Part shown: positions 1-64,000 of the stretch, piece after piece
Layout of the letters: every line of letters starts with the position of its first letter
Position numbering within the stretch: the first letter of the stretch is position 1
Made by a program: the position numbers and the translations under genes
Origin: Gemmatirosa kalamazoonensis
GTDB lineage: Bacteria > Gemmatimonadota > Gemmatimonadetes > Gemmatimonadales > Gemmatimonadaceae
Reading direction: 5' to 3'
Length of the DNA: 64,000 bases
Assembly (NCBI RefSeq): GCF_000522985.1
Contig: NZ_CP007130.1
Location: forward strand, 310,001-374,000
The notes under the pieces: generated by a model
What the model was told of the DNA's origin: nothing
The model's database searches: none
Seen by the model: the letters and a program-made list of their open reading frames with translations, nothing else

Positions 1-830
1 GGCAGCGACTGCGTCGCCACCGGCGCGAAGACGAAGCGCAGGCCGTCGGGGAGCGCCGACAGTGGCACCAGCGCGTGCCAGTCGTCGGGGTAGCGGCGGT
101 GCGCGAACGCGACGTTAGGCGGTCGGATCGAGTCGAGGTGCGATGCGAAGCGGCGCGTGGTCGTGTCGATGTCGGCGTCGCCGAGGCCGTGATGTCCGGC
201 GAAGATGCGCTGCCGCGCCGACGATCGCGCGATCGCGTCCGCGTACTCGACGGCGGGACGTCGGTCGTTGTACCAGATCGCCGGGTCCATGGCGATCACA
301 CCCTGGTAGCGTCCGGGCCACGTCGCCGCCGAGTAGAGCGCGAACACGCCGCCCGCGGAGAAGCCCGCGAGGACCGTCGTCGGCAGCGTGCGGTAGCGCG
401 CCCGGACGGCCGGCAGGGCCTCGTCGAAGAGGAAACGCGCGAACGCGTCCGCCCCGCCGCCGGTGGGAAACTCCGCCACCGACGAGCCGGTGGGGGCGGG
501 CAGCATGTCGTGCAGCCGGTCCGCGCCGTTCTCCACGCCGACGACGATCATCGGCGGCACGCCGTCGGCGTTCTCGGCCAGATACGCGGCCTGCGCGATG
601 GCGAGCCGGAACATCGCGCGGTCCTCGGCGTCGAGCACGACGAGCACCGCGTAGCGGTCGCTCCCTCGCTCGTAGGCGTCGGGCACCGCCACGTCGATCG
701 TCCGGCGACCGAGCGCACGCGAGGCGATGCGGATCGGAACCCACGGCTCGACGCGCTCGCGCTGGGCGGCCGCCGGCGACGCGAGCGCGAGTCCGATGAG
801 GAACGACGGCAGGTGAGTGACGCGCGGCAT
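1..830 (-). CDS. Secreted alpha/beta-hydrolase esterase (IroE/enterochelin-esterase-like), 3' end off the left edge
   Basis: The frame is open from an ATG at 830 to the left edge, so the C-terminus is missing. Residues 1 to about 22 form a signal peptide ending in AAAQ. The body resembles the esterase family that includes IroE and other COG2819-type enzymes: a beta strand VLVVLDAEDR, then the nucleophile elbow GFSAGG (Ser about 158), then DPAIWYND. Such enzymes hydrolyse ester bonds of siderophores or other small esters in the periplasm; the substrate here cannot be told. It is co-directional with the AraC gene 41 bp upstream, and the two may share a transcript. One GTTAGGC site (114-120) lies in the coding region. 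Confidence 0.8.
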   Translation of the reverse strand, partial: MPRVTHLPSFLIGLALASPAAAQRERVEPWVPIRIASRALGRRTIDVAVPDAYERGSDRYAVLVVLDAEDRAMFRLAIAQAAYLAENADGVPPMIVVGVENGADRLHDMLPAPTGSSVAEFPTGGGADAFARFLFDEALPAVRARYRTLPTTVLAGFSAGGVFALYSAATWPGRYQGVIAMDPAIWYNDRRPAVEYADAIARSSARQRIFAGHHGLGDADIDTTTRRFASHLDSIRPPNVAFAHRRYPDDWHALVPLSALPDGLRFVFAPVATQSL

Positions 831-870
831 GCGGCAAATGTGCGGCCCGACACGAGCGTCGTCTTGAACG

Positions 871-1695
871 CTAGAAGCGCACGCGTTCGCGGTACCAGCG
901 AGGCGAGCACCCCGTGAGGCGGCGGAAGGTGCGCGTGAAGTGCGCGTGGTCCGAGAAGCCGGCCCGCGCCGCCACGCTCGAGATGGTGCCCTCCCCGCTC
1001 ACGAGCTGGTCGCACGCCCACGCCACGCGCCGCCGGCGGACGAACTCGCCCATCGAGCAGCCGAAGCGTCGGCGGAAGAGCCGCGTGAGGTGCATGGGAT
1101 GCACCCCGGCGATCCGGGCGACGTCCGCGAGCCGCACCGCGCCGGTCAGCCGCCCCGCCAGGTACTCCGCGCACGCGTCCAGCCGGCGGTGCGGCTCGAA
1201 CGTGCCGCGCGCGCGGCGGTCCCGCACGGCGTCGCACAGCAGCGCCACCGCCTCGTCCATGCCGAGCGCGCTCCCGTCGTCGTCCCGATGGAACTCGCGC
1301 CAGACCGCGAACGCGTGCCACTCGACGTCGTCGGTGAGCACGCGCCCCGCGATCCGGCGCGCCGGCGAGACGTCGTCGGTGAGCTCGCGCCATGCGTCGA
1401 GCGCGAGCTCCACGTTCAGCGACGCCGTGCCGCGGGGGCCGACGACGTTCGCGTGCGACTCGTGGTCGCGATGGAATATCACGGCGCCTCGACGGCAGTC
1501 CCGGGTCGCGCCGCCCGCGCGCTCCGCGTACGCGCCGCGCAGCACGTACGAGAAGAACGGTGAGGCGTGCTCGTGATCGGGGAGCCGTGAGTGTGGCTCG
1601 TACACGGCCTCGAACACGTGCAGACCGGCGCGCGTCACCGCACGCTGCACCCGCCGGGCCGCCAGCCCGTCCGTGGTCGCGGGGTCGCCGTCCAT
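871..1695 (-). CDS. AraC-family transcriptional regulator
   Basis: The 274-residue protein has a cupin-like sensor half (about 25-115, with the metal-binding-like stretch LPDHEHASPFFSYVL) and a C-terminal double helix-turn-helix of AraC type from about 170. The second helix pair contains the signature GFSDHAHFTRTFRRLTGCSP, ending near WYRERVRF. Length is normal for the family. It lies directly upstream of the esterase at 1-830 on the same strand and divergent from the gene at 1800, so it may control either. The ATG at 1695 is the only reasonable start. The ligand is unknown. Confidence 0.9.
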   Translation of the reverse strand: MDGDPATTDGLAARRVQRAVTRAGLHVFEAVYEPHSRLPDHEHASPFFSYVLRGAYAERAGGATRDCRRGAVIFHRDHESHANVVGPRGTASLNVELALDAWRELTDDVSPARRIAGRVLTDDVEWHAFAVWREFHRDDDGSALGMDEAVALLCDAVRDRRARGTFEPHRRLDACAEYLAGRLTGAVRLADVARIAGVHPMHLTRLFRRRFGCSMGEFVRRRRVAWACDQLVSGEGTISSVAARAGFSDHAHFTRTFRRLTGCSPRWYRERVRF

Positions 1696-1762
1696 CGGAT
1701 CACGTTACACGGACGGCTCGCGCGGTGCACTCGACCTGCACCGCGTCGCATGTCCGAAACGT

Positions 1763-1795
1763 CCAATCGCGCCGCCGTGCTGCGGCAAAGATTGG
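1763..1795. promoter_or_regulatory. Dyad-symmetric leader before the gene at 1800
   Basis: CCAATC (1763-1768) pairs with GATTGG (1790-1795), and inside it GCCGC (1771-1775) pairs with GCGGC (1782-1786), closing a CGTGCT loop. The structure ends five bases before the ATG at 1800, in the divergent region behind the AraC gene. It may be an operator for that regulator or a hairpin in the mRNA leader. No function is demonstrated. Confidence 0.35.
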
Positions 1796-1799
1796 CGGC

Positions 1800-2936
1800 A
1801 TGACTGACACTCCACTCCGGCGACGCGTCGTCGTCCTCCTCGCCCTGGCGCAGCTCACCGCGCCGCTCGCCGCGCGTCCGTCCGCCGCGCAGCAGCCGTT
1901 CGACAGCGCGACCTGGGACATCCGCGCGGCGGAGTCGCGCATCGAACCCTATCGAGGCCGCGCCGCGCTGCTGCTGCGGGACGGTGCCGCGTGGCTCACG
2001 CGCAGCCGCTTCCTGAACGGCACCATAGAGTTCGACGTCGCGTTCGGCGACGGGCCGGCGTTTCCCGGCGTCGCGTTTCGCGCGGCCAGTCGCACGGACT
2101 ACGAGCTGTTCTACATGCGCGCGGGCTCGAACGGGCGGCCGGACGCCACGCAGTACACGCCGGTGCTGCACGGCCTGTACGGCTGGCAGATCTACACCGG
2201 GCCCGCGTACGACGCCGCGGTCCGCTGGACGTTCGATCGCTGGATGCACGTCAAGCTCGTGGTGGCCGGCACGCGCGCCGAGGTGTTCGTGGACAGCGAC
2301 ACGGCGGTTCAGGTCATCCCGCGGTTGCGTGGTGCCGAGGTCGCGGGCGAGGTGGGGTTCGTGGTGGCGCCGGGGTCCGCGCGTTTCGCGAACGTCGTGG
2401 TCCGAGCGGAGAGCGAGCCGCGCCTCACCGGCACGCCACCCGCCGTGCGCGATTCCACGCCGGCGACGATCGTCCGTTCGTGGCGCGTGTCGCCGCCGTT
2501 CGCCGAGTCGTCGCTCGCCGGCGTCACCGAGCTGGCGGCGGCTCCCGGCGCGGTGCCCGGCAGCGGCTGGTGCGCGCTCGACGTCGAGGAGCGCGGCATC
2601 GCGAACCTCGCGCGACTCGCGGGCGTCGACAGCGGCCGCAACACCGTCGTCGCGGCCGTCACGCTCGACGCCGATCACGCGATGACGGCGCGAGTGCGCT
2701 TCGGCTTCAGCGATCGCGTGCGCGTGTTCCTGAACGGGAGACTGCTCTACGCGGGCAACGCGAGCTTCGCGACTCGCGACCCGGAGTTTCTGGGCACGGT
2801 GGGACTGTTCGACGAGCTGGCGCTGCCGCTCCGGCGCGGCCCGAACGAGCTGTGGCTCGCGGTCAGCGAGACGTTCGGCGGCTGGGCGATCACGGCGGAC
2901 CTGCCCGAGCGACGCGGCATCCGCGTCAGCCCGTGA
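1800..2936 (+). CDS. Secreted LamG/DUF1080-like protein of unknown function
   Basis: The 378-residue product starts with a signal peptide (about 1-30, ending RPSAAQQ). Residues about 50-210 look like a concanavalin-type beta sandwich as in LamG or DUF1080 (3-keto-disaccharide hydrolase) proteins: LNGTIEFDVAFGDGPAFPGV, then FYMRAGSNGRPDATQYTP, then WMHVKLVVAGTRAEVFVDSD. The C-terminal third (RVRVFLNGRLLYAGNASF) resembles the accessory beta domain that follows such sandwiches. No catalytic residues can be named. The ATG at 1800 gives a proper signal peptide. The 3' end overlaps the convergent AraC gene by 11 bp. Confidence 0.75.
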   Translation: MTDTPLRRRVVVLLALAQLTAPLAARPSAAQQPFDSATWDIRAAESRIEPYRGRAALLLRDGAAWLTRSRFLNGTIEFDVAFGDGPAFPGVAFRAASRTDYELFYMRAGSNGRPDATQYTPVLHGLYGWQIYTGPAYDAAVRWTFDRWMHVKLVVAGTRAEVFVDSDTAVQVIPRLRGAEVAGEVGFVVAPGSARFANVVVRAESEPRLTGTPPAVRDSTPATIVRSWRVSPPFAESSLAGVTELAAAPGAVPGSGWCALDVEERGIANLARLAGVDSGRNTVVAAVTLDADHAMTARVRFGFSDRVRVFLNGRLLYAGNASFATRDPEFLGTVGLFDELALPLRRGPNELWLAVSETFGGWAITADLPERRGIRVSP

Positions 2937-3756
2937 CGCTCACGCTCGGCTCGGCTCTGCGCTCGGCGACGAGGCGGCCCGGCGTCGCACCGGCGAGCGC
3001 GCGCAGCTCGCGGATCAGATGCGACTGGTCCGCGTAGCCGTGGCGCGCGGCGAGCGCCGCCCAGGCGGGCGTCGCGGCGCGGTCGGCGTCGCGGAGGAGC
3101 GCGTGGAGCCGCTGCACGCGCGCGAAGCGCCGCGGCGAGATCCCCGTTTCCGCCAGGATCACGCGGCGCAGGTGGCGGTCGGTCACGCCGAGCGGCGCCG
3201 ACAACGCATCGACGCGAAGGTGACCGGCCGACGTGCGCAGCATCTCCATCCCTGCACGGACCAGCGGCGGCGCGGGTGCGCGTGACGCGCGGCGCGCGAC
3301 CGTTGCAGCTGCGGTGCGTGCGCGCAGGAACTCGACGAGGACGCGCAGCGCGTCGCCCGGTGTGCGGGTGCGCGCCAGGCGCTCCTCGAGCGGCGCGCCG
3401 AGAGCAGGGTGCGCGAGCGCGTAAGGATGTTCCGCATCCTCGTGCTCACCGGGCGCCACGCCGAGCAGGCTGCGGCACCACTCGAGCTTGATGCGCACCG
3501 ACGTCATGTGCGATCCGGGCTCCGGCGCGAACATGCGCGCCTGCGCGACCGGGCCGATGAGGATCAGCCGCGACGAGCCCGGGCCGTTGGCGTCGCGCAC
3601 ACCCGTGAAGCACAGGCTCACGGCGGGGTCGGGCACCACGCGGTGCACGGTGGGCCGCACGGGCGCGGTCGCGTGCGTCCACAGCGCTTCGACGGCGAAC
3701 GCCAGGTCGGCGGGTGGGGGCGATTCGCGATAGCCGCCGATCGCATGGTCAGTCAT
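2926..3756 (-). CDS. AraC-family transcriptional regulator
   Basis: The protein has 276 residues from the ATG at 3756; in-frame codons upstream are unlikely to be used because the family begins near MTDHAIGGY. The N-terminal half (VHRVVPDPAVSLCFTG, then LIGPVAQARMFAPEPG) matches the DUF6597-type sensor half common in AraC regulators. The C-terminal half carries the two helix-turn-helix units: LGVTDRHLRRVILAETGISP, then HGYADQSHLIRELRALAGAT. The gene converges on the LamG-like gene and overlaps its last 11 bp. Target genes are not evident; the small genes at 3946 and 4282 are divergent from it. Confidence 0.88.
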   Translation of the reverse strand: MTDHAIGGYRESPPPADLAFAVEALWTHATAPVRPTVHRVVPDPAVSLCFTGVRDANGPGSSRLILIGPVAQARMFAPEPGSHMTSVRIKLEWCRSLLGVAPGEHEDAEHPYALAHPALGAPLEERLARTRTPGDALRVLVEFLRARTAAATVARRASRAPAPPLVRAGMEMLRTSAGHLRVDALSAPLGVTDRHLRRVILAETGISPRRFARVQRLHALLRDADRAATPAWAALAARHGYADQSHLIRELRALAGATPGRLVAERRAEPSVSVTG

Positions 3757-3945
3757 GGCTCGCGGCCTTGCGCGGTGAGAGAAGCGAGATGCCCAACGGG
3801 AAGCTGGCCGCGCGGCATCGCCCGGTGCAAGCTGATCGCATGACACCCTCGCTCCTCACGCTCCTCCAGGCAGCGGCCGGCGACGCGCCTGCGACGCAAG
3901 GGCGCGGTCAGCCCCGAGACCGCGCTCCGGCGCGACGAGATCGGC

Positions 3946-4155
3946 ATGACGAAGGCCGACGAGCGCCGGTTCGAGCGCCTGCTCCGGCAGGGGCTCATCC
4001 GCGAGGGGCCGACGCCGGGCACGTACTACTACGACGCCGCAGGTCAGCGGGCGAAGATGCGGCGGACGCTCCCGCTCCTGCTCGGCCTCGTCGTCGTGCT
4101 CGGCGCCGTCATCGTCGGACTCGCGTGGCGGACTGCCCGACGCGGCGCGCCCTGA
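3946..4155 (+). CDS. Small membrane protein, possibly 5'-truncated by a frameshift
   Basis: From the ATG at 3946 the product has 69 residues: a charged cytosolic part (MTKADERRFERLLRQGL, then GPTPGTYYYDAAG) and one hydrophobic segment of about 22 residues (LPLLLGLVVVLGAVIVGLAW). In the same frame the sequence is open and protein-like upstream (RRKGAVSPETALRRDEIG) back to about 3844. A good ATG at 3840 (MTPSLLTLLQAAAGDA) lies in the next frame. The two parts read well together, which suggests a lost frame between about 3880 and 3900, or a real late start. Function unknown. Confidence 0.5.
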   Translation: MTKADERRFERLLRQGLIREGPTPGTYYYDAAGQRAKMRRTLPLLLGLVVVLGAVIVGLAWRTARRGAP

Positions 4156-4221
4156 CGCGGCGCCGACGCGGGATCTCGCGCGTCGACCGATCACACGTCT
4201 CCCGGCGCGTCGCATCGGCGT

Positions 4222-4239
4222 GTTAATCGACGCCTAATC
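4222..4239. promoter_or_regulatory. 11-bp-phased direct repeat GTTAATC / CCTAATC
   Basis: Two heptamers of the form NYTAATC start at 4222 and 4233, separated by four bases, about 45 bp before the ATG at 4282. The same arrangement occurs upstream of the gene at 40949. Heptameric direct repeats in 11-bp phase are the known type of site for SARP/BTAD regulators. Assignment to such a regulator is inference. Confidence 0.4.
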
Positions 4240-4281
4240 CGTCCGACACGACCCGGTAACTCGGCCACCGTATCATCGATC

Positions 4282-4758
4282 ATGACGACGTTCGCCGCCG
4301 CCATGGCCCAGCGCGAGTCGCGCGTCGTGCGCTTCGTGCGGCGCGCGGCGGTCGTGGCGGGCTGCCTGTACGCGGTCTCGTTCGCGTGGAGCATCTGCCG
4401 TCGGCTGCGGCAGATCCTGCACATCGAGGCGCGCGCGAGCTCGCTCGTGTTGGCGCCGGGATCCGCGGTCGGCTTCGACGTGATCGCATCGGGCGAGGTG
4501 CCGAACCGGATCCGGCTCGAGCTCGTCCAGGGACCGCGGCGTGAGGTGCTCCTGGAGCAGCGCGCGAGGACGAACCGGATCCGAAGCCTCGACCCGCGCG
4601 TCTTCCGGTACACGCCGACCGTTCCGATCACGCCCGCGCTGCTCGCGCGATTCCGTCCGGGACCCGCGACGCTGCGCGCGACGGGCTTCGGCGGGCAGAA
4701 GCTCCTGCACACGCCGGCGCCTCGGATCGACGAGCTGCAGGTTCGGCTGCAGCCCTAG
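4282..4758 (+). CDS. Hypothetical protein with one N-terminal membrane segment
   Basis: I do not recognise this 158-residue protein. It has a positively charged start, one hydrophobic stretch at about 22-40 (AAVVAGCLYAVSFAWSI) that anchors it in the membrane, and a soluble part rich in beta-strand-like segments (SSLVLAPGSAVGFDVIASG, then IRLELVQGPRREVLLEQ). The C-terminus ends PRIDELQVRLQP. The upstream region has the 11-bp-phased TAATC repeats. Downstream, 154 bp separate it from the ankyrin gene on the same strand. Confidence 0.6.
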   Translation: MTTFAAAMAQRESRVVRFVRRAAVVAGCLYAVSFAWSICRRLRQILHIEARASSLVLAPGSAVGFDVIASGEVPNRIRLELVQGPRREVLLEQRARTNRIRSLDPRVFRYTPTVPITPALLARFRPGPATLRATGFGGQKLLHTPAPRIDELQVRLQP

Positions 4759-4912
4759 GTTGCGCCACGGTCCGGCGCCGGCCACACTTCCCGCCGGCGC
4801 GCAGGGCGCCTCCGGTCCGCGGAAAGGGTCTCCCGCCTGCTGCGTGTCGTGCCGTGCGCGCCTACGACCTCCTCGCCCCGCCGTGCGGACCCGGGCATCA
4901 GGGAGATCGTAC

Positions 4913-6565
4913 ATGTCCGACCAGCCCTCCCCGCCCGCCGAAGGCGCCCGCTCCGCGCTCGACGCCGTTCGCCGCGAGGCGAAGCGCCTCCTCCGCCAGG
5001 CCCGCGCCGGCGACGCGCCGGTCCTCGCCGCGCTCCGCGCGCTGCTTCCGCGCCTCGCCGCGCTCGACGACGCGGGCGTGCGAACCGCGATCCGGCTCGC
5101 CGACGTCCAGCACGCGGTCGCGCGGCAACACGGCCACGACAACTGGGCGGCGCTGAAGGCCGCCTACGAGCGGCTCGACCCGCTGCACGTCCACGCGGCG
5201 CGCTTCCTCGAGGCCGTGCGCGGCGACGACACGGCGCGCGCGCTGGCCGTGCTCGAGACGCACCCGGCGATCGCGCACCACGACCTGGCGTGCGCCTGCG
5301 CCGCGGGCGACGTCGCGGCGGTCGAGGCGCGGCTCGCCGCCGATCCGTCGGCGGCGGCGCGCCCCGCACCGCCCGACGAGCCGCCGCCGCTCGTCTACGC
5401 CGCGCTCTCCGACGTGAAGCGCGCCCGCGGCGTGACCGAGGCCGAACAGGTGCGGCTCGTGCGCCTGCTCCTCGACGCCGGCGCGAGCCCGAACACCAGC
5501 GTGCCGCTGCCCGACGGGCCCGATCGGCTTCCCGTGCTCTACTACCCGTGCCTCGCCGGCAACGTCGCGGTCGCGCGGCTGCTGCTCGAGCGCGGCGCCG
5601 CGCCCACCGACGGGGAGAGCCTGTACCACGCCGCGCAGCACGACCGTCGCGAGATCCTCGAGCTGCTGCTCGCCCACGGCGCGGACCCGAGCCGCGGCCC
5701 CGTGGAGGGCGCGACCACGCCGCTCTACTTCCTCGCGTCGCACCGGGCGTCGAACCCGATCGGCGCGGCGGCGATGCGCGGCATGGCGTGGCTGCTCGCG
5801 CACGGCGCGGACCCGAACGTGCCGCTCGGCCGCGTGAGCGACGGGCAGACGCGCGCGCAGCTCGGCGAGACGCCGCTGCACCGCGTCGCGGCGGGCGGCC
5901 ACGGCGCGGCCGCGATCGAGTCGCTGCTCGCGCACGGCGCGCGGGTGGACGCCGCGCGCACCGACGGCGCGACACCGTACGTGCTCGCGATACGCGCCGG
6001 GAACCGCGCGGCGGCCGACGCGCTCGCCGCCGCCGGGGCCGACGTGGCGCGTCTCGCACCCGTGGACCGGCTGCTCGACGCCTGCCTAACGGGCGACGCG
6101 GCGGGCGCGCACGCTCTCGTCGCGTCGCACCCCGGGCTCGTCGCCGCGCTCGACGAGGAGGCCGCGCGGGCGATCCACGTCGCGCTGGACGACGACCACC
6201 CGGAGGCGGTGGCGATCATGCTGTCGCTCGGCTGGCCGCTGGGCGTGGAGAGCGAGTGGGGCGGCACCGCGCTGCACTGGGCGGCGTGGCACGGGCGCGT
6301 CGCCCTCGTGCGGCAGCTGCTCGCCCACGGCGCGCCGGTGAACGCGCGCGACTCGCGCTACGGCAGCTCGCCGATCGCGTGGGCGGCGCACGGCTCGCGC
6401 TTCAGCCCGCGCGCCAACGACGACGACTACCCGGCCATCGTGCACCTGCTCCTCGACGCGGGCGCGACGCGCGCCGAGGCGTACAACCGGTGGCATGAGC
6501 CGCCCGAGCGCCTGGCGCGGCCGTCGGTCGTGCACGCCCTGCGCGCGCGGGGGTTCGCGCCGTGA
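4913..6565 (+). CDS. Ankyrin-repeat protein
   Basis: The 550-residue protein begins with a Gemmatimonadota-type leader (MSDQPSPPAEGARSALDAVR) with helical segments and a GHDNWAALKAAYERLD block at about 75-90, as in other bacterial ankyrin proteins with an N-terminal helical domain. It then carries many ankyrin units, recognisable by VRLLLDAGASPN, ARLLLERGAAP, LELLLAHGADPS, AWLLAHGADPN, ESLLAHGARVDA, RQLLAHGAPVNA and HLLLDAGA. There is no signal peptide, so it is cytosolic and probably binds another protein. A GGGAG ribosome-binding site precedes the ATG at 4913. The partner is unknown. Confidence 0.85.
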   Translation: MSDQPSPPAEGARSALDAVRREAKRLLRQARAGDAPVLAALRALLPRLAALDDAGVRTAIRLADVQHAVARQHGHDNWAALKAAYERLDPLHVHAARFLEAVRGDDTARALAVLETHPAIAHHDLACACAAGDVAAVEARLAADPSAAARPAPPDEPPPLVYAALSDVKRARGVTEAEQVRLVRLLLDAGASPNTSVPLPDGPDRLPVLYYPCLAGNVAVARLLLERGAAPTDGESLYHAAQHDRREILELLLAHGADPSRGPVEGATTPLYFLASHRASNPIGAAAMRGMAWLLAHGADPNVPLGRVSDGQTRAQLGETPLHRVAAGGHGAAAIESLLAHGARVDAARTDGATPYVLAIRAGNRAAADALAAAGADVARLAPVDRLLDACLTGDAAGAHALVASHPGLVAALDEEAARAIHVALDDDHPEAVAIMLSLGWPLGVESEWGGTALHWAAWHGRVALVRQLLAHGAPVNARDSRYGSSPIAWAAHGSRFSPRANDDDYPAIVHLLLDAGATRAEAYNRWHEPPERLARPSVVHALRARGFAP

Positions 6566-6602
6566 CGTGATGCCTAACGACAGCCCCGGACGAGACGGCG
6601 CG

Positions 6603-6631
6603 GTCAAACCCTGGCCGCGCCGCCCCTGTCC
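6603..6631 (+). promoter_or_regulatory. Bipartite element GTCAAACCCTG ... CTGTCC upstream of a permease gene
   Basis: GTCAAACCCTG (6603-6613) and CTGTCC (6626-6631) start 23 bp apart. The same two blocks at the same distance occur at 47078-47106 before another permease gene of this window. The spacing resembles -35 and -10 elements of an extracytoplasmic-function sigma factor, but the element lies only 37 bp from the ATG at 6640. Its role as a promoter is inference. Confidence 0.4.
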
Positions 6632-6639
6632 AAGCCCGC

Positions 6640-9132
6640 ATGCCAAACCTCCGCCTCGCCTTCCGCACGCTGCGCCGGACGCCGTTCGTCACCGCCGTCG
6701 CCGTGCTCTCGCTCGCCCTCGGCATCGGGGCCAACGCGGCCATCTTCTCGCTCGTGCGCGAGCTGCTGCTCGCGCCGCTGCCGGTGCCGCACCCCGAGCA
6801 GCTCGTCATCTTCGGCGGCAACACGCCGACGCCCGGCTCGCACCAGACGACGCTCGCCGGGGGCGACAGCAAGTGGATCTTCAGCTACGCCATGTTCCGC
6901 GACCTCGAGGCCCAGCCGGGGCCGTTCAGCGGCGTGGCGGGGCATCAGGACTTCAACGCGAACCTCGCGGCACGCGGCAACGTCGTGAACGCGCGGGCCG
7001 AGTTCGTGTCGGGCTCGTACTTCGGCGTGCTCGGCGTGAAGCCCGCGATCGGCCGGCTGCTCGGCCGCGACGACGACCGCGTGATCGGCGCCAACGCGGT
7101 CGCGGTGCTGAGCCACGACTACTGGCAGAGCCAGCTCGGCGGCGACCCGTCGGTCGTCGGTACGACGATGACGGTGAACGGCCAGTCGATGCGCATCATC
7201 GGCGTCACCGAGGCGGGGTTCCAGGGCACGACGCTCGGCAACCGGCCGGCGCTCTTCGTGCCCATCACGATGCGCGGCGTGCTCGACGCGGGCTACACCG
7301 GCTACGAGCAGCGCCGCCAGTACTGGATCTACGTCTTCGCGCGGCTCCGTCCCGGCGTCACGCTCGAGCAGGCGGCGGCGCGCGAGAACGTGGTCTATCA
7401 TCGCATCATCAACCAGGTCGAGGCGCCGCTCCAGCGGGGCGTGAGCGAGGCGACGCTGGCGCGCTTCAAGGCCAAGTCGCTCGATCTCTTCGACGGACGG
7501 CGCGGCTCGAGCGACCTGCACGACGAGACACGGACGCCGCTCGTCCTCCTGTTCGGCATCACGATGCTCGTGCTCGCGATCGCGTGCGCCAACATCGCGA
7601 ACCTGCTGCTCGCCCGCTCGGCCAACCGCGCCACGGAGATGTCCGTGCGGCTCTCGTTAGGCGCGTCGCGCACGCACCTGCTCGCGCAGTTGCTCGCCGA
7701 GTCGGTGCTCCTCGCGTCGCTCGGCGGCCTGACGGGGTTGGGCGTCGCGTGGGCCACGCTGCACGGCATCGTCGCGCTGCTGCCGCAGGAGGTCTCGTCG
7801 ACGCTCGCGTTCGCGGTCGACCCGAGCGCGATCGGGTTCGCCGCCGCGCTGTCGATGACGACCGGGCTGCTGTTCGGGCTCTTCCCCGCCCTGCACGGCA
7901 CGCGCTCGGAGCTCGTGACGGCGCTGCGCAGCGGGTCCAACAAGACCACGGCGGCGCGCGGCGCGGCCCGCTTCCGCACCTCGCTCGGCACGGCGCAGTT
8001 CGCGCTGTCGATGGCGCTGCTCGTGTCGGCGGGGCTGTTCATCCGGAGCCTCGACAACGTCGGCCGCGTGCGCCTCGGCATCGACGTCGACGAGCTGGTG
8101 ACGTTCCGCCTGGCCCCGGTGCTGAACGGCTACTCCGGCGCGGAGTCGCAGGCGCTGTTCGCGCGCGTGGCGCGCGAGGTCGGCGCGATCCCCGGCGTGC
8201 GCGGCGTGACGGCGGCGCGCGTGCCGCTCATCGGCGGCAACAACTGGGACAACGACATGAACGTGCAGGGATTCCCGCACGGGCCCGACACCGACACGGA
8301 CGCGTACTTCAACGCGGTGGGCCCGGACTTCTTCCGCGCGACGGGCCAGCCGCTGGTCGCGGGGCGCGAGCTCACCGCGTCCGACGCGCTCGGCGCGCCG
8401 CGCGTCGCGGTCGTCAACGAGGCGTTCGTGAAGAAGTTCCGGCTCGGCGACGGCGCGGTGGGGCGCATGGTCGGCGAGGGGGACAGCCTCACGCACGTGA
8501 TCGTCGGCGTCGTGAAGAACGCGAAGTACAGCGGCGTGAAGCAGGAGGACCGCCCCGTGTACTTCCTGCCGTACGCGCAGGACACGACGGTCGGCTCGCT
8601 CAGCTTCTACGTGCGCAGCACCGTGCCCGCGCGCACGCTGCTGCCGGAGATCCGCGGCACGCTCGCGCGCATCGACCGCACGCTCCCGGTCACGTCGCTC
8701 AAGACCATGCCGCAGCAGATCCGCGAGAACGTCTACCTCGACCGGCTGATCACGACGCTCTCCGCCGGGTTCGCGGCGCTCGCCACGCTGCTCGCCGCGG
8801 TCGGCCTGTACGGCGTCCTCGCGTACTCGGTGGCGCAGCGCACGCGCGAGATCGGCGTGCGCATGGCGTTAGGCGCGAGCGCACGCAGCATCGTCGCGAT
8901 GGTGCTGCGCAGCGTCGGCACCATGGCGGTCGTCGGTGCGGCCGTGGGCATCGCCGCGGCGTACGGCATCGGGCGTGGCGCGGAGTCGCTGCTGTTCGGC
9001 GTGCGCGGCAGCGACCCGCTGGTGGTGATCGCCGCGGTCGTCGCGCTGTCGCTCGTGTCGCTCGCCGCGTCGTCGATTCCCGCGTGGCGTGCCGCGCGCG
9101 TGGACCCGACGCGCGCGCTCCGGTACGAGTAG
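6640..9132 (+). CDS. MacB/FtsX-type duplicated ABC permease (ADOP family)
   Basis: The 830-residue protein has the layout of the acidobacterial duplicated orphan permeases: an N-terminal helix (AVLSLALGIGANAAIFSLV), a periplasmic MacB-like core, three helices around residues 300-430 (FGITMLVLAIACANIANLLL), then a second helix (TAQFALSMALLVSAGLFIRSL), a second periplasmic core and three final helices ending with the FtsX motif TREIGVRMALGASARSIV and ARVDPTRALRYE. It would act in the inner membrane in efflux or envelope transport, but no ATPase gene is adjacent. The PadR-associated prefix found in some relatives is absent. Two GTTAGGC sites encode SLG and ALG. Confidence 0.9.
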   Translation: MPNLRLAFRTLRRTPFVTAVAVLSLALGIGANAAIFSLVRELLLAPLPVPHPEQLVIFGGNTPTPGSHQTTLAGGDSKWIFSYAMFRDLEAQPGPFSGVAGHQDFNANLAARGNVVNARAEFVSGSYFGVLGVKPAIGRLLGRDDDRVIGANAVAVLSHDYWQSQLGGDPSVVGTTMTVNGQSMRIIGVTEAGFQGTTLGNRPALFVPITMRGVLDAGYTGYEQRRQYWIYVFARLRPGVTLEQAAARENVVYHRIINQVEAPLQRGVSEATLARFKAKSLDLFDGRRGSSDLHDETRTPLVLLFGITMLVLAIACANIANLLLARSANRATEMSVRLSLGASRTHLLAQLLAESVLLASLGGLTGLGVAWATLHGIVALLPQEVSSTLAFAVDPSAIGFAAALSMTTGLLFGLFPALHGTRSELVTALRSGSNKTTAARGAARFRTSLGTAQFALSMALLVSAGLFIRSLDNVGRVRLGIDVDELVTFRLAPVLNGYSGAESQALFARVAREVGAIPGVRGVTAARVPLIGGNNWDNDMNVQGFPHGPDTDTDAYFNAVGPDFFRATGQPLVAGRELTASDALGAPRVAVVNEAFVKKFRLGDGAVGRMVGEGDSLTHVIVGVVKNAKYSGVKQEDRPVYFLPYAQDTTVGSLSFYVRSTVPARTLLPEIRGTLARIDRTLPVTSLKTMPQQIRENVYLDRLITTLSAGFAALATLLAAVGLYGVLAYSVAQRTREIGVRMALGASARSIVAMVLRSVGTMAVVGAAVGIAAAYGIGRGAESLLFGVRGSDPLVVIAAVVALSLVSLAASSIPAWRAARVDPTRALRYE

Positions 9133-9158
9133 CGTCCCGGTGCCGTCGGCGGCGCAGC

Positions 9159-9818
9159 TCAGAGTCCGAACATGCGCGCCACGCGCCGGGCGAGGTCCTG
9201 CTCCGTCATCGAGCCGTCGACCTCGAGGGCGGGTAGCGCCAGCCGCTGCGTCTCGGCGCGGAGGACGTCCGTGAACATCCGGTCGCGCTCGAGCAGATTG
9301 CGCAGCGCGCGTTCCGGGTCGCTGGTCGTGGCGAGAAAGCCCGACGCCGACCCGCCACGCGCGGCGAAGACCGCCTGGCGGAACGGCGGCGTCGGCAGGA
9401 GCCAGACGGCACGATCGCGCGCGGAGAGGAGCGGCGCGACGAGGCGCGGCAGCAGGCGGAATCCCTCCACGAGCACACCAGGCTCCCGCGGCACGTGGAG
9501 GAGGTCGTCGACGATCAGGTCGAAGCCCTCGCCGCGAAACCAGTGGAACGAGTCGAGCATCGCGTCCGGCGACCGGCTCACCCAACGCTCGTCCATGGTC
9601 ATGGCCATGAACCGGTGCAGCAGCGGCGCACCGTCGGGCGTCGTGCGGCGCGCGTGATCCGCCATCACGTCGTCGGTCGCGTAGAGCCGCAGGCCGTGCT
9701 CGGCCGCGATGCGACGCGCGATGGTCGACTTGCCCGCGCCGCTCCCGCCGCCGACCCAGTAGACGTGTCGGAGCCGCTCCCGAAGCGCGGCACGATCGGC
9801 GATGCCGCCCGCAAGCAT
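9159..9818 (-). CDS. P-loop NTPase, kinase-like
   Basis: The 219-residue protein shows a Walker A motif GGGSGAGKST at 23-32, followed by a helix and a YATDD strand as in nucleoside or shikimate-type kinases. A candidate Walker B is FDLIVDDLLH around 100-109. ERALRNLLERDRMF near 165-178 would supply lid arginines. It probably phosphorylates a small molecule in the cytosol, but the substrate cannot be given. It converges on the permease gene at 6640-9132. A zeta-toxin role was considered, but no antitoxin is beside it. Confidence 0.75.
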   Translation of the reverse strand: MLAGGIADRAALRERLRHVYWVGGGSGAGKSTIARRIAAEHGLRLYATDDVMADHARRTTPDGAPLLHRFMAMTMDERWVSRSPDAMLDSFHWFRGEGFDLIVDDLLHVPREPGVLVEGFRLLPRLVAPLLSARDRAVWLLPTPPFRQAVFAARGGSASGFLATTSDPERALRNLLERDRMFTDVLRAETQRLALPALEVDGSMTEQDLARRVARMFGL

Positions 9819-9851
9819 CCTATGCGCGAGCAGCCCGGACGCACATCACGA

Positions 9852-10250
9852 TCACGCCTGCCCCGCGCGCGATGGCGTCGCGCGGCGAGTGCGAGCGGAG
9901 CGCCACAGCTCGCGCGCCGAGAGCACGGCGGAGAAGACGCCAGCGGTTCCGATCGCCAGGAGCGTCCACACGAAGAAGAAGCCGTGCGCGGCGCTGCGCG
10001 GCCCCCCCACCGTGTGCAGCACGGGCAGGCCCGCGGAGAGGATCCCGAGGAGCAGCGTGATGACGTATCCCGACCGGCGCCCGGCAAGCTCCACGGCCCC
10101 GTACAACGACACGAGTACGATGAGCAGGAACGTGAACGTCCCGGCTCGGCTCATCGAGTCCAGGCCGAAGACGATGTCGTGCGCGAGATGCACCGTGAAG
10201 AGCACGACCAGCAGCAGCGACGAGATGGTCAGCGCGGCGTTCTGTCTCAT
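9852..10250 (-). CDS. Small four-helix membrane protein, unknown function
   Basis: The 132-residue product is largely hydrophobic with four predicted membrane helices: LTISSLLLVVLFTVHLAHDI, FTFLLIVLVSLYGAVELAG, YVITLLLGILSAGLPVLHTV and FFFVWTLLAIGTAGVFSAVL. A His-rich loop at about 20-25 and the Arg-rich tail are not diagnostic. It lies 33 bp upstream of the P-loop gene on the same strand and may be co-transcribed with it. I do not recognise a family. Confidence 0.65.
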   Translation of the reverse strand: MRQNAALTISSLLLVVLFTVHLAHDIVFGLDSMSRAGTFTFLLIVLVSLYGAVELAGRRSGYVITLLLGILSAGLPVLHTVGGPRSAAHGFFFVWTLLAIGTAGVFSAVLSARELWRSARTRRATPSRAGQA

Positions 10251-10334
10251 GGCGTCCTGGGCTCGGTTACCGAGGGAACGCGGTCCGGTCTCCTACGTCG
10301 CCCGTGGTAAGCGAGTTTCGTCGCGCGTCCCGTG

Positions 10335-11204
10335 CTACACCGTCGCCGACACGATCGACACGCGTCGCGGCGCCGACAGCCCGTCCGCGCGGCCGGCGTA
10401 GTAGCGGTGCGCGGCCTCCTCGCGCGACAGGAATCGCGCGCCGGAGAACCCGAGCGACCGCAGCATCGCCGCCACGTCCTCCGGCGTGAAGTAGCTGATC
10501 CACGGCTCGCCGACCGCTGCGGCACCGCCGGCGAGACGGTCCGCGCCCGACGTCGCGTCGGGGTTCGGTTGCGCGAACGTGAGCACGATCTCGCTCCCCG
10601 ACGCGAACGACCGCACGGTGCGCAGCGTCGCGTGGATCGCCTCGCGCGTCAGATACATGGTGACGCCGAGCCACGAGAAGAACGTGCGCTTCGCCGCGTC
10701 CACGCCGCAGCGCGCGAGGCCCTCGGCGAGCGACTCGCGCTCGAAGTCGACGTCGGCGAACCGCAGGTTGACGGGGATCGCGATGCCCGCGCGGGCCAAC
10801 GCCGCGCGCTTCGCCGTCTGGCTCGCGGGGTGGTCGACCTCGGTGATCGCGAGCCGGCTCGCCCACGGCGGCTGGCGGTACGCGAACGTGTCGAGGCCCG
10901 CGCCGAGCAGCACGTACTGCTCGACTCCGTCGGCGACGGCCTGCTCGAGCGCATCCTCGGTGAATCGGCTGCGCAGCAGCACGTGCGAGCGCAGCCCACG
11001 CACCGTCGGGGCCTGCAGCTCGTCGGCGCGACCGCGAATCCGCGACTCAGTGTCGTCGCCGAGCAGCCGCGCGATCACGGTGTCGTTCAGGATGGGCGGC
11101 GCGCCGTCGAGGAGCAGGTGCGCCGCCCGCAGGACGGCGACGCCGCGCGCCGTGCTGCTCGCGGCGCGCGGAACGTCGGTCGATCCGGCACCGTGTCGCG
11201 TCAC
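10335..11204 (-). CDS. Class I SAM-dependent methyltransferase (leucine carboxyl methyltransferase-like)
   Basis: From a GTG at 11204 the product has 289 residues. The SAM-binding motif I is EQYVLLGAGLDTFAYR near 110-125, motif II is ITEVDHPA, and AKRTFFSWLGVTMYLTREAI follows. These are marks of the leucine-carboxyl/O-methyltransferase family often called TIGR00027-like. The start codon overlaps the stop of the upstream M28 peptidase in a GTGA junction, so the two are translationally coupled. The acceptor substrate is unknown. The start inside the peptidase frame is excluded because upstream residues are low-complexity Arg/Ala. Confidence 0.85.
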   Translation of the reverse strand: MTRHGAGSTDVPRAASSTARGVAVLRAAHLLLDGAPPILNDTVIARLLGDDTESRIRGRADELQAPTVRGLRSHVLLRSRFTEDALEQAVADGVEQYVLLGAGLDTFAYRQPPWASRLAITEVDHPASQTAKRAALARAGIAIPVNLRFADVDFERESLAEGLARCGVDAAKRTFFSWLGVTMYLTREAIHATLRTVRSFASGSEIVLTFAQPNPDATSGADRLAGGAAAVGEPWISYFTPEDVAAMLRSLGFSGARFLSREEAAHRYYAGRADGLSAPRRVSIVSATV

Positions 11205-12847
11205 CGCCCGCCGCGCGTGAGCGTCTCGGCGAAGCTGCGCGGCGGCGTGCCGCAGCGCGGCGGCGCGACGGTGCGGCCGGACTCGGCGTCCACCGGCGGC
11301 ACGCGCCGGGCGCGCGACACGCGCTCCGGATCCTCCGACGCCTCGTAGGCGAGCATCGCGACGAGCGTCGCGTTCCGGCGGATCGTCGCGAAGTCGATCT
11401 TGTCGAACGTGTCGCGGTTCGTGTGCCACGTGTAGTCGCCGTACGACCAGTCGCTCGACGTGAGGAAGAAGCCCGGCGCGTCGCGGCAATCGAATGCGTC
11501 GCTGTCGGTGCTCTCGTCGTGGGCGATGCCGGGGAGCGCGAGCACCGTGGTGCGCGTCACGTCGGCCGGCATGCGCGACATCCAGCGCGCGAAGTGCGCG
11601 GCCGCGTCCACGAAGCCGTTCGTCTGCACGGTGTCGATCTCGCCGGCCCCGTTGTCCTGGTTGAACAGCGCCTGCAGCCCCGCGAGCACCTCGGGGTGGT
11701 CCGCCGCGAACGCGCCCGAGCCGATGTCGCCCTCCTCCTCGCCGCTCCAGTGCCCCACGAGGATCGTGCGCTTGGGATGCGGGTAGACCTGCTTCAGGAT
11801 GCGCATCGCCTCGAGCATGATGATCGTACCCGTGCCGTTGTCGGTCGCGCCGCTCGCGCCGTCCCACGAGTCGAGATGCGCCGAGAGCATCACGTACTCG
11901 TTAGGCAGCGCGGACCCCTTCACCTCGGCGATGGTGTTGTAGACGGGCGCCTCGTTCGGCGCGCTCGTCGCCTCGGCCACGGCGTGCGCGCGCGGGTGCT
12001 GGCCGCGCTCGGCGAGCCGCGCGAGCAGCCCGTAGTCCTCGCAGCTCACGTCGAACGTCGGCACGCGCGCGGTTCGCGCGGCGAAGATCTTGTCGACGCC
12101 CCAGCCGCGCGACCACGTGTTGCCGAGCACCGCCGCGGCCCCCGCGGCCTCCAGCGCCGGCAGCAGCGTGCGCGTGTTGTATCCGCCGACCGTGACGCGG
12201 CGCCGGAACTCGGCCGCGCCGCTGTCGCGTGCCGCCTTCACGGCGGCCACCGTCGCCGGCGGCGCCCACGCGCCATAGTCGGAGTCGGGACGGCAGGTCG
12301 GCTGCGGGTACGACACGAGCACCAGCTTGCCGCGGACGGTGCCTAACCATCGGGCGAAGCCTGCGCTGTCGCGGGACTCGGCGGTCGGCGGCAGCATCAC
12401 CACCTCGCCGGTCACGCCGCCGGCGGGCGTCGCCGGACTCCACGCGAGCATGGTCGCCTCGAGCGTGCGCGCGCGCGGCGCGAGGAGCTCCACCCGGCTC
12501 TGCCCGCGCGCCCAGTCGCGCCACGTGCCGTACTTCTCGTTGCGCGCGCCGACGCCCCACGATGCGTAGGTGCGCACGAGCCAGTCGTTCGCCGCACGGT
12601 TCGCCGGCGAGCCGGTGAGCCGCGGTCCGATGGAGTCCATCAGCGTCTGCGCGAGCGGGTACGCCTGCGAGCGACGCATGCCCTCGTCGTAGATGCGGGC
12701 GATGACGGAGTCGCCGGTCGGCGGCGACGACGAGAGCGGCAGGTGCAGCGTGGGCTGCGCCGCGGCGGGCGCGATGCGTGCGGCGGCTACGGCGAGCGCG
12801 ATCGCCGCGCCGGCGAGGCGGCGTCGGACGGACTTCGTGGAATGCAT
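11201..12847 (-). CDS. Secreted M28-family zinc aminopeptidase
   Basis: The 548-residue protein has a signal peptide (1-30, ending APAAAQP), a PA-like inserted domain (about 130-290) and an M28 catalytic domain. Zinc ligands are visible: His324 in SAHLDSWDGASGATDNG, the Asp of TDNG, Glu in HWSGEEEGDIGS, Asp in ESTDSDAFDC and His in YTWHTNRDTFD. It should remove N-terminal residues from peptides in the periplasm or outside the cell. It is coupled to the methyltransferase by a 4-bp overlap. Two GTTAGGC sites (11900, 12341) fall in the coding region. Confidence 0.92.
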   Translation of the reverse strand: MHSTKSVRRRLAGAAIALAVAAARIAPAAAQPTLHLPLSSSPPTGDSVIARIYDEGMRRSQAYPLAQTLMDSIGPRLTGSPANRAANDWLVRTYASWGVGARNEKYGTWRDWARGQSRVELLAPRARTLEATMLAWSPATPAGGVTGEVVMLPPTAESRDSAGFARWLGTVRGKLVLVSYPQPTCRPDSDYGAWAPPATVAAVKAARDSGAAEFRRRVTVGGYNTRTLLPALEAAGAAAVLGNTWSRGWGVDKIFAARTARVPTFDVSCEDYGLLARLAERGQHPRAHAVAEATSAPNEAPVYNTIAEVKGSALPNEYVMLSAHLDSWDGASGATDNGTGTIIMLEAMRILKQVYPHPKRTILVGHWSGEEEGDIGSGAFAADHPEVLAGLQALFNQDNGAGEIDTVQTNGFVDAAAHFARWMSRMPADVTRTTVLALPGIAHDESTDSDAFDCRDAPGFFLTSSDWSYGDYTWHTNRDTFDKIDFATIRRNATLVAMLAYEASEDPERVSRARRVPPVDAESGRTVAPPRCGTPPRSFAETLTRGGR

Positions 12848-13013
12848 CGGAGGCGAACGGTTTCGGCGGGAGGAAGCGCGGCGGCAGCGGATGCGGCGGC
12901 GAGCCCGAACTCTAACGTGCCGCGCCGACCTCCGGACGGCATGTGGCGCCCGCGCGACATGGCGCGGACCGCACCGGAACGACTTACTTCGCCATCCCGC
13001 CAGTCAACGCACC

Positions 13014-13328
13014 ATGACGCCGTCACGAGAGCGAAGCGAGCACCGCCCGCGCGGGGCTTCCAGCGCCGTAGCCGTCACCCGCCGCGACCCCACCTGGGCG
13101 TTCGTGCAGGTGTGCATGCACTGCCACGCGGTGGTGTTCGTCGAGCTGCCGAGCGGGTGGCGCTTCTGGGTGCCGGCGGCGAGCGAGGCGGCGCGCGTCC
13201 TCCGGCAGGGGCCACTCGGCGGCCCGCGGCCCCTTCCCAGCCATGGCATCTGCCAGCCGTGCGTGAGACGGCACCACGCGGAGCTGCTCCCGATGCTGCG
13301 CGCGCGGTACCCGGCCGCGAACTACTGA
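13014..13328 (+). CDS. Small protein with two CxxC knuckles
   Basis: The product has 104 residues from the ATG at 13014. It carries CMHC and, 50 residues later, CQPC, in the arrangement FVQVCMHCHAVVF and HGICQPCVRRHHAEL, which suggests one zinc-ribbon-like site with short arms. No signal peptide or membrane segment is seen. A DNA- or protein-binding role is possible but unproven. The gene stands alone between the M28 peptidase (divergent) and a permease gene. Confidence 0.6.
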   Translation: MTPSRERSEHRPRGASSAVAVTRRDPTWAFVQVCMHCHAVVFVELPSGWRFWVPAASEAARVLRQGPLGGPRPLPSHGICQPCVRRHHAELLPMLRARYPAANY

Positions 13329-13409
13329 CGACCGCCTGACGTCATTCGGCCGGCGGAGCCGTAGGGCCGGTGTCGCAGCTCCCGACCTCGACACCACCGC
13401 GAGCTCCAC

Positions 13410-15881
13410 ATGGAATCGTTCCGCACCGATCTGCGCTACGCGCTGCGCCTGCTGCGCAAGAATCCGGGCTTCACGCTCATCGCCGCGCTCGTCGTGATGC
13501 TCGGCGCGGCCTCCGTCACGACGATCTTCAGCGTCGTCAACACCCTGCTCATCGCGCCGAGCCCCGGACTCGGCGAGCCGGCGTCGCTCGTCGACGTGAC
13601 GGTGTGGGGCGAGCGCACGCCGGGGCCCTCGAACGTGTCGTACCCGCTCTACCGCGACGTCGCGCGGCGTACGCGCACGCTCTCCGGGCTCGCCGCGTGG
13701 GCGAACGCCGGCGCGGACGTCGCGTTCGAGACCGGCGGTACGACGCGGGCGCACGAAGCGCGGTCGGCGCTGATCGTGTCGGGCAACTACTTCGACGTGC
13801 TGCGCGTGCGTGCCGCGGCCGGCCGCTTCTTCCGCGCCGACGAGGACAGCGAGCCGTTGGCGAAGCCAGTCGTCGTGGTGAGCGCGGCGCTCGCCGAGTC
13901 GCGTCTGGGCGGCGCGGCCGCCGCCGTGGGCCGGGAGATCGAGGTGAACGGGACCGTGTTCACGGTGATCGGCGTCGCATCGCCGGAGTTCGGCGCCACG
14001 ATCGCGCTCGTGAAGCCCGACCTCTACGTGCCCGGGATGATGGCGTCGGTGCTGCTGCGCGACATGCCGCGCATCGTCTCCGAGCGGCGCGCCGAGTGGC
14101 TGTCGCTCGTCGGCCGCCTCGCGCCGGGCGTCTCTGCGGGACAGGCGCAGGCGGAGCTCACGACGCTCCGCGCCGGCGTCGCGCGCGAGAACGCCGACGA
14201 CGACGCGCGCGAGCGGGTGCTCGTCGTGCGGCTCCGCCCGATCCCCGTGCAGGGGCAGGAGGTCGTCGCCGTCGCGATGGGCGTGCTGATGACGGTCGGC
14301 GCGCTCGTGCTCCTCATCGCGAGCCTCAACGTGGGCAGCATGCTGCTCGCGCGGGGCGTCGCGCGGCGCAAGGAGTTCGGCGTGCGGCTCGCGATCGGCG
14401 CCACGCAGCGCCGCCTCGTGAGGCAGCTCGTGACGGAGAGCGTGGTGCTCTTCCTCCTCGGCGGGACGGCGGGCGTGATCCTGACCGACTGGGTGCTGCG
14501 GCTCGCCGAGACGATGCGCGTGGACGCCCACGTACCCATCGCCGTCCATTTCCCGATCGATCTCCGCGTGCTCGGCTTCACGCTCGCCGTGACGCTCACG
14601 ACCGGCGTCGTGTTCGGCCTCTTCCCGGCGCTCGCCGCCGCGCGGCGCGACCTCGCGCCCACGCTGCGGAGCGACGGCGCGGGCGTCGGCGATCGCCGCA
14701 CGCGGTCGCGCCGCGTGTTCGTGACCACGCAGCTCGCGATGTCGGTGCTGCTGCTCGTCTCGGCCGGACTGTTCCTGCGCGCGCTGCAGCGTGCGAGCAC
14801 CGTGGACCCCGGCTTCGACTATCGGCAGCTCGCCGCCGCCGACCTCGGACTCACGAGCGCCGGGTACGACTCGGTGACGGCCGGTCCGTTCCTGCGCGAG
14901 CTGGCCTCGCGCGTGACGCGGCTGCCCGGTGTGGAAGGCGCGACGTTCGCCACCATGCCGCCGCTGAGCCAGCGCGTGATGGGGACGACCATCGGCGTGC
15001 CGGGGCGTCCCGCGGCGGCGAAGGGCGAGCGGCCCGACGTCACCGCGTTCGAGATCGTCGGACACGACTACTTCCGCACGACCGGCATTCCGCTGCTCGC
15101 CGGCCGCGCGCTCGACGAGACCGACGTGGCCGGCGCGAGCCCGAGCGTGGTGGTGAGCGCGGCGTTCGTGAGACGCTTCTTCCCGGGCGTGCGCGTGCAG
15201 CAGGCGGTGGGGCGGACGTTCACCGTCGACGGCACGACGGAGACGATCGTCGGCGTGGCGCGCGACGGCCGATTCACCTCGCTCGTCGACGAGCCGCGGC
15301 CGTTCGTCTTCTTCCCGGACGCGCAGCGCCACCGCCCCGACGCGGCGATCGTCGTGCGCGCGCGGCCGGGCGTGGACCCGGCGAGCCTCGGTCCCCAGAT
15401 CCAGCGGATCGTGGCCGCGCTCGACCCGCGGCTGCCGCGCCTCGCGGTGCAGGACCTGACGACGATCGCCGCGTCGGGGCTCCTGCCGCAGCGCGTGGCC
15501 GCGCTCGTGACCGTGTCGTTAGGCACCCTCGGGCTCCTGCTCGCGGCGGTGGGCGTGTACGGGTTGATCAGCTATGGCGTCGGCCAGCGCGTGCGGGAGA
15601 TCGGCGTCCGCATCGCACTCGGCGCGCCCCGGCACGGCGTGGTGCGCATGGTCGTCGCGGAAGGCTGGCGGCTGGCCGGCATCGGGCTCGTCGCCGGGCT
15701 GGCAGTGGCGACGCTGCTGTCGCGCGCGCTCGCGCGATTCCTCCTCGGCGTGAGTCCGCTCGATCCGATCACGCTGCTCGGCGTGCCCGTCGTGCTGCTC
15801 GGCGTGACGCTCGTGGCGAGCTGGCTGCCCGCGCGCCGCGCCGCGCGGATCGACGTCGCGCGGGCGCTGCGGGACGGATGA
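13410..15881 (+). CDS. MacB/FtsX-type duplicated ABC permease (ADOP family)
   Basis: The 823-residue protein has the same plan as the permease at 6640: first helix NPGFTLIAALVVMLGAASVTT, a MacB-like periplasmic domain, a central membrane cluster (AMGVLMTVGALVLLIASLNV), the helix TTQLAMSVLLLVSAGLFLRAL, a second periplasmic domain and a C-terminal cluster with VREIGVRIALGAPRHGVVRM and ARIDVARALRDG. It belongs to the inner membrane; no ATPase lies nearby. The family is usually present in many copies in Acidobacteria and Gemmatimonadota. One GTTAGGC site at 15518 encodes SLG and another lies 8 bp behind the stop. Confidence 0.9.
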   Translation: MESFRTDLRYALRLLRKNPGFTLIAALVVMLGAASVTTIFSVVNTLLIAPSPGLGEPASLVDVTVWGERTPGPSNVSYPLYRDVARRTRTLSGLAAWANAGADVAFETGGTTRAHEARSALIVSGNYFDVLRVRAAAGRFFRADEDSEPLAKPVVVVSAALAESRLGGAAAAVGREIEVNGTVFTVIGVASPEFGATIALVKPDLYVPGMMASVLLRDMPRIVSERRAEWLSLVGRLAPGVSAGQAQAELTTLRAGVARENADDDARERVLVVRLRPIPVQGQEVVAVAMGVLMTVGALVLLIASLNVGSMLLARGVARRKEFGVRLAIGATQRRLVRQLVTESVVLFLLGGTAGVILTDWVLRLAETMRVDAHVPIAVHFPIDLRVLGFTLAVTLTTGVVFGLFPALAAARRDLAPTLRSDGAGVGDRRTRSRRVFVTTQLAMSVLLLVSAGLFLRALQRASTVDPGFDYRQLAAADLGLTSAGYDSVTAGPFLRELASRVTRLPGVEGATFATMPPLSQRVMGTTIGVPGRPAAAKGERPDVTAFEIVGHDYFRTTGIPLLAGRALDETDVAGASPSVVVSAAFVRRFFPGVRVQQAVGRTFTVDGTTETIVGVARDGRFTSLVDEPRPFVFFPDAQRHRPDAAIVVRARPGVDPASLGPQIQRIVAALDPRLPRLAVQDLTTIAASGLLPQRVAALVTVSLGTLGLLLAAVGVYGLISYGVGQRVREIGVRIALGAPRHGVVRMVVAEGWRLAGIGLVAGLAVATLLSRALARFLLGVSPLDPITLLGVPVVLLGVTLVASWLPARRAARIDVARALRDG

Positions 15882-15915
15882 CGGTCGCGCCTAACGGTCG
15901 CGACGCGTGGCCGCC

Positions 15916-16644
15916 TCAGTAGTGCGGCAGCCGATCGCGTTCGAGCGCCGCGCGGACGAGCGTCGCGGCATACGCGTTCGCGTCGTCGACCGACGTGCGG
16001 AAGCGCAGGCCGCGGCGCCAGCTCGCGGGCGCCTCGGGATGCACCCCGGTGAGGATCACCCAGCCCGCGCCGAACGTCCCCTCGACCACGGCCGGCGTCC
16101 CGTCGGGGTAGCGTGCGACGACGTCGCCCCAGCCGCTCAGCTGCGGACCGTCCTCCCAGTAGTGCTCCAGTGTCCGCCCCCCGGGCTCGGCGACGGCGAC
16201 CACCGTCCGGCGAATCCCTCGCGCCTCGGCGGCGTAGAAGCCGAACCGCGCGCCCGCGGTCAGGTTCAGACCGTTGTACGGCGAGTCGCCGGCGAAGAAC
16301 GCGCCCGCGCACAGCCCGAGGTAGCTCAGCCCACCGCGCACCGCCTGGCGCACGTTCGCGGTGGCGTCCGCCGTTAGGCCGCTGCCGATGCGCTCGAAGT
16401 CGCCGCCCGGCACGATCAGCAGCCGGTATCCCCCGAGCCGGGACGCGCTCATCCCGTTCAACTGCCGGGAGCTCGCCGTCGCGTAGGCGAGGTGCGCGCG
16501 CCGGAGGATCGTCTCGACGGCCGCGACGTCGCCGCGTGAGGTGCCGGCGCCGGTGAAGAGCAGCACGGGCGCGCCGGCGTGCGGCGCGCGTTGGTCGCCA
16601 CACGCGGCCAGCAGGACCGCGCACACGAGGACGCGAGCGCTCAT
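15916..16644 (-). CDS. BPL_N-domain (glutamine-amidotransferase-like) lipoprotein
   Basis: The 242-residue protein begins with a lipoprotein signal (VCAVLLAACGDQ, Cys 15). The rest resembles the BPL_N domain, a class I amidotransferase fold: VLLFTGAGTSRGDV, then LLIVPGGDFERIG, then GLSYLGLCAGAFFAGDS with Cys in the nucleophile position and a later HYWEDGP. The family is found beside biotin ligases and as stand-alone secreted proteins of unknown activity. It converges with the permease at 13410 and is followed upstream by an MFS gene on the same strand, only 4 bp away, so the two are likely one operon. Confidence 0.8.
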   Translation of the reverse strand: MSARVLVCAVLLAACGDQRAPHAGAPVLLFTGAGTSRGDVAAVETILRRAHLAYATASSRQLNGMSASRLGGYRLLIVPGGDFERIGSGLTADATANVRQAVRGGLSYLGLCAGAFFAGDSPYNGLNLTAGARFGFYAAEARGIRRTVVAVAEPGGRTLEHYWEDGPQLSGWGDVVARYPDGTPAVVEGTFGAGWVILTGVHPEAPASWRRGLRFRTSVDDANAYAATLVRAALERDRLPHY

Positions 16645-16648
16645 GCCG

Positions 16649-17875
16649 TCAACGATACCCGCGCGGGCAATGCGGCGCGTCGGGCACGGGGCGCAGCCAC
16701 GCCCGGTCGCGCCAGGCCGGCACGAGGGCGGCCGCCACGAGCGCGCCGGCGACGCCGAACGCCGCCGGATATCCGGTGCGCGCCGCGAGCACGCCGAAGC
16801 CGGCGCCGCCCAACGCGAGACCGGTGTCGTACGCGATGTTCCACACCGCGCTCACCGCGTCGTAGTCGCGCGGCGGCGCGTGCTCGAACATCAGCGCGAG
16901 GCTCGCGTTCTGGGCCACGCCGAATCCGGCGCCGAGCACGAGCATCCCGAGCACGACGGCGATCGGCCGCCCGACGAGCGTCAGCGCGCTCAGGCCGACG
17001 GCGGCCAGGAGCACCGCGGGCAGGAGGAGCCCTGCGGAGCCGTGCCGATCGCCGTGGTGCCCTGCCCACCACCGCGCGCCCGCCGTGCTGGCCGCCTGCG
17101 CGAAGAGCGCCGAGGCCGCGAGGCCGCCGGACCCGCGAGCGACGGCGAGTGGGAGGAACGTGACGACCGCGCCGGCCGCCATCGCCGAGAGCGAGAACAC
17201 CGCCGACGGCCACGCGAGCGCGGGGCTGCGCAGCGCCGCCACGACGCCGCGGCCGGCTTCGGCTCCGGCGTGCGCGCGGGTCCGCGTCGGCACGCCCGGC
17301 AGCGCCGCCAGCCCGCCGAGCGCGGCGCCACCCGCGAGGACGAACACGATGGCGTATCCCACGCGCTCGGCGAGCCAGAGGCCGAGCGGCAGGGCGATCA
17401 CGGCCGGGACCCCGACGACGAGCCCGTAGACGCCTAACGCCGCCGCGCGGCGCGCCGGCGGCGCGATCGCGGGCACGAGTGCGCTCCCGGCGACGAACAG
17501 CACCGCGAGGCCCATCCCGCGGATCACGCAGATGCCGGCGATCGCGGGAAGGCTCGTCGCGGCGCGCAGCGCGAGCGCCGGAAGGCCGAGCAGCACGAGT
17601 CCGACCGCGAGCACCGAGCGATAGCCGAACCGCCCCACGAGCCGGGGCACCGCGAGCTCCGCCGCCACGGTCGCGCCCATCAGCGCGCCGGTCATGCCGC
17701 CCGCGCCGATGCCGCCGGCCCCGTGCGACGTGGCGTATCGCGGGACGACGGAGAGCAGCAGATAGAAGCTCCACATCGCGCCGAAGCTCGCCGTGAACAC
17801 CAGCGCGAGGGCGCGGCTCATCAGCGGCGGCCGCACGCCGTCGGTCCCTCGTCCGCTGCCTAACGAATCGTCCAC
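16649..17875 (-). CDS. MFS transporter
   Basis: The protein has 408 residues from the GTG at 17875, or 390 from the ATG at 17821 (MSRALALVFTASFGAM), which gives a more usual start close to the first helix. Twelve hydrophobic segments fit the major facilitator fold. The loop between helices 2 and 3 (LVGRFGYRSVLAVG) is the motif A region. The second half (FEHAPPRDYDAVSAVWNIAYDTGLALGG) is typical of drug-efflux-like members. Substrate unknown. Two GTTAGGC sites occur, one within the first 18 codons. The stop is 4 bp before the start of the BPL_N lipoprotein gene. Confidence 0.85.
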   Translation of the reverse strand: MDDSLGSGRGTDGVRPPLMSRALALVFTASFGAMWSFYLLLSVVPRYATSHGAGGIGAGGMTGALMGATVAAELAVPRLVGRFGYRSVLAVGLVLLGLPALALRAATSLPAIAGICVIRGMGLAVLFVAGSALVPAIAPPARRAAALGVYGLVVGVPAVIALPLGLWLAERVGYAIVFVLAGGAALGGLAALPGVPTRTRAHAGAEAGRGVVAALRSPALAWPSAVFSLSAMAAGAVVTFLPLAVARGSGGLAASALFAQAASTAGARWWAGHHGDRHGSAGLLLPAVLLAAVGLSALTLVGRPIAVVLGMLVLGAGFGVAQNASLALMFEHAPPRDYDAVSAVWNIAYDTGLALGGAGFGVLAARTGYPAAFGVAGALVAAALVPAWRDRAWLRPVPDAPHCPRGYR

Positions 17876-18046
17876 GAGCGTCGCCCCAGCCGCAACGGGT
17901 GGTCCCGCCTCGCACCATCCTCGGCCGGTGATGATAACCGCGTTGCGATCTCCGACGGCGGGCCCGCTTGTCCGACGCGCGCCCTCGCGTCATACTCGCC
18001 CCGCGTCATCCATCACCGGCACGATCTCACGCTCCCGGCGGCCCGC

Positions 18047-21000
18047 ATGCTCTCGCTCGCTCCGCTCTTGAACGCGCGCACGACGGCGCGCATCGGCACG
18101 GCACTCGTCGTCGCGACGTGTCTCGCCGCCGCGACACGACTGCCCGCGCAGGCCGCCGGCCCGGTGGACGCGCGGCTGCTCTCGGCGCTCCGGTGGCGCA
18201 ACCTCGGCCCGTTCCGCGCGGGGCGCGTCGCGGCGGTCACCGGCGCGGTCGGCCAGCCCGGCGTCTTCTACATCGGCCTCCCCGCCGGCGGCGTGTGGAA
18301 GACGACGAGCGCCGGCGCGACGTGGTTCCCCGTCTTCGACGACGTGGCCGAGGTCTCGTCCGTGGGCGCGATCGAGGCCGCGCCGTCCGATCCGAACGTC
18401 GTCTACGCGGGCACCGGGGACATGATCACCGGCGGCGCGATCAACGAGGGGAACGGCGTCTGGGTCTCGCGCGACGCGGGGCGCACGTGGCGGCACGCGG
18501 GGCTCGACGCGACGAAGCAGATCCCGTCGATCCTCGTCGACCCGCGCGACGCGCGCACCGCGCTCGTCGCGGCGCAGGGCGACGTGCACGCGCGGAGCGG
18601 CGACCGCGGCGTGTTCCGCACGACCGACGGCGGCGCGACGTGGACCCGCGTGCTGTTCGTCGACAGCACCACCGGCGCGCAGAAGCTCGCGCGCGCGAGC
18701 GACGCCCCCGACGTCGTGTTCGTCACCACCGTTAGGCACTACGTCGCGCCCGGCGTGCCGACGCCCCCGCCGACCGGCATCCCGGCGTCGGACACCGCGC
18801 GCACGGGGACGTACGTGTACAAGTCGACCGACGGCGGTGTCACGTGGCGCGAGCTGCCGTACACCGGCCTCCCCCGCCTGACGGGGCGCACGTCGATCGC
18901 GGTCGCCGCGCACACGAACGCGCAGCGCGTCTTCCTCGTCACGAACTCCGGCTTCTACCGCTCCGACGACGGCGGCGCGACGTGGCGCGCGATGGCCGCC
19001 GACGACGAGCGGATCCGCAACGGCCAGGGCGGCTACAACTGCGGCGTGTACGTCGACCCGCAGAACCCGGACGTCGTCTACACGATCAGCACGTCGAGCT
19101 ACAAGTCCACCGACGGCGGGGCCACGTTCACCGGCTTCAAGGGCGCGCCCGGCGGCGACGACCCGCAGCAGCTGTGGATCGACCCGACCGACGGACGCCG
19201 CATGCTCCTCGGCCTCGACCAGGGCGCGGTCGTGACGCTCGACGGCGGCGCGACGTGGAGCTCGTGGTACAACCAGAGCACGGAGCAGATCTACCACATC
19301 TCGACCGACAACTCGGTGCCGTACTGGATCTACGGCACGCAGCAGGACGCGGGCGCGATCCGCACCCACGCGCTCGGCCGCTACGGCGCCGTCGGGCCGT
19401 TCGACTGGCGGCCGGTCCCGGGGTGGGAGTGGGGCACCATCATCGCGGACCCGACGAACCCGAACACCGTGTGGTCGAGCGGCGTCGGCGTCGTGCGGAT
19501 CTCGTACCCGAGCGAGCAGTCGATCAACCTCGCGCCATCGCTCGACCCGGCGCTCGCGCTGCGCGCGACGAGCTCGCAGCCGCTCGCGTTCGCGCCGTGG
19601 AACGCGCACCTGCTCCTCGCCGGGTTCCAGAAGGTCATGGGCACGACCGACGGCGGCGCGCACTGGACCGCGCTGAGCCCGGACCTCACGACGGGGATGC
19701 CGCACGACTCCGCGCGCGCGGCCGGCCCGCCTAACGGCGGCAACGCCGGGGGTCAGGGGGCGGCCATCGAGTCGCTGTCGCCCTCCGCCGTCACCGCCGG
19801 CACGATCTGGGTCGGCACGAGCAACGGCCGCACGGCGGTGACGCGCGACGCCGGAAAGACGTGGGCCGACGTGACGATCCCCGGCGTGCCGACCGCCGGG
19901 CGCGTCCTCGTCGCCGTCGAGGCGTCGCCGCAGAACGCCGCCGAGGCGTACGCGGCGGTGGACGTGCACTACATCGGCGACTACGCGCCGTACGTCTTCC
20001 GCACGCGCGACTACGGGCGCACGTGGACGCCCATCACCGCCGGGCTGCCCGTCGGGCAGCCGAACGGCAGCTTCGTGCGCGTCGTCCGCGCCGACTCCAC
20101 GCGCGCCGGCCTGCTCTTCGCCGGCACGGAGAGCGGGATGTTCGTCTCGTTCGACGACGGCGACCACTGGCAGTCGATGCAGCAGAACCTGCCCACCACC
20201 TCGTATCGCGACATTCGCACGAAGGGGACCGACCTGATCGTCGCGACGTACGGCCGCGGCCTGTGGGTGCTCGACGGCTTCCCGATGCTGCGCCAGCTCA
20301 CGCCGACCACCGCCGCGCGCGCGGCGGAGCTGTTCGCGCCCGCCGACGCGCTGCGCCTGCGCCGCAACGTGAACCAGGACACGCCGTTCCCGCCCGAGGT
20401 GCCGCAGGCGCCGAACCCGCCCGACGGCGTGATCGTCGACTACTGGCTCGCGCGCGCGCCCGCGGGCCCGGTGACGCTCGACGTGCTCGACGCGACGGGC
20501 GCGGTCGTGCGCCACCTCACGAGCGCCCCCGGCGCGCCGATCGTCGAGGCGGCGCGTCCGCCGCACCCGAACTTCTGGGTCGCGCCGCCGGAGGCGCTGC
20601 CGGCGGCGGCGGGCGCGAATCGCACGAGCTGGGATCTGCGCTCCGACGCGCCGCCCGCGCTGCGGCACACGTTCGAGATCAACGCGAATCCCGAGCGCAC
20701 GCCGCCGTCGCCGGAGGGGCCGCTCGTGCTGCCGGGCGTGTACACGCTCCGCCTAACGGTCGACGGACAGCGCGCGACCCGCACGGTGACCGTGCGCCCC
20801 GACCCGGCGTCTCCCGCCACGCTCGCGGGGCTCGGCGCCCAGCACGCGCTGCAGATGCGGCTCGTCGAGGGGCTCCGCGCGAGCTGGGAGGGCTACCAGC
20901 AGGCGGCGGCGCTGCGTGCGGCGCTCCGCGGCACCGGGACGCTCCCGGCGGCGGCGAGCGCGTTCCTGGCGCGCGTCGACACGGTCGCCGGCACGCTCGA

Positions 21001-21295
21001 CGCCGAGCGCGCGCGCGGCCGCGCGTCGCGCGACGTGCCGACGTTCGTGAGCCTGAACGCGGCGTTCGCCGCGCAGCTGAACGCGCAGGAGCTCGGCGAC
21101 GCGGCGCCGACGCCGGGCGCGCTCGCCGCGTACGCGAAGGCGTGCGGCGACCTGCGCTCGGCCGCCGCGGCGTGGACGCGGCTGCGCGCGAGCGCGCTCG
21201 CGGGGCTCGACGCGGAGTCGGCCGGCCGGGCGCGGGCCGCGGTGGACGGCGCCGCGCCGGCGCTCGGCGCCGCGGCGTCGGCGGCGTGTCGTTAG
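18047..21295 (+). CDS. Secreted BNR/sortilin-like beta-propeller protein
   Basis: The 1082-residue protein has an N-terminal signal peptide (about 1-37) and at least nine Asp-box repeats: SRDAGRTW, TTDGGATW, STDGGVTW, SDDGGATW, STDGGATF, TLDGGATW, TTDGGAHW, TRDAGKTW and TRDYGRTW. They form one or two beta propellers as in sortilin-like glycosidase proteins. The last 300 residues (after DGFPMLRQLTPTTA) are a fibronectin-like and helical tail common to these large secreted proteins. It acts outside the cell or in the periplasm; whether it cleaves or only binds is unknown. The TAG stop lies inside a GTTAGGC site at 21291. Confidence 0.88.
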   Translation: MLSLAPLLNARTTARIGTALVVATCLAAATRLPAQAAGPVDARLLSALRWRNLGPFRAGRVAAVTGAVGQPGVFYIGLPAGGVWKTTSAGATWFPVFDDVAEVSSVGAIEAAPSDPNVVYAGTGDMITGGAINEGNGVWVSRDAGRTWRHAGLDATKQIPSILVDPRDARTALVAAQGDVHARSGDRGVFRTTDGGATWTRVLFVDSTTGAQKLARASDAPDVVFVTTVRHYVAPGVPTPPPTGIPASDTARTGTYVYKSTDGGVTWRELPYTGLPRLTGRTSIAVAAHTNAQRVFLVTNSGFYRSDDGGATWRAMAADDERIRNGQGGYNCGVYVDPQNPDVVYTISTSSYKSTDGGATFTGFKGAPGGDDPQQLWIDPTDGRRMLLGLDQGAVVTLDGGATWSSWYNQSTEQIYHISTDNSVPYWIYGTQQDAGAIRTHALGRYGAVGPFDWRPVPGWEWGTIIADPTNPNTVWSSGVGVVRISYPSEQSINLAPSLDPALALRATSSQPLAFAPWNAHLLLAGFQKVMGTTDGGAHWTALSPDLTTGMPHDSARAAGPPNGGNAGGQGAAIESLSPSAVTAGTIWVGTSNGRTAVTRDAGKTWADVTIPGVPTAGRVLVAVEASPQNAAEAYAAVDVHYIGDYAPYVFRTRDYGRTWTPITAGLPVGQPNGSFVRVVRADSTRAGLLFAGTESGMFVSFDDGDHWQSMQQNLPTTSYRDIRTKGTDLIVATYGRGLWVLDGFPMLRQLTPTTAARAAELFAPADALRLRRNVNQDTPFPPEVPQAPNPPDGVIVDYWLARAPAGPVTLDVLDATGAVVRHLTSAPGAPIVEAARPPHPNFWVAPPEALPAAAGANRTSWDLRSDAPPALRHTFEINANPERTPPSPEGPLVLPGVYTLRLTVDGQRATRTVTVRPDPASPATLAGLGAQHALQMRLVEGLRASWEGYQQAAALRAALRGTGTLPAAASAFLARVDTVAGTLDAERARGRASRDVPTFVSLNAAFAAQLNAQELGDAAPTPGALAAYAKACGDLRSAAAAWTRLRASALAGLDAESAGRARAAVDGAAPALGAAASAACR

Positions 21296-21309
21296 GCACC
21301 GCCGCGCGC

Positions 21310-21813
21310 ATGCCGAGCCCGAAAGCTCCCGACTACGAGAAGGGCAAGTGGGCCGCCGCGTTCGCGCCGCGAGAGGCCGGCGAGCGGCGCCACTGGCTCG
21401 TGAAGTCGGAGCCGGACGTGTTCTCGTTCGACGACCTGCTCGCCGCCCCGAAGCAGACCACGCACTGGGACGGCGTGCGCAACCACGCCGCGCGCAACTT
21501 CCTGAAGGACGGGATGAGGCAGGGCGATCGCGTCTTCTTCTACCATTCGATGGCGAACCCGCAGGCGATCGTCGGGATCTGCGAGGTCGTCCGCGAGGGG
21601 TATCCCGACCCGTCGGCCGACGACCCGCAGTGGTACGCGGTGGACCTGCGCGCCGTCGTGCGGCTCGCGCGCCCGGTCACGCTCGCCGAGATCAAGGCGC
21701 GCCCCGAGCTCGCGGACATGGCGCTCGTGCGCGTGGGGCGCCTGTCGGTGACGCCGGTGACGCCGGCCGAGTGGGAGACGATCGTCGCGATGGGCGACCG
21801 CGGGCCGGGTTGA
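21310..21813 (+). CDS. EVE-domain protein
   Basis: The 167-residue protein contains an EVE domain (PUA-like fold) from about 30: HWLVKSEPDVFSFDDLL, then WDGVRNHAARNFLKDGM, then GDRVFFYHSMANPQAIVGI and a final strand LSVTPVTPAEWETI. EVE domains bind modified bases in DNA or RNA. The length is normal for the thymocyte-nuclear-protein-1-like group. It starts 14 bp behind the BNR gene on the same strand and converges on the DinB gene. The ATG at 21310 is preceded by no clear Shine-Dalgarno. Confidence 0.9.
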   Translation: MPSPKAPDYEKGKWAAAFAPREAGERRHWLVKSEPDVFSFDDLLAAPKQTTHWDGVRNHAARNFLKDGMRQGDRVFFYHSMANPQAIVGICEVVREGYPDPSADDPQWYAVDLRAVVRLARPVTLAEIKARPELADMALVRVGRLSVTPVTPAEWETIVAMGDRGPG

Positions 21814-21847
21814 GCGACGCGACGGCACGGGGCACGCCGCGGTACGG

Positions 21848-22354
21848 TCACTCCATCGCGTCGCTGAACGCGATGTCGTGCCGCCCGTCCGTCGAGCGCC
21901 CCTGCCGACGGAGCTCGGCCGCGAGCTGGGCCCAGTGCCGGATGCCGTGCAGCAGTACGTGCGCGACGATCTTCCGCCGGCTCGCCGACGCCCGGTCGCC
22001 GCTCGCCGTCGTGAACTCGAGCCGGCCCGTGAGCGCCTCGTCGGTCGCGCTCGCGAGGTAGCGCTCCAGCTTCTCGCGCGCCTCCCGCCCGCTCGCGAAC
22101 AGCGAGTCGACGTCGTCCATCCTCACGACGTCGAGCGGCGACGGCGCGTCGCCGTGCAGCCGGTCCGCGGACCGACGCTCGATGGCGAAGATGTGCTGCA
22201 CGAGGTGCCGCACCGTCGGGATCCGCGCGTCGCCCCACGCGAGGTCGAGCGCGCCGGGGTTCGCCGCGAGCCACCGGTGCCAGCGCGCGGTCTCGTCGTT
22301 CGTGTAGTGGATCAACTCGCGAAACGCGATCGCCGCCGCCGGCCCGTCACTCAT
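21848..22354 (-). CDS. DinB-family four-helix protein
   Basis: The 168-residue protein has the DinB/YfiT signature: helix 1 with HYTNDETARWHRWL, helix 2 with TVRHLVQHIFAIERR and helix 4 with VAHVLLHGIRHWAQLAAEL. Three histidines (in helices 1 or 2 and the HVLLHGIRH block) would bind a metal. The family includes thiol transferases and metal-dependent enzymes of mostly unknown substrate. Its ATG at 22354 overlaps the stop of the kinase-TPR gene by 8 bp, so it is probably co-translated with it. Confidence 0.85.
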   Translation of the reverse strand: MSDGPAAAIAFRELIHYTNDETARWHRWLAANPGALDLAWGDARIPTVRHLVQHIFAIERRSADRLHGDAPSPLDVVRMDDVDSLFASGREAREKLERYLASATDEALTGRLEFTTASGDRASASRRKIVAHVLLHGIRHWAQLAAELRRQGRSTDGRHDIAFSDAME

Positions 22355-24986
22355 CGCGCACCCCCGAATCGTTAGGCACCTCACGCGTCGGGAAGAACTC
22401 CGGGTGCGCGGCCTCCGCGCGGCGGCGCATCGCTGCCAGATCCGCGCGCATGCGCGCCACCACCGCGCCGTAGCGCGTGTGCGTGCGGAGCGGCTCCAGG
22501 AACGGGTCGAGCGCCGTGATGCGCGCGTCCGTCCACCCCGCGTCGTAGCCGCGCTGCAGCCAGTCGAGCGCCGCCGCGCTGTCGCCCCGCACGGAGGCGA
22601 TCGCGGCGAGCTCCACGCGCAGCGCGGGGCTCTCGTGGCCCTCCGCGATCTGCCGTTGCGCGAGCGCGGCCGACGCCGCCCACAGCGACTCCGCGCGTGC
22701 ACGCTCGCCGCGCCCGGCGAGCGCGAGCCCGAGCTGTGTGCGGAACGACTCGGCGAGGAAGTCGCCACGACCGTCGGGCGCCTCGCGCACGAGCGGCGCG
22801 AGGAACGACTCCGCGTCGGCGGCGCGGGTGACGGTCGCGACCTCGGCGGCGAACATCTGCGACTCCTGGTCGGCCGGGCTGCGGCTCAACGTGCGCCGCG
22901 TGCGGTCCGCGGCGATCGAGTCCCGGCCGAGCAGCAGCTCGAGGCGCGCGAGGCTCAATGCGAGGCGGCGGCTCTCCGGGAAGCGCGCCGCGGCGCGCGC
23001 GAAGAAGCGCTCGTCGAACGCGTCGTCGCCGATGTGGACGAGCGCGGCCTCCACGTGGTAGAACGCGTCCGCCGTGTTAGGCGCCAGCCGGAACGCGAGC
23101 GCGTGCCAGTGCAGCGCCTCGTCGAAGCGACCCGCGAGCTCCTCGTTGAACCCGAGGTCGTTCATCGCCCAGTCGTAGTTCGGGTCGAGCGCGAGCGACC
23201 GGAGGTACGACGCGCGCGCGTCGTCGAACCGTCCCGAGTAGCTCTGGAGATCGCCGAGGACGAAGTACCCGTTCGCGAGCTCCGGGTCTGCGGCGATCGC
23301 CGCGCGCGCCTGGGCCATCCCCGAGTCGACGTAGGCGGAGCCGCGGCCGTAGGCGAGGAACGTGTAGCGGTGCGCCAGCTCGTAGTGCGCGAGCGCGAAG
23401 CCGGCATCGAGGGCCACCGCGCGGCGCAGCAGGTCCATGGCCTCGCGATTCGAGGCCGCGACGGCGACCGGCATGCGCGTCGCGCGCAGGTACAGCTCGT
23501 ACGCCTCGGGGCTGATCGTGGGCGGGCGCCCGCGGCGTCGCGCCTCGGCGGGCGTCACGCGCGCGCGGAGCGCGTCGGCGATGGTGCGCGCGAGCTGGCT
23601 CTGCACGACGAGGGCGTCCGCGATCGCGACGTCGCGCTCCGTGCTCCAGACGGTGCCCTCGGAGCGCGCGTCGACGAGCCGCACGGTGACGCGCGCCGAG
23701 TCGCCGTTCACGCGCACGCTTCCCTCGATGATGCTGCCGACGCCGAGCTCCTTGCGCAGTCGCGCGAGACGGTCGGCCACCGGCGCGTACGGGCGCACGG
23801 CCGAGCGGCTCATGACGCGCAGCGCCGACAGGCGGGACAGCGCGGCGGTGACCTCCTCGGTCAGGCCAGCGGCGAAGTAGGCCTTCGCGGAGTCGGCGGA
23901 GAGGCTCTCGAACGGGAGCACGGCGACGACGTACTTCTGGTCGGCCGGCGCGATCTCCGCGCCGCCGCGCCGGCCGGCCGCGCCGCGGCGCAGCGCCCAG
24001 CCGCCGCCTAACGCGGCCGCGCCCAACGCGGCGCGTGCGCCGAGCGCTGCGGCGACCGTGCGCCACCGGCGTTCGACCCGAGGCCGGGGCACGACCGACG
24101 CCGGTCTCGCGACCCGGCCCGACCCGGCGAGCCCCGCGAGCAGCTCCGCCGCGCCGTCGGGACGCTCGGCCGGGTCCTTCGCGAGCGCGCGCGTCAGGAG
24201 CGCCGCGACGTCGCGCGGCGTGTCGGCCCGCAGCTCGGCGATCGGGCGCGGCGCGTCGAGCAGGTGCTGTCGCAGCACCGACGCAGCGGAGCCGGTGAAC
24301 GGGGGCTCGCCGGCGAGCATCTCGTAGAGCACGCAGCCGAGCGCGTACACGTCGCTGCGCCCGTCCACATCGCCGTCGGCCGCGATCTGCTCGGGGCTCA
24401 TGTAGGCGGGCGTGCCGAGCGACACGCCGGTGCCGGTCAGCCGCTCGCGCGCGCCGTCGTGTCCATCGCGCGTCGCCATCGCCACGGCGCGGGCGATGCC
24501 GAAGTCGGCCACGACGGCGTGCCCGGATTCGAGGAGCACGTTCTCCGGCTTCACGTCGCGGTGCACGACGCCGTGCGCGTGCGCGTAGGCCAGCGCGTCG
24601 GCGATCTCGCTCGCGAGCCGTATCGCCTCGTCCACCGGGAGCTGCCGCTCGCGACGAAGGCGGTCGCGCAGCGTCTCCCCTTCGACGTACGGCATGACGT
24701 AGAACGGCGTGCCGTCCGCGTCGCCGCTGTCGAACAGCGGCAGGATGTGCGGGTGACGGAGCTGCGCGGCGATGCCGATCTCGCGCCCGAATCGACCGCT
24801 CCCGAGATCGGCCGTGACCTCCGGCCGCAACACCTTCAGCGCCACGCGCCGACCGTGCTTCACGTCCTCGGCGAGATACACCCGCGCCATGCCGCCCGCG
24901 CCGACCTCGCGCTCCAGCCGGTAGCGATCGGCGAGCGCGTGCGCGAGTCCCGCCGGATGCGCGACGCGGAGCGGGCCAGGGGTCAT
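22347..24986 (-). CDS. Membrane Ser/Thr protein kinase with FlgO-like domain and TPRs
   Basis: The 879-residue protein has a PknB-type kinase domain at 20-290: glycine loop GAGGMARVYLAE, Lys51 in VALKVL, catalytic HRDVKPEN with Asp144, DFG at 161-163 and GTPAYMSPEQ. A hydrophobic segment near 318-340 crosses the membrane. Outside it lies a FlgO/adenylate-cyclase-type domain (YVVAVLPFESLSADSAKAYF to about 510) and about ten TPR units, e.g. RRAVALDAGFALAHYELAHR. It probably senses an envelope or peptide signal and phosphorylates cytosolic targets. The domain after the membrane is shared with the BTAD regulator at 38716. Confidence 0.92.
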   Translation of the reverse strand: MTPGPLRVAHPAGLAHALADRYRLEREVGAGGMARVYLAEDVKHGRRVALKVLRPEVTADLGSGRFGREIGIAAQLRHPHILPLFDSGDADGTPFYVMPYVEGETLRDRLRRERQLPVDEAIRLASEIADALAYAHAHGVVHRDVKPENVLLESGHAVVADFGIARAVAMATRDGHDGARERLTGTGVSLGTPAYMSPEQIAADGDVDGRSDVYALGCVLYEMLAGEPPFTGSAASVLRQHLLDAPRPIAELRADTPRDVAALLTRALAKDPAERPDGAAELLAGLAGSGRVARPASVVPRPRVERRWRTVAAALGARAALGAAALGGGWALRRGAAGRRGGAEIAPADQKYVVAVLPFESLSADSAKAYFAAGLTEEVTAALSRLSALRVMSRSAVRPYAPVADRLARLRKELGVGSIIEGSVRVNGDSARVTVRLVDARSEGTVWSTERDVAIADALVVQSQLARTIADALRARVTPAEARRRGRPPTISPEAYELYLRATRMPVAVAASNREAMDLLRRAVALDAGFALAHYELAHRYTFLAYGRGSAYVDSGMAQARAAIAADPELANGYFVLGDLQSYSGRFDDARASYLRSLALDPNYDWAMNDLGFNEELAGRFDEALHWHALAFRLAPNTADAFYHVEAALVHIGDDAFDERFFARAAARFPESRRLALSLARLELLLGRDSIAADRTRRTLSRSPADQESQMFAAEVATVTRAADAESFLAPLVREAPDGRGDFLAESFRTQLGLALAGRGERARAESLWAASAALAQRQIAEGHESPALRVELAAIASVRGDSAAALDWLQRGYDAGWTDARITALDPFLEPLRTHTRYGAVVARMRADLAAMRRRAEAAHPEFFPTREVPNDSGVRDE

Positions 24987-25061
24987 GACCGTAAGAGAAC
25001 GCTCGGAGGAGCTCCCCCGCCAGCGCGGCGAGGTCGACGCTTCGCGGGGCGCCGCGACCCG

Positions 25062-26630
25062 TCAGCGCTCCAGCCGGAACCCGGGATCGAGCGCCGGCCG
25101 CGCCGGCGCGTTCGCGGCGAACCAGCCGGTCAGGTACATCCACTGCGCCATGCGCGTCAGCTTCGGATAGTCGATGCGCCCCGGATCGTCGCGCGGCGTG
25201 TGATAGTCGTCGTGCAGGTTCGTCGAGTACATGAGTGCCGGCACGTTCAGCCGCGCGTACGGCAGATGGTCGCTGCGGAAGTACCACCCCTCCGAGTGCG
25301 TCGGCCGGTCCCAGATCGTGTCGAGCACGAACCGCCCAGTGAGCGCATTCGCCCGCAGGGCCATCGCGACCAGGTCACTCGAGTTGCGGTGCGGCGGCTG
25401 GCTGCCTAACAGCGCCGCCGAGTCCGGGTTGTTGCGGCCGATCATGTCGCCGTTCAGCACCGCCACGATCCGCGCGAGCGGCACCACCGGGTGCGCGGCG
25501 TGGTAGCGCGAGCCGAGCAGCCCGCGCTCCTCGGAGCCGTGGTTGATGAAGAGCACGGAGCGCTTCCCCGGCTGCCGCACGAACGCGCGCGCCGCCGCGA
25601 GCTCCGCGGCGGTGACCGACGCGTTGTCGTCGGCGCCCGCGTGCACCGAGTCGCCCTCGAGCGTGGCGCGCACGCCGTTCGCGTCCTGGTGCGAGCTGAA
25701 CACGACGTACTCGTCGCGAAGCTTGGCGTCGGTGCCCTTCACCGCGCCGACCACGTTCACCGACGGCGCGGTGAACCGCTCCAGCCGCACGGAGAGCTCG
25801 GCCTGCGGCTGCCGCGCGAGCGTGTCGCGCATCGCGGCGCGCACGAGGAACGCGGGCGTGGGGCCGGTGCCTAACGCGGGCGGCGGCGCCACGCGGTCGG
25901 AGCCGTTCGCGGCGCGCGGCACCGCGCGGTCCACGTCGTACGCGCCGCGCGAGCGGGCCGACGCCACCACGTCGAACGCGCTGTCGACGGACGCGCTCGC
26001 GACGAGCAGCACGGCCGCGGCGCCGCGGCGCGCGAAGCGCGCGAGCGTGCCGCTGATCGCCGCGTCGGCGTAGCGCGAGGCGAACGTGTAGCTGTTGGCG
26101 CGGATGGTCGACGGCGCGGGCGCGAGCAGCGGGGTCGCGACGATGCGACCGCGCACGTCCACGGTGGTGTCCGCCGCGTCGGGCACCCAGAGCACCGCGC
26201 CCGACGCCTCGGCCGGCACCACGAGCAGCGGCACGACGTCGCGGAAGAGCGTCATCACCTCGCCGCCGATGCGCATGCGGCTCGCGGCGGTGGAGACGCG
26301 CGTGCGCGTGATGTCGAACCACTGGAAGTACGTCCCGTCCTCGCCCATCGGCACGAGGCCGATGCGGCGGTACCGCTCCGCGACCCACATCGACGCGCGC
26401 AGCTCGTCGAGCGTGCCGCCCTCGCGGCCGCGCATGGCGGGCGACGCCATCTCGCCGACGTCGCGGCGCAGGTCGGCCTCGCGGATCGCCGAGTACGCGG
26501 CCGGGATCTCGTCGCGGCGCGCCGCGGGGCGCGAGGCGGGCTGCGCGGACAGTCCCTCCGCGCCGGCCAGGGTGACGGCCGCGGCGAGGGCGACGAGGAG
26601 CGACGTGGGCGAGAGGAGCGGCGGACGCAT
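25062..26630 (-). CDS. Secreted M28-family zinc peptidase
   Basis: The 522-residue protein starts at the ATG at 26630 with a signal peptide (about 1-30, ending GLSAQP). An inserted PA domain (about 100-250) precedes the M28 core. Zinc-site residues are visible: SSHQDANG, HAGADDNAS, HGSEERGLLGS with Glu-Glu, VLNGDMIGRNN and a final LHDDYHTPRDD with His. It should remove amino acids from peptides outside the cytosol. It is not closely similar to the M28 gene at 11201. Two GTTAGGC sites (25404, 25869) lie in it. Confidence 0.9.
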   Translation of the reverse strand: MRPPLLSPTSLLVALAAAVTLAGAEGLSAQPASRPAARRDEIPAAYSAIREADLRRDVGEMASPAMRGREGGTLDELRASMWVAERYRRIGLVPMGEDGTYFQWFDITRTRVSTAASRMRIGGEVMTLFRDVVPLLVVPAEASGAVLWVPDAADTTVDVRGRIVATPLLAPAPSTIRANSYTFASRYADAAISGTLARFARRGAAAVLLVASASVDSAFDVVASARSRGAYDVDRAVPRAANGSDRVAPPPALGTGPTPAFLVRAAMRDTLARQPQAELSVRLERFTAPSVNVVGAVKGTDAKLRDEYVVFSSHQDANGVRATLEGDSVHAGADDNASVTAAELAAARAFVRQPGKRSVLFINHGSEERGLLGSRYHAAHPVVPLARIVAVLNGDMIGRNNPDSAALLGSQPPHRNSSDLVAMALRANALTGRFVLDTIWDRPTHSEGWYFRSDHLPYARLNVPALMYSTNLHDDYHTPRDDPGRIDYPKLTRMAQWMYLTGWFAANAPARPALDPGFRLER

Positions 26631-26712
26631 GACGGGAAGTGATGGAGTGGGTGCGCGCGCGGGCGCGCGGCCTGACGTCAGGCTACTCGACGGACGAGCG
26701 GGCGTCGACCTG

Positions 26713-27447
26713 TCACCGCCTCGCGCCCGCCAGGATCTCGCGCACGACGGCGCTGTCGAGGGGCTCGGTCCGTTCATCGCGCCGCAGCACGGTGTGCGTC
26801 TGCAGGGCGAGCACGATGGCGCAGTGGCCGGTGCCGGGGCCGACCGCGACGACGCGCCGCCGGAGCAGCGTCGACGGCGGCATCGTGGCGTCCGGCGCGT
26901 CGTCGGGCGACACGTACGACACCGAGTCACCCTCGTCGAGGTAGGCGCGTTCCTCGATCACCGCCGAGAGCGCGCGCCACGGGCCGACCGCGAGGCTGTC
27001 GGCGTACGACAGCGCGAAGCCATGCGGCAGGTCGGGCAGCGCGTAGTGGCGCTGGGCGCAGCCCGCGCCGACGCACACGATCCCCGGCGGCGTCTCGTCG
27101 CGCGCGAACCCCGCCATCGCGACCGCGCTGTCGAAGTTCGCCGACGCCGCGCGCACGATCAGCCGGTCGAGCGTCGTCGTGTCCTCGTCGTTCGCGTAGA
27201 GCGGCGGCTGCCGGTCGCAGCGCTCCGTCCACTCGTCGCGGACACCCGTGACCCGCGCGATGGGATAGCGCACCCAGAGCCGCGGCCCCGCGAGATACAC
27301 GAACCGCCAGCCGGCGCTGTCCGGACGCGGCGCCACCACGCGCGCCTCGGTGCGCGGCTCGGCGCGCGCATCGATTCGCTCGTCGGAGCCCGAGCAGGCG
27401 GCGAGCAGCAGCGCCGCCAGCAGGGGCGCGAGACGGCACGCGCGCAT
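26713..27447 (-). CDS. Hypothetical lipoprotein
   Basis: The 244-residue protein has a lipoprotein signal (LLAALLLAACSGS, Cys 18). The rest is not recognised: it has WRFVYLAGPRLWVRYPIARV, a central VCVGAGCAQRHYALPDLPHG with two Cys, and a C-terminal RRRVVAVGPGTGHCAIVLAL. The start ATG at 27447 lies 2 bp beyond the stop of the CehA gene, so the two are read from one transcript. This close spacing also supports the frame chosen for the C-terminus of the upstream gene. Confidence 0.65.
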   Translation of the reverse strand: MRACRLAPLLAALLLAACSGSDERIDARAEPRTEARVVAPRPDSAGWRFVYLAGPRLWVRYPIARVTGVRDEWTERCDRQPPLYANDEDTTTLDRLIVRAASANFDSAVAMAGFARDETPPGIVCVGAGCAQRHYALPDLPHGFALSYADSLAVGPWRALSAVIEERAYLDEGDSVSYVSPDDAPDATMPPSTLLRRRVVAVGPGTGHCAIVLALQTHTVLRRDERTEPLDSAVVREILAGARR

Positions 27448-27449
27448 AC

Positions 27450-29914
27450 TCAACGATCCGGGGCGACCGCGTCCCGCTCGATCGCCGCATACACGGCGCG
27501 CGCCCGATCGAGCGCCGCCTCGAATTGCGCGCGCTCGGCCGGCGTGCGCCACGGCTCGCGCGCCACGCGCGCGCGCGCACGGCGTCGACCGCGTCGGCGA
27601 GGAACCGCGCGTCGTCGGCCGACGTGAAGCGGCGGCCGTCGCGCACGACGTACACGGGGCCCGTGTGCGCGAACGCGTAGTCGTCGCCCACGTAGCGCGA
27701 CGGCGGGCCCACGACGCGCGCCGCGACCCAGCCGCCGCGCGGGAGCGACACCTCGGTGGCGACGGCGATGTGGAGCGAGTCGGTCGCGGCGACGGTCTGC
27801 ACCACGGCGCCGTTGACCACGATCTCCAGGCGCGCCATCGGGGTGATCGACGTCGCCTCGGCGCGGACCGTGAGGCGCGGCGCGTCGGCCGCGCGGAGCG
27901 CGATCTCGTCGCCGGGCTCGCGCCCCGCGACGTCGAGAAAGAGCAGCGGGCCGGTGGACGCGAACGTGTGACCCGCGCGGATCCCGTCGAGCCACCGCGC
28001 GAGCGTGACCGGTCCCCCGCCCCGCAGGTGCACGTACGTGCGGTCCGAGCCGGGCGGCGGGTCGCGGCCGACGTCGGAGAAGTTGTCGGTGCCGGACGTC
28101 GCCGCGAGGCGGAAGCCGCAGTTCAGCAGCCGGTAGTACACCTCGGTCGACGCGAGCTCGTCGGAGTAGAGCGCGCCGAGGTCGTAGAAGTCGCCCTTGC
28201 CTAACGCCACGTCGACCGGGATGAGCGTGCTCGCCACCGCGGCCGGCGTGGACGCGCGCGACAGGTACGGGTGGCCGAACCCGGCGATGCCGCCCTGCGC
28301 GTGCGCCGAGTCGACGTACGCCGCGTCGATCACGGGCTGCGCGTACGGCGTGTTCCGCTCGCCCGCCGTGAACGGCAGCGCGAAGTGCTTCACGCCCAGC
28401 ATCGACACGTGGCCGAGCGAGCCGCGAAACTCCTCGCCGTACTGGAGGATGTACTGCGGCGTCGAGCCCGGGTACGGCATGCCGGTGAGATCGTCCCACC
28501 GCCCCATGAGCCGCGTGCCATCCATGTGGATCAGCGCGTTCGTTACGTGCAGGTCCTCGGCGCGCAGCTGGTCGAAGAACTCGGCGTGCGAGAGGCCCTC
28601 GAGTCCCTGGTGCAGGTCGTGGACGTGGGTGTCGCCGGACCACCAGCCGCGCGCCGGCAGGTCGACGAGGCGCGTCAGGCGGAGCGTGACGTCGCGCACG
28701 CCCCCGGCGGGCACGTCGACCGTGAGCCGCGCGGGGCGGTACTCGAAGCCCTTCGCCGCCTCGACGGTCGTGCGGCCCGCGGGGACCTCGACGTCGGCCT
28801 CGCCCGCGGTGTGGAAGTAGTGCGTGTCGTTCGCGAGGCTGACGCGGTGGAAGCCGCCGTCGGGCGCGTACCCGCGGCCGTCGCTCGCGTCCACCGTGAC
28901 GCGCGCCGGCGTGGGGCGCCCGTCGGGCCCGAGGACGCGCACGTGCACGCGGCCGGCGGGCGTGCGCGGCGTGCGCGCGCGCAGCGGCACGGCGCGCCAC
29001 GCGGAGCGCGGGCCGCCGCCGGCCGACACCGTGTAGAGCGTGGTCGGCCCGGTGCCGTTCGACACGAACGCGACACGCGCGCCGTCGGGGCTCGACGACG
29101 GCGCGAACTCGTCGTGCGCGTCGATCGTCAGGCGGATCGGATCGCCGCCCGCCGCGGAGACGAGCATCACGTCGTTCGAGCCGCCGACGTCGGAGACGAA
29201 CAGCAGCGACTGCCCGTCGGGGGTCCACCGCGGATGCGCGCGGTACTCCGTCTCGTCGACGTAGACGAGCCGCGGCGCGCCGTCGGGGAGCGGCTTCACC
29301 CAGATCCCGCCGCTGCCGAGTCGCCCGGGGACGGGCGCGACGTAGGCGAGGCGCGTCCCGTCGGGCGAGACCGCGGGCTGGAAGCCGGCGACGACGAGCG
29401 TGTCCTCGGCGGTGGCGAGGTCGTGCCGACGGATCTGGAACCGGTTGCCGCGCGCGCTGACGTAGAACAGCGCGCGCCCGTCCGGCGCCCACGTCGGCTC
29501 GACGTCGACCTCGGGGCCGGTGGTGATGCGCTGCACCGCGCCGCCCGACGCGCTCACGATGCCGATGTCGAGGTTGCCGTCGGCGTCGACGGTGAGCGCG
29601 ACGCGCCCGCCGTCGGGGCTCCACGCCGGCTCGTAGTGGTAGGCCGGCCCCGCGGTGAGCGCGACGGCGGTGCCGCCGTCGGCGGGGACGGTCCACACGT
29701 CGCCGCGCATCGCGAACGCGAGCGCGTTGCCGTCGGGGCGCCAGACCGGATCCATGGGGCCGGTGGTGACGACGGGGAGCATGTGGCGCTCGACGCGGTC
29801 GGACTGGCCGTAGTGGTTCGGCCGTGCGGCGACGTGGGCCGCGGCGACGACGAGGGGGAGGAGGGCGAGCAGTCCCGCGCGGGCGACGGCGCGGCAGGTG
29901 GGCGCGAGGGGCAT
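27450..29914 (-). CDS. Secreted CehA/McbA-type metallohydrolase with PD40 propeller; C-terminus frameshifted
   Basis: From the ATG at 29914 there is a signal peptide, then a PD40/WD40-like propeller with repeats such as DPVWRPDGNALAFAM, EPAWSPDGGRVALTV, PAVSPDGTRLAYVA and HPRWTPDGQSLLFVSD. A PHP-fold metallohydrolase domain follows, with WWSGDTHVHDLHQGLEGL and ATSGTDNFSDVGRDP. The reading frame runs to ADAVDAVRARAW at about 27570, after which a natural ending (VAREPWRTPAERAQFEAALD, then DAVAPDR and stop at 27450) continues in another frame. The shift lies in the run CGCGCGCGCGCGC at 27566-27578; one CG unit less would restore it. It is divergent from the SusC gene. Confidence 0.82.
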
Positions 29915-29939
29915 GGGCGCTCGGCGGGTGGCGGGGCGG

Positions 29940-30020
29940 ACCGTATCCAATATACCGCATGCATTGACGCGCGGCGTGCGTGTCGGATATTGGATGCAAT
30001 ATACCAACCCCCAGGGAGGT
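29940..30020. promoter_or_regulatory. AT-rich divergent promoter/operator with dyad and direct repeat
   Basis: This island is much richer in A and T than its surroundings and lies between the divergent CehA and SusC genes. ATCCAATAT (29945-29953) is inverted at ATATTGGAT (29987-29995). CAATATACC occurs twice, at 29948-29956 and 29997-30005, 49 bp apart. An AGGGAGG ribosome-binding site at 30013-30019 serves the SusC ATG at 30027. The repeats are likely operators for both divergent genes. The regulator is not known. Confidence 0.55.
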
Positions 30021-30026
30021 CCCTCG

Positions 30027-33000
30027 ATGCTCACCCGCCGCCGCCGGCCGCTCCGCGCGGGCCTGTCGGCTCTACTCCCGGCCGCGCTCTGCGCGCACGC
30101 GCTGCACGCCCAGCCAGGCGTCGCGATCAGCGGACGCGTCCTCAGCGACGCCGGCGCCGCCCTGCCCGGCGCGACGGTGTACATCGAGGGCACGCAGCTC
30201 GGCGGGACGTCCCAGGCCGACGGCCGCTACGCGTTCACCGTCCCCGCCGCCCAGGCGACCGGCCAGCGCGCCGTGCTCGCCGCGCGCCGCATCGGCTACC
30301 GCGCCACCCCGGTGACCGTCACGCTCACCGCCGGCACCCGCATCACGCAGGACTTCACGCTCGTCACCACGCCCACGCAGCTCGAGGGGCTCGTCGTCAC
30401 CGCCCTCGGCATCGAGCGCGACAAGCGATCGTTAGGCGTCGCGCAGCAGAGCGTCGCGCCGGAAGAGCTCTCGACCGCGAAGGACCCGAACGTCGTCAAC
30501 GCGCTCTCCGGCAAGGTCGCCGGCGTCGAGGTCACGAACGCCGGCCCGCCCGGCGGCTCGGCGCGCATCGTCATCCGCGGCGAGAACTCGATCACCGGCA
30601 ACAACCAGCCGCTGTTCGTCATCGACGGCGTGCCGGTCGACAACTCCGCGCCACGCAACACCGGCTTCGGGGGGCTCGACTACGGCAACACCGCCGCCGA
30701 CATCAACCCCGACGACGTCGAGTCGGTGAGCGTCCTGAAGGGCGCGAACGCCGCGGCGCTGTACGGCTCGCGCGCCGCGAACGGCGCGATCGTCATCACG
30801 ACGAAGAACGGGCGCGGCAGCCGCGGGCTCGGCGTCACCCTGACGCAGAACCTCACGTTCGAGAATCCGCTGCGCCTCCCCGAGTTCCAGGACGTCTACG
30901 GGCAGGGCTCGGGCGGCCTGTTCTCGTACAAGGACGGCCGCGGCGGCGGCGTCGCCGACAACGTGAACCGCAGCTGGGGGCCGAAGATGGACGGCCGCCT
31001 CATCACCCAGTGGTGGAGCAACGGCCAGCCCGCGCCGTGGGTGCCCGCGCCGAACAACGTGCGCGACTTCTTCCAGACCGGCCGGACGTCCACGACGTCC
31101 GCCGAGGTGTCCGGCGCGAGCGACCGCGCGGACGTGCGCCTCGCCGTGACGGACCTCGACATGAAGTCGATGTTCCCGACGAACACGATCCGTCGGCTCA
31201 ACACCTCGGTGAACGGCGGCGCCACCATCACGCCGAAGCTCAGCACGCGCGCGATGGTCTCGTACGTCCAGGACCGCGGCCACAACCGCACCGGCACCGG
31301 GTACGACGGGAACAGCGCGATCTACAACCTCATGATCTGGGGCGGCCGCCAGCGCGACCTCCCGCACATGCAGAACTACATGGCGCCCGACGGCAGCCAG
31401 ATCGCGCCGAACCGCACGACGACGAACAACCCGTACTGGGACATCTACGCCGACCCGAACGACGACACGCGCGACCGCGTGATCGGCTCCGGGCAGGTGC
31501 AGTACAAGTTCGCGAAGTGGCTCACCGGCCTCGCGCGCACCGGCACGGACTGGTACCGCCAGTGGCGCTGGCAGCAGTTCGCCGACGGCAACATCGCCGT
31601 CGACTACTCGGGCGGCGCGTTCTTCGAGCAGAACGCCTACCTCCGCGAGACGAACAGCGACCTGCTGCTCACCGCGGACAACGGCTCGAAGGGTCGCCTC
31701 GGGCTCCGCGCGAGCGTCGGCGGCAACCTGCGCAGCAACCTGTCGAAGGGCGCGAACATCGGCACGCCGCACCTCGTCGTGCCGGGCACGTTCAACATCG
31801 CCAACTCGGCCGTCACGCCGCAGGTGTCGAACAACACGTCGCAGCGGCGCGTGAACAGCGTCTACGGGCAGGCGCAGCTCTCGTGGAACGACTACCTGTT
31901 CGTCGACGTCACCGGACGCAACGACTGGTCGTCGACGCTGCCGGCGGGGACCAACGGGTACTTCTACCCGTCGGCGTCGGGGAGCTTCGTGTTCACCGAC
32001 GCGCTGCCGGCGACGCGGCTCGGCGGCCTGCTCTCGTACGGGAAGCTGCGCGCGAGCTGGGCGCAGGTCGGGTCCGACGCCGACCCGTATCAGCTCCAGG
32101 TCGCGTACTCGGCGGGCACGCCGTTCGGCAGCGTGGCGCGCTACTCGGTGCCGAACAACATCGCGAACGCGAACCTCAAGCCGGAGCACACGCGCTCGTT
32201 CGAGGGCGGGGCCGAGCTGCGGTTCGTCGACGACCGCGTGTCGCTCGACGCGACGTACTACAGCAAGGCGACGACGGACCAGATCATCCCGGCGCAGATC
32301 AGCCCGACGATCGGCTACACGAGCGCCACGGTGAACGCCGGCACGATCACGAACAAGGGGCTCGAGGTGCAGGCCGGCCTCACGCCGCTGCGCAACGCGA
32401 ACGGCCTGACCTGGGACGTGACGGTGAACTTCGCCGCAAACCGCAGCCGCGTGACGAGCCTGTACCCCGGGCTCCAGACCGTGGTGTTAGGCACCTACTG
32501 GGGCATGTCGGTCGAGGCGCGGCTCGGGGAGCTGTACGGCACGTTCTACGGCAACCCGTACCTCCGCGACACGCAGGGCCGCCTCGTCCTCGCGAACGGC
32601 CTGCCGCAGATCGACCAGCAGAAGGTGGTGATGGGCCACTACTCGCCGAACTGGGTCGGCGGCGTCCAGAACCACTTCCGCTACAAGGGCCTCGACTTCT
32701 CGTTCCTCGTCGACACGAAGCAGGGCGGCCGGCTGTTCAGCACGACGAAGATGTTCGGCAACATGTCGGGCGTGCTGAAGTCGTCGCTGTGGGGGCGCGA
32801 GAACGGCGAGACGCTGACCGACGGCGGCGCGATCCTCATCGAGGGCGTGAACGCCGACGGCACGCCGAACACGACGAAGACGACGTCGCAGGCGTACTTC
32901 AACGCGCTGTTCCAGCTCCACGAGCCGAACATGGTCACCGGCTCGTTCGTGAAGCTGCGCGAGGCGCGCCTGGGCTACGACGTGCCGGCGCGCTACACGC

Positions 33001-33179
33001 GGCGGCTGCGCGTGTCCGCGCTGAACGTCGCGGTCGTCGGCCGCAACCTCCACCTGTGGACGAACGCGCCGGACATCGACCCGGAGACCGCGTTCGACGC
33101 GAGCAACGTGCAGGGCATCGAATTCGCCAACTTCCCGACCGCGCGCAGCGTCGGGTTCGCGTTCAAGGTGACGCCATGA
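30027..33179 (+). CDS. SusC/RagA-family TonB-dependent outer-membrane receptor
   Basis: The 1050-residue protein starts with a signal peptide (about 1-28, ending HALHAQP), then a carboxypeptidase-regulatory-like domain (ISGRVLSDAGAALPGATVYI), then the plug with SGKVAGVEVTNAGPPGGSAR, NQPLFVIDGVPVDN and VLKGANAAALYGSRAANGAI, then the beta barrel ending with AFKVTP. It would pull glycans or other ligands through the outer membrane using TonB energy. The ATG at 30027 is fixed by the AGGGAGG site. Its last codons overlap the next gene start in an ATGA junction, so SusC and SusD are translated together. Confidence 0.95.
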   Translation: MLTRRRRPLRAGLSALLPAALCAHALHAQPGVAISGRVLSDAGAALPGATVYIEGTQLGGTSQADGRYAFTVPAAQATGQRAVLAARRIGYRATPVTVTLTAGTRITQDFTLVTTPTQLEGLVVTALGIERDKRSLGVAQQSVAPEELSTAKDPNVVNALSGKVAGVEVTNAGPPGGSARIVIRGENSITGNNQPLFVIDGVPVDNSAPRNTGFGGLDYGNTAADINPDDVESVSVLKGANAAALYGSRAANGAIVITTKNGRGSRGLGVTLTQNLTFENPLRLPEFQDVYGQGSGGLFSYKDGRGGGVADNVNRSWGPKMDGRLITQWWSNGQPAPWVPAPNNVRDFFQTGRTSTTSAEVSGASDRADVRLAVTDLDMKSMFPTNTIRRLNTSVNGGATITPKLSTRAMVSYVQDRGHNRTGTGYDGNSAIYNLMIWGGRQRDLPHMQNYMAPDGSQIAPNRTTTNNPYWDIYADPNDDTRDRVIGSGQVQYKFAKWLTGLARTGTDWYRQWRWQQFADGNIAVDYSGGAFFEQNAYLRETNSDLLLTADNGSKGRLGLRASVGGNLRSNLSKGANIGTPHLVVPGTFNIANSAVTPQVSNNTSQRRVNSVYGQAQLSWNDYLFVDVTGRNDWSSTLPAGTNGYFYPSASGSFVFTDALPATRLGGLLSYGKLRASWAQVGSDADPYQLQVAYSAGTPFGSVARYSVPNNIANANLKPEHTRSFEGGAELRFVDDRVSLDATYYSKATTDQIIPAQISPTIGYTSATVNAGTITNKGLEVQAGLTPLRNANGLTWDVTVNFAANRSRVTSLYPGLQTVVLGTYWGMSVEARLGELYGTFYGNPYLRDTQGRLVLANGLPQIDQQKVVMGHYSPNWVGGVQNHFRYKGLDFSFLVDTKQGGRLFSTTKMFGNMSGVLKSSLWGRENGETLTDGGAILIEGVNADGTPNTTKTTSQAYFNALFQLHEPNMVTGSFVKLREARLGYDVPARYTRRLRVSALNVAVVGRNLHLWTNAPDIDPETAFDASNVQGIEFANFPTARSVGFAFKVTP

Positions 33180-34684
33180 GCCGCTCAACTCTCGGGATCC
33201 TCGCGGCGGCGTGCGCGCTCGCCGCCGCGTGCACGCTCGTCGCGTGCGACAATCGCGACATCACGAACATCAACGACAACCCGAACGCCCCCACCAAGGT
33301 CACGCCACAGCTCCTCTTCCCGAGCGCGGTGACGGACGTCGTGAGCCGGGCGCGCGGCGGCAGCATGGACCTGACCTTCCTCGAGCTGTGGTCGCAGCAG
33401 ATCGCGATGGACCGCTTCACCGACGAGGACCACTACGCGCTGCGCGTCGACAACATCACCGGGTACTGGTCGGGCTTCTACTCCGGCGGCCTCCAGGATC
33501 TGGCGACGATCCTCCAGCAGAACACGGCCGCGGACAAGCCGAACATCGTCGCGCCGGCGCTCGTCATGAAGAGCTGGACGTACGGCATCATGACGGACAT
33601 CTGGGGCGACATCCCGTACGCGAAGGCGAACACCGGCGACGTGTCGGCCCCGCCGGAGTACGACACGCAGAAGCAGATCTACACGGGGCTGTTCGCGGAC
33701 CTGAAGCAGGCGGCCGACATCGCCGGCACCACGGGCACCACCACCAGCGCCACGGCGTCGTACGGCACCGCCGATCTGATCTACGGCGGCGACATGGCGA
33801 AGTGGAAGAAGCTCGCGAACTCGCTGCGCCTGCGGTACGGGCTGCGCCTGTCGAAGGTCGACCCGTCCACCGCGGCGACGCAGGTCGCCGCCGCCGTGAG
33901 CGCCGGCGTCATGACGTCGAACGCCGACAACGCGCTGCTCAAGTGGCCCGGCGACGGCACGAACGACAGCCCGTACTTCACGACGTTCCGCACGCGCGAC
34001 GATCAGCACGTGAGCGAGACGCTGATCAACACGCTCAAGGGGCTGTACATCTCGATCTCGGCGGCCGGCGACACGACGTTCGACCCGCGGCTCGCGATCT
34101 ACGCCGACCCGATCCAGTCGAGCCCCGCGAAGGCGCGGTGGGTCGGCATGCCTAACGGGCTCGTGGAGGAGGACGCGAACGCCATCCCGCTCACGAACAC
34201 GTCGCGGGTCGGCGCCACGCTCCGCGCGCGCACCTCGCCGTCGATCCTCATGCGCTACGACGAGGTGCTGTTCGACGAGGCGGAGGCGGCGCTGCGGGGC
34301 TGGATCCCGGGCGACCCGGCGGCGCTGTACCGCGCGGCGATCACCGCGTCGATGCAGTACTACGGCATCCCCGACGCGACGATCGCGGCGTACCTCGCGA
34401 CACCGCGCGTCGCGTACGACCCGGCCAAGGCGATGAGCCAGATCGCGCTGCAGCGGTGGATCGCGCTCTACAACGAGGGGAGCGAGGCGTACAGCGAGTG
34501 GCGGCGGACCGGCGTACCGGCGCTGAAGGCCGGCCCGGGCGCGATCACGAGCCCGCGCGAGGTCGCGCGCCGCAGCCTGTATCCGAGCTCGGAGCAGTCG
34601 TTCAACAACACGAACCTGCAGGCGGCGATGGCGCGCCAGGGGAACGTCGGGCTGCTCGGCCGCGTGTGGTGGGACACGCCGTGA
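33176..34684 (+). CDS. SusD/RagB-family outer-membrane lipoprotein
   Basis: The 502-residue protein has a lipoprotein signal (LAAACTLVACDNRDITN, Cys 24) followed by a short hydrophilic linker and the helical SusD body: DNPNAPTKVTPQLLFPSA, LRYGLRLSKVDPSTA and a conserved RYDEVLFDEAEAALRGW in the C-terminal half. It belongs to the SusD-like, starch-utilisation-system group that binds glycan at the surface and feeds it to SusC. The start codon overlaps the SusC stop by 4 bp. Substrate unknown; neighbouring GH127 and CehA genes hint at arabinan or other plant polymers. Confidence 0.93.
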   Translation: MSRSTLGILAAACALAAACTLVACDNRDITNINDNPNAPTKVTPQLLFPSAVTDVVSRARGGSMDLTFLELWSQQIAMDRFTDEDHYALRVDNITGYWSGFYSGGLQDLATILQQNTAADKPNIVAPALVMKSWTYGIMTDIWGDIPYAKANTGDVSAPPEYDTQKQIYTGLFADLKQAADIAGTTGTTTSATASYGTADLIYGGDMAKWKKLANSLRLRYGLRLSKVDPSTAATQVAAAVSAGVMTSNADNALLKWPGDGTNDSPYFTTFRTRDDQHVSETLINTLKGLYISISAAGDTTFDPRLAIYADPIQSSPAKARWVGMPNGLVEEDANAIPLTNTSRVGATLRARTSPSILMRYDEVLFDEAEAALRGWIPGDPAALYRAAITASMQYYGIPDATIAAYLATPRVAYDPAKAMSQIALQRWIALYNEGSEAYSEWRRTGVPALKAGPGAITSPREVARRSLYPSSEQSFNNTNLQAAMARQGNVGLLGRVWWDTP

Positions 34685-34760
34685 GCGGCGACGACAGGCC
34701 GTTCAGTTGACCGCAGAGGACGCGGAGCGCCGAAGAGAACATCAGGGGGCGAGATGACAG

Positions 34761-34840
34761 GCGAGTACTCTGGGGATCCAACGGCGATGGTGAGGATCTC
34801 GAGATCCTTTCTTTCGCATTTGGATCCCCAGAGTACTCGC
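34761..34840. repeat. 80-bp palindromic element between convergent genes
   Basis: The left arm (34761-34781) and right arm (34820-34840) are a perfect 21-bp inverted repeat beginning GCGAGTACTCTGGGGATCC. A second inner inverted repeat AGGATCTC/GAGATCCT (34793-34808) sits exactly at the centre. The 11 bp between the two arm parts are only partly complementary. It lies 76 bp after SusD and 36 bp before the end of GH127, both of which point toward it. It could act as a two-way terminator or be a mobile MITE/REP-like element. The preceding stretch 34700-34745 (CCGCAGAGGACGCGGAG) recalls common dispersed repeats of related genomes. Confidence 0.7.
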
Positions 34841-34876
34841 GGAGCACCTGAAACCTGCCGACCGTCGTCGACTGGT

Positions 34877-37000
34877 TCACGCGAGCCGCGGAAACGCCGA
34901 CACGCGCAGCCGTGCGCTCCCCATCGGCACGAGCGTCACCCGCTCCACCGGCTGCGCCGACGACACGGGGCTCTGTGGCAGCACCGCGCAGAGCCCGTGC
35001 TCGTCGAGGCCCCACTCGGGCAACGGCCGCGCCGCGGCGCGTAGCTCGATCGGCGCGTGGCCGCCGGCGAACGGGTTGTCGTCGGCCGGCCACGGCTTGC
35101 GCACGACGGTGAACGATCGGCGCGGGTCCGCGTCGTCGAGCGCGAGCGCGTAGTTCCACGGCGATGCCGGCTGGATCTCGAACGCGGGCCACTGGCTCGC
35201 GTCGGCGCCCTCCTGCCAGCGCGCGTCGTGCTGCGCCGTCTCGGTGCTGCTGCGCCGCTCGTACCGCTCGGCGATCGCGAGCGAGAACGTGAGCGGGCCG
35301 TAGTCGACGCTCACGCTGTTCTTGTTCTTCCGCCACTCGCGCACCGCGAGCTCCATCGGCAGGTCGAGCGTCAGGCGGTCGCCGTCGCGCCAGCGCCGCG
35401 CGACGCGCAGGTACTCGCCCGGCCGCGCGGCGGCCGAGACGCGCTCGCCGTTGATGTGGAGCGCCGCCGCCCGGCACCAGCGCGGCACGCGAAGATAGAG
35501 CGGAAACGCGACCGCGCGCGGCGCGTGCACCGTCAGGCGCACCTGCTCCTCGAACGGATAGCGCGTGTTTGACACGAGCCGCACGTCGACGCCGTCGCCG
35601 ACGCGCGCGCGCACCTCGTTCTCGCCGTAGAGCTGCGCGGCGAGCCCGTCGTCCGGCGTCGCCGTCCAACTGTGCTCGGCGAAGTACACCCAGCCGGCCG
35701 AGTGGTTGTGCTGACAGCAGCGGCTGCTGAACGGGTTCATCATCAGGAACGGACCGTCGTTGTCGATCCCCGGGTGGTGATCGCGGCCGTCGCTCACCAC
35801 CATGTTGGGGGCGGTGAGGTAGCGCAGCGCGCGGTAGTCGGCGGTGAACGCGGCGGGGAACATGTTGAACGCGACGTCCTCCGTGTGCTCGGCCCATCGC
35901 GCGTCGCCCGTGAAGCGCAGGAGCAGCGCGTTCGACGTCATCTGCTCCACCATGCCGCACGTCTCGATCGCCTGGCGCGGGTCGTCGTAGCCGGGGCGCG
36001 CGTTCTCGTCGGCGCCGAACATCCCGCCGGGCACCTGGCCGTACAGCTCGCGCACGAGGTCGAAGTCGTCGTACGTCGCGTTCACGTCGCGCTGGTCGTG
36101 GCTCTGCAGCCACCACGTGGCCGGCTCGCGGAACGACTGCGCGATGTTGACGTTGTGCCAGTTCGGGAGCTTGCCCTTCTGCCGCCAGTCGGCGGTGTTG
36201 CGGTGAATCTTCTCCGCCAGCTCGAGCAGCGATGCGTCGCCCGTGCGGTTGTACAGCCAGTGGACGCTGTACAGGTTGTCGCCGCCGCGGCTGTTCTCCC
36301 AGTAGTCCTTCAGGAACTGCTCGTCGGGGATCGTGCGCTGCCACGCGAAGTAGCGCTGCATGAGCGCGAGCACGCGCGGGTCGTTCGAGCGCTCGTGATA
36401 CGACTGCAGGCAGAACAGCATCGGCATGTTCGTCCACAGGTCGCGCGACGGCGTGCGTCTGCCCTGCCCCTTGTAGACGTCGGGCCCGAAGTCGCCGCTC
36501 GCGCGCTGGTTCTCGAGGACCGCGTCGAGCCAGAACGTCGCCTCGCGGATCATCGCGGCGTCGTTCAGCACGTAGCCGATGTTCGCGTAGCCCTTGAGCC
36601 AGTAGGGGAGCTCCTCCCAGCCGTGCTTCCCCTTGCCGTCCTTGCTCAGCCACGCGTTGTCTTGCTTCGAGAGCCAGATGCTGATCTCGCCGAGGTGGCC
36701 GGTGAGGCCGTCGCGTTGGAGCTCGAGCTGGCGCCGCAGCCACCCGCGCGGCGTGACGCTGCCGACGGGGAGCTTGACGAAGCGCTCGGGGAGGAGCGGC
36801 GCGCGGTTGCTCGGGTAGTGGCGGTTGCGCGTGGTCGTGGGCGGGTGTCGAACGCTGCTCACGCCGTCGACGCTGCCGACGCTGTCGGCCGTCCCGCCGC
36901 GCGCGAGCGGCGTGAGCGGCGTGAGCGGCGCGACGGGCATGAGGGGCGCGAGCCCCGCACCGGCGAGCGTGCCCACGAATCGACGACGGTCCATGGTCAT
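34877..37000 (-). CDS. GH127 beta-L-arabinofuranosidase (DUF1680)
   Basis: The 707-residue protein starts with a Tat-type signal (MDRRRFVGTLAGAGLAPLMP). The (alpha/alpha)6 barrel carries the zinc-thiolate site known from HypBA1: Glu346 and Cys348 in AIETCGMVEQM, then Cys428-Cys429 in SSRCCQHNHSAGW, 80 residues apart as in the reference enzyme (77). The product removes terminal beta-L-arabinofuranose from plant glycans such as hydroxyproline-linked arabinan. It probably acts in the periplasm. The start at 37000 is preceded by GGAGG. A CGTATACCGTATACG dyad lies just upstream of the promoter. Confidence 0.92.
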   Translation of the reverse strand: MTMDRRRFVGTLAGAGLAPLMPVAPLTPLTPLARGGTADSVGSVDGVSSVRHPPTTTRNRHYPSNRAPLLPERFVKLPVGSVTPRGWLRRQLELQRDGLTGHLGEISIWLSKQDNAWLSKDGKGKHGWEELPYWLKGYANIGYVLNDAAMIREATFWLDAVLENQRASGDFGPDVYKGQGRRTPSRDLWTNMPMLFCLQSYHERSNDPRVLALMQRYFAWQRTIPDEQFLKDYWENSRGGDNLYSVHWLYNRTGDASLLELAEKIHRNTADWRQKGKLPNWHNVNIAQSFREPATWWLQSHDQRDVNATYDDFDLVRELYGQVPGGMFGADENARPGYDDPRQAIETCGMVEQMTSNALLLRFTGDARWAEHTEDVAFNMFPAAFTADYRALRYLTAPNMVVSDGRDHHPGIDNDGPFLMMNPFSSRCCQHNHSAGWVYFAEHSWTATPDDGLAAQLYGENEVRARVGDGVDVRLVSNTRYPFEEQVRLTVHAPRAVAFPLYLRVPRWCRAAALHINGERVSAAARPGEYLRVARRWRDGDRLTLDLPMELAVREWRKNKNSVSVDYGPLTFSLAIAERYERRSSTETAQHDARWQEGADASQWPAFEIQPASPWNYALALDDADPRRSFTVVRKPWPADDNPFAGGHAPIELRAAARPLPEWGLDEHGLCAVLPQSPVSSAQPVERVTLVPMGSARLRVSAFPRLA

Positions 37001-37032
37001 GGGTTGGCGATCCTCCGAGGTTTGACGAATAT

Positions 37033-37047
37033 CGTATACCGTATACG
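37033..37047. promoter_or_regulatory. 15-bp palindrome CGTATACCGTATACG upstream of GH127
   Basis: The sequence is a perfect dyad of CGTATAC around one central base. It lies in the divergent region between GH127 (start 37000) and the cyclophilin gene (start 37102). GTATAC-like dyads are typical operators of GntR-type regulators. A related TATACC repeat occurs in the CehA/SusC intergenic region, so one regulator may control both sets. This is inference. Confidence 0.5.
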
Positions 37048-37101
37048 CTCTTCCGCCAGGGCACGCCGCCATCGAACGACCAGCCGAGGGGACGCGAGCA
37101 G

Positions 37102-37827
37102 ATGGAGTGCAACGTGCGCGCACGGACGTCGTTCCGTCGCAATGCTTCGATCCCGCTGGTCGCGCTGGTCGCGCTCGTCGCGTGCACGCATCGGCCGTCG
37201 GTCGCCGCCGGCATGGACCGCAAGGCGCTGCTGCTCGACCCGGGCAACGCCGAGTGGCGAAAGCCGGCGCCGCCCGTGTCGCACCTCCGCTTCGAGACGA
37301 CGAAGGGCGTGTTCGTGCTCGAGCTGATCCGCGACTGGGGTCCGATCGGCGCCGACCGGTTGTACAACCTCGCGCGCCTCGGCTACTACGACGACACGCG
37401 CTTTCACCGCGTGAACAAGAACTACATCGTGCAGTTCGGCCTGCACGGCGACCCGGCGGTGAACGCGGCGTGGAAGAACCGGTACCTGCCGGACGACCCG
37501 CCGCGCTCCGACAACAAGCGCGGCACGTTCGCGTTCGCGATGAAGGGCGCGGCGAACCCGAACACGCGTGACACGCAGATCTACATCAACCTCGCCGACA
37601 ACACGCGCAGCGACGCGGAGCCGTTCACCATCCTCGGCCGAGTGGTCGACGGGATGGCGGTGCTGGACAGCCTGTACTCGGGGTACGGCGAGCGCTCCGG
37701 GTCGGGCGTGCGCCAGGGGCGTCAGGGTCCGCTCGAGACGGGCGGGAACGCGTACATGGACCGCGAGTTCCCGCTGCTCGACCGCATCCGTCGCGTCACC
37801 GTGAGCACCGTCGGCGCACCACGGTAG
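37102..37827 (+). CDS. Lipoprotein peptidyl-prolyl isomerase (cyclophilin type)
   Basis: The 241-residue protein has a basic N-terminus, a lipoprotein signal (PLVALVALVACTH, Cys 28) and a cyclophilin domain from about 55: FETTKGVFVLELIRDWGPIG, then RFHRVNKNYIVQFGLHGDP, GTFAFAMKGAANPNTRDTQI and FTILGRVVDGMAVLDSL. The catalytic Arg is in FHRV and the Gln in VQFG. It would help fold exported proteins at the membrane. It is divergent from GH127, with the GTATAC dyad between them, and is followed by a hairpin-rich region at 37832-37948. Confidence 0.9.
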   Translation: MECNVRARTSFRRNASIPLVALVALVACTHRPSVAAGMDRKALLLDPGNAEWRKPAPPVSHLRFETTKGVFVLELIRDWGPIGADRLYNLARLGYYDDTRFHRVNKNYIVQFGLHGDPAVNAAWKNRYLPDDPPRSDNKRGTFAFAMKGAANPNTRDTQIYINLADNTRSDAEPFTILGRVVDGMAVLDSLYSGYGERSGSGVRQGRQGPLETGGNAYMDREFPLLDRIRRVTVSTVGAPR

Positions 37828-37831
37828 CCGA

Positions 37832-37948
37832 CGATACCCCGCGGGTATCGCACGTGACCAAAGAGGTCTTGGACCGGCGAGCCCGGTCCGAGTAGCTCCA
37901 GAGAGGACGGGTGTGTGTCGTCGCCCGTCCGTACCTCTCCCTGGAGCT
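37832..37948 (+). promoter_or_regulatory. Multi-hairpin leader in front of the small secreted protein
   Basis: Three clear stem loops lie in a row: CGATACCC/GGGTATCG (37832-37850, loop CGC), GGACCGG/CCGGTCC (37871-37889), and a long arm pair AGCTCCAG with CTGGAGCT plus GGACGGG with CCCGTCC (37894-37948). The right arm of the last stem contains GGAG at 37943-37946, the probable Shine-Dalgarno for the ATG at 37952. The first hairpin may also end the cyclophilin transcript. The structure could act as a translation switch. No ligand or known riboswitch family is recognised. Confidence 0.5.
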
Positions 37949-37951
37949 CTC

Positions 37952-38347
37952 ATGTCTCGTACGCATTCGATTCTCTTCGCCGTCGCCGCGGCGGTGCTCG
38001 GCCCCACCGTTGCTCATGCCGCGACCGCGCACGTCGACCCCGTGGTTCGTCCGATCGCGAGCTTCCGCTTCGTCCCCGTCCGCGGGCTGGACATGCCGGC
38101 GCAGGTCACCGTCGCCGACTCGGCCGGCGTGCTGGTCGCCTCGTACCGGCTCGCCGGCTCGCGCGCCGACATCCCGATGCAGGTCGACATCCTCGAGTCG
38201 GATCTCGTCCTCCAGGGCGAGACGCCGTCGGGCGCGCTGACGCTCGTGCTCCACCAGGAGAGCGATGCCGCCAGCGCCCGCGTCTCGGGGGGCCGCTGGT
38301 GGCTCGGCGATGCGTCGGGCGAGCTGCGAGCCCGCTCGACCCGCTGA
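37952..38347 (+). CDS. Small secreted protein, unknown function
   Basis: The product has 131 residues from the ATG at 37952, which gives a clean signal peptide (MSRTHSILFAVAAAVLGP to HAAT). The mature part is beta-rich (SFRFVPVRGLDMPAQVTVAD, then VDILESDLVLQGE) with no cysteines and no known domain. A GGAG site lies five bases before the ATG, inside a predicted hairpin arm. No partner gene is evident; the next gene converges on it. Confidence 0.6.
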   Translation: MSRTHSILFAVAAAVLGPTVAHAATAHVDPVVRPIASFRFVPVRGLDMPAQVTVADSAGVLVASYRLAGSRADIPMQVDILESDLVLQGETPSGALTLVLHQESDAASARVSGGRWWLGDASGELRARSTR

Positions 38348-38364
38348 CGCGGGCTCGGCCGGCG

Positions 38365-38652
38365 TCAGATCCGGTGGCCCGCGACCCAGACCTCGGGGAC
38401 CGGTAGGCGCAGCACCCAGCACGCCCGGCGCAGCTGCGCGCGCCACACCGGGACGCACGCCTCGATGCAGGCGGCCGCTTCGGCCTCGGCGTCGTCCCCG
38501 TGCTGGCCGCGGCATCGGCAGGCGTCGAGCAGCTCGGCGCGCAGGTCGCTCGCGCACGCGTGCATCTCCTCGATGAACGCGCGCAGGTCGCGCTCCCGGA
38601 ACGCCCGGGGGCGGCACCGCACGTAGACGTGGAAGTAGATGTCGTCCGTCAC
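38365..38652 (-). CDS. Small Cys-rich protein, unknown function
   Basis: The protein has 95 residues from a GTG at 38652 preceded by AGGAGAG. It has seven cysteines (e.g. DACRCRGQHGDD and AACIEACVPVWRAQLRRACW) and a basic N-terminal strand. No signal peptide is seen. The distribution of Cys does not match a simple zinc knuckle. The gene lies downstream of the BTAD regulator on the same strand. The function is unknown and the assignment as a gene rests on the start signal and the lack of codon-level oddities. Confidence 0.5.
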   Translation of the reverse strand: MTDDIYFHVYVRCRPRAFRERDLRAFIEEMHACASDLRAELLDACRCRGQHGDDAEAEAAACIEACVPVWRAQLRRACWVLRLPVPEVWVAGHRI

Positions 38653-38715
38653 GCTCTCCTCCGCGGGCCGCCGAGTGGTCGCACCGACGTACCCGTATAC
38701 GCGCCGGTCGTGCCA

Positions 38716-40839
38716 CTAGGCGAGGTTCATGCGCCGCAGTAGCGCCTCGAACCGCGGCTCGCCGCGCAGCGAGGCGAACAGGAACGACCCCCGGATGCCG
38801 TAGACGCCGCCGGCGCGCTCCGCCACCGCGCGCTCCAGCCAGTCCATCGCGCGGCCGGCGTCGCCGAGGCCCGAGTGGACGTAGGCGACGTGATAGGGGG
38901 ACACGTACGCGGTCCGCGCGCGCGCCTGCAGCTCGCCCACGATCGCCTCCGCCGCGGCCGCGTCGCCGTTCATCCCCTGCGCCGCGCCGAGCTGACCCAG
39001 CCACAGCGTGTTGCCGGGTGCGAGCGCGACGGCCTGCCGCAGCTCGGCGAGTCCCTCGTCCCGGCGGCCGCCGAGGAAGTACGCCCATCCGAGCGTCGCG
39101 CGCGCGCGATCGTGCGCGGGGTCCAGCTCCACCGCGTTCTCCGCGTGGCGCACCGCCTCCTCGTAGCGCCCGGCGCGGAGCAGCAGCGTCGCCACGTCCG
39201 CGCGGTGCGCGAGCGGATCCAGCGTCTGGGCGCGCTGGAGCAGCGCGAGCGCCTCGTCGTACCGCTCGAGCGCGGCGCACAGGCGCCCGTACAGCTCGTG
39301 CGCGTCCGCGTGGCCCGGGCCGAGCTCCAGCGCGCGGCGGAAGTCGTGCTCCGCGCCAGGCCAGTCGAAGTCGCGCACCATCTTCAGGTATGCCATGGCG
39401 CAGTGCGCCGGGCCCAGCTCCGGGTCGAGCCGCAGCGCCGCCTCCGCCGCCGCGGCGGCACGTCGATACGCGACGTCGGGCGCGACCGCGCCGTGCTCCA
39501 CCAGCTCGGTGCACGCCGTCGCCAGGCTCGCGCACGCGAGCGCGAACGTCGGGTCGCGCGCGAACGCCCGGTCGAAGCACTCGATCGCGCGCGCGAGCGC
39601 GTCCGGCGTGTACTCCGTGAACCACTGGCGTCCGCGAAGGAACAGGGAGTGCGCGTGCATGTCCCGCGTCGGCTCGCGGCGCACGCGCGCCTGCTCGTCG
39701 CGCGAGAGCTCCGCCTTCAGCGCGGCGGCGATGTGCAGCGCGACGTCCGTCTGGATCGCGAAGACGTCCGTCACGTCGCGATCGTACGTCTCGGCCCACA
39801 GGTGCTGCTCGGTGCGCGCGTCGACGAGCTTGGCGACGATGCGCACGCGGTCGCCGGCGTGCCTAACGGTGCCGTCGAGCAGCGTCGTCGCGCCGAGCGT
39901 GGCGGCGAGCGACTTCAGGCTCGCCGGCCGCGTCTTGAACGGCGCCACGGAGGCCCGCGCGATCACGTCCAGCGCGCGGATCTTCGAGAGCTGCGCGATC
40001 ACGTCCTCGGTGAACCCGTCGGCGAAGCGCTCGTGCTCCGGCTCCGCGCTCAGCGCGAGGAACGGCAGCACCGCGACCGAGGGGACGCGGCCGTCGCGCG
40101 CGGCGTGCGCCGTCGTCGCGCGTGTCGCCGGAGCGCGGCGCAGCCGGTCGGCCAGCGCGGTCACCGCGTGGTCAGGATCGAGATCGAGATCCTCGCGCAG
40201 GCGACGCGCGTGCGCGCCCGCGTGCGCGATCGCGCCCGCGCGGTCGCCCGCCGCGTCCAGCGCCTCCATGAGCGCGAGCGCGTGCGCGGCGGAGTGCGGC
40301 TCGGCGGCGGCGAGTCGCCGGAGCGTGGCCGCGCGGCCGTGCACGTCGCCCTCGCGTCCCTGCCGCTCCGCGATCGCGCGCAGCGCGTCCACGTAAGCGT
40401 GCGCCAGCTCGGCGCGTCGCGTGTCGAGCCAGAAGTCGAACTCCGCCGACTCGGGCAGATGGAACCCGTCGAGCAGCGGACCGGCGTAGAGCCGCAGCAC
40501 CTCGTCGTGCGCCCCGGCGGCGATCGCGGTGCGCAGCGCGTGCAGGTCGCAGTCGAGCGCCGTCGGATCGAGCAGGAGCCCGTCGTGCGCGGTCACGATC
40601 GTGCCCTCGCCGAGCGTCGCGCGGAGCACGTGCACCGCGAGGTTGAGCAGGCGCCGCGCGCTCGCGAGGTCGCGCTCGGGCCACAGCAGGGCCATCGCGC
40701 GGTCGCGGGCGAGCGCGCGCGGCCACGCGGCGACGACGAGCGTCAGGAGCGCGATGCGATGGCGCTGCGCCGGCGGCCCGCCGACGGGCGCGTCGCCCGA
40801 GCGCAGACGCGCGCCGCCGAGCAGGTGGACCGAGATCAC
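38716..40839 (-). CDS. BTAD transcriptional regulator with FlgO-like domain and TPRs
   Basis: The 707-residue protein begins with a winged-helix output domain (about 1-95: ISVHLLGGARLRSGDAPV, then RRLLNLAVHVLRATLGEG), followed by a bacterial transcriptional activator (BTAD) domain to about 240. A FlgO/adenylate-cyclase-type region follows (SVAVLPFLALSAEPEHERF to about 395), then TPR units such as ERYDEALALLQRAQTLDP. It probably acts as a DNA-binding activator, with repeats binding a partner. The GTG at 40839 is 110 bp from the divergent gene at 40949. Its middle is homologous to that of the kinase at 22347, but with another input module. Confidence 0.9.
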   Translation of the reverse strand: MISVHLLGGARLRSGDAPVGGPPAQRHRIALLTLVVAAWPRALARDRAMALLWPERDLASARRLLNLAVHVLRATLGEGTIVTAHDGLLLDPTALDCDLHALRTAIAAGAHDEVLRLYAGPLLDGFHLPESAEFDFWLDTRRAELAHAYVDALRAIAERQGREGDVHGRAATLRRLAAAEPHSAAHALALMEALDAAGDRAGAIAHAGAHARRLREDLDLDPDHAVTALADRLRRAPATRATTAHAARDGRVPSVAVLPFLALSAEPEHERFADGFTEDVIAQLSKIRALDVIARASVAPFKTRPASLKSLAATLGATTLLDGTVRHAGDRVRIVAKLVDARTEQHLWAETYDRDVTDVFAIQTDVALHIAAALKAELSRDEQARVRREPTRDMHAHSLFLRGRQWFTEYTPDALARAIECFDRAFARDPTFALACASLATACTELVEHGAVAPDVAYRRAAAAAEAALRLDPELGPAHCAMAYLKMVRDFDWPGAEHDFRRALELGPGHADAHELYGRLCAALERYDEALALLQRAQTLDPLAHRADVATLLLRAGRYEEAVRHAENAVELDPAHDRARATLGWAYFLGGRRDEGLAELRQAVALAPGNTLWLGQLGAAQGMNGDAAAAEAIVGELQARARTAYVSPYHVAYVHSGLGDAGRAMDWLERAVAERAGGVYGIRGSFLFASLRGEPRFEALLRRMNLA

Positions 40840-40851
40840 CGTGCGGCCTCC

Positions 40852-40870
40852 GCTAATCCGTGGCTAATCC
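40852..40870. promoter_or_regulatory. 11-bp-phased direct repeat GCTAATCC
   Basis: GCTAATCC occurs at 40852-40859 and 40863-40870, exactly one helical turn apart, in the divergent region between the BTAD regulator and the lipoprotein at 40949. Heptamer direct repeats with 4-bp spacers are characteristic of SARP/BTAD binding. The regulator gene next door makes autoregulation or control of the 40949 gene plausible. A like element exists at 4222-4239. Confidence 0.5.
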
Positions 40871-40948
40871 CCGGGACGCATGGCGGTAAATCGGGCCCGC
40901 GCATCGTGCCCGCGCAGTTCCACTCAACCTTCATTGCGCGAGGCCCTC

Positions 40949-41548
40949 ATGACACGCACTGCCCTGCTGTTCCCGCTCGCCGGACTTCTCACGCTGGCGC
41001 AGCTGGCCGGCTGCCGCGGCGAGCCGACCACGCCCACGCGTCCCGACCAGATGCTGAGCGTCGGCGACCTCGCGAGCAAGAGTCCCGCGGCGACCGTCGA
41101 GCGCGACGTGGCGACGCTGCGCGCCGCGACGACGCGCTTTCACCGCTTCGACGCCGCCCGGAAGGCGTCGTACACGTACCTGTTCATGAACACGTGCATG
41201 ACCGACGGCAGCGCCCCGAGCCGCGGCGCGATGGGCTACCACTACGTCAACACGGGGCTCCTCGACGGCACGGTCGACGTCGCGACGCCGGAAGCGCTGC
41301 TCTACGAGCCGGGGGCGCAGGGCGAGCTCGCGCTCGTCGGCGTGGAGTACGTCATCCCGCAGGCGGCGTGGGCCGGCCCCGGCAAGCCGAAGCTGTTCGG
41401 GCGCGAGTTCACGCTGAACGGCTTCGGGCTGTGGGCCCTGCACGTGTGGGCGTGGCGCGACAACCCGAGCGGCATCTTCGCCGACTGGAACCCGCGCGTG
41501 TCGTGCGAGCACGCGAGCGCCGGCGCGAGCGCCATGGCGGCGCACTGA
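40949..41548 (+). CDS. Hypothetical lipoprotein
   Basis: The 199-residue protein has a lipoprotein signal (FPLAGLLTLAQLAGCRGEP, Cys 21). The mature part has the features MGYHYVNTGLLDGTVDVATP, EALLYEPGAQGELALVGVEY and GFGLWALHVWAWRDNPSGIF, and recalls a family of secreted bacterial proteins of unknown function; I cannot name a domain. The start ATG at 40949 is chosen for the signal peptide over an upstream ATG at 40880. It is followed closely by the DUF4242 gene and likely forms an operon with it, under control of the phased repeats. Confidence 0.7.
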   Translation: MTRTALLFPLAGLLTLAQLAGCRGEPTTPTRPDQMLSVGDLASKSPAATVERDVATLRAATTRFHRFDAARKASYTYLFMNTCMTDGSAPSRGAMGYHYVNTGLLDGTVDVATPEALLYEPGAQGELALVGVEYVIPQAAWAGPGKPKLFGREFTLNGFGLWALHVWAWRDNPSGIFADWNPRVSCEHASAGASAMAAH

Positions 41549-41580
41549 CGCACCCCACCCTCTCGCACCGGAGCACTCCC

Positions 41581-41889
41581 ATGCCCAAGTACCTCATCGA
41601 GCGCGAGATCCCGAACGCGGCCGCGCTCACCGGCTACGACCTGCAGGGCATCGCCGCCCGCTCGTGCGCCGTGCTGCGCGAGCTCGGCCCGAGCATCCAG
41701 TGGGTGCAGAGCTACGTGACCGAGGACAAGATCACGTGCGTGTACATCGCGACGAACATCGACCTCGTGCGCGCGCACGCACGGCTCGGCGGCTTTCCGG
41801 CGGATCGCGTGCTGGAGATCGCGACGGTCATCGATCCGACGACCGCCGAGACGGACACGATCGCCGCGGCGACGGCGCGCGACCGATAG
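41581..41889 (+). CDS. DUF4242-domain protein
   Basis: The 102-residue protein is a ferredoxin-like small domain of the DUF4242 family: PKYLIEREIPNAAALTGYDL, then SIQWVQSYVTEDKITCVYIA, then RAHARLGGFPADRVLEIATV. The family is proposed to bind metal or act as dimeric beta-alpha-beta units; its biochemistry is unclear. No signal peptide is present. It lies 32 bp after the lipoprotein gene on the same strand. Confidence 0.8.
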   Translation: MPKYLIEREIPNAAALTGYDLQGIAARSCAVLRELGPSIQWVQSYVTEDKITCVYIATNIDLVRAHARLGGFPADRVLEIATVIDPTTAETDTIAAATARDR

Positions 41890-42036
41890 CCGACGCGCAC
41901 CATCGTCCACGGCCGCTCGGCGAGGCGTCGGATCGTCGACACTTCGCCGAGCACGCCGTGTCGGTTGCGGCGCCGCGCGCACGGCGTAAGGTGATGGCGT
42001 CCGGCTTCGCCACTCAGCTTCCGCCCTCTCGACGAC

Positions 42037-43296
42037 ATGCCGAAGTCCACTCCCGCGCGCGTCGCTCTCGTCCTGGCCCTGAGCACGATCGCCGCCTCGT
42101 GCGCGCGCACGCCGTCGCGGGCCGCGTCCGCCGCTCCCGTGCCGGCCTGGCTGCCCACGTGGGCGCCGAGCCAGAGCCCGGTGGCGGCGCGTCCCGCCGC
42201 GGACGCGCGCGACCCGGTACCGACGTACGCGAACGCCACGCTGCGGCAGATCGTGCACACGACGATCGGCGGCGATCACGTGCGCATCCGGATCTCCAAC
42301 GAGTACGGCGACCGGCCGATCACGATCGGCTCCGCTCACGTCGCGCTGCGCACGAGCGGCTCGACGATCGACGCGACCTCGGACCGCGTGCTCACGTTCG
42401 GCGGCAGGCCTAACACGATCGTCCGCGCGGGTACCGTCGTCGTCAGCGATGGCGTGTCGTTCCCCGTGCCGACGCTCGGCGATCTCGCGGTGAGCCTGTA
42501 TCTGCCGGATTCGGCGCGCACGAACACGCGCCATCCGCTCGCCGTGCAGACGACGTACGTGTCGCGCGACGGCGATCGCGCGGCCGCCGCGACGTTCCCG
42601 GCCGACACGACGCTGCGCCAGTGGATCTTCCTCGCCGGCGTCGAGGTCACGAACCCGCGCGCGGTCGGCACCATCGTGGCCGTGGGCAACTCGATCACCG
42701 ACGGCTACGCGGCGACGACCGACTCGAACCGGCGGTGGCCCGACGTGCTCGCGCGGCGGCTGCTGACGGCCGCGGGCGAGCCGCCGCGGGCCGTCGTGAA
42801 CGCGGGCATCTCCGGCAACCGTGTGCTCACGTTCGGCGCCGGCCCGAGCCTCGTGTCGCGCTTCGACCGCGACGTGCTGATGCAGCCGGGCGTGACGCAC
42901 GTCATCGTCCTCGAGGGGATCAACGACATCTCCCGCGACGCGATCGACTCGGCGACCGCGCAGCAGCTCATCGACGCGCACCGTCAGCTCGCCGAGCGCG
43001 CGCACGACCGCGGGGTCGTCATCTACGGCGCGACCCTCACGCCGTTCACGCGGCCGGCGGCCGACACGCGCGCCGCGGAGCGCGAGGCGAAGCGGCAGGC
43101 GATCAACGAGTGGATCCGTCACGGCGGCGCGTACGACGGCGTGATCGACTTCGACGCCGTCACGCGCGACCCGGCGCACCCGGGCGCGTTCCTGCCCGCG
43201 TACGACTCCGGCGACCACCTGCATCCGAGCGACGCCGGCTACCGCGCGATGGGCGAGGCGATCGACCTCGCGCTGTTCCGGCGGCGGCGTCCGTGA
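42037..43296 (+). CDS. SGNH/GDSL-family esterase lipoprotein
   Basis: The 419-residue protein has a lipoprotein signal (LALSTIAASCARTP, Cys 22). The SGNH blocks are visible: nucleophile in GNSITDGYAAT, then GISGNRV, GINDISRDA and the Asp/His in SGDHLHPSDAGYRAMG. An N-terminal beta region (about 45-190) resembles the carbohydrate-binding-like part of plant-cell-wall esterases. The enzyme would cleave acetyl or other ester groups from polysaccharide in the periplasm. Its stop overlaps the start of the M61 peptidase gene in a GTGA junction. Confidence 0.88.
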   Translation: MPKSTPARVALVLALSTIAASCARTPSRAASAAPVPAWLPTWAPSQSPVAARPAADARDPVPTYANATLRQIVHTTIGGDHVRIRISNEYGDRPITIGSAHVALRTSGSTIDATSDRVLTFGGRPNTIVRAGTVVVSDGVSFPVPTLGDLAVSLYLPDSARTNTRHPLAVQTTYVSRDGDRAAAATFPADTTLRQWIFLAGVEVTNPRAVGTIVAVGNSITDGYAATTDSNRRWPDVLARRLLTAAGEPPRAVVNAGISGNRVLTFGAGPSLVSRFDRDVLMQPGVTHVIVLEGINDISRDAIDSATAQQLIDAHRQLAERAHDRGVVIYGATLTPFTRPAADTRAAEREAKRQAINEWIRHGGAYDGVIDFDAVTRDPAHPGAFLPAYDSGDHLHPSDAGYRAMGEAIDLALFRRRRP

Positions 43297-44888
43297 GCCC
43301 CACGACGCTCGGCTACCTGTGCCGCCGCCTCGGCCCGGTCGCGTTCATGCTCACGCTCGTGGCGTCGTGCGCGAGCGCGCCGCCTGCGGGTGCGCCGCGG
43401 GCGCACGCGCCGCGGGCGCCCGCGCCGCTCGTCTACACGATCCGCGTTCCCGCGCCGTCGACGAGGACGTTCGACGTCGACGTGGTCGTGCCGACCGACG
43501 GCCGCGACTCGGTCGTCCTGTACATGCCGATCTGGTCGCCCGGCATGTACACGCTCATGTCGTACGGCGACCGTGTCACCGCGTTCACCGCGCGCGCCGC
43601 CGACGGCGCGCCACTCGGCGTCAGGCACCCGGACGGCGGCCACTGGGTCGTGCAGACCGGCGGCCGGCCCGCGGTCACGGTCACCTACACCGTGAGCGCA
43701 CCGCGCGGAAGCAACCTCTCCAACGGCGCCACCGACACGTCGCTCGTCGTCGTCGGGCCCGCGACGTACGTGGGGCTCGCCGGCGAGACGAGCCGCCCCG
43801 CCGAGGTGCGCCTCGTGCTCCCCGCCGGATGGAGGCCCGCGGCCACGTCGCTCGCCGCGGCGCCGGGCGGGGCGCCTAACGATTTCGTCGCGCCGGACTA
43901 CGACGTGCTGGCCGACTCGCCGATCCTCGCCGGCACGCACATGTCGTCCGCCGCGGTCACGGTCGGCGGCGTGCGGCACCGCTGGGCGTACCTCGGCGAC
44001 GCGGAGTGGAGCGCGGCGAGCGCGATCGCGTGGCTGCGACCGCTGCTCGAGGAGCACCGCCGGTTCTGGGGCGGCACGCTGCCGCTGCACGACTACGTGT
44101 TTCTCAACATCGTCGGCGCGGGCCCCGGCTCGGGCGTCGAGCACCTCAACTCCGTCGCGATCAACACGAACGGCAGGGAGCCGCAGACGGCCGAGGCGCG
44201 CTTCCGCGAGGCGAGCTTCCTCAGCCACGAGTACTTCCACGCGATGAACGTGAAGCGGCTGCGTCCCGTGGAGCTCGGCCCGTTCGACTACGAGCACACG
44301 CCGACGACGACGGGGCTGTGGGTGGCCGAGGGGCTCACGTCGTACTTCGGCGACCTGCTCGCGGCGCGCTCCGGGCTCGGCGACACGCACGACTGGCTCG
44401 CGCTCACCTCGCGCCACATCCGCGACCTGCAGAGCAGCCCGGGGCGCCTCGTGCAGACGCTCGAGCAGGCGTCGGCGCGGATGTTCGAGCGGATCCCGCC
44501 GAACCAGCGCGTCGACTACTACGTGAAGGGCCCCGTCGTCGGCCTCGTGCTCGACGCGCACATCCGCAAGCGCACCGACGGCCGCCGGAGCATGGACGAC
44601 GTCATCCGCCTCGAGTACGACCGCTGGTCGGGATCTCGCGGCTACACCGCCGAGGACTTCGCGCGCACCGCGTCGGACGCGGTGGGCTTCGACCTCGCGC
44701 CACTGCTGCACACGCTCGTCGCCAGCACGGAAGAGGTGGACTACGCGGAGATGCTCGACTGGTTCGGCCTGCGGTTCGCGCCTAACGACGATCCCGCGAG
44801 GGCGTGGACGCTGGAGGTGAATCCGGCCGCGACCGCCGCGCAGCGCGCGCACCTCGCCGCGCTGCTCGCGCCCTCCGGCCGACGCTGA
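43293..44888 (+). CDS. Lipoprotein M61-family metalloprotease (glycyl aminopeptidase-like)
   Basis: The 531-residue protein begins with a GTG at 43293 that overlaps the stop of the GDSL gene, followed by a lipoprotein signal (FMLTLVASCASAPP, Cys 27). The M61 layout is seen: an N-terminal beta domain (SPGMYTLMSYGDRVTAF), a thermolysin-like core with the zinc motif HEYFH at 312-316, and VAEGLTSYFGDLLAARSG with the third ligand Glu. No PDZ domain is visible, so it is shorter than typical members. It would cleave peptides near the outer membrane or periplasm. Confidence 0.88.
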   Translation: MSPTTLGYLCRRLGPVAFMLTLVASCASAPPAGAPRAHAPRAPAPLVYTIRVPAPSTRTFDVDVVVPTDGRDSVVLYMPIWSPGMYTLMSYGDRVTAFTARAADGAPLGVRHPDGGHWVVQTGGRPAVTVTYTVSAPRGSNLSNGATDTSLVVVGPATYVGLAGETSRPAEVRLVLPAGWRPAATSLAAAPGGAPNDFVAPDYDVLADSPILAGTHMSSAAVTVGGVRHRWAYLGDAEWSAASAIAWLRPLLEEHRRFWGGTLPLHDYVFLNIVGAGPGSGVEHLNSVAINTNGREPQTAEARFREASFLSHEYFHAMNVKRLRPVELGPFDYEHTPTTTGLWVAEGLTSYFGDLLAARSGLGDTHDWLALTSRHIRDLQSSPGRLVQTLEQASARMFERIPPNQRVDYYVKGPVVGLVLDAHIRKRTDGRRSMDDVIRLEYDRWSGSRGYTAEDFARTASDAVGFDLAPLLHTLVASTEEVDYAEMLDWFGLRFAPNDDPARAWTLEVNPAATAAQRAHLAALLAPSGRR

Positions 44889-45061
44889 GCGCGCACGATG
44901 GGAGCGGCCGCACGCGGCGCGAGCGTGTGACGTCGCGCTCTTCCCGCGGCACGGCGCGCGCACTATGATGGGCCCGCCTGCGTCCGAAAGGCAGACGGTC
45001 GCCCCGCCGCGTGGCCGCGCTGTCGACTCCGCGCCGCCTCACCTCCCCACGCTGCCGCCTC

Positions 45062-46377
45062 GTGACCGCGATCGAGCTCCCGCCGACGGCAGAACGGACG
45101 CACGATGCGGCTCGCCACGTCGTTCCGTACGGCGCGTGCGCGCTCATCGGGCTCGGCGGGCTCTTCGCCGGCGTCACCGGTCCGCTCCTCAGCGCCTTCA
45201 TCCCGGGGCTCGTGCGCGACGTGCTCGGCGAGCACCGCACCGCCATCGGCGCCGTCATGGCGATCGACAACGTGCTGCTCCTCGCGCTCGTCCCGTGGGC
45301 GGGGCCTGCATCGGACCGCGCCGCCGCTCACGGGCGTGGTCGACTGCCGCTCGTCACCGCGGCGATGCTGCTCTCGGCGCTCGGCATGGCGCTCCTTCCC
45401 GAGACGCGCGGGCTCGGCCTCCCGACGCTCGTCGCCGCGCTCGTCCTGCTGTACGTGGGAATCAACGTGCAGCGCGCGCCGCTGCAGGCGCTCGTCGCCG
45501 ACCTCGTGCCGTCGCGCTGGCGCTCGCTCGCGACGGGGTCGGTCACGTTCCAGATGTGCGTCGGCGCGATCGCGTTCCTGATGCTCGGCCACGCGCTCGG
45601 GATGCGGCCCGCGTTCTGGATCGCGGCGGTCACGGTGCTCGGCATCGCCGCGGCGCTCGCGCTCGGCCTCCGTGAGTCGCCGCGCCCGATGACGAGCGAG
45701 GTGGACGCCGAGGCGGCGGACGTGTCGTTCCGATCGCTCGCCGAGGCCGCGTGGAGCGCGGTGCGCGGCACGGTGCCCGGGATGCGCCCGATCTTCCTCG
45801 CCGCGCTGCTGCTGCAGCTCACCTTCCAGACGTTCACCACCTGGTACGCGCTGCACGCCGCCGACCGCTTCGGTGGCGGGGGGCCGATGCGACGATCGGC
45901 TTCATCGCGTGGGCGGTCGGCGGCGTGCTCGGCGCGCTGCCGGCCGGCGTGGTGGGGACGCGTATCGGGCGACGGAACGCCATGCTCGCGGGGCTCGTCG
46001 TCATGGCCGCGAGCCTGCTGGCGCTCGACCGCGTCGCCACGCTCGGCCAGGCGGTGCCGCTGCTCGCGCTCGCGTCGGCCGCCTGGACGTTCCCGCAGGT
46101 GAACGCCTACCCGCTGTTCGTCGAGCCCGTGCCCCGCGAGCGCCGCGGGGTGCTGGCGTCGGTGTTCCTGCTGTGCATGGCGTTGGGCGGCGCGATCGGC
46201 GACCCGCTGAACGGGCGCCTGTTCGACTGGTTCGGCGGCTACCGCGCGCTGTTCCTGCTCATGGCGTGCTACACGGCACTCGCGTGCGTGGCGGTGCTGC
46301 GCGTGCCGCGCGGCGCCGGTGAAGCGGACACCGGGGCGCCGGCCGACGCCCGCACCGTGCTGGCGCCCGCCGAGTGA
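45062..46377 (+). pseudogene. MFS transporter, single-base frameshift in a G run
   Basis: The N-terminal part (about 12 kb-scale MFS fold) reads well from a GTG at 45062 (or 45011) to FQTFTTWYALHAADRFGGGG. Then the frame changes and the rest continues as ADATIGFIAWAVGGVLGALP to a stop at 46375-46377. The switch falls in GGGGGG at 45878-45883; seven Gs would give an unbroken reading frame. Helices and loops of both parts match a sugar- or drug-transport MFS of about 440 residues. The change may be a sequencing error, a true mutation or phase variation. It ends 62 bp before the selenoprotein candidate. Confidence 0.8.
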
Positions 46378-46439
46378 GCGCTCGACCGAGCGCGAAGCCG
46401 ATGCGTCGTGTAGTGCCACCCGAGATGACGAGGACGTAC

Positions 46440-47033
46440 ATGGAGCCGATGTTCCTGCCCGGAGTCGAGGGAGACCCCAAGCCCGGTGCATACGCCGACC
46501 TGATCGCGCAGATGCGGCCGACGGGGAGCGAGTACCCGCAGATCTGGCATCTCTTCGCCTACCTGCCTAACGCCACGCAGCATCTCGGCCGCTTCACGCA
46601 GGAGATCCTGCGCGGGCCCGCGCCGCTGTCGCCGGGACTGCGGGAGCTGATCGCGGCGTACACGTCGCAGCGCAACCACTGTCCGTTCTGAATCGCCTCG
46701 CACGCCGCGGTCGCGGCGGAGCTGCTGGAGGACGAGGCGCTGGTGCAGGAGGTGCTCCACGACGCGCAGACGTCGCGCCTCGATGCTCGACACAAGGTGC
46801 TGTTCGCGTTCATCGACCGCGTGAACCACGACTCGCCCCGCATCACGGCGGACGACGTGGCGGCGGTGCGCGCCGCGGGCTGGACGGACGAGGCGCTGTA
46901 CTTCGCCATCACCGTCTGCGCGCTGTTCAACTTCTACAACCGCTGGATCGACGCCACCGGCGTGCACGCCATGTCGGAGGAGGCGCACCGCGCCGGCGGC
47001 AAGCGGAGCGCGCGGGGGTCGTACGCACGCTGA
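46440..47033 (+). CDS. AhpD/CMD-family peroxidase-related protein with an in-frame UGA, probable selenocysteine
   Basis: The full product is 197 residues if the UGA at 46689-46691 is read through. The upstream part ends with GLRELIAAYTSQRNHCPF and the downstream part begins IASHAAVAAELLEDEALV, in the same frame, with no other stop until 47031. Together they give CxxUxxxH (Cys81, Sec84, His88), matching the CxxCxxxH site of AhpD and other carboxymuconolactone decarboxylase-like proteins. The remainder (AGWTDEALYFAITVCALFNF, YNRWIDATGVHAMSEEAHR) is typical of the peroxidase-related subgroup. The start at 46440 has GAGGA seven bases upstream. Selenocysteine would lie at the attacking or resolving position of the active site. 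Confidence 0.85.
46692..46721 (+). promoter_or_regulatory. Putative bacterial SECIS element downstream of the UGA
   Basis: Right behind the UGA (46689-46691) lies CGCCGC (46703-46708), a GGTC tetraloop (46709-46712) and GCGGCG (46713-46718), a perfect 6-bp GC stem. A lower pairing CTC/GAG (46697-46699 with 46719-46721) extends it with a three-base bulge. The loop GGUC is the one of the E. coli fdhF SECIS, and 17 nt between UGA and the loop fit the range known for bacterial SECIS. SelB binding is inference. Confidence 0.7.
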
Positions 47034-47077
47034 CTGGCGCGCGACCGCGCCGCGCGAGGGGACGGCGGGTATCGCTC

Positions 47078-47106
47078 GTCAAACCCTGACGGCCGCCGCG
47101 CTGTCC
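47078..47106 (+). promoter_or_regulatory. Second copy of the GTCAAACCCTG ... CTGTCC element
   Basis: GTCAAACCCTG (47078-47088) and CTGTCC (47101-47106) start 23 bp apart, as at 6603-6631. The element is 72 bp upstream of the permease ATG at 47150. This copy supports a shared promoter for two of the four permease genes. The other two permease genes (13410 and 49583) do not show it. Confidence 0.4.
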
Positions 47107-47149
47107 CACCGCCGTTCGGCCGGACCCGTCCCGCTCCCGGAAGGCGCTC

Positions 47150-49561
47150 ATGAACGACCTGCGCTACAGCGTGCGCGCGCTGCGCCGCGACCTCCGCCTC
47201 ACCACGTTCGCCCTGCTCACGGTCGCGCTGGGCATCGGCGCGACGGTCACGGTGTTCAGCGTGATCGACGCGCTGCTGCTACGGCCCCTGCCGTTGCGCG
47301 AGGCCGAGCGGCTGATGTGGATCGCGAACGGCGACGCGTACGACCTCTCCATGCGCACGGCGCAGGTGCAGTACGTGTGGGCGCTCGAGCGCGACGGCCG
47401 CTCGCTCGTCGACGTCGCCGGCTACTCGGAGTTCTACGGCGTCGGCGACCACACGCTGACGAGCGGCGCCGGCGAGCCCGAGCGCCTAACGGGAGTCGAG
47501 GTCACGCGCGGCTTCTTCCCGCTGCTCGGCGTGTCCCCGATCGTCGGACGGCAGTTCACCGCCGACGAGGCGGTCGACGACGGGCCGCGCGTCGTGCTGC
47601 TGAGCCACCGCCTGTGGGCGCGGCGCTTCGCGTCGGACCGGGGCATCGTCGGCCGCGCGATCGTCCTCGACGGCGCGCCGGCCACCGTGGTCGGCGTGCT
47701 GCCGTCGACGTTCGACTTCGGGACGATCTTCGCGCCGGGGCGACAGGTGGACTACTACCGCCCGTTCCCGCTCACGGACAGGCGGAACAACCAGGGCAAC
47801 ACGCTCGCCCTGGTCGGCCGCATGCGCGCGGGTGCGACCGTCGCCGACGTGCAGCGCGAGGCGACCGTGATCGCCGAACGCGCGCGCCGCGACGGGGAGA
47901 CGCGCCGGCGCACGAACGAGTTCCACCCGATCGTGCGCGGGCTGCGGGACCATGTGAGCGGCGCGTTCCGCCCCGCGCTGCTCGTGCTCGCCGGCGGTGT
48001 GGCGCTCGTCATGCTCATGGTGTGCGCGAACCTCTCGAACCTGCTGCTCACGCGCGCCGCCGCCCGCGAGCGGGAGGTCGCGGTGCGCATCGCGTTGGGC
48101 GCGGGCCGCGCGCGGCTGCTGCGGCAGCTGCTCACCGAGAGCCTCGTGCTCGCCGGCGGGGGCGCGGCGCTCGGCCTGGGGCTCGCGTCAGGCGGCACGC
48201 TCGCGCTGTCGCGCACGCAGTCGGTCCGGCTGCCGCTGCTCGACCAGGTGCACGTGGACTGGATCGCGCTCGCGTTCACCGTGGGGGCGGCGGTGGTCAC
48301 GGGGCTGGTGTTCGGCCTCACGCCCGCGCTCCGCGTCTCCGCGCTGCGCGTCGACGAGAGCCTGAGGGATGCCGCGCGTGGCTCGACCGGCGGGCGGCAC
48401 GAGTGGACGCGCGCCGCCATCGTCGTGGCGGAGCTCGCGCTCACGTGCACGCTGCTCGTCGGCGCGGGGCTGCTGACCCGCAGCTTCGTGCGCGTGCTCG
48501 ACCAGGATCTGGGCTTCCGCCCCGAGCGCGCGGTCGCGCTTCGCATCGACCCGAGTCGGCGCTTCGCATCCGCGGGCGCGCGCGCCGCATACTTCGACGA
48601 GGCGCTTCGCCGCGTACGCGAGACGCCAGGCGTGCAGGCGGCGGGACTCACCGACGTGCTGCCGATGGGCTTCAACCGCATCTGGAACGTGGCGACCGAG
48701 CGCCCGGCGGCGCCGGACCGGCAGTTCCCGGCGTTCGTGCGCGTGGTGAGCGACGCGTACCTCCGCGCGATGGGCGTTCGCCTGCGCGCCGGGCGCGACT
48801 TCCTGCCGACCGACGACTCGGCGAGCGCGCCCGTCGCCATCGTGAACGCGGCGCTCGCACGGAAGCTGTGGCCGGGGCAGGATCCGTTAGGCCGCACCCT
48901 GCTCGGGTTCGGCGAGGCGCCGGCACGGGTCGTCGGCGTCGTGGAGGGCCTCCGCTACCAGTCCGTCGAGGAGGAGGCCGGGAGCGATCTGTACTTCCCG
49001 ATGCGGCAGATGCCGGACTACAGCGCCGTGTACGTCGTCGCGCGCGGTGCGCGGCCGGCGGCGGAGCTGGTCGCCGCGGTGCGCGCTGCGCTGCGCCCGA
49101 CGGATCCGACGCTCGCGCTCACCGAGGTGCGCACGCTGCAGGACATCGTCGACGCCTCGGTGTCGCCGCGCCGACTCATCGTGACGCTGCTCGCCGGCTT
49201 CGCCGCGTTCGCGCTCGTGCTCGCGTCGCTCGGCACCTACGCGGTAATCTCCTACGGCGTGGCGCAGCGGCGTCGCGAGATCGGCATCCGCATGGCGTTG
49301 GGCGCCACGCCGGCGCGCGTGCGCTCCACCGTCCTCTCGCGCACGCTGCGACTGACCGCGGCGGGGCTCGCGACGGGGCTGCTCGCGTCGTGGGCGCTCG
49401 GCCGGCTGCTCGGCGGGCTGCTGTACGGCGTCGGTGCGGGCGACCCGCTCACGTTCGCGGGCACGCTCGCCGTGCTCGCGCTCGTCGCTGCGGCGGCGGG
49501 GTGGCTTCCCGCGCGACGAGCGGCGCGGCAGAACCCGGCGAACGTGCTGCGCGCGCCGTGA
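47150..49561 (+). CDS. MacB/FtsX-type duplicated ABC permease (ADOP family)
   Basis: The 803-residue protein follows the permease plan: LTTFALLTVALGIGATVTVF, the first periplasmic core, the membrane cluster VLAGGVALVMLMVCANLSN, the helix IVVAELALTCTLLVGAGLL, the second core and the final membrane part with QRRREIGIRMALGATPARVRS. Its C-terminus (AARQNPANVLRAP) matches the family. GGAAGG precedes the ATG at 47150. It lies back to back with another permease gene that converges on it, and no ATPase gene is present. The GTTAGGC sites at 47484 and 48886 encode LT and LG in different codon registers. Confidence 0.9.
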   Translation: MNDLRYSVRALRRDLRLTTFALLTVALGIGATVTVFSVIDALLLRPLPLREAERLMWIANGDAYDLSMRTAQVQYVWALERDGRSLVDVAGYSEFYGVGDHTLTSGAGEPERLTGVEVTRGFFPLLGVSPIVGRQFTADEAVDDGPRVVLLSHRLWARRFASDRGIVGRAIVLDGAPATVVGVLPSTFDFGTIFAPGRQVDYYRPFPLTDRRNNQGNTLALVGRMRAGATVADVQREATVIAERARRDGETRRRTNEFHPIVRGLRDHVSGAFRPALLVLAGGVALVMLMVCANLSNLLLTRAAAREREVAVRIALGAGRARLLRQLLTESLVLAGGGAALGLGLASGGTLALSRTQSVRLPLLDQVHVDWIALAFTVGAAVVTGLVFGLTPALRVSALRVDESLRDAARGSTGGRHEWTRAAIVVAELALTCTLLVGAGLLTRSFVRVLDQDLGFRPERAVALRIDPSRRFASAGARAAYFDEALRRVRETPGVQAAGLTDVLPMGFNRIWNVATERPAAPDRQFPAFVRVVSDAYLRAMGVRLRAGRDFLPTDDSASAPVAIVNAALARKLWPGQDPLGRTLLGFGEAPARVVGVVEGLRYQSVEEEAGSDLYFPMRQMPDYSAVYVVARGARPAAELVAAVRAALRPTDPTLALTEVRTLQDIVDASVSPRRLIVTLLAGFAAFALVLASLGTYAVISYGVAQRRREIGIRMALGATPARVRSTVLSRTLRLTAAGLATGLLASWALGRLLGGLLYGVGAGDPLTFAGTLAVLALVAAAAGWLPARRAARQNPANVLRAP

Positions 49562-49582
49562 CGCTCGCCGGCGAGCGCCCCG

Positions 49583-52342
49583 CTACTGTGAGCGCAGCGC
49601 CTCCAACGGCCCCACGCGCGCCGCTCGTCGCGCCGGCAGATAGCTCGCGACGACCGCCGTCGCCACGAGCACCACGATCGCGACGCCGAGCGACGGCAGA
49701 TCCAGCGGTCCGACCCCGAAGAGCTGCGCTCGGATGAGCCGGGTCGCCGCGAGCCCCGCCGGCACACCGATGACGACGCCGAGAACGGTGACGCGCAGCG
49801 CCTCGCCGAGCACCATCCTCGTCACGTCGCCCGGCGCCGCGCCGAGCGCCTCGCGCAATCCGAACTCGCCCGTGCGCTGGCTGGTCGAATACGCCGTGAC
49901 CCCGTACAGCCCGAGTGCCGCGAGCACCAGCGCGACGACGGAGAAGCACGTCGTCACGCGCACGAGCAGCACGTCCTTGGACACCGTCCCGCGCACGAGA
50001 TCGTTCACCGGATCGACGAAGATCGGCAGGGTGCCGTCGACGTCCTCGATCGCGCGACGGATCGGGAGCGCGAGGCGCGCAGGATCGCCGCGCACGTGCA
50101 CCGCGAGCTTCGCCTGCCCCGTCTCGCCCGCGTTCGGATCGCTGAAGACGACGTACATCTCGCGAGGCGGCGTGCGGCGCACGTCGCGGCTCCGAAAGTC
50201 CCGCACGACGCCAACGATGGTATGTGGGACGCCGTCGATCGTGACCGTGGCGCCGAGCGGATCGCGAGCACCGAAGTATCGCTTCGCCATCGTCTCGTTG
50301 ATCACGGTGGCGGGTGGGCCCCCTCCGAGATCGCGCGGCTCGATGTCGCGGCCGCGAATCAGCCGCGCGCCGATCGCATGGAGGAAGCTCGGGCCGACGC
50401 GATCGAGCGAGACGAGGCGCTCCGAATCCGCCTGTGGAACGAAGCCCGACACGTCGACGTGATAGCCGGACGCGCCGCCGCTGAACAATCCGTGATCGGC
50501 GAACGCGACCGCATCCACGCCGGGCACCCGGCCGACGCTCTCCGCGAGGTCGCGGCGGAGCTGCGCCAGGCGCGCCCCCACGTACGGCGAGCGCGCCGTT
50601 CGCACACGCACGGCGACGACGTGATCGCGATCGACGCCGATGTCGCTGTGCAGGAGCTGCTGCATGCTGCGCACGAGCAGGCCGCCGCCGATGAGCAGCA
50701 GCATCGACAACGCGATCTGCGCCACGACGAGCCCGCGCCCGAACGGCACGCTCACTCGCTGGCCGACGCGTGCCGCGCCCGTGAGGCTGCGTCCCTGCGA
50801 CCGCAGCGACGTCGCGAGGTCGACGCGCGTCGCACGGAGCGCGGGCAGGAGGCCGAAGAGCAACACGCACGCGAGCGTCGTCGTCGCCGTGAAGGCGAGC
50901 ACGCGCGCGTTGGGCGTCGTGTCGACGACGACCGGATTCGCGGCGCTGCTCACGCTCGCGAGCAGCACCCGGCTACCCCACGCCGCGGCGAACAGCCCGA
51001 GCACGCTCGACACGATCGCGAGCACGGCACCCTCGACCAGCATCTGCTGGATCAACCGTCCGCGGCCGCCGCCAAGCGTCATGCGCAGCGTCATCTCGCG
51101 GTTGCGGCCGACGATGCGCGCGAGCATCAGGCTCGACACGTTCGCGCAGACGACGAGAATGACGAGGCCGACCGCCGCCATCAGCACCCACAGCGCCTTG
51201 CCGTACTCGGCGCGCCGCTCGGAGAAGCCGAGCGCGCCCGACACGACGTGGATCGGCGTGTCCTTCAGGCCCTGCTCGAACTCCGCGAGGTCGCGACCAG
51301 CGAGATGCTCGCGAATCGCGTTCGCCTCGATCGCGCCGATCCGCTGACGTGCCGTCTCGAGCGTGACGCCCGGTCTGAGGCGCCCCATCATCACGACCCA
51401 CGACCAGCCGCGGTCGTCCAGCAGATTCATCTTCGGCTGGATCACGGGATCCATCATCATCGGCAGCCAGAAGTCCTGCGGCTGGCCGACGATGTCGCCG
51501 TCGAATCCCGGCGGCGTGACGCCGACGATCGTCACGGCGACGTCGTTCACGCGCATCACGCTGCCGATCGCGGAGCGCAACCCCGAGAAGCGGCGCTGCC
51601 AGTAGTCGTACGCGAGGACGGCGACGGGATCCTGGCCCGGCGTCTCGTCCTCGGCCGCGGTGAACGTGCGCCCGGCGTAGGCGCGCACGCCGAGCACGGA
51701 GAAGAAGTTGCCGGTCACGAATCGCGCGTGCGGCTGCTCCGCCGTCGTGCCGGTGCCCGACCCGATCTGCACGTCGATCGGGCCCGACCATCCGCTCGCG
51801 TACATGTCGGTGAACACCGTGTTGCGGGCGCGCACGTCCTCATAGAGCGGGAACGACACGTAGTCGGTGAGTGGCGAGCCGACGTTGTTCGTGTTCACCG
51901 CCGCGGGGTCGCTCACGATCACGAGCTGCTCGGGATGCGGCACCGGAAGCGGGCGCAGCACGAGCGCGTCGACGAGGGTGAAGATCGCCGTGTTCGCGCC
52001 GATGCCGAGGGCGAGCGTGGCGACGACCGTCAGCGTGAACGCGGGACGGGACCTCAGCGCACGGATGGCGTGGCGCAGGTCGCGCAGGATGGACTCGAGC
52101 GGCACGGTGCCGCGCATCCGGCGGCTCGCCTCCTTCACGCGGCCCGGGTGCCCGAACTCGGCGCGCGCGCGGCGTCGCGCTTCGTCGCGCGGGAGCCCCG
52201 CGCGCTCGTGGCGCTCGGCCTCGCGATCGAGGTGGAAGCGCAGCTCCGCGTCCAGCTCCCGCTCCAGCACGTCGCGATCGAACAGCGCGCGCAGTCGGTA
52301 GCGCACGTCGCTCCAGATCTCGCTCCAGAACTCTCCCGGCAT
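49583..52342 (-). CDS. MacB/FtsX-type duplicated ABC permease with N-terminal prefix domain
   Basis: The 919-residue protein is longer than the three others because of an N-terminal cytosolic prefix of about 85 residues (EIWSDVRYRLRALFDRDVL, then ELDAELRFHLDREAERHERA, then DEARRRARAEFGHPGRVKEA), a domain often found on such permeases in Acidobacteria and thought to link to PadR-type regulators. The membrane parts follow (TVVATLALGIGANTAIFTLV and QIALSMLLLIGGGLLVRSM). The C-terminus has TGEFGLREALGAAPGDVTRM. No GTTAGGC site lies in this gene. It converges on the permease at 47150. Confidence 0.9.
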   Translation of the reverse strand: MPGEFWSEIWSDVRYRLRALFDRDVLERELDAELRFHLDREAERHERAGLPRDEARRRARAEFGHPGRVKEASRRMRGTVPLESILRDLRHAIRALRSRPAFTLTVVATLALGIGANTAIFTLVDALVLRPLPVPHPEQLVIVSDPAAVNTNNVGSPLTDYVSFPLYEDVRARNTVFTDMYASGWSGPIDVQIGSGTGTTAEQPHARFVTGNFFSVLGVRAYAGRTFTAAEDETPGQDPVAVLAYDYWQRRFSGLRSAIGSVMRVNDVAVTIVGVTPPGFDGDIVGQPQDFWLPMMMDPVIQPKMNLLDDRGWSWVVMMGRLRPGVTLETARQRIGAIEANAIREHLAGRDLAEFEQGLKDTPIHVVSGALGFSERRAEYGKALWVLMAAVGLVILVVCANVSSLMLARIVGRNREMTLRMTLGGGRGRLIQQMLVEGAVLAIVSSVLGLFAAAWGSRVLLASVSSAANPVVVDTTPNARVLAFTATTTLACVLLFGLLPALRATRVDLATSLRSQGRSLTGAARVGQRVSVPFGRGLVVAQIALSMLLLIGGGLLVRSMQQLLHSDIGVDRDHVVAVRVRTARSPYVGARLAQLRRDLAESVGRVPGVDAVAFADHGLFSGGASGYHVDVSGFVPQADSERLVSLDRVGPSFLHAIGARLIRGRDIEPRDLGGGPPATVINETMAKRYFGARDPLGATVTIDGVPHTIVGVVRDFRSRDVRRTPPREMYVVFSDPNAGETGQAKLAVHVRGDPARLALPIRRAIEDVDGTLPIFVDPVNDLVRGTVSKDVLLVRVTTCFSVVALVLAALGLYGVTAYSTSQRTGEFGLREALGAAPGDVTRMVLGEALRVTVLGVVIGVPAGLAATRLIRAQLFGVGPLDLPSLGVAIVVLVATAVVASYLPARRAARVGPLEALRSQ

Positions 52343-52443
52343 CGGCGCGTCCCTCGCTGTGCACCCGCCCGCACGATGGGCTGCTTCTTGTAGAAGCGCA
52401 AGGGGAGAGCCGGAACATTCGTCGTGCCGGCGGGAACCATCCG

Positions 52444-53118
52444 TTAGGCGCGCGACGCCGTCGCGAGGTAGAGCGTGTGCGTCGGACCGCCGGCGTCGTG
52501 CGCGCGCACGCGCACCGAGCGGACCTCCAGGCCGGCGCGGCGCAGCACCGCGGCGAAGCGCGGGTCGTCGCTCGCCGACCAGTAGGCGAGCGTCCCGCCG
52601 GGCCGCAGCGCGGCGACGGCGGCCGCCACGCCGGGCGCCGCGTACAGCCGCGCGTTCGTCGCCGTCGACATCGCCTCGGCGCCGTTGTCGATGTCGAGCA
52701 GGATCGCGTCGAACGCCGCCCGATGCGCGCGGATGACGTTCGCCACGTCGTCATGCACGACGCGCGTGCGCGGGTCGCGCATCGCCGGCGCGGAGAGGTC
52801 GTACGCGGGATCCGCGTTCCACGCGATCACCTCGGCCAGCAGCTCCGCGACGAGCACCTCGGCGTCGTCGCGGAGCACGCGGAGCGCGGCCTTCAGCGTG
52901 AAGCCGAGCCCGAGCCCGCCGATGAGCACGCGCGCTTGTGCAACGTCGCGGAGCGGGGCGCACGCGAGCTCGGCGAGCCGGTCCTCGGAATGGTGCCGCC
53001 GGGTCGACATCAGCTCGACGCCGGCCGCGCGGAGGAGGTACGCGCCGTCGTGGCGATAGAGCACGATCTCGGTGCCGTCCGGCGTCCGCGCCGCGGCGAG
53101 GCGCTCCGTGCGCTTCAT
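52444..53118 (-). CDS. Spermidine-synthase-like SAM-binding protein
   Basis: The 224-residue protein has the aminopropyltransferase/methyltransferase fold: VLIGGLGLGFTLKAALRVL (the nucleotide-binding GxGxG region), LLAEVIAWNADPAY, FDAILLDIDNGAEAM and LRPGGTLAYWSASDDPRF. It is shorter than SpeE at the N-terminus and lacks the clear substrate-gate residues, so it may be a methyltransferase or a polyamine-synthase relative. The stop codon TAA lies within a GTTAGGC site at 52443. The next gene upstream, GH5, ends 10 bp before its start. Confidence 0.75.
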   Translation of the reverse strand: MKRTERLAAARTPDGTEIVLYRHDGAYLLRAAGVELMSTRRHHSEDRLAELACAPLRDVAQARVLIGGLGLGFTLKAALRVLRDDAEVLVAELLAEVIAWNADPAYDLSAPAMRDPRTRVVHDDVANVIRAHRAAFDAILLDIDNGAEAMSTATNARLYAAPGVAAAVAALRPGGTLAYWSASDDPRFAAVLRRAGLEVRSVRVRAHDAGGPTHTLYLATASRA

Positions 53119-53127
53119 CGGGCTCGC

Positions 53128-54234
53128 CTAACGCCCCAGCAGGGCGTCGAGCAGCCCCGGGCGGAAGGCGTGCTGCACCGGGTCGAACACGCCGAAGCCC
53201 GCGGCGAGCTCCCAGTACGCCCACGGCATGCCGCGCGCTTCCATCGCGTCGCGCATCGTGCGCGTGAACGTGACGCGCGACGCGTCGTCGGCCTTGCCGT
53301 ACGCGCCGAACTCGCCGACGAAGACCGGGTAGCGCGTCGCCACCGACCACGCGCGCGCGACGTCGAGCGGCGCGGTCATCTCCGCGCGCTGCGCCGCGCT
53401 GCAGCACGTGACCCCGACCGGCGGTGTCGGCGTGACCCACTCCGCGCCCTGATGCGTGAAGCCGAACGGCGCGTAGTCGTGTACCGTCCCTATGAGGTTC
53501 GCGTCGTTCGGCAGCCGCAGCAGGTGCAGGTCGCTCGCCGCATTCCAGCTCGTCGGCCCGATCATGACGACGCGGCCGGGGTTCGTCCGGCGCACGGCGC
53601 CTAACGCGCGGGCGGCGAGCACGTTCCACGGCTCGCCGTTCAGCCGCCCGTGCGGCTCGTTGTACAGCTCGAACACCAGCCGCGCCCCGCGCCCCTGAAA
53701 CCGCGCGGCGATCTGCTCCCACAGCGCCAGGAAGCGGACGTCGACCACCGCGTCGGCCACCGGCGCCTCGCCGGCGTCCAGCGGGTCGCCGTCGAGCTGG
53801 CGGTAGTGGTGCACGTTCAGCACGACCACGAGCCCCTTCGCGAGCAGCTCGTCGACGATCGACTCGACGCGCGCGAGGAACGCGGGCTCGATCGTGAACG
53901 GCGCGGCGGCGAGCGCGTGGCTGCTCCAGCGGACCGGCAGCCGCACGGACGTGAACCCGGCCGCCGCGGCGCGGTCGATGAACTCGTCCGTCACCGTGAG
54001 GCCCCACGCGCCCTCGGTGGGCGCCTCGAGCATGTTGCCGAAGTTCACGCCGCGGCCGAGCGCCGTCGCGATCTCGGCGGCGGCGGCGGACGCGCCGGGT
54101 GCCGCGCCGCTCGCCACCGGCGGATAGTCGTCGACGCCGACGACGGTCGGCGGCGCGGGCGCCGTGGTGGCGCGGTGGCCGCCGCACGCCGCGGCGACCA
54201 GCATCGTGAGAGCCGCTCGGCGCACGCTCGTCAC
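53128..54234 (-). CDS. Lipoprotein GH5-family endoglucanase
   Basis: The protein has 368 residues from a GTG at 54234, whose last bases overlap the stop of the GH97 remnant (GTGA). A lipoprotein signal (LTMLVAAACGGH, Cys 17) is followed by a (beta/alpha)8 barrel: RGVNFGNMLEAPTEGAWG, SVRLPVRWSSHA, LVVVLNVHHYRQLDG, the acid/base Glu193 in LYNEPHGRLNG and the nucleophile Glu308 in VFVGEFGAYG. It would cut internal beta-1,4 bonds of cellulose or related glucans. The stop codon TAG lies in a GTTAGGC site at 53126. It probably works with the neighbouring GH97, GH115 and esterase genes. Confidence 0.9.
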   Translation of the reverse strand: MTSVRRAALTMLVAAACGGHRATTAPAPPTVVGVDDYPPVASGAAPGASAAAAEIATALGRGVNFGNMLEAPTEGAWGLTVTDEFIDRAAAAGFTSVRLPVRWSSHALAAAPFTIEPAFLARVESIVDELLAKGLVVVLNVHHYRQLDGDPLDAGEAPVADAVVDVRFLALWEQIAARFQGRGARLVFELYNEPHGRLNGEPWNVLAARALGAVRRTNPGRVVMIGPTSWNAASDLHLLRLPNDANLIGTVHDYAPFGFTHQGAEWVTPTPPVGVTCCSAAQRAEMTAPLDVARAWSVATRYPVFVGEFGAYGKADDASRVTFTRTMRDAMEARGMPWAYWELAAGFGVFDPVQHAFRPGLLDALLGR

Positions 54235-54743
54235 CGCGCTGCTCGGATGCGAATCGCCTGCCCGCCGCCGGGCGCGAGCACCATGCGCAGCCGCGTCGCC
54301 GACGTGACCGCGCGCGTCGTGATCGCGACCGTCGTGTCCCAGTCCACCGGCACGTCGCGGATGAACGCGAACGCCGGCTGTCGTCGATCGCGAAGTCGCC
54401 TAACGCGGGCTGCGCGGGCAGCTCGGATCGGAAGCCGACGCCGTCGTCGACCGCGCGGAACACGACCGCGAACGTGCGCCGCGCGCGTGGTGTCGACGAG
54501 CACGAGGCCCCGGTCGAGCGGCGGCGCGCCGCGGAACGCGAAGCCGAGGCGCGACGGCAGCAGCAGCGCACGCCCGTCGCGGTCGAGCGCGTAGCGCGGC
54601 GCGCCGAGCGAGTCGAGCGTCGCGCGGACGACGATGCGGCCGTCGGGTGACGTGACGCTCGCGGCGGGCGCCTGGGCCGCGAGCGGGCCGGCCCCGGCCA
54701 GCAGGACCGCGGCGAGCCGCGCAGCGACGGAGGGACGGAACAC
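54231..54743 (-). pseudogene. Internally deleted GH97 alpha-glucosidase remnant
   Basis: The open frame of 170 codons begins like a GH97 enzyme: signal peptide (AAVLLAGAGPLAAQAP), then SPDGRIVVRATLDSLGAPRY, SRLGFAFRGAPPLDRGLVLV. In the middle the homologous text is in another frame (RTFAVVFRAVDDGVGFRSEL, PAQPALGDFAIDD). The end returns to the first frame with FAFIRDVPVDWDTTVAITTR and LRMVLAPGGGQAIRIRAAR, the end of the GH97 C-terminal domain. About 500 residues with the catalytic core are missing. It is coupled to GH5 by GTGA. Activity can be excluded. Confidence 0.8.
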
Positions 54744-54921
54744 GGCGAGGAGGGGGCTCAGGACACGACCGATCGGGCAGCGGAAGCCCGGCGCGCCTCA
54801 GTGTAGCACCTCCGCGGCCGGCGGTCGACACCGGACGCGCCTAACGACGGAGCGGACGCGCACCGCGCGCTCGCGGCGAGCGCCGGCTCTGTCGTTAGGC
54901 GGGGCGACTCGCGGCCGGCGC

Positions 54922-55238
54922 TCAGACGGCCCGACGCCGCCGCGCCGCCGCGCCGGCGACGCCGACGAGACCCGTGCCGGGCAGCGCCCAGGTGCCCGGC
55001 TCCGGCGTCGTCGCGACGGGGGTCGTGGGGCCGAAGTCCATCTGGAACGCGATGTCCCGATCCGGCGTCTGGAACCACGTCGTCGTCAGGTTCGCGAAGT
55101 TCGGATCGTCGGCGTTCACGCGAATGCCCGGCACGTAGGCGTCCGACACCGTCGTGCCGCGCTGGGCGATTACGCGTCGGCCAGGAAGTTGTACTCGGCG
55201 GGCCATGCGGAGATGGCCTGCGCGCGGGCGTTCCCCAC
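54922..55238 (-). pseudogene. PEP-CTERM protein remnant, frameshifted
   Basis: The last 24 codons are TPEPGTWALPGTGLVGVAGA plus RRRRAV, a typical PEP-CTERM tail (motif PEP, hydrophobic stretch, Arg end) for exosortase-type sorting. Upstream, VSDAYVPGIRVNADDPNFAN is in frame. Further upstream AQAISAWPAEYNFLADA continues in another frame with a stop at 55170-55172; one extra G before TAATCG would join the two (ADAVIAQRG). The 5' part of a normal gene is missing. It is a broken remnant of a surface protein. Paired GTTAGGC sites lie just after it at 54839 and 54894. Confidence 0.6.
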
Positions 55239-55392
55239 CGCGCGTCGCCGTGCTGGACGCGGCGCTTACAGCGCGTCGCGCCCCTCCGGCCTCCCACCCC
55301 GCGTAAGCACGCGCGCAAGCGGTGGCCCGTAGCGTCCCGGCGTGCTCACCGCCGATGTCGCCGAGCGACCACTCGCCACCCAGCCGACTCCC

Positions 55393-56205
55393 ATGCGCCC
55401 GTTCACGCTCCGCCACCATCTCGCGCGTCCCGCGCGCGCCCTCGCCACCGTCGCGGTCCTCGCCGCGTGCGCCGCCGCCGATACCGCCGATGGCGGCACA
55501 CCGACCGAGCCGACCCCGCCGGGCTCGGGGCAGCAGAACCCGTCCGCCGGGTTCGTGACGGGCACCGTCGTCGACGCGGCGGGACGGCCGCTCGCCGGCG
55601 TGCAGGTGTTCGCCGACAACACGCTGTTCTACAACACGAACGCGATCGGCGTGACCGACGCGCAGGGCCGGTACCGCATCGACGTGCGGCAGCCGATCGG
55701 CACGTGGCACATGACGGCCCAGCTCACGCGCACGTTCGCGGGGCGCTCGTACCGCTTCTACCTGCACCCGGACGTCGACACACCGTTCCCCGGCGTCGAC
55801 GGCGCCGTGCGCAACTTCGACTGGCGGCTGAGCGGCCAGACGGCCGACGGGGGGTTCTTCGGCGGACCGGTGTACACGCACGTCGACCCGCGCGGGTGGA
55901 TGGCCGACGCCGAGGTGGACATCGAGGACATCGAGCTGACGTTCACGCCGGTCGGTCCGCTCGTCGACGGCAGCACGGGCGCGGTGCACACGATCCGGCT
56001 CGGCGGCCCGGCGGCGGACAAGTACGTGCCGATCGGCAAGTACCGCGTGACGGCGCGCTGGGCGCCGGCGGGCCGGCCGCCGCGCGACGCCGTGCTGCGG
56101 CTGACGAACGCCGACGCCGCCTACGCCGCGCAGCTGGAGGTGCTCTGGCCGACCGACGGCTCCGGCTCCATCAGGATGCTCGAGCTCGACGTGTCGGCGC
56201 CGTGA
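55393..56205 (+). CDS. Lipoprotein with carboxypeptidase-regulatory-like domain
   Basis: The 270-residue protein has a long signal region (RHHLARPARALATVAVLAAC, Cys near 22), a Pro/Gly linker and a beta-sandwich of the carboxypeptidase-regulatory-like kind: GFVTGTVVDAAGRPLAGVQV, FADNTLFYNTNAIGVTDAQG and RYRIDVRQPIGTWHM. The C-terminal half (EDIELTFTPVGPLVDGSTGA, YVPIGKYRVTARWAP) has strands without a known family. It would be a surface or periplasmic binding protein. ATG 55393 is preferred over the upstream GTG 55342 because it lies closer to the signal. It converges with GH115, separated by a large hairpin. Confidence 0.7.
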   Translation: MRPFTLRHHLARPARALATVAVLAACAAADTADGGTPTEPTPPGSGQQNPSAGFVTGTVVDAAGRPLAGVQVFADNTLFYNTNAIGVTDAQGRYRIDVRQPIGTWHMTAQLTRTFAGRSYRFYLHPDVDTPFPGVDGAVRNFDWRLSGQTADGGFFGGPVYTHVDPRGWMADAEVDIEDIELTFTPVGPLVDGSTGAVHTIRLGGPAADKYVPIGKYRVTARWAPAGRPPRDAVLRLTNADAAYAAQLEVLWPTDGSGSIRMLELDVSAP

Positions 56206-56214
56206 TGGCGGTGA

Positions 56215-56340
56215 GGCGGCGCTGATCGGGCGGCGCTGGCGCTTCGGCGCTGGCACGGCGGCGCTGATACCACGCGTTATCAGCGCCGCCGTTCCAGCGC
56301 CGCCCCATCAGCGCCCGACGTTTCAGCGCCGCCGCATCAG
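56215..56340. terminator. GC-rich hairpin between convergent genes (two-way terminator)
   Basis: ACGGCGGCGCTGATA (56255-56269) pairs perfectly with TATCAGCGCCGCCGT (56278-56292) around an 8-base loop; CGGCGCTGG (56245-56253) pairs with CCAGCGCCG (56294-56302) outside it. The unit GGCGCTGAT/CAGCGCC recurs several times, so alternative pairings are possible. It lies between the lipoprotein gene (stop 56205) and GH115 (stop 56323). It could stop transcription from both sides. There is no T-run typical of intrinsic terminators. Confidence 0.55.
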
Positions 56341-59067
56341 CCCCGACGCATCAGTCTCCACCGGCCCGAGCCAGCTCGGCCGGAGCCCGCCGAGGTCCAG
56401 CACCAGCCTGTCGACGACGACGCCCGGATCGACCATGTAGAGCTTCAGCACGTGCGCGCCGGCGTTAGGCACCTCGAGCGTCACCGCGCCGGAGATCGTG
56501 TTGTCGAGCACCCCGCGGGCCCACGCGCGCGAATCGACCGAGGCGTCGACGACGAGCGGCTGCGGCGGCGCATCGTCCAGCCCCACCGCGAGCCGCAGCC
56601 CACGGCCATCCACGATCGGGAACGTGGGCACGAGCTGCACGGTGAGCGTCGCGGTGCCCGCGGTGCGCACGTCCATGCGGTACTCGAGCCGCGGCGCCGC
56701 CGTCGCCGCCGCGCCCGGCTCGACGCTCGGCGCCGTCGTCGGGAACACCGCGACCGAGCTTCCGGTGCGGCCGAGTCCCGGGACCACGCGCCATCCGACC
56801 ACGCCGCGGTCGACGCGCGCGGTGTAGTGCTCGGCCTCGATCGACACCACGCGGCCGCGCTCGGAGAACGTGCCGTTAGGCACGCCGTCCGACGCCGCGT
56901 CGTCGGGGGCGCGCGGCGCGCGCAGCATCGCCTGGTAGCGCGCGGGAAGCGTGGTGTCCGCCGCGGCGAGACTCGCCGCCGGCAGCGGGAGCGGCGCGAT
57001 GCGCATCGTCCGCCACTGGTTGTCGGGCGGCTCCAGCGCGACCATGCCGCGCCACTTCCCGCCCGCGACCTCCTCGTTGTAGTGGCGCGTCAGCTCCACG
57101 AGCCGCGCGTCGGCGGCGCGCGCTCGTGCGGCGAACACGCCGGCGACATCCGTGTCGCGGTCGTGCGTCGCGTCGGCGCGCTGCTGCGCGTACAGCTCGG
57201 CGTAGAAGTAGCGCGCGTTCGCGAGCGCGGCGCCGCGCACCGGGTACGCCACGAGCTCGAAGAACGCGTCGCGCAGCCGCGCGGGGATCGTCCGCTCGAC
57301 GACCGTCAGGCGCCTCACGAGCGCGTCGTACGCGGCGAGCCGGTCCCAGACTTCCGCCTCGGTGAGCGGCGAGACGAGGTCGCGGTTGCTGCGCACGCCG
57401 TCGCCGGGGAGCCACCACTGCAGGTGCTCGGGCCGTCGCTGGTACGCGAGCCGGAAGTGCTCGGCGAGGATGCCGGCGATCTCCGGCGCGTTGGGCGCGC
57501 CGAACTGCGCCACGGCCCAGTCGCCGAGGTACGTCGCGATGGTCTCGCGCGTCCAGCGGCGCGCGTCCCACGCCATCTGCAGGAACAGGTCGATGCCGAT
57601 CTCCGCGGGCTTGAGGTCGCCCACGTTCGCGATCCACTCCGTGCGAGCGCCGTGGTCGTACGCCTTCGACATCTCCTCCCACACGAGCGCCGGCGGCGTC
57701 GTGTAGAGCCACAGATACGAGAGCGGCGCGCCGAGGTACGAGAGGTGGTAGTACACGCCGGAGCCGCCCGTGCGCCGCTGCTCGTCGGGCGTCGGGAACG
57801 CGCGCACGTAGCCGAAGTTGTCGTCCGGCCAGACGATGGTGACGTCGTCGGGCACCTTCAGGCCGGCGCGATAGACGGGGAGCACTTCCTTGTACGGCGT
57901 GAACGCCTGCGCGACGCGCGTCACGTCCGGGTTCACGTGCTTCGCGAGCAGCGCACGCTGGTCGGCGAAGATCCGCTCCAGCAGCGCGACCTGCCCCGCC
58001 GTCGTCGACGCGCCGCGGATGCCGGAGTCGTGGATGCCGCGCATACCCAACGTGTAGACGTTCTCGAACTTCCCGTTCGCCGCGACGCGCTCCTCCCAGT
58101 ACTTCGCCACGCCGGCCGGATTCCGGCTGTAGTCGTAGTCCGCCGCGGGCGCGGTCCACTCGCCGACGTTGTTGCGCAGCATCGGCTCGGCGTGCGACGA
58201 GCCCATGACGATCGCGAAGCTGTCGGCGACGAGCCGGTTCCGCGGATCGAGGTTGAACGCCTTCGTGGACGGGTGCATCGCGGGCCACAGCATGTTCGCC
58301 TTCAGGCGCAGCAGCAGCTCGAACACCCGCGCGTACGTCTTCGGACCGACGTCGCCCGTCTCCGGCTCGAACGTGCGCGCGGCCCACGGCTGGAGTCCCC
58401 AGTCCTCGTCGTTCAGGAAGATGCCGCGGTACTTCACCGACGGTGGGCCCATCGTCACCGCGCCGGCGCGCACGAACAGCGCGTCGCGGTGCGCCGGCGC
58501 GACGTCGGACCACCATACCCACGGCGAGACGCCGATCTGCCGCGACAGCTCGAGCACGCCGAACGCGGTGCCGCGCCGGTCGCTCCCCGCGACGACCACG
58601 GCGCGCGGCACCCCAGGCGCCGCGTCGGCGACGATGGTGACGACGAACGACTCCCACTGCCCGCGTACGCCGCGCACGTCGAGCTTCCCGGCCGCGACGA
58701 GCGCGTCGACGAGCCGGCTGTGGCCCAACGTGCCGACGATCACGGCCGCTCCCGTTAGGCGCGCGTCGCCCCGCGCCACGACCGGGCGCACGCCGGCGAC
58801 GCGCGCGACGTCGTCCGCGAACAGATGCGCGGCGACGCCGACCACCGCCGCGTCCGCGGGATCGTACCACACCGCAGCGGCGCGCCCGCCGCGCACGAGC
58901 GCGACGTCGGTCGCGCCGCCGGTCGTCGCGACGATCGGCGGCGCCTGCGCGACGGCCGTGTGGGACGACCCCGCGGCGCACGCGAGCACGTACGCCGCGC
59001 GGACGGCCGCGCGCCCGACGGGTCCGATCGGTGTCGGCAGCGGTCTCGGTCTCGGTGTCGGTGTCAC
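56323..59067 (-). CDS. GH115 alpha-glucuronidase
   Basis: The protein has 914 residues from a GTG at 59067 (or a bit shorter), with a signal region containing the simple repeat TPTPRPRPLPTP and AAYVLACAAGSSHTAVAQ. The GH115 marks are evident: YRGIFLNDEDWGLQPWAART, then LLLRLKANMLWPAMHPSTKA, then DSFAIVMGSSHAEPMLRNNV, PDDVTIVWPDDNFGYVRAFP and a C-terminal beta domain (VSIEAEHYTARVDRG onward). The enzyme removes glucuronic acid or 4-O-methyl-glucuronic acid from xylan. It is secreted. Three GTTAGGC sites are within it. The long hairpin lies at its 3' end. Confidence 0.93.
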   Translation of the reverse strand: MTPTPRPRPLPTPIGPVGRAAVRAAYVLACAAGSSHTAVAQAPPIVATTGGATDVALVRGGRAAAVWYDPADAAVVGVAAHLFADDVARVAGVRPVVARGDARLTGAAVIVGTLGHSRLVDALVAAGKLDVRGVRGQWESFVVTIVADAAPGVPRAVVVAGSDRRGTAFGVLELSRQIGVSPWVWWSDVAPAHRDALFVRAGAVTMGPPSVKYRGIFLNDEDWGLQPWAARTFEPETGDVGPKTYARVFELLLRLKANMLWPAMHPSTKAFNLDPRNRLVADSFAIVMGSSHAEPMLRNNVGEWTAPAADYDYSRNPAGVAKYWEERVAANGKFENVYTLGMRGIHDSGIRGASTTAGQVALLERIFADQRALLAKHVNPDVTRVAQAFTPYKEVLPVYRAGLKVPDDVTIVWPDDNFGYVRAFPTPDEQRRTGGSGVYYHLSYLGAPLSYLWLYTTPPALVWEEMSKAYDHGARTEWIANVGDLKPAEIGIDLFLQMAWDARRWTRETIATYLGDWAVAQFGAPNAPEIAGILAEHFRLAYQRRPEHLQWWLPGDGVRSNRDLVSPLTEAEVWDRLAAYDALVRRLTVVERTIPARLRDAFFELVAYPVRGAALANARYFYAELYAQQRADATHDRDTDVAGVFAARARAADARLVELTRHYNEEVAGGKWRGMVALEPPDNQWRTMRIAPLPLPAASLAAADTTLPARYQAMLRAPRAPDDAASDGVPNGTFSERGRVVSIEAEHYTARVDRGVVGWRVVPGLGRTGSSVAVFPTTAPSVEPGAAATAAPRLEYRMDVRTAGTATLTVQLVPTFPIVDGRGLRLAVGLDDAPPQPLVVDASVDSRAWARGVLDNTISGAVTLEVPNAGAHVLKLYMVDPGVVVDRLVLDLGGLRPSWLGPVETDASGLMRRR

Positions 59068-59090
59068 CCGTGCATGATAGCGCGACGCCC

Positions 59091-59393
59091 CTACGCGGCG
59101 ACCTTCACGCCGATCAGCTCGACCGGCTCGATCGACGGCGGCACCGCGAACAGCTCGGGCGCCTGCGCCATCAGCGCCGACGCGATGGGGCCGTTCAGGT
59201 GCGCCTGTCGCCCCGCCTCGTCGGTGAACGCGTCGAACACGCCGTAGGTCGTCGGGCCGAGCTTCAGGGCGAACCACAACCGCGTCCTCTCCTCCTGGTT
59301 CGCGAGCTGGAGCCCGGTCTCGAGAAAGCGCTCGACGTCGCGCTCCTTCCCCGGCTTCGCTTCCAGTCGAACCAACAGCGCGAGCTTCAGCAT
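59091..59393 (-). CDS. Antibiotic-biosynthesis-monooxygenase-type protein (quinol monooxygenase-like)
   Basis: The 100-residue protein has the ABM ferredoxin-like fold: LALLVRLEAKPGKERDVERF, then LWFALKLGPTTYGVFDAFTD, then GRQAHLNGPIASALMAQ. The family includes YgiN-type quinol monooxygenases and dimeric heme-free monooxygenases. It is divergent from the GlxA-type regulator at 59517, which may control it. The GAGGAG site lies just before the ATG at 59393. Substrate unknown. Confidence 0.85.
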   Translation of the reverse strand: MLKLALLVRLEAKPGKERDVERFLETGLQLANQEERTRLWFALKLGPTTYGVFDAFTDEAGRQAHLNGPIASALMAQAPELFAVPPSIEPVELIGVKVAA

Positions 59394-59452
59394 GGTCGTC
59401 TCCTCGTATCGCGTGTGTGCCACGGGTCGGATCGATCCGTGGGTCGGAGACA

Positions 59453-59509
59453 ATGGTACGCCGCCGCGGCGTCCGGGCCTATTGTCGGAAACGACATCTA
59501 TGGTACCAT
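59453..59509. promoter_or_regulatory. Dyads and direct repeat between the monooxygenase and the GlxA-type regulator
   Basis: ATTGTCGGAAACGACAT (59481-59497) has inverted TGTCG/CGACA halves, ATGGTACCAT (59500-59509) is a perfect 10-bp palindrome, and ATGGTAC recurs at 59453-59459. They lie in the 123-bp divergent region. This fits regulation of the monooxygenase by the AraC-type neighbour, which would bind repeated half sites. No binding data exist. Confidence 0.45.
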
Positions 59510-59516
59510 TTACGCC

Positions 59517-60479
59517 ATGGACATCGCGATCCTCGCCCTCAACGACGTGTTCGACACCGGGCTGTCGACGATCATCGACGCGTTCGCCACCGCGAACGAG
59601 CTGGCCGAGGCGACCGGCCTGACGTCGCTGCGCTTCGACGTCACCATCGTCGGCGTTCGCCGATCGGTGAAGTCGGCGCAGGGACTCACCGTCCCCGTGC
59701 AGGCCGTGCGACGCAAGACCCCCGACTGCGCCATCGTGCCGGCGATCGGCTTCAAGATGCCGGAGGCGCTCGGCGCCGCGCTGCTGCGGTCGGAGATCCG
59801 CGACGCGACGCGGCAGCTGCAGCGATGGGCGCGCGGCGGAGCGACGATGGCCGCCGCGTGCATCGGCACGTTCGTCATGGCGGAGGCGGGACTGCTCGAC
59901 GACCACGACGCGACCACCACGTGGTGGCTGGCGCCGTTCTTCCGGCAGCGCTACCCCGCCGTGCGGCTCGACGAGACGCGGATGATCGTCCGCTCGGATC
60001 GCGTCGTCACGGCCGGCGCCGCGCTCAGCCACATGGACCTGGCGCTGTGGCTGATCCGACAGCGGAGCCCCGAGCTGGCCACCCTCACCGCGAAGTACCT
60101 CGTCGTCGATTCCCGGCCGTCGCAGGCGGCGTACGTCCTCACCGACCATCTCGTGCACGCCGATCCACTCGTCGAGCGGTTCGAGCGATGGGCCCGCGGC
60201 CGGCTCGCGAAGGGGTTCTCGCTCGACGAGGCGGCGAAGTCGGTCGGCGCCAGCAAGCGAACGCTGGGACGTCGGATCCAGCAGGTCCTCGGACGATCGC
60301 CGATCTCGTACTTCCAGGACGTCCGCGTCGAGCGCGCCGTCCATCTGCTCCGCACGACCGACCGCAGCGTCGAGAGCATCGCGTCGCAAGTCGGATACGC
60401 CGACGGCGTCACGCTGCGCACGCTGCTGCGTCGCCGGCTCGGCAAGGGGATCAAGGAGCTGCGGCGGCTGGACCAGTGA
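59517..60479 (+). CDS. GlxA-type AraC-family regulator with DJ-1/PfpI domain
   Basis: The 320-residue protein has a DJ-1/PfpI-like N-terminal domain (IAILALNDVFDTGLSTIIDA, then GGATMAAACIGTFVMAEAGL with a Cys at the conserved elbow, about 120) and a C-terminal AraC helix-turn-helix (EAAKSVGASKRTLGRRIQQV, then VESIASQVGYADGVTLRTLL). This is the GlxA type that senses small molecules. It is divergent from the monooxygenase gene, which is a likely target. The beta-lactamase-fold gene begins only 15 bp downstream and may share its transcript. Confidence 0.9.
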   Translation: MDIAILALNDVFDTGLSTIIDAFATANELAEATGLTSLRFDVTIVGVRRSVKSAQGLTVPVQAVRRKTPDCAIVPAIGFKMPEALGAALLRSEIRDATRQLQRWARGGATMAAACIGTFVMAEAGLLDDHDATTTWWLAPFFRQRYPAVRLDETRMIVRSDRVVTAGAALSHMDLALWLIRQRSPELATLTAKYLVVDSRPSQAAYVLTDHLVHADPLVERFERWARGRLAKGFSLDEAAKSVGASKRTLGRRIQQVLGRSPISYFQDVRVERAVHLLRTTDRSVESIASQVGYADGVTLRTLLRRRLGKGIKELRRLDQ

Positions 60480-60494
60480 GACCGGTGACGCGTC

Positions 60495-61772
60495 GTGCCG
60501 TTCGTGGCGGCCGATCGTCCTCGCCACGGATCGCCCCGCGTCTCCCGCCGCCGCCGTGCCGTGCTCCCGTCGTTCGCCATCGCCGCCGCCGTCCTCCTGG
60601 CGACCTCCCTGCTCCCGACCCGCGCGGGAGACGAGCTGCTCCCGCACGCCGCGCCCGCCGACGTCGGGATGTCGGCGGACCGGCTCGCGGTGATCGATCG
60701 CGTCGTGCAGCGCGCGATCGACGCCGGCGGATTTCCGGGCGCCGCGGTCGTCGTCGGCCGCCACGGCGCCATCGTGTGGGAGCGCGGCTACGGCGCGCTC
60801 GGCGGCGGCTCGAGCGCGGCGGTCGACCCGGAGCGCACGCTGTTCGATCTCGCGTCGCTCACGAAGGTCGTCGCGACGAGCGCCGCGGCGATGGTGCTCG
60901 TCGACGAGGGACGGCTCGGGCTCGACGACCCGGTCGGCCGCTACCTGCCGGAGTTTCGCGCCGGCGCGAAGGGCCGCGTGACGATCCGCCACCTGCTTCG
61001 CCATCGCTCCGGGCTGCCCGCCGGCCGCACGCTCGCGTCGAGCGCCGCCGAGTCGCGGCGGCTCGTGTTAGGCACCGCGCTGGAGGCCGCGCCGGGCGAG
61101 CGCTACGAGTACTCCGACCTCGGCCCGATCGTGCTCGGCTTCGTCATCGAGCGCATCACCGGCGAGCCGCTCGATCGGTTCGTGCAGCACGCCGTCTACG
61201 CGCGGCTCGGCATGCAGTCCACGACGTTCCGACCGGCGCGCGCGCTCGCGCCGCGCATCGCCGCGACCGAGCCCGGCGTCCCGCGCGGCGAGGTGCACGA
61301 CCGCGCGTCGCACGCGCTCGGCGGCGTCGCCGGCCACGCGGGGCTGTTCGGCACCGCGGGCGACCTCGCGATCTTCGCGCAGTTCATGCTCGACCGCGGC
61401 AGCCGACACGGCGTCCGCCTCGTGCGCGACAGCACCGTCGCGGCGTTCACGCGGCGCGGCGCCGAGGATCGGCAGGCGCTCGGTTGGGAGACGTGCGCCG
61501 GCGGCGGGAGCTGCGGCCAGCGCCTGTCACGGACCGCGTTCGGGCACACCGGCTTCACCGGCACGTCGCTGTGGGTCGACCCGGAGCGCGACCTGTTCGT
61601 GATCGTGCTGACGAACTGGATCGCGGGCCGGCCCGGTGGCGGTGTCGCGCCGGTGGCGGTGCTGCACGACGTGCGCGCCGACGTCGCCGATCTCGCCGCG
61701 CTGGCCGTCGTCGACGGCGCGCCCGCGCCGATGCCCGATCGGATGCGGAGCGACGCGCGCATCGGTTGGTGA
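60495..61772 (+). CDS. Serine hydrolase of the beta-lactamase/penicillin-binding fold
   Basis: The 425-residue protein begins with GTG at 60495 and a basic signal peptide (AVLPSFAIAAAVLLATSLLP). The class C beta-lactamase-like motifs are SLTK (Ser121-Lys124) in LFDLASLTKVVATSAAAMVL, YSD (206-208) in GERYEYSDLGP and HTG in RTAFGHTGFTGTSLWVD. Such proteins are esterases, D-amino-peptidases or beta-lactamases; the activity cannot be fixed. It is secreted or membrane-linked. The 3' end overlaps the antisense reading of the alpha/beta hydrolase by 246 bp. A GTTAGGC site at 61067 encodes VLG. Confidence 0.85.
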   Translation: MPFVAADRPRHGSPRVSRRRRAVLPSFAIAAAVLLATSLLPTRAGDELLPHAAPADVGMSADRLAVIDRVVQRAIDAGGFPGAAVVVGRHGAIVWERGYGALGGGSSAAVDPERTLFDLASLTKVVATSAAAMVLVDEGRLGLDDPVGRYLPEFRAGAKGRVTIRHLLRHRSGLPAGRTLASSAAESRRLVLGTALEAAPGERYEYSDLGPIVLGFVIERITGEPLDRFVQHAVYARLGMQSTTFRPARALAPRIAATEPGVPRGEVHDRASHALGGVAGHAGLFGTAGDLAIFAQFMLDRGSRHGVRLVRDSTVAAFTRRGAEDRQALGWETCAGGGSCGQRLSRTAFGHTGFTGTSLWVDPERDLFVIVLTNWIAGRPGGGVAPVAVLHDVRADVADLAALAVVDGAPAPMPDRMRSDARIGW

Positions 61773-63038
61773 TGCGTCAGGCATGGCGTTAGGCATGGCG
61801 CCAGGCGCGGCGTCCGTCTGCCGCGTCAGCACGATGTGCACCGGTGTCGTGTCCATCCGCGCGTCGACGTGCAGCGCGGTGACCCGCGAGCCGGTGCGCA
61901 CGAACGTCAGCCGCTTGTCCCAGAAGCGGAACACGTCGCCGTCCGCGGTGCGGCCCACGTACGTCAGGCGGCCCTCGGGGTCGTCCGGCCCGGTGAGCGG
62001 CCCGCGCATGGCGAGCCGCCCGCGCGCGTCTGCGAGCACGCGCACGTCGAGCGGCGCGCGCCCCATCGGGCCCCAGCCGGAGTAGGTGCCCACGTACGCC
62101 GCGGTCGCCCCCGTGAACAGCGGCGGCGGCGCGGTGCCGAGCCGCTCGGCGAGCCACTGCTGGTGGTCCTCGCCCGACGCCGGCGGGAGCGCATGCCCGG
62201 CCGCGTACCAGATCGAATCGCGCGTCGCGGCCGGCGCCGCGCGCCAGAGCGCGAGCGCGTGCTCCGGCGGCACGAACGTGTCCTCCCGGCCCCAGAGGAA
62301 CAGCAGCCGCGCCGGCGCCGCGCGTCCGACGAACCGGAGCGCCGCGACCGGCGCCATCGCGTCGTTCCACGCGCGCCACTGTGCCTCCGACATCCCGGGC
62401 GGCGCGGGGCGGCGGCGTCCCGCGAGATCGGTGAAGTGCTCCGCGGGCCCGCCGTCGGCCACGGCGAGGACGTACGCCGTGAGGCGCCGCTCCACGCCGG
62501 CGAGCAGCGCGCCCATGGTGCCGCCATAGCTGATGCCCACCGCGCCCAGGCGCGCCGGGTCGACGTCGGGACGCGCGGCGAGCACGTCGACCGCGCGCTG
62601 GAGGTCGACGACGTACTGCACCACGTCGGCGCTGTCCTGCGGCGTGAAGCTGAGCGGGCGGCCGGGATCGCGGCGCGCGAACGGCGCGTCGATCGTGAGC
62701 ACGACGGCACCGGTGCGCGCGACGGGCTCGGAGACGAAACCCATCCCCGCCGCGTCGCCGGGCGCGCCGTGCAGCACGACGACGCCCGCGTAGCGCCCGC
62801 CGGCGCCGCGCGCGGCCAGCGTCGGCACGTACAGCCACCCGGTCGCGCGCCCACCCTTCGGGCTCGCGAAGCTCACGCGATGGATCACGAGCGAGTCGGT
62901 GGTGCGCGCCACCGAGTCGCGGAGGTCGAGCGGCGCGCTCCGGTCGTACGCGAACAGCGCCGCCGGCGCCGGCTGCGCCGACGCGCTCGCGACGGAGAGA
63001 GCCGTTAGGCAGACGAGCCTGCGCGATGAGCGAATCAT
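61527..63038 (-). CDS. Secreted alpha/beta hydrolase, C-terminal tail uncertain
   Basis: The protein has a signal peptide (RLVCLTALSVASASAQP), then an alpha/beta-hydrolase core: WLYVPTLAARGAGGRYAGVV, the oxyanion region LHGAPGDAAGMGF, nucleophile Ser170 in VGISYGGTMG, the acid in FLWGREDTFVPPEHA and His in AAGHALPPASGEDHQQW. It fits secreted peptidase S9-like or acetyl-xylan-esterase-like hydrolases. After HIVLTRQTDAAPG (near 61805) the frame reads on for 90 low-complexity residues through the antisense of the serine hydrolase, so the real stop may have been lost. Its ATG overlaps the DUF1203 stop in ATGA. Confidence 0.75.
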   Translation of the reverse strand: MIRSSRRLVCLTALSVASASAQPAPAALFAYDRSAPLDLRDSVARTTDSLVIHRVSFASPKGGRATGWLYVPTLAARGAGGRYAGVVVLHGAPGDAAGMGFVSEPVARTGAVVLTIDAPFARRDPGRPLSFTPQDSADVVQYVVDLQRAVDVLAARPDVDPARLGAVGISYGGTMGALLAGVERRLTAYVLAVADGGPAEHFTDLAGRRRPAPPGMSEAQWRAWNDAMAPVAALRFVGRAAPARLLFLWGREDTFVPPEHALALWRAAPAATRDSIWYAAGHALPPASGEDHQQWLAERLGTAPPPLFTGATAAYVGTYSGWGPMGRAPLDVRVLADARGRLAMRGPLTGPDDPEGRLTYVGRTADGDVFRFWDKRLTFVRTGSRVTALHVDARMDTTPVHIVLTRQTDAAPGAMPNAMPDASPTDARVAPHPIGHRRGRAVDDGQRGEIGDVGAHVVQHRHRRDTATGPARDPVRQHDHEQVALRVDPQRRAGEAGVPERGP

Positions 63039-63529
63039 GTCGTGTCCCCTGGCGAAGGAGGCTGGAGCCGGTCGACGCGCGCCGCGTAGCAGCCCGGCTT
63101 CGCGTTGTGGAGGTGCAGGTACGCGACGCGCGGATCGTCGAAGAACCGGTCGATGAGGGGCGCGAGATCGTTGCCGTCGACGACCTCGGCGCCGAGCATC
63201 ATCGCCGTGTCGTCGAACGCGCGCACCGACAGCAGGCGGCGCCGCAGCACGTCCGGCACCTCGCCGACGGCGGGCCTCGCTTCCGCGGCGCCGGCGCGCA
63301 CGTAGATCGCGTGGCCCGCGCGGTACGGGCTATCGGCCGGCTGATGCTCGTAGTGCACGAGCAGCACGGTCTCCCCTGGCTCGGCGTCGCGCAGACTCAC
63401 GCGGCAGGGAAACCCGGGCGTTCGATCGACGACGCGGCGCACGGCGCGACGCGCGCGAAGCTCCTCGTCCGAGAGGGCGAACAGTGGGGCGAACGGCTCG
63501 AATGGGAGGGCACGGATCTGAAACGGCAC
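63035..63529 (-). CDS. DUF1203-domain protein
   Basis: The 164-residue protein begins with a GTG at 63529 behind a GAGG site. It matches the DUF1203 family: PFQIRALPFEPFAPLFALSD, then FPCRVSLRDAEPGETVLLVH, then DSPYRAGHAIYVRAG and a conserved end VAYLHLHNAKPGCYAARVDR. The function of the family is unknown. The stop overlaps the start of the alpha/beta hydrolase gene by 4 bp, so they are co-translated. No signal peptide is present. Confidence 0.85.
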   Translation of the reverse strand: MPFQIRALPFEPFAPLFALSDEELRARRAVRRVVDRTPGFPCRVSLRDAEPGETVLLVHYEHQPADSPYRAGHAIYVRAGAAEARPAVGEVPDVLRRRLLSVRAFDDTAMMLGAEVVDGNDLAPLIDRFFDDPRVAYLHLHNAKPGCYAARVDRLQPPSPGDTT

Positions 63530-63636
63530 GTGGAGGTCCTCGGTTTCCGGTGGCGTGTGTCGGGCCTGCACGGTGCGCCGCGGCGTGAAGCCGCGCTTCC
63601 CGCGCCTTGCGCGCGAAGTTCGCGTAGCGTCACGCG

Positions 63637-64000
63637 CTACCGGCTTCCCGCGAGCAGCTGCCGGATCGCCCCCGAGCGGGCCGCTGCCGCCGGCGTGACG
63701 AAGTCGACGCGGGCGTGCTCGGGATGCGCCAGCACCACCTTGCCGATCCGCTCCGCGCTCGCCGCGCGCCGGTGTGCGGCGGCGACGTCGTCGAACGTGA
63801 AGCGCGCCTCGTCCAGCAGCGGGCACAGGCAGCCGGCATCGACCGTCGCCGCGAGCTCGCGCAGCATCGCACCGTGCCGCTCGCGCCCCTCGCCCGTGAG
63901 GAGCGGCAGGAGCGTGGACACGGCGTGCAGCGACAGTCCCTTGCGCAGCATCGGCCCGAGGTCCACGGCGCCGCGGGTCGCGACGGTGACCACCGTTCCG
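63637..64000 (-). CDS. Zinc-type alcohol dehydrogenase/quinone oxidoreductase, 5' part off the right edge
   Basis: Only the C-terminal about 121 residues are in the window. The frame is open to the right edge and reads GTVVTVATRGAVDLGPMLRK, then GLSLHAVSTLLPLLTGEGRE, FTFDDVAAAHRRAASAERIG and KVVLAHPEHARVDFVTPAA. This is the C-terminal part of the NADP-binding half of the medium-chain dehydrogenase family (quinone oxidoreductase or zinc-type). A short inverted repeat GTAGCG/CGCTAC (63624-63640) overlaps its stop and may end transcription. The gene is on the strand of the DUF1203 gene, 107 bp from it. Confidence 0.8.
   Translation of the reverse strand, partial: GTVVTVATRGAVDLGPMLRKGLSLHAVSTLLPLLTGEGRERHGAMLRELAATVDAGCLCPLLDEARFTFDDVAAAHRRAASAERIGKVVLAHPEHARVDFVTPAAAARSGAIRQLLAGSR

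Follow-up and report, generated by a model that had tools for sequence, protein, structure and literature searches.

A conserved, 11-bp-phased repeat array beside a BTAD-TPR regulator gene of Gemmatirosa kalamazoonensis as a probable SARP-like operator

The window that we analyzed, a 64-kb stretch of the Gemmatirosa kalamazoonensis genome, contains a gene for a BTAD-TPR regulator of 707 amino acids (38716..40839, minus strand, start GTG) and, on the plus strand, a divergent pair of genes. The regulator is composed of an OmpR-type winged helix, a BTAD domain, a weak FlgO/TolB-like middle and TPRs; Pfam recovered the BTAD domain at 42.5 bits together with the TPRs, and gave weak matches to Trans_reg_C and FlgO, both under the cut-off. 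An AlphaFold model of residues 1-240 (pLDDT 94.8) matched only AfsR and EmbR among PDB folds at E <= 0.001, and a phmmer search of the PDB with the window protein alone returned nothing useful. Pfam, the model and the fold match thus place both an OmpR-type DNA-binding domain and a BTAD domain in the regulator. The closest solved fold is that of EmbR from Mycobacterium tuberculosis (E 1.3e-10), which differs in having an FHA domain at its C terminus (PMC10936776), where the window protein has TPRs. The first gene of the divergent pair is a lipoprotein-like ORF (40949..41548, start ATG) with a lipobox, LAGC, recognized by eye and no family match in Pfam. The second (41581..41889) encodes a SCO4226-like protein, assigned by Pfam (PF14026, 85.4 bits; called DUF4242 in the original prediction) and by synteny, for which the Pfam name alone hints at a link to nickel.

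The spacer between the GTG of the BTAD gene and the ATG of the lipoprotein-like ORF is 109 bp long and holds a direct repeat, with GCTAATCC at 40852-40859 and again at 40863-40870. This is exactly where the original prediction had placed two copies one helical turn apart in the divergent BTAD promoter region, and the period is 11 bp. Read on the BTAD strand, the repeat is GGATTAG-N4-GGATTAG, and the whole element, GGATTAGCcacGGATTAGC, ends 12 bp before the GTG. We designate the gene-proximal unit DR3 (GGATTAGC, 40852..40859, minus strand) and the second unit DR2 (also GGATTAGC, 40863..40870, minus strand). The first T and the A of the DR3 core are invariant in all 16 orthologs described below. 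A degenerate third unit, DR1 (CGATTTACC, 40885..40893, minus strand), lies 23 nt upstream of DR2 and reads GRTTARC in most orthologs. A -10-like hexamer region (40902..40908; CACGATG on the minus strand, CATCGTG on the plus strand) lies 17 nt before the DR1 core and could serve either direction. A consensus scan of positions 40700-41100 found no sigma70-type promoter, and inspection by eye of the ortholog family of the window gene showed no TTG at the regulator's -35 place.

The 8-mer GCTAATCC occurs twice in the window, both times within the repeat, against an expectation of 0.28, and the spaced pattern occurs at a single locus in the 7.48-Mb genome. Two looser patterns, RNTTARC-N4-RNTTARC and RATTAGC-N4-RATTAGC with one mismatch, were also unique genome-wide (their backward controls gave 1 and 2 matches), so that the genome-wide search for the repeat in 11-bp phase that had been proposed recovered this locus and no further sites. 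Exact repeats of at least 8 bases at distance 11 occur five times in the 64-kb window, and when the 109-bp spacer was shuffled, 39 of 20,000 shuffles yielded such a repeat. The low chance expectation is by itself a weak argument for the repeat; the case rests on conservation and on the family-wide pattern.

We sought orthologs of the regulator in 288 genomes of the order, its own included, and found that 16 carry one, with 50-71% identity over the N-terminal 240 amino acids. In all 16 ortholog leaders two T(T/C)A cores, those of DR2 and DR3, lie exactly 11 bp apart, and a third site at the DR1 position is found upstream of DR2 at 23 nt in 15 leaders and 22 nt in one. These distances, 11 bp and then 22-23 bp, agree with the spacing expected of a SARP operator. 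The TTA of DR1 is intact in 14/16 orthologs, reads TTT in the window and is lost in one genome, G056, and the -10-like hexamer keeps its A in 15/16 and its T in 16/16. Across these leaders the 18 DR core columns have a mean information content of 1.60 bits, compared with 0.79 for the remaining 126 columns (Mann-Whitney p 2.7e-8); for one ortholog, L078, no definite start codon could be assigned. The 11-bp repeat is conserved across all orthologs, with variable flanks. As a narrower search, we looked for RNTTAGC-N4-RATTAGC in 59 relatives, again with the own genome included, and found it in four, all among the five that have an ortholog of at least 65% identity (the backward control matched once each in 3/59 genomes). 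One of the genomes, G027, which has an ortholog of the window BTAD gene, carries an extra site away from that BTAD gene, an exact GTTAGC/GATTAGC pair at 11 bp (L071/L190; G027:C7:16817-16834), and its neighborhood offered no clear target gene.

Synteny extends to both divergent genes, lipoprotein and SCO4226-like, in 13 of the 16 orthologs, which makes control of the operon by the regulator plausible. At one further locus (L084) only the lipoprotein gene is present before the contig end, and at another (L083) just 236 nt of flank are available. In G056 (L033/L063) both genes are absent within 1.5-2.5 kb, and ORF inspection indicated that the upstream ORF is seemingly co-directional with the BTAD gene. 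The same genome that lacks a third site has kept the 11-bp pair, with TCA cores, and this single natural experiment fits autoregulation by the DR2-DR3 pair, with the third site tied to the operon.

Arrays of this kind are not confined to the ortholog family. We assembled a set of BTAD leaders from this genome and its relatives, with orthologs excluded apart from the window gene itself; from 139 loci, 6 without a tblastn match and 1 near-duplicate were dropped before 5-mers were counted, L028 was left out for want of a match in the locus search, and the set comprised 118 leaders. Within the 110 nt before the start codon, an exact 5-mer was repeated at distance 11 in 64/118 leaders and at distance 22 in 45/118, whereas the remaining distances between 7 and 35 gave 6-19 of 118. 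The corresponding counts in a control stretch, taken 220-330 nt upstream, were 15 and 13 of 117. The arrays have 2-5 units with TCA, TTA or TCG cores, and in 54/118 leaders no exact 5-mer recurs at distance 11. A sample of the phylum yielded 29 high-scoring Pfam BTAD loci, whose starts are poorly fixed; these showed no 11-bp excess (6/29; other distances 0-7), and the 11-bp array rule is not universal among BTAD genes.

The arrays also stand in a fixed register to promoter-like signals. In 39/118 leaders a core pair is preceded, at exactly 17 nt, by the A and T of a -10-like hexamer (mean of 6.2 when hexamers and arrays were mispaired); the distance is 28 nt in 31/118 and 39 nt in 19/118 (about 5-6 in mispaired leaders). 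Hexamer-to-start-codon distances fall into groups at 52-53, 62-65 and 75, spaced by 11. In 15/41 array leaders a TTG occupies the -35 place for the regulator's direction, against a 7% background. Given the excess at 11 and 22 bp, the fixed hexamer register and the -35 TTG, we conclude that leaders of this subfamily are typically taken up by the array, from the promoter-like signals of the regulator to its start codon. Shine-Dalgarno-like motifs are rare directly upstream of BTAD start codons (8/118 leaders, e.g., L099, L106 and L115). A few leaders (L058, L109 and L118) have a different layout, with TTGC-N17-TACnTT only about 11 nt before the ATG, which suggests nearly leaderless transcripts.

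We compared the repeat cores with the recognition helices of the adjacent regulators, using 53 arrays (one per gene) of the 64 out of 132 leaders that passed as arrays, with the orthologs of the window gene, other than itself, left out. Of all residue-by-position pairs tested over residues 40-81, residue 67 and core base 3 were the best (z 10.0). Gln accompanies A in 32 arrays and G in 3, Asp accompanies G in 8 and A in 1, and Asn accompanies G in 2; the remaining pairs are Lys-G (2), Val-A (2), Leu-A (1), Glu-A (1) and Ser-G (1). With ancestry considered, residue 67 differs in 13 of 16 disjoint nearest pairs that have a different base compared with 7 of 26 same-base pairs, and of 9 changes of the base and 5 of the residue, 3 coincided on a branch (p 0.004). 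In a profile alignment residue 67 lies opposite AfsR T88, one of two residues described as making base-specific contacts in an AfsR-promoter structure (PMC10936776). As expected of a SARP-type operator, a recognition-helix residue thus appears to read the repeat core in the paralogs. The window protein and its orthologs have Leu at 67 and Arg at 63 and fall outside the Gln/Asp code, so that they are a special case of the code, not an example of it. Residues 63 and 70 left the orientation of the protein on the array ambiguous, a signal probably confounded by ancestry, since only 8/53 arrays have T at core base 2.

Operators of Streptomyces SARPs (AfsR/afsS, PimR/pimM, DnrI and ActII-ORF4) are described as heptamer-type direct repeats of two or three units with a period of 11 or 22 bp, and AfsR sites as CGTT(T/C)ATCGNN (PMC10972967, PMC5930380, PMC10936776). 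The likeness to our system extends to the 11/22-bp period, the T(T/C)A core found in AfsR sites and the combination of BTAD with an OmpR-type winged helix, and the original description of the repeat as SARP-like was borne out by its spacing and by the AfsR and EmbR fold matches. SARPs are reported to bind upstream of the target -10 and to activate (PMC10936776, PMC10972967). In contrast, the array here is situated in the leader, in fixed register and downstream of the -10-like hexamer of the regulator itself, which speaks against the textbook SARP activation of the regulator's own gene that the original prediction implied.

The neighboring regulator very probably binds the array, given the residue-base covariation in paralogs and the alignment of that residue to the base-contacting T88 of AfsR. 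Autoregulation, as originally proposed, is well supported, if indirectly, by ortholog conservation, the family-wide 11/22-bp excess and the covariation, and repression would be its likeliest sign because the array is downstream of the regulator's -10-like hexamer. Overall, these sequence patterns lead us to favor, as a reasonably probable reading, an operator of the adjacent SARP-like BTAD regulator through which it would repress its own gene and probably also set the divergent operon. Winged-helix domains would line up along one face of the DNA, each on an 11-bp unit, with DR2 and DR3 as the main units and the weak DR1 assisting. A bound array, just downstream of the putative start region of the regulator's transcript, would block its transcription and give the BTAD gene negative feedback. 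The array is also upstream of the divergent operon, so binding would probably set operon expression as well, possibly via a -10 common to both directions.

We also considered the possibility that the array mainly serves the divergent operon through SARP-style activation, with DR1 about 9 bp from a poor plus-strand -10 and any effect on the regulator's own gene secondary. Several observations lend this explanation some weight: the operon is syntenic in 13/16 orthologs, is cut short or out of view at a contig end in two, and is absent in the one that also lacks DR1; the 9-bp gap resembles a rule reported for SARPs, in which 8 bp separate the 3' repeat from the downstream -10 of the promoter under control (PMC10936776); and A follows the hexamer in many array leaders. 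In addition, among 69 related leaders with longer flanks (6 of them without a call; the short loci L098, L100 and L145 are not in this set), the neighbor was divergent in 40/43 leaders with an array-phased hexamer versus 15/20 without, although these codon-score calls are approximate. However, the DR2-DR3 pair persists in G056 without the operon, and arrays without a close divergent gene exist (e.g., L115 and L099). Moreover, the invariant T and the register of residue 67 would put the protein in the AfsR orientation on the BTAD strand, flipped for the operon promoter, with residues 63 and 70 ambiguous. We therefore regard an array devoted mainly to the operon as possible but unlikely.

Explanations that dispense with the regulator as the binder fare worse. 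PhoP/OmpR-type regulators share the habit of an 11-bp direct-repeat spacing, and another winged-helix protein such as one of these response regulators might be the real binder. In support, PhoP is reported to bind a region overlapping the AfsR box (PMC10972967), yet across paralogs the core bases vary together with the recognition helix of the neighboring gene's product and the site is unique in the genome, and we consider a different binder improbable. Still less probable is an RNA-level element, in which the repeats would affect translation or pausing from within the BTAD mRNA 5' leader. It would suit an array that fills the leader, the clustering of hexamer-to-start distances by 11 (16/41 at one value modulo 11) and the rarity of Shine-Dalgarno-like sites, but helical phasing and covariation with a DNA-contact residue point to DNA. 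A chance origin, in a part of the GC-rich spacer that is richer in AT, could draw on the five similar repeats in the window, but this was rejected as contradicted by the conservation of the repeat in 16/16 orthologs with variable flanks, and the family-wide excess tells against it too.

Returning to autorepression with a joint effect on the operon, the hexamer has traits that would suit a -10 shared by both directions. On the plus strand it reads CATCGT in the window and CATGTT in several orthologs and lies about 9 bp from the third site, so that the 8-bp SARP spacing is approached in the divergent direction, with the protein probably flipped, whereas the BTAD direction has the hexamer upstream of the array. 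Its A and T are both conserved, as noted above, and in paralog leaders the hexamer is followed by A in 20/41 (16% background), which suits a -10 of the opposite strand, and preceded by T in 12/41. With 400-nt flanks and orthologs included, we found no tie between A after the hexamer and a near divergent gene (3/18 divergent versus 21/38 unclear leaders); with longer flanks, A follows in 18/40 leaders called divergent. A precedent is SoxR, which at the bidirectional soxS/soxR promoter of Escherichia coli is described as repressing its own gene and activating the divergent one from a shared -10 (PMC12825309). SoxR belongs to a different protein family, and the sharing of a -10 here is our reading of the sequence. 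More speculatively, many BTAD-TPR subfamily regulators might combine a symmetric shared -10 with a one-sided array, such that one binding event turns the regulator off and its neighbor on, each regulator having its own repeat word read by a Gln-A/Asp-G code at one helix position; we offer this doubtful generalization only tentatively.

BTAD regulators are known mainly as activators of antibiotic clusters in Streptomyces. In our searches of the open-access literature we found no account of such BTAD arrays in Gemmatimonadota. Our analysis pairs dozens of regulators from a poorly studied bacterial group with candidate DNA sites, suggests that the binding word of a regulator may be predictable from the leader of its own gene, and suggests that the SARP fold may serve autorepression too. 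The natural specificity variants, Gln with A versus Asp or Asn with G, are available for testing a recognition code.

Elsewhere in the window, at 4222-4240, there is a similar 11-bp-phased element, GTTAATCGACGCCTAATCC, which departs from the pattern by 3 mismatches (expected number of matches in the window, 0.11). An ATG near 4283 follows about 40 bp downstream, and the element is possibly the site of a related regulator.

Follow-up and report, generated by a model that had tools for sequence, protein, structure and literature searches.

AhpD-Like Selenoproteins and the Present Locus

The first report of AhpD-like selenoproteins came from the Sargasso Sea (PMC1088965), and AhpD-like 1 (COG2128) is abundant in the GOS (PMC2398784). 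In a 2026 catalogue, "AhpD-like protein, TIGR01926, CxxU" figures among the known selenoprotein families (PMC13188914), and the gene described here is an added member of this already catalogued family. Bacterial SECIS elements have been modeled as hairpins with a loop of 3–9 nt, a stem of 4–16 bp, a spacing of 16–37 nt, an MFE of at most −7.5, and a G in the first two positions of the loop (PMC13188914). The present locus resembles the catalogued CxxU proteins in its family model, in the predicted position of the selenocysteine (Sec) and in having a bacterial SECIS directly downstream, but differs in that it is found in Gemmatimonadota, resides on a megaplasmid, and has a second copy with a near-identical core in the sel cluster. 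In the open-access literature we found no paper describing a TIGR01926 selenoprotein family in Gemmatimonadota, which subscription literature or database annotation may do.

Several other systems invite comparison. NF041238 (AhpD_rel_CFYUT (seleno)protein) likewise has an AhpD domain and Sec at the second motif position (CFYU), and it weakly matches residues 68–181 of the protein; however, the score of 41.7 bits against a cut-off of 175 places the protein outside this family, and the model has 357 positions, compared to 197 residues. The Cys-type peroxidase-related structures 3c1l (Mesorhizobium mlr4105), 6k40 (Deinococcus AhpD), 2pfx, 2prr, and 2oyo are alike in fold (TM 0.73–0.77), length, and the position of the CxxCxxxH motif, but have Cys at the UGA column and are 20–26% identical. 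Mycobacterium tuberculosis AhpD (1gu9) shares the CxxCxxxH motif and the spacing to an upstream Glu; it is nevertheless a weak fold match (E 0.15, TM about 0.4) and has no selenium.

A Split Frame That Probably Encodes a Single Protein

The DNA analyzed (the window) is a stretch of 64,000 nucleotides, C4:310001-374000, where C4 denotes a 1.04-Mb replicon (1,040,503 bases) in an assembly of 7,479,215 bases and four replicons, with C2 comprising 5,311,527 bases. Gemmatirosa kalamazoonensis KBS708 has been described as having a chromosome of 5,312 kb and further elements of 1,106, 1,041, and 21 kb (PMC3974934).

When its internal TGA is read through, 46440–47033 is translated into 197 residues, with N-H-C-P-F-UGA-I-A-S-H around that single internal stop and a terminal TGA at 47031–47033, just as a first-pass annotation had described it. 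That annotation also expected standard annotation to report two small proteins, and the standard code does split the frame into ORFs of 105 aa (46374–46691) and 96 aa (46743–47033). The joined protein scores 89.4 bits against the NCBIfam model TIGR01926 ("peroxidase-related enzyme"), above the curated cut-off of 81.8, whereas the separate halves score 19.8 and 48.8 bits, both under it; the joined protein also matches Pfam CMD (39.6 bits, cut-off 23). The TIGR01926 model is matched by all 34 aligned members, among which Cys81, codon 84, His88, and Glu69 vary little or not at all, and the protein belongs to this family with its CxxUxxxH motif (Cys81, UGA84, His88) set in a predicted helical AhpD fold. 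The half downstream of the UGA is conserved as protein across TIGR01926-type homologues. The interval holds a genuine gene, for a peroxidase-like enzyme, restored here from a frame that the standard code cuts into two meaningless pieces. The features of the locus and of the sel cluster are collected in Table 1.

Table 1. Positions of the selenoprotein gene, its functional elements, and the sel genes. Plain numbers refer to the window, and numbers preceded by C4 to the replicon.
Feature	Position	Strand	Basis
MFS transporter gene, directly upstream of the selenoprotein gene, apparently split by a frameshift near 45875–45882	45011–46377	+	ORF list, translations
Likely ribosome-binding site (GAGGA), 5 nt upstream of the ATG	46430–46434	+	read off the sequence; inference
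AhpD-like selenoprotein gene (TIGR01926 peroxidase-related), 197 aa from an ATG start, with an internal and a terminal UGA	46440–47033	+	translation, profile match, homologues
Glu69 codon, nearly invariant, spaced as the active-site Glu of classical AhpD	46644–46646	+	alignment; AhpD correspondence from family knowledge
Cys81 codon (TGT), first residue of CxxU	46680–46682	+	translation, alignment
UGA codon 84, predicted Sec, second CxxC position in Cys relatives	46689–46691	+	translation, homologous loci, solved relatives
His88 codon of CxxUxxxH	46701–46703	+	translation, alignment
Predicted bacterial SECIS hairpin, stem 46703–46708/46713–46718, loop GGUC 46709–46712	46703–46718	+	covariation, folding, published model constraints
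selA	C4:455802-457133	+	profile match
selB	C4 from 457157	+	profile match
selD	C4:459160-460077	−	profile match
tRNA-Sec	C4:460131-460223	−	tRNA match

Conservation of the UGA Codon

The in-frame UGA of a bacterial selenoprotein is expected where homologues have Cys. Codon 84 is TGA in 82 and TGC in 3 of 85 homologous loci (from the relatives and the GTDB contig collection, with the window's own gene included and the sel-cluster copy counted twice), which span Gemmatimonadota, Acidobacteriota, Myxococcota, one Comamonas record, and one MAG labelled Cyanobacteria. Relatives of known structure have Cys at this column, as in the N-K-C-F-Y-C-L-V-A-H of 2pfx, which bears out the earlier assignment of the UGA to the second cysteine of CxxCxxxH. 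Among the codon-aligned homologues with 50% identity or more, 67 of 69 have TGA here as well. Of 149 relatives, 58 have a homologue (E 1e-10 or better), which carries the TGA in 56 of these 58, some of the homologues at 25–35% identity in this search being members of sister subfamilies. Homologues ending before the UGA, which the first-pass annotation had named as grounds for abandoning its reading, were not encountered, as they extend past this codon. A quick tree of 86 homologues, with long branches among the outgroups, needs only three Sec/Cys changes. In two of the TGC loci (L093 and L094, both from one Bryobacteraceae MAG) the first Cys has been lost as well (T-P-F-C, with Thr in place of Cys81); this MAG keeps selA, and the change appears to be a switch from CxxU to TxxC.

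A Conserved Hairpin Downstream of the UGA

Eleven bases past the UGA begins a hairpin with a 6-bp stem and a 4-nt GGUC loop, 17 nt separating UGA and loop, and an MFE of −10.8 kcal/mol for the hairpin alone. Loop length, the G in the first two loop positions, stem, spacing, and energy all fall within the published bacterial SECIS constraints. An alignment of the UGA and the following 45 nt from 41 loci contains a single helix, columns 15–20 with 25–30, closed by GGUC or the variants AGUU, AGGU, and GGGU. Within this helix, 98% of cells are paired, and two-sided (compensatory) changes are found in four of the six pairs (C-G to G-U in six sequences, C-G to U-A in two, and one sequence each in two other pairs). 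On four of five measures, none of 500 shuffles reached the observed value, and on the fifth the observed value was above 496 of them; because the 41 sequences are related, these counts are not probabilities. Unaided, RNAalifold returned the identical helix, and no conserved lower stem in this 41-locus set. Synonymous choice is almost frozen in the hairpin codons (GCC in 65 of 67, GCG in 65 of 67), the median codon entropy being 1.53 bits at conserved residues with at least four codons outside the hairpin. The hairpin is lost in the two close TGC-type homologues, L093 and L094 (55% identity).

Viewed as a single GC-rich sequence, the hairpin is unexceptional (z of −0.76 to +1.2 for longer stretches, −0.29 from the UGA to the hairpin end), and folding the UGA with 40–100 nt is uninformative because the region is GC-rich. 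The significance of this putative SECIS comes from comparative evidence only. The first-pass annotation had called on the hairpin in support of Sec decoding, and this support holds for conservation and covariation but not for single-sequence stability. An Rfam scan of 46200–47300 gave no SECIS family match and one sub-threshold match to an unrelated sRNA family. The generic pattern UGA-17N-RGKYG is unspecific (11 matches versus 14.5 expected); the full stem-loop pattern, which was drawn from the family and so is not independent, matches the window only at this site (0.19 expected).

Selenocysteine Machinery of the Host

A bacterial selenoprotein also calls for selA, selB, selC (tRNA-Sec), and selD in the genome, a search for which had been proposed along with the initial reading. 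All four are present above their cut-offs: tRNA-Sec with the anticodon UCA at 68.1 bits (cut-off 47), and selA, selB, and selD at 436.5, 269.9, and 409.4 bits, respectively, each above the curated value. They form one cluster, C4:455802-460223, on the replicon that contains the window. By hand count, tRNA-Sec is found in 107 of all 149 relatives and in 52 of the 56 whose homologue has TGA; the four of these without a detected tRNA-Sec comprise two with selA, one with a selA fragment, and one 72%-complete assembly. The relative G105, whose homologue is without TGA, has neither tRNA-Sec nor selA. Outside of the 149 relatives, selA was above the cut-off in 19 of 22 genomes holding a homologue.

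Other selenoproteins in the genome were sought in few families only (CMD and Fdh-alpha). A third, distant TGA member is located on the chromosome (C2:4652333), and the Fdh-alpha search found no Sec-type formate dehydrogenase in the genome. Given that every Sec gene lies on a single megaplasmid and that no such dehydrogenase was found, the AhpD-like family may be a main reason that the trait has been kept.

A Second Copy with a Near-Identical Core

The gene in the window is a paralogue of a gene in the sel cluster on the same megaplasmid. This second copy (L051, C4:455134-455727) lies about 75 bases upstream of selA, some 99 kb from the window copy on C4, is 89% identical, and has the TGA too. 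The similarity is distributed as a mosaic. Codons 67–176 differ at 2 of 330 bases (99.4% identity), as opposed to 34 of 198 in codons 1–66 (82.8%) and 16 of 63 in codons 177–197 (74.6%). Such clustering of differing codons was reached in none of 100,000 permutations, and in 12 of 100,000 when synonymous differences alone were considered. The core is not intrinsically frozen, since both copies are equally diverged there from the gene of the relative G030 (84.8% identity each). The simplest reading of the mosaic is gene conversion of a tract containing the active site and the SECIS, which would keep the catalytic core and the SECIS identical between the copies, and a recombinant origin of one copy would produce the same mosaic.

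Fold and Predicted Chemistry

The AlphaFold model is all-helical (pLDDT 95.7), and its best Foldseek matches are all of the TIGR01926 type (3c1l, 6k40, 2prr, and 2pfx, TM 0.73–0.77), consistent with the notion that the gene product would be an AhpD-like, all-helical thiol/selenol oxidoreductase. Codon 84 would be decoded as Sec by SelB and Sec-tRNA(Sec), bound to the GGUC hairpin. M. tuberculosis AhpD has its active-site residues Glu118, Cys130, Cys133, and His137 at the same spacing as Glu69-Cys81-Sec84-His88, and Sec84 takes the place of the peroxidatic Cys133. A peroxide-reducing cycle can be proposed because of this identical spacing and Sec position. By analogy with AhpD, Sec84 would attack the peroxide and become a selenenic acid, which Cys81 would resolve into a Cys81-Sec84 selenylsulfide; a cellular dithiol would then re-reduce the selenylsulfide, and His88 and Glu69 could serve as a proton relay. 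To our knowledge, peroxidase activity is documented for only a minority of TIGR01926 proteins. Reduction of peroxide is, on balance, the probable task of the predicted enzyme. The host appears to be a cultured soil bacterium, which makes both decoding and enzymology directly accessible.

Alternative Readings of the Locus

UGA 84 is very probably decoded as Sec in an AhpD-type redox protein, and the initial view of the locus as a probable selenoprotein is strongly supported by the conservation of the UGA, the covariation in the SECIS, and the complete Sec machinery, from which we infer decoding in vivo. The UGA could instead be an ordinary nonsense mutation or sequencing error that makes the gene a pseudogene or artefact, a notion to which the two short ORFs of a standard gene caller, an assembly from long reads only (PMC3974934), and the apparent frameshift in the upstream MFS gene lend some weight. 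This alternative is contradicted by the recurrence of TGA at codon 84 across several phyla as well as in the second copy, by the downstream half kept as protein across the family, and by the SECIS covariation, rendering it extremely improbable, and it was rejected on account of the UGA conservation. A base-calling error at 46689 in particular is very unlikely, as the TGA recurs in the second copy of this genome, which is 89% identical. Decoding of the UGA as another amino acid (Trp or Cys, for example), or a regulated read-through stop without selenium, is only marginally less improbable. Under selenium shortage, insertion of Cys at UGA is possible in principle, which speaks for such decoding. 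TGA, however, serves as a terminator in this genome, even for the selenoprotein gene itself, and decoding without selenium was rejected in view of the full Sec machinery with its UCA tRNA, the Cys found at this column in Cys-type relatives, and the loss of the SECIS where the codon is TGC.

A further alternative competes with the proposed chemistry only and leaves Sec decoding untouched: the selenoprotein might be a CMD-fold enzyme partnered with the adjacent transporters and acting on an imported organic substrate, rather than a peroxide reductase. In the window, the selenoprotein gene is immediately preceded by an MFS gene; in several Acidobacteriota loci it lies between a TonB-type outer-membrane protein on its upstream side and an MFS transporter on its downstream side; and Cys homologues on Streptomyces and Spirosoma plasmids also have MFS neighbors. 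The transporter genes next to it, here and in Acidobacteriota, leave room for another substrate. Nevertheless, CxxUxxxH with a conserved Glu is the arrangement of the AhpD peroxidase, the sel-cluster copy is without such a transporter neighbor, and genes of the MFS and TonB types abound in these genomes. We consider an imported organic substrate unlikely, though far less so than the two readings that dispense with Sec.

Origin of the Selenoprotein and Its Machinery

In the tree of 86 homologues, the window protein clusters with four other Gemmatimonadota and one Acidobacteriota sequence; this cluster sits within a larger Acidobacteriota group (SH-aLRT 96–97), apart from the main Gemmatimonadota clade. 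The SelA proteins of the source genome (L105, 3782–5149) and of G030 (L107) form their own long branch (1.47), outside of the other sampled Gemmatimonadota and Acidobacteriota SelA. Both trees fit a lateral acquisition of the module, with fast evolution as an alternative. A search of every other locus with flanking sequence for a selA gene linked to the selenoprotein gene showed such linkage only in the source genome and G030; in the latter the cluster recurs as selC, selD, selB, selA, and AhpD-Sec. Near-identical DNA was not found in plasmid records, nor a relative in phage records. The mosaic of the copies and the nesting among Acidobacteriota suggest a transfer of the selenoprotein, possibly along with its machinery, between soil phyla. 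More tentatively, and with the odds somewhat against it, the megaplasmid may carry a self-contained, transferable Sec module, consisting of divergent SelA, SelB, SelD, and tRNA-Sec and an AhpD-type client that has been duplicated some 99 kb away, with the UGA-SECIS-active-site cores kept identical through gene conversion. The SelA proteins of the source genome and G030 score about 100 bits lower against TIGR00474 than those of most other Gemmatimonadota. G030 also has, at about 2471–2890 of L107 (G030:C1:728000-740000), a second, distant AhpD-like gene with an in-frame TGA directly beside tRNA-Sec.

Neighborhood of the Gene

The MFS gene upstream of the selenoprotein gene switches frame near a G run at about 45875–45882, in the manner of a −1 frameshift, which could be an assembly indel, a pseudogene, or programmed frameshifting. 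The two genes may possibly be co-transcribed. In Acidobacteriota (L059, L063, L070, L071, and other loci), the gene often has a TonB-type/CarboxypepD_reg outer-membrane protein before it and an MFS transporter after it, all encoded on the same strand. Beside the selenoprotein gene, the window also holds two large ABC-type permease genes (47150–49561 and 49583–52342), MacB/FtsX-like as judged by eye and on opposite strands.
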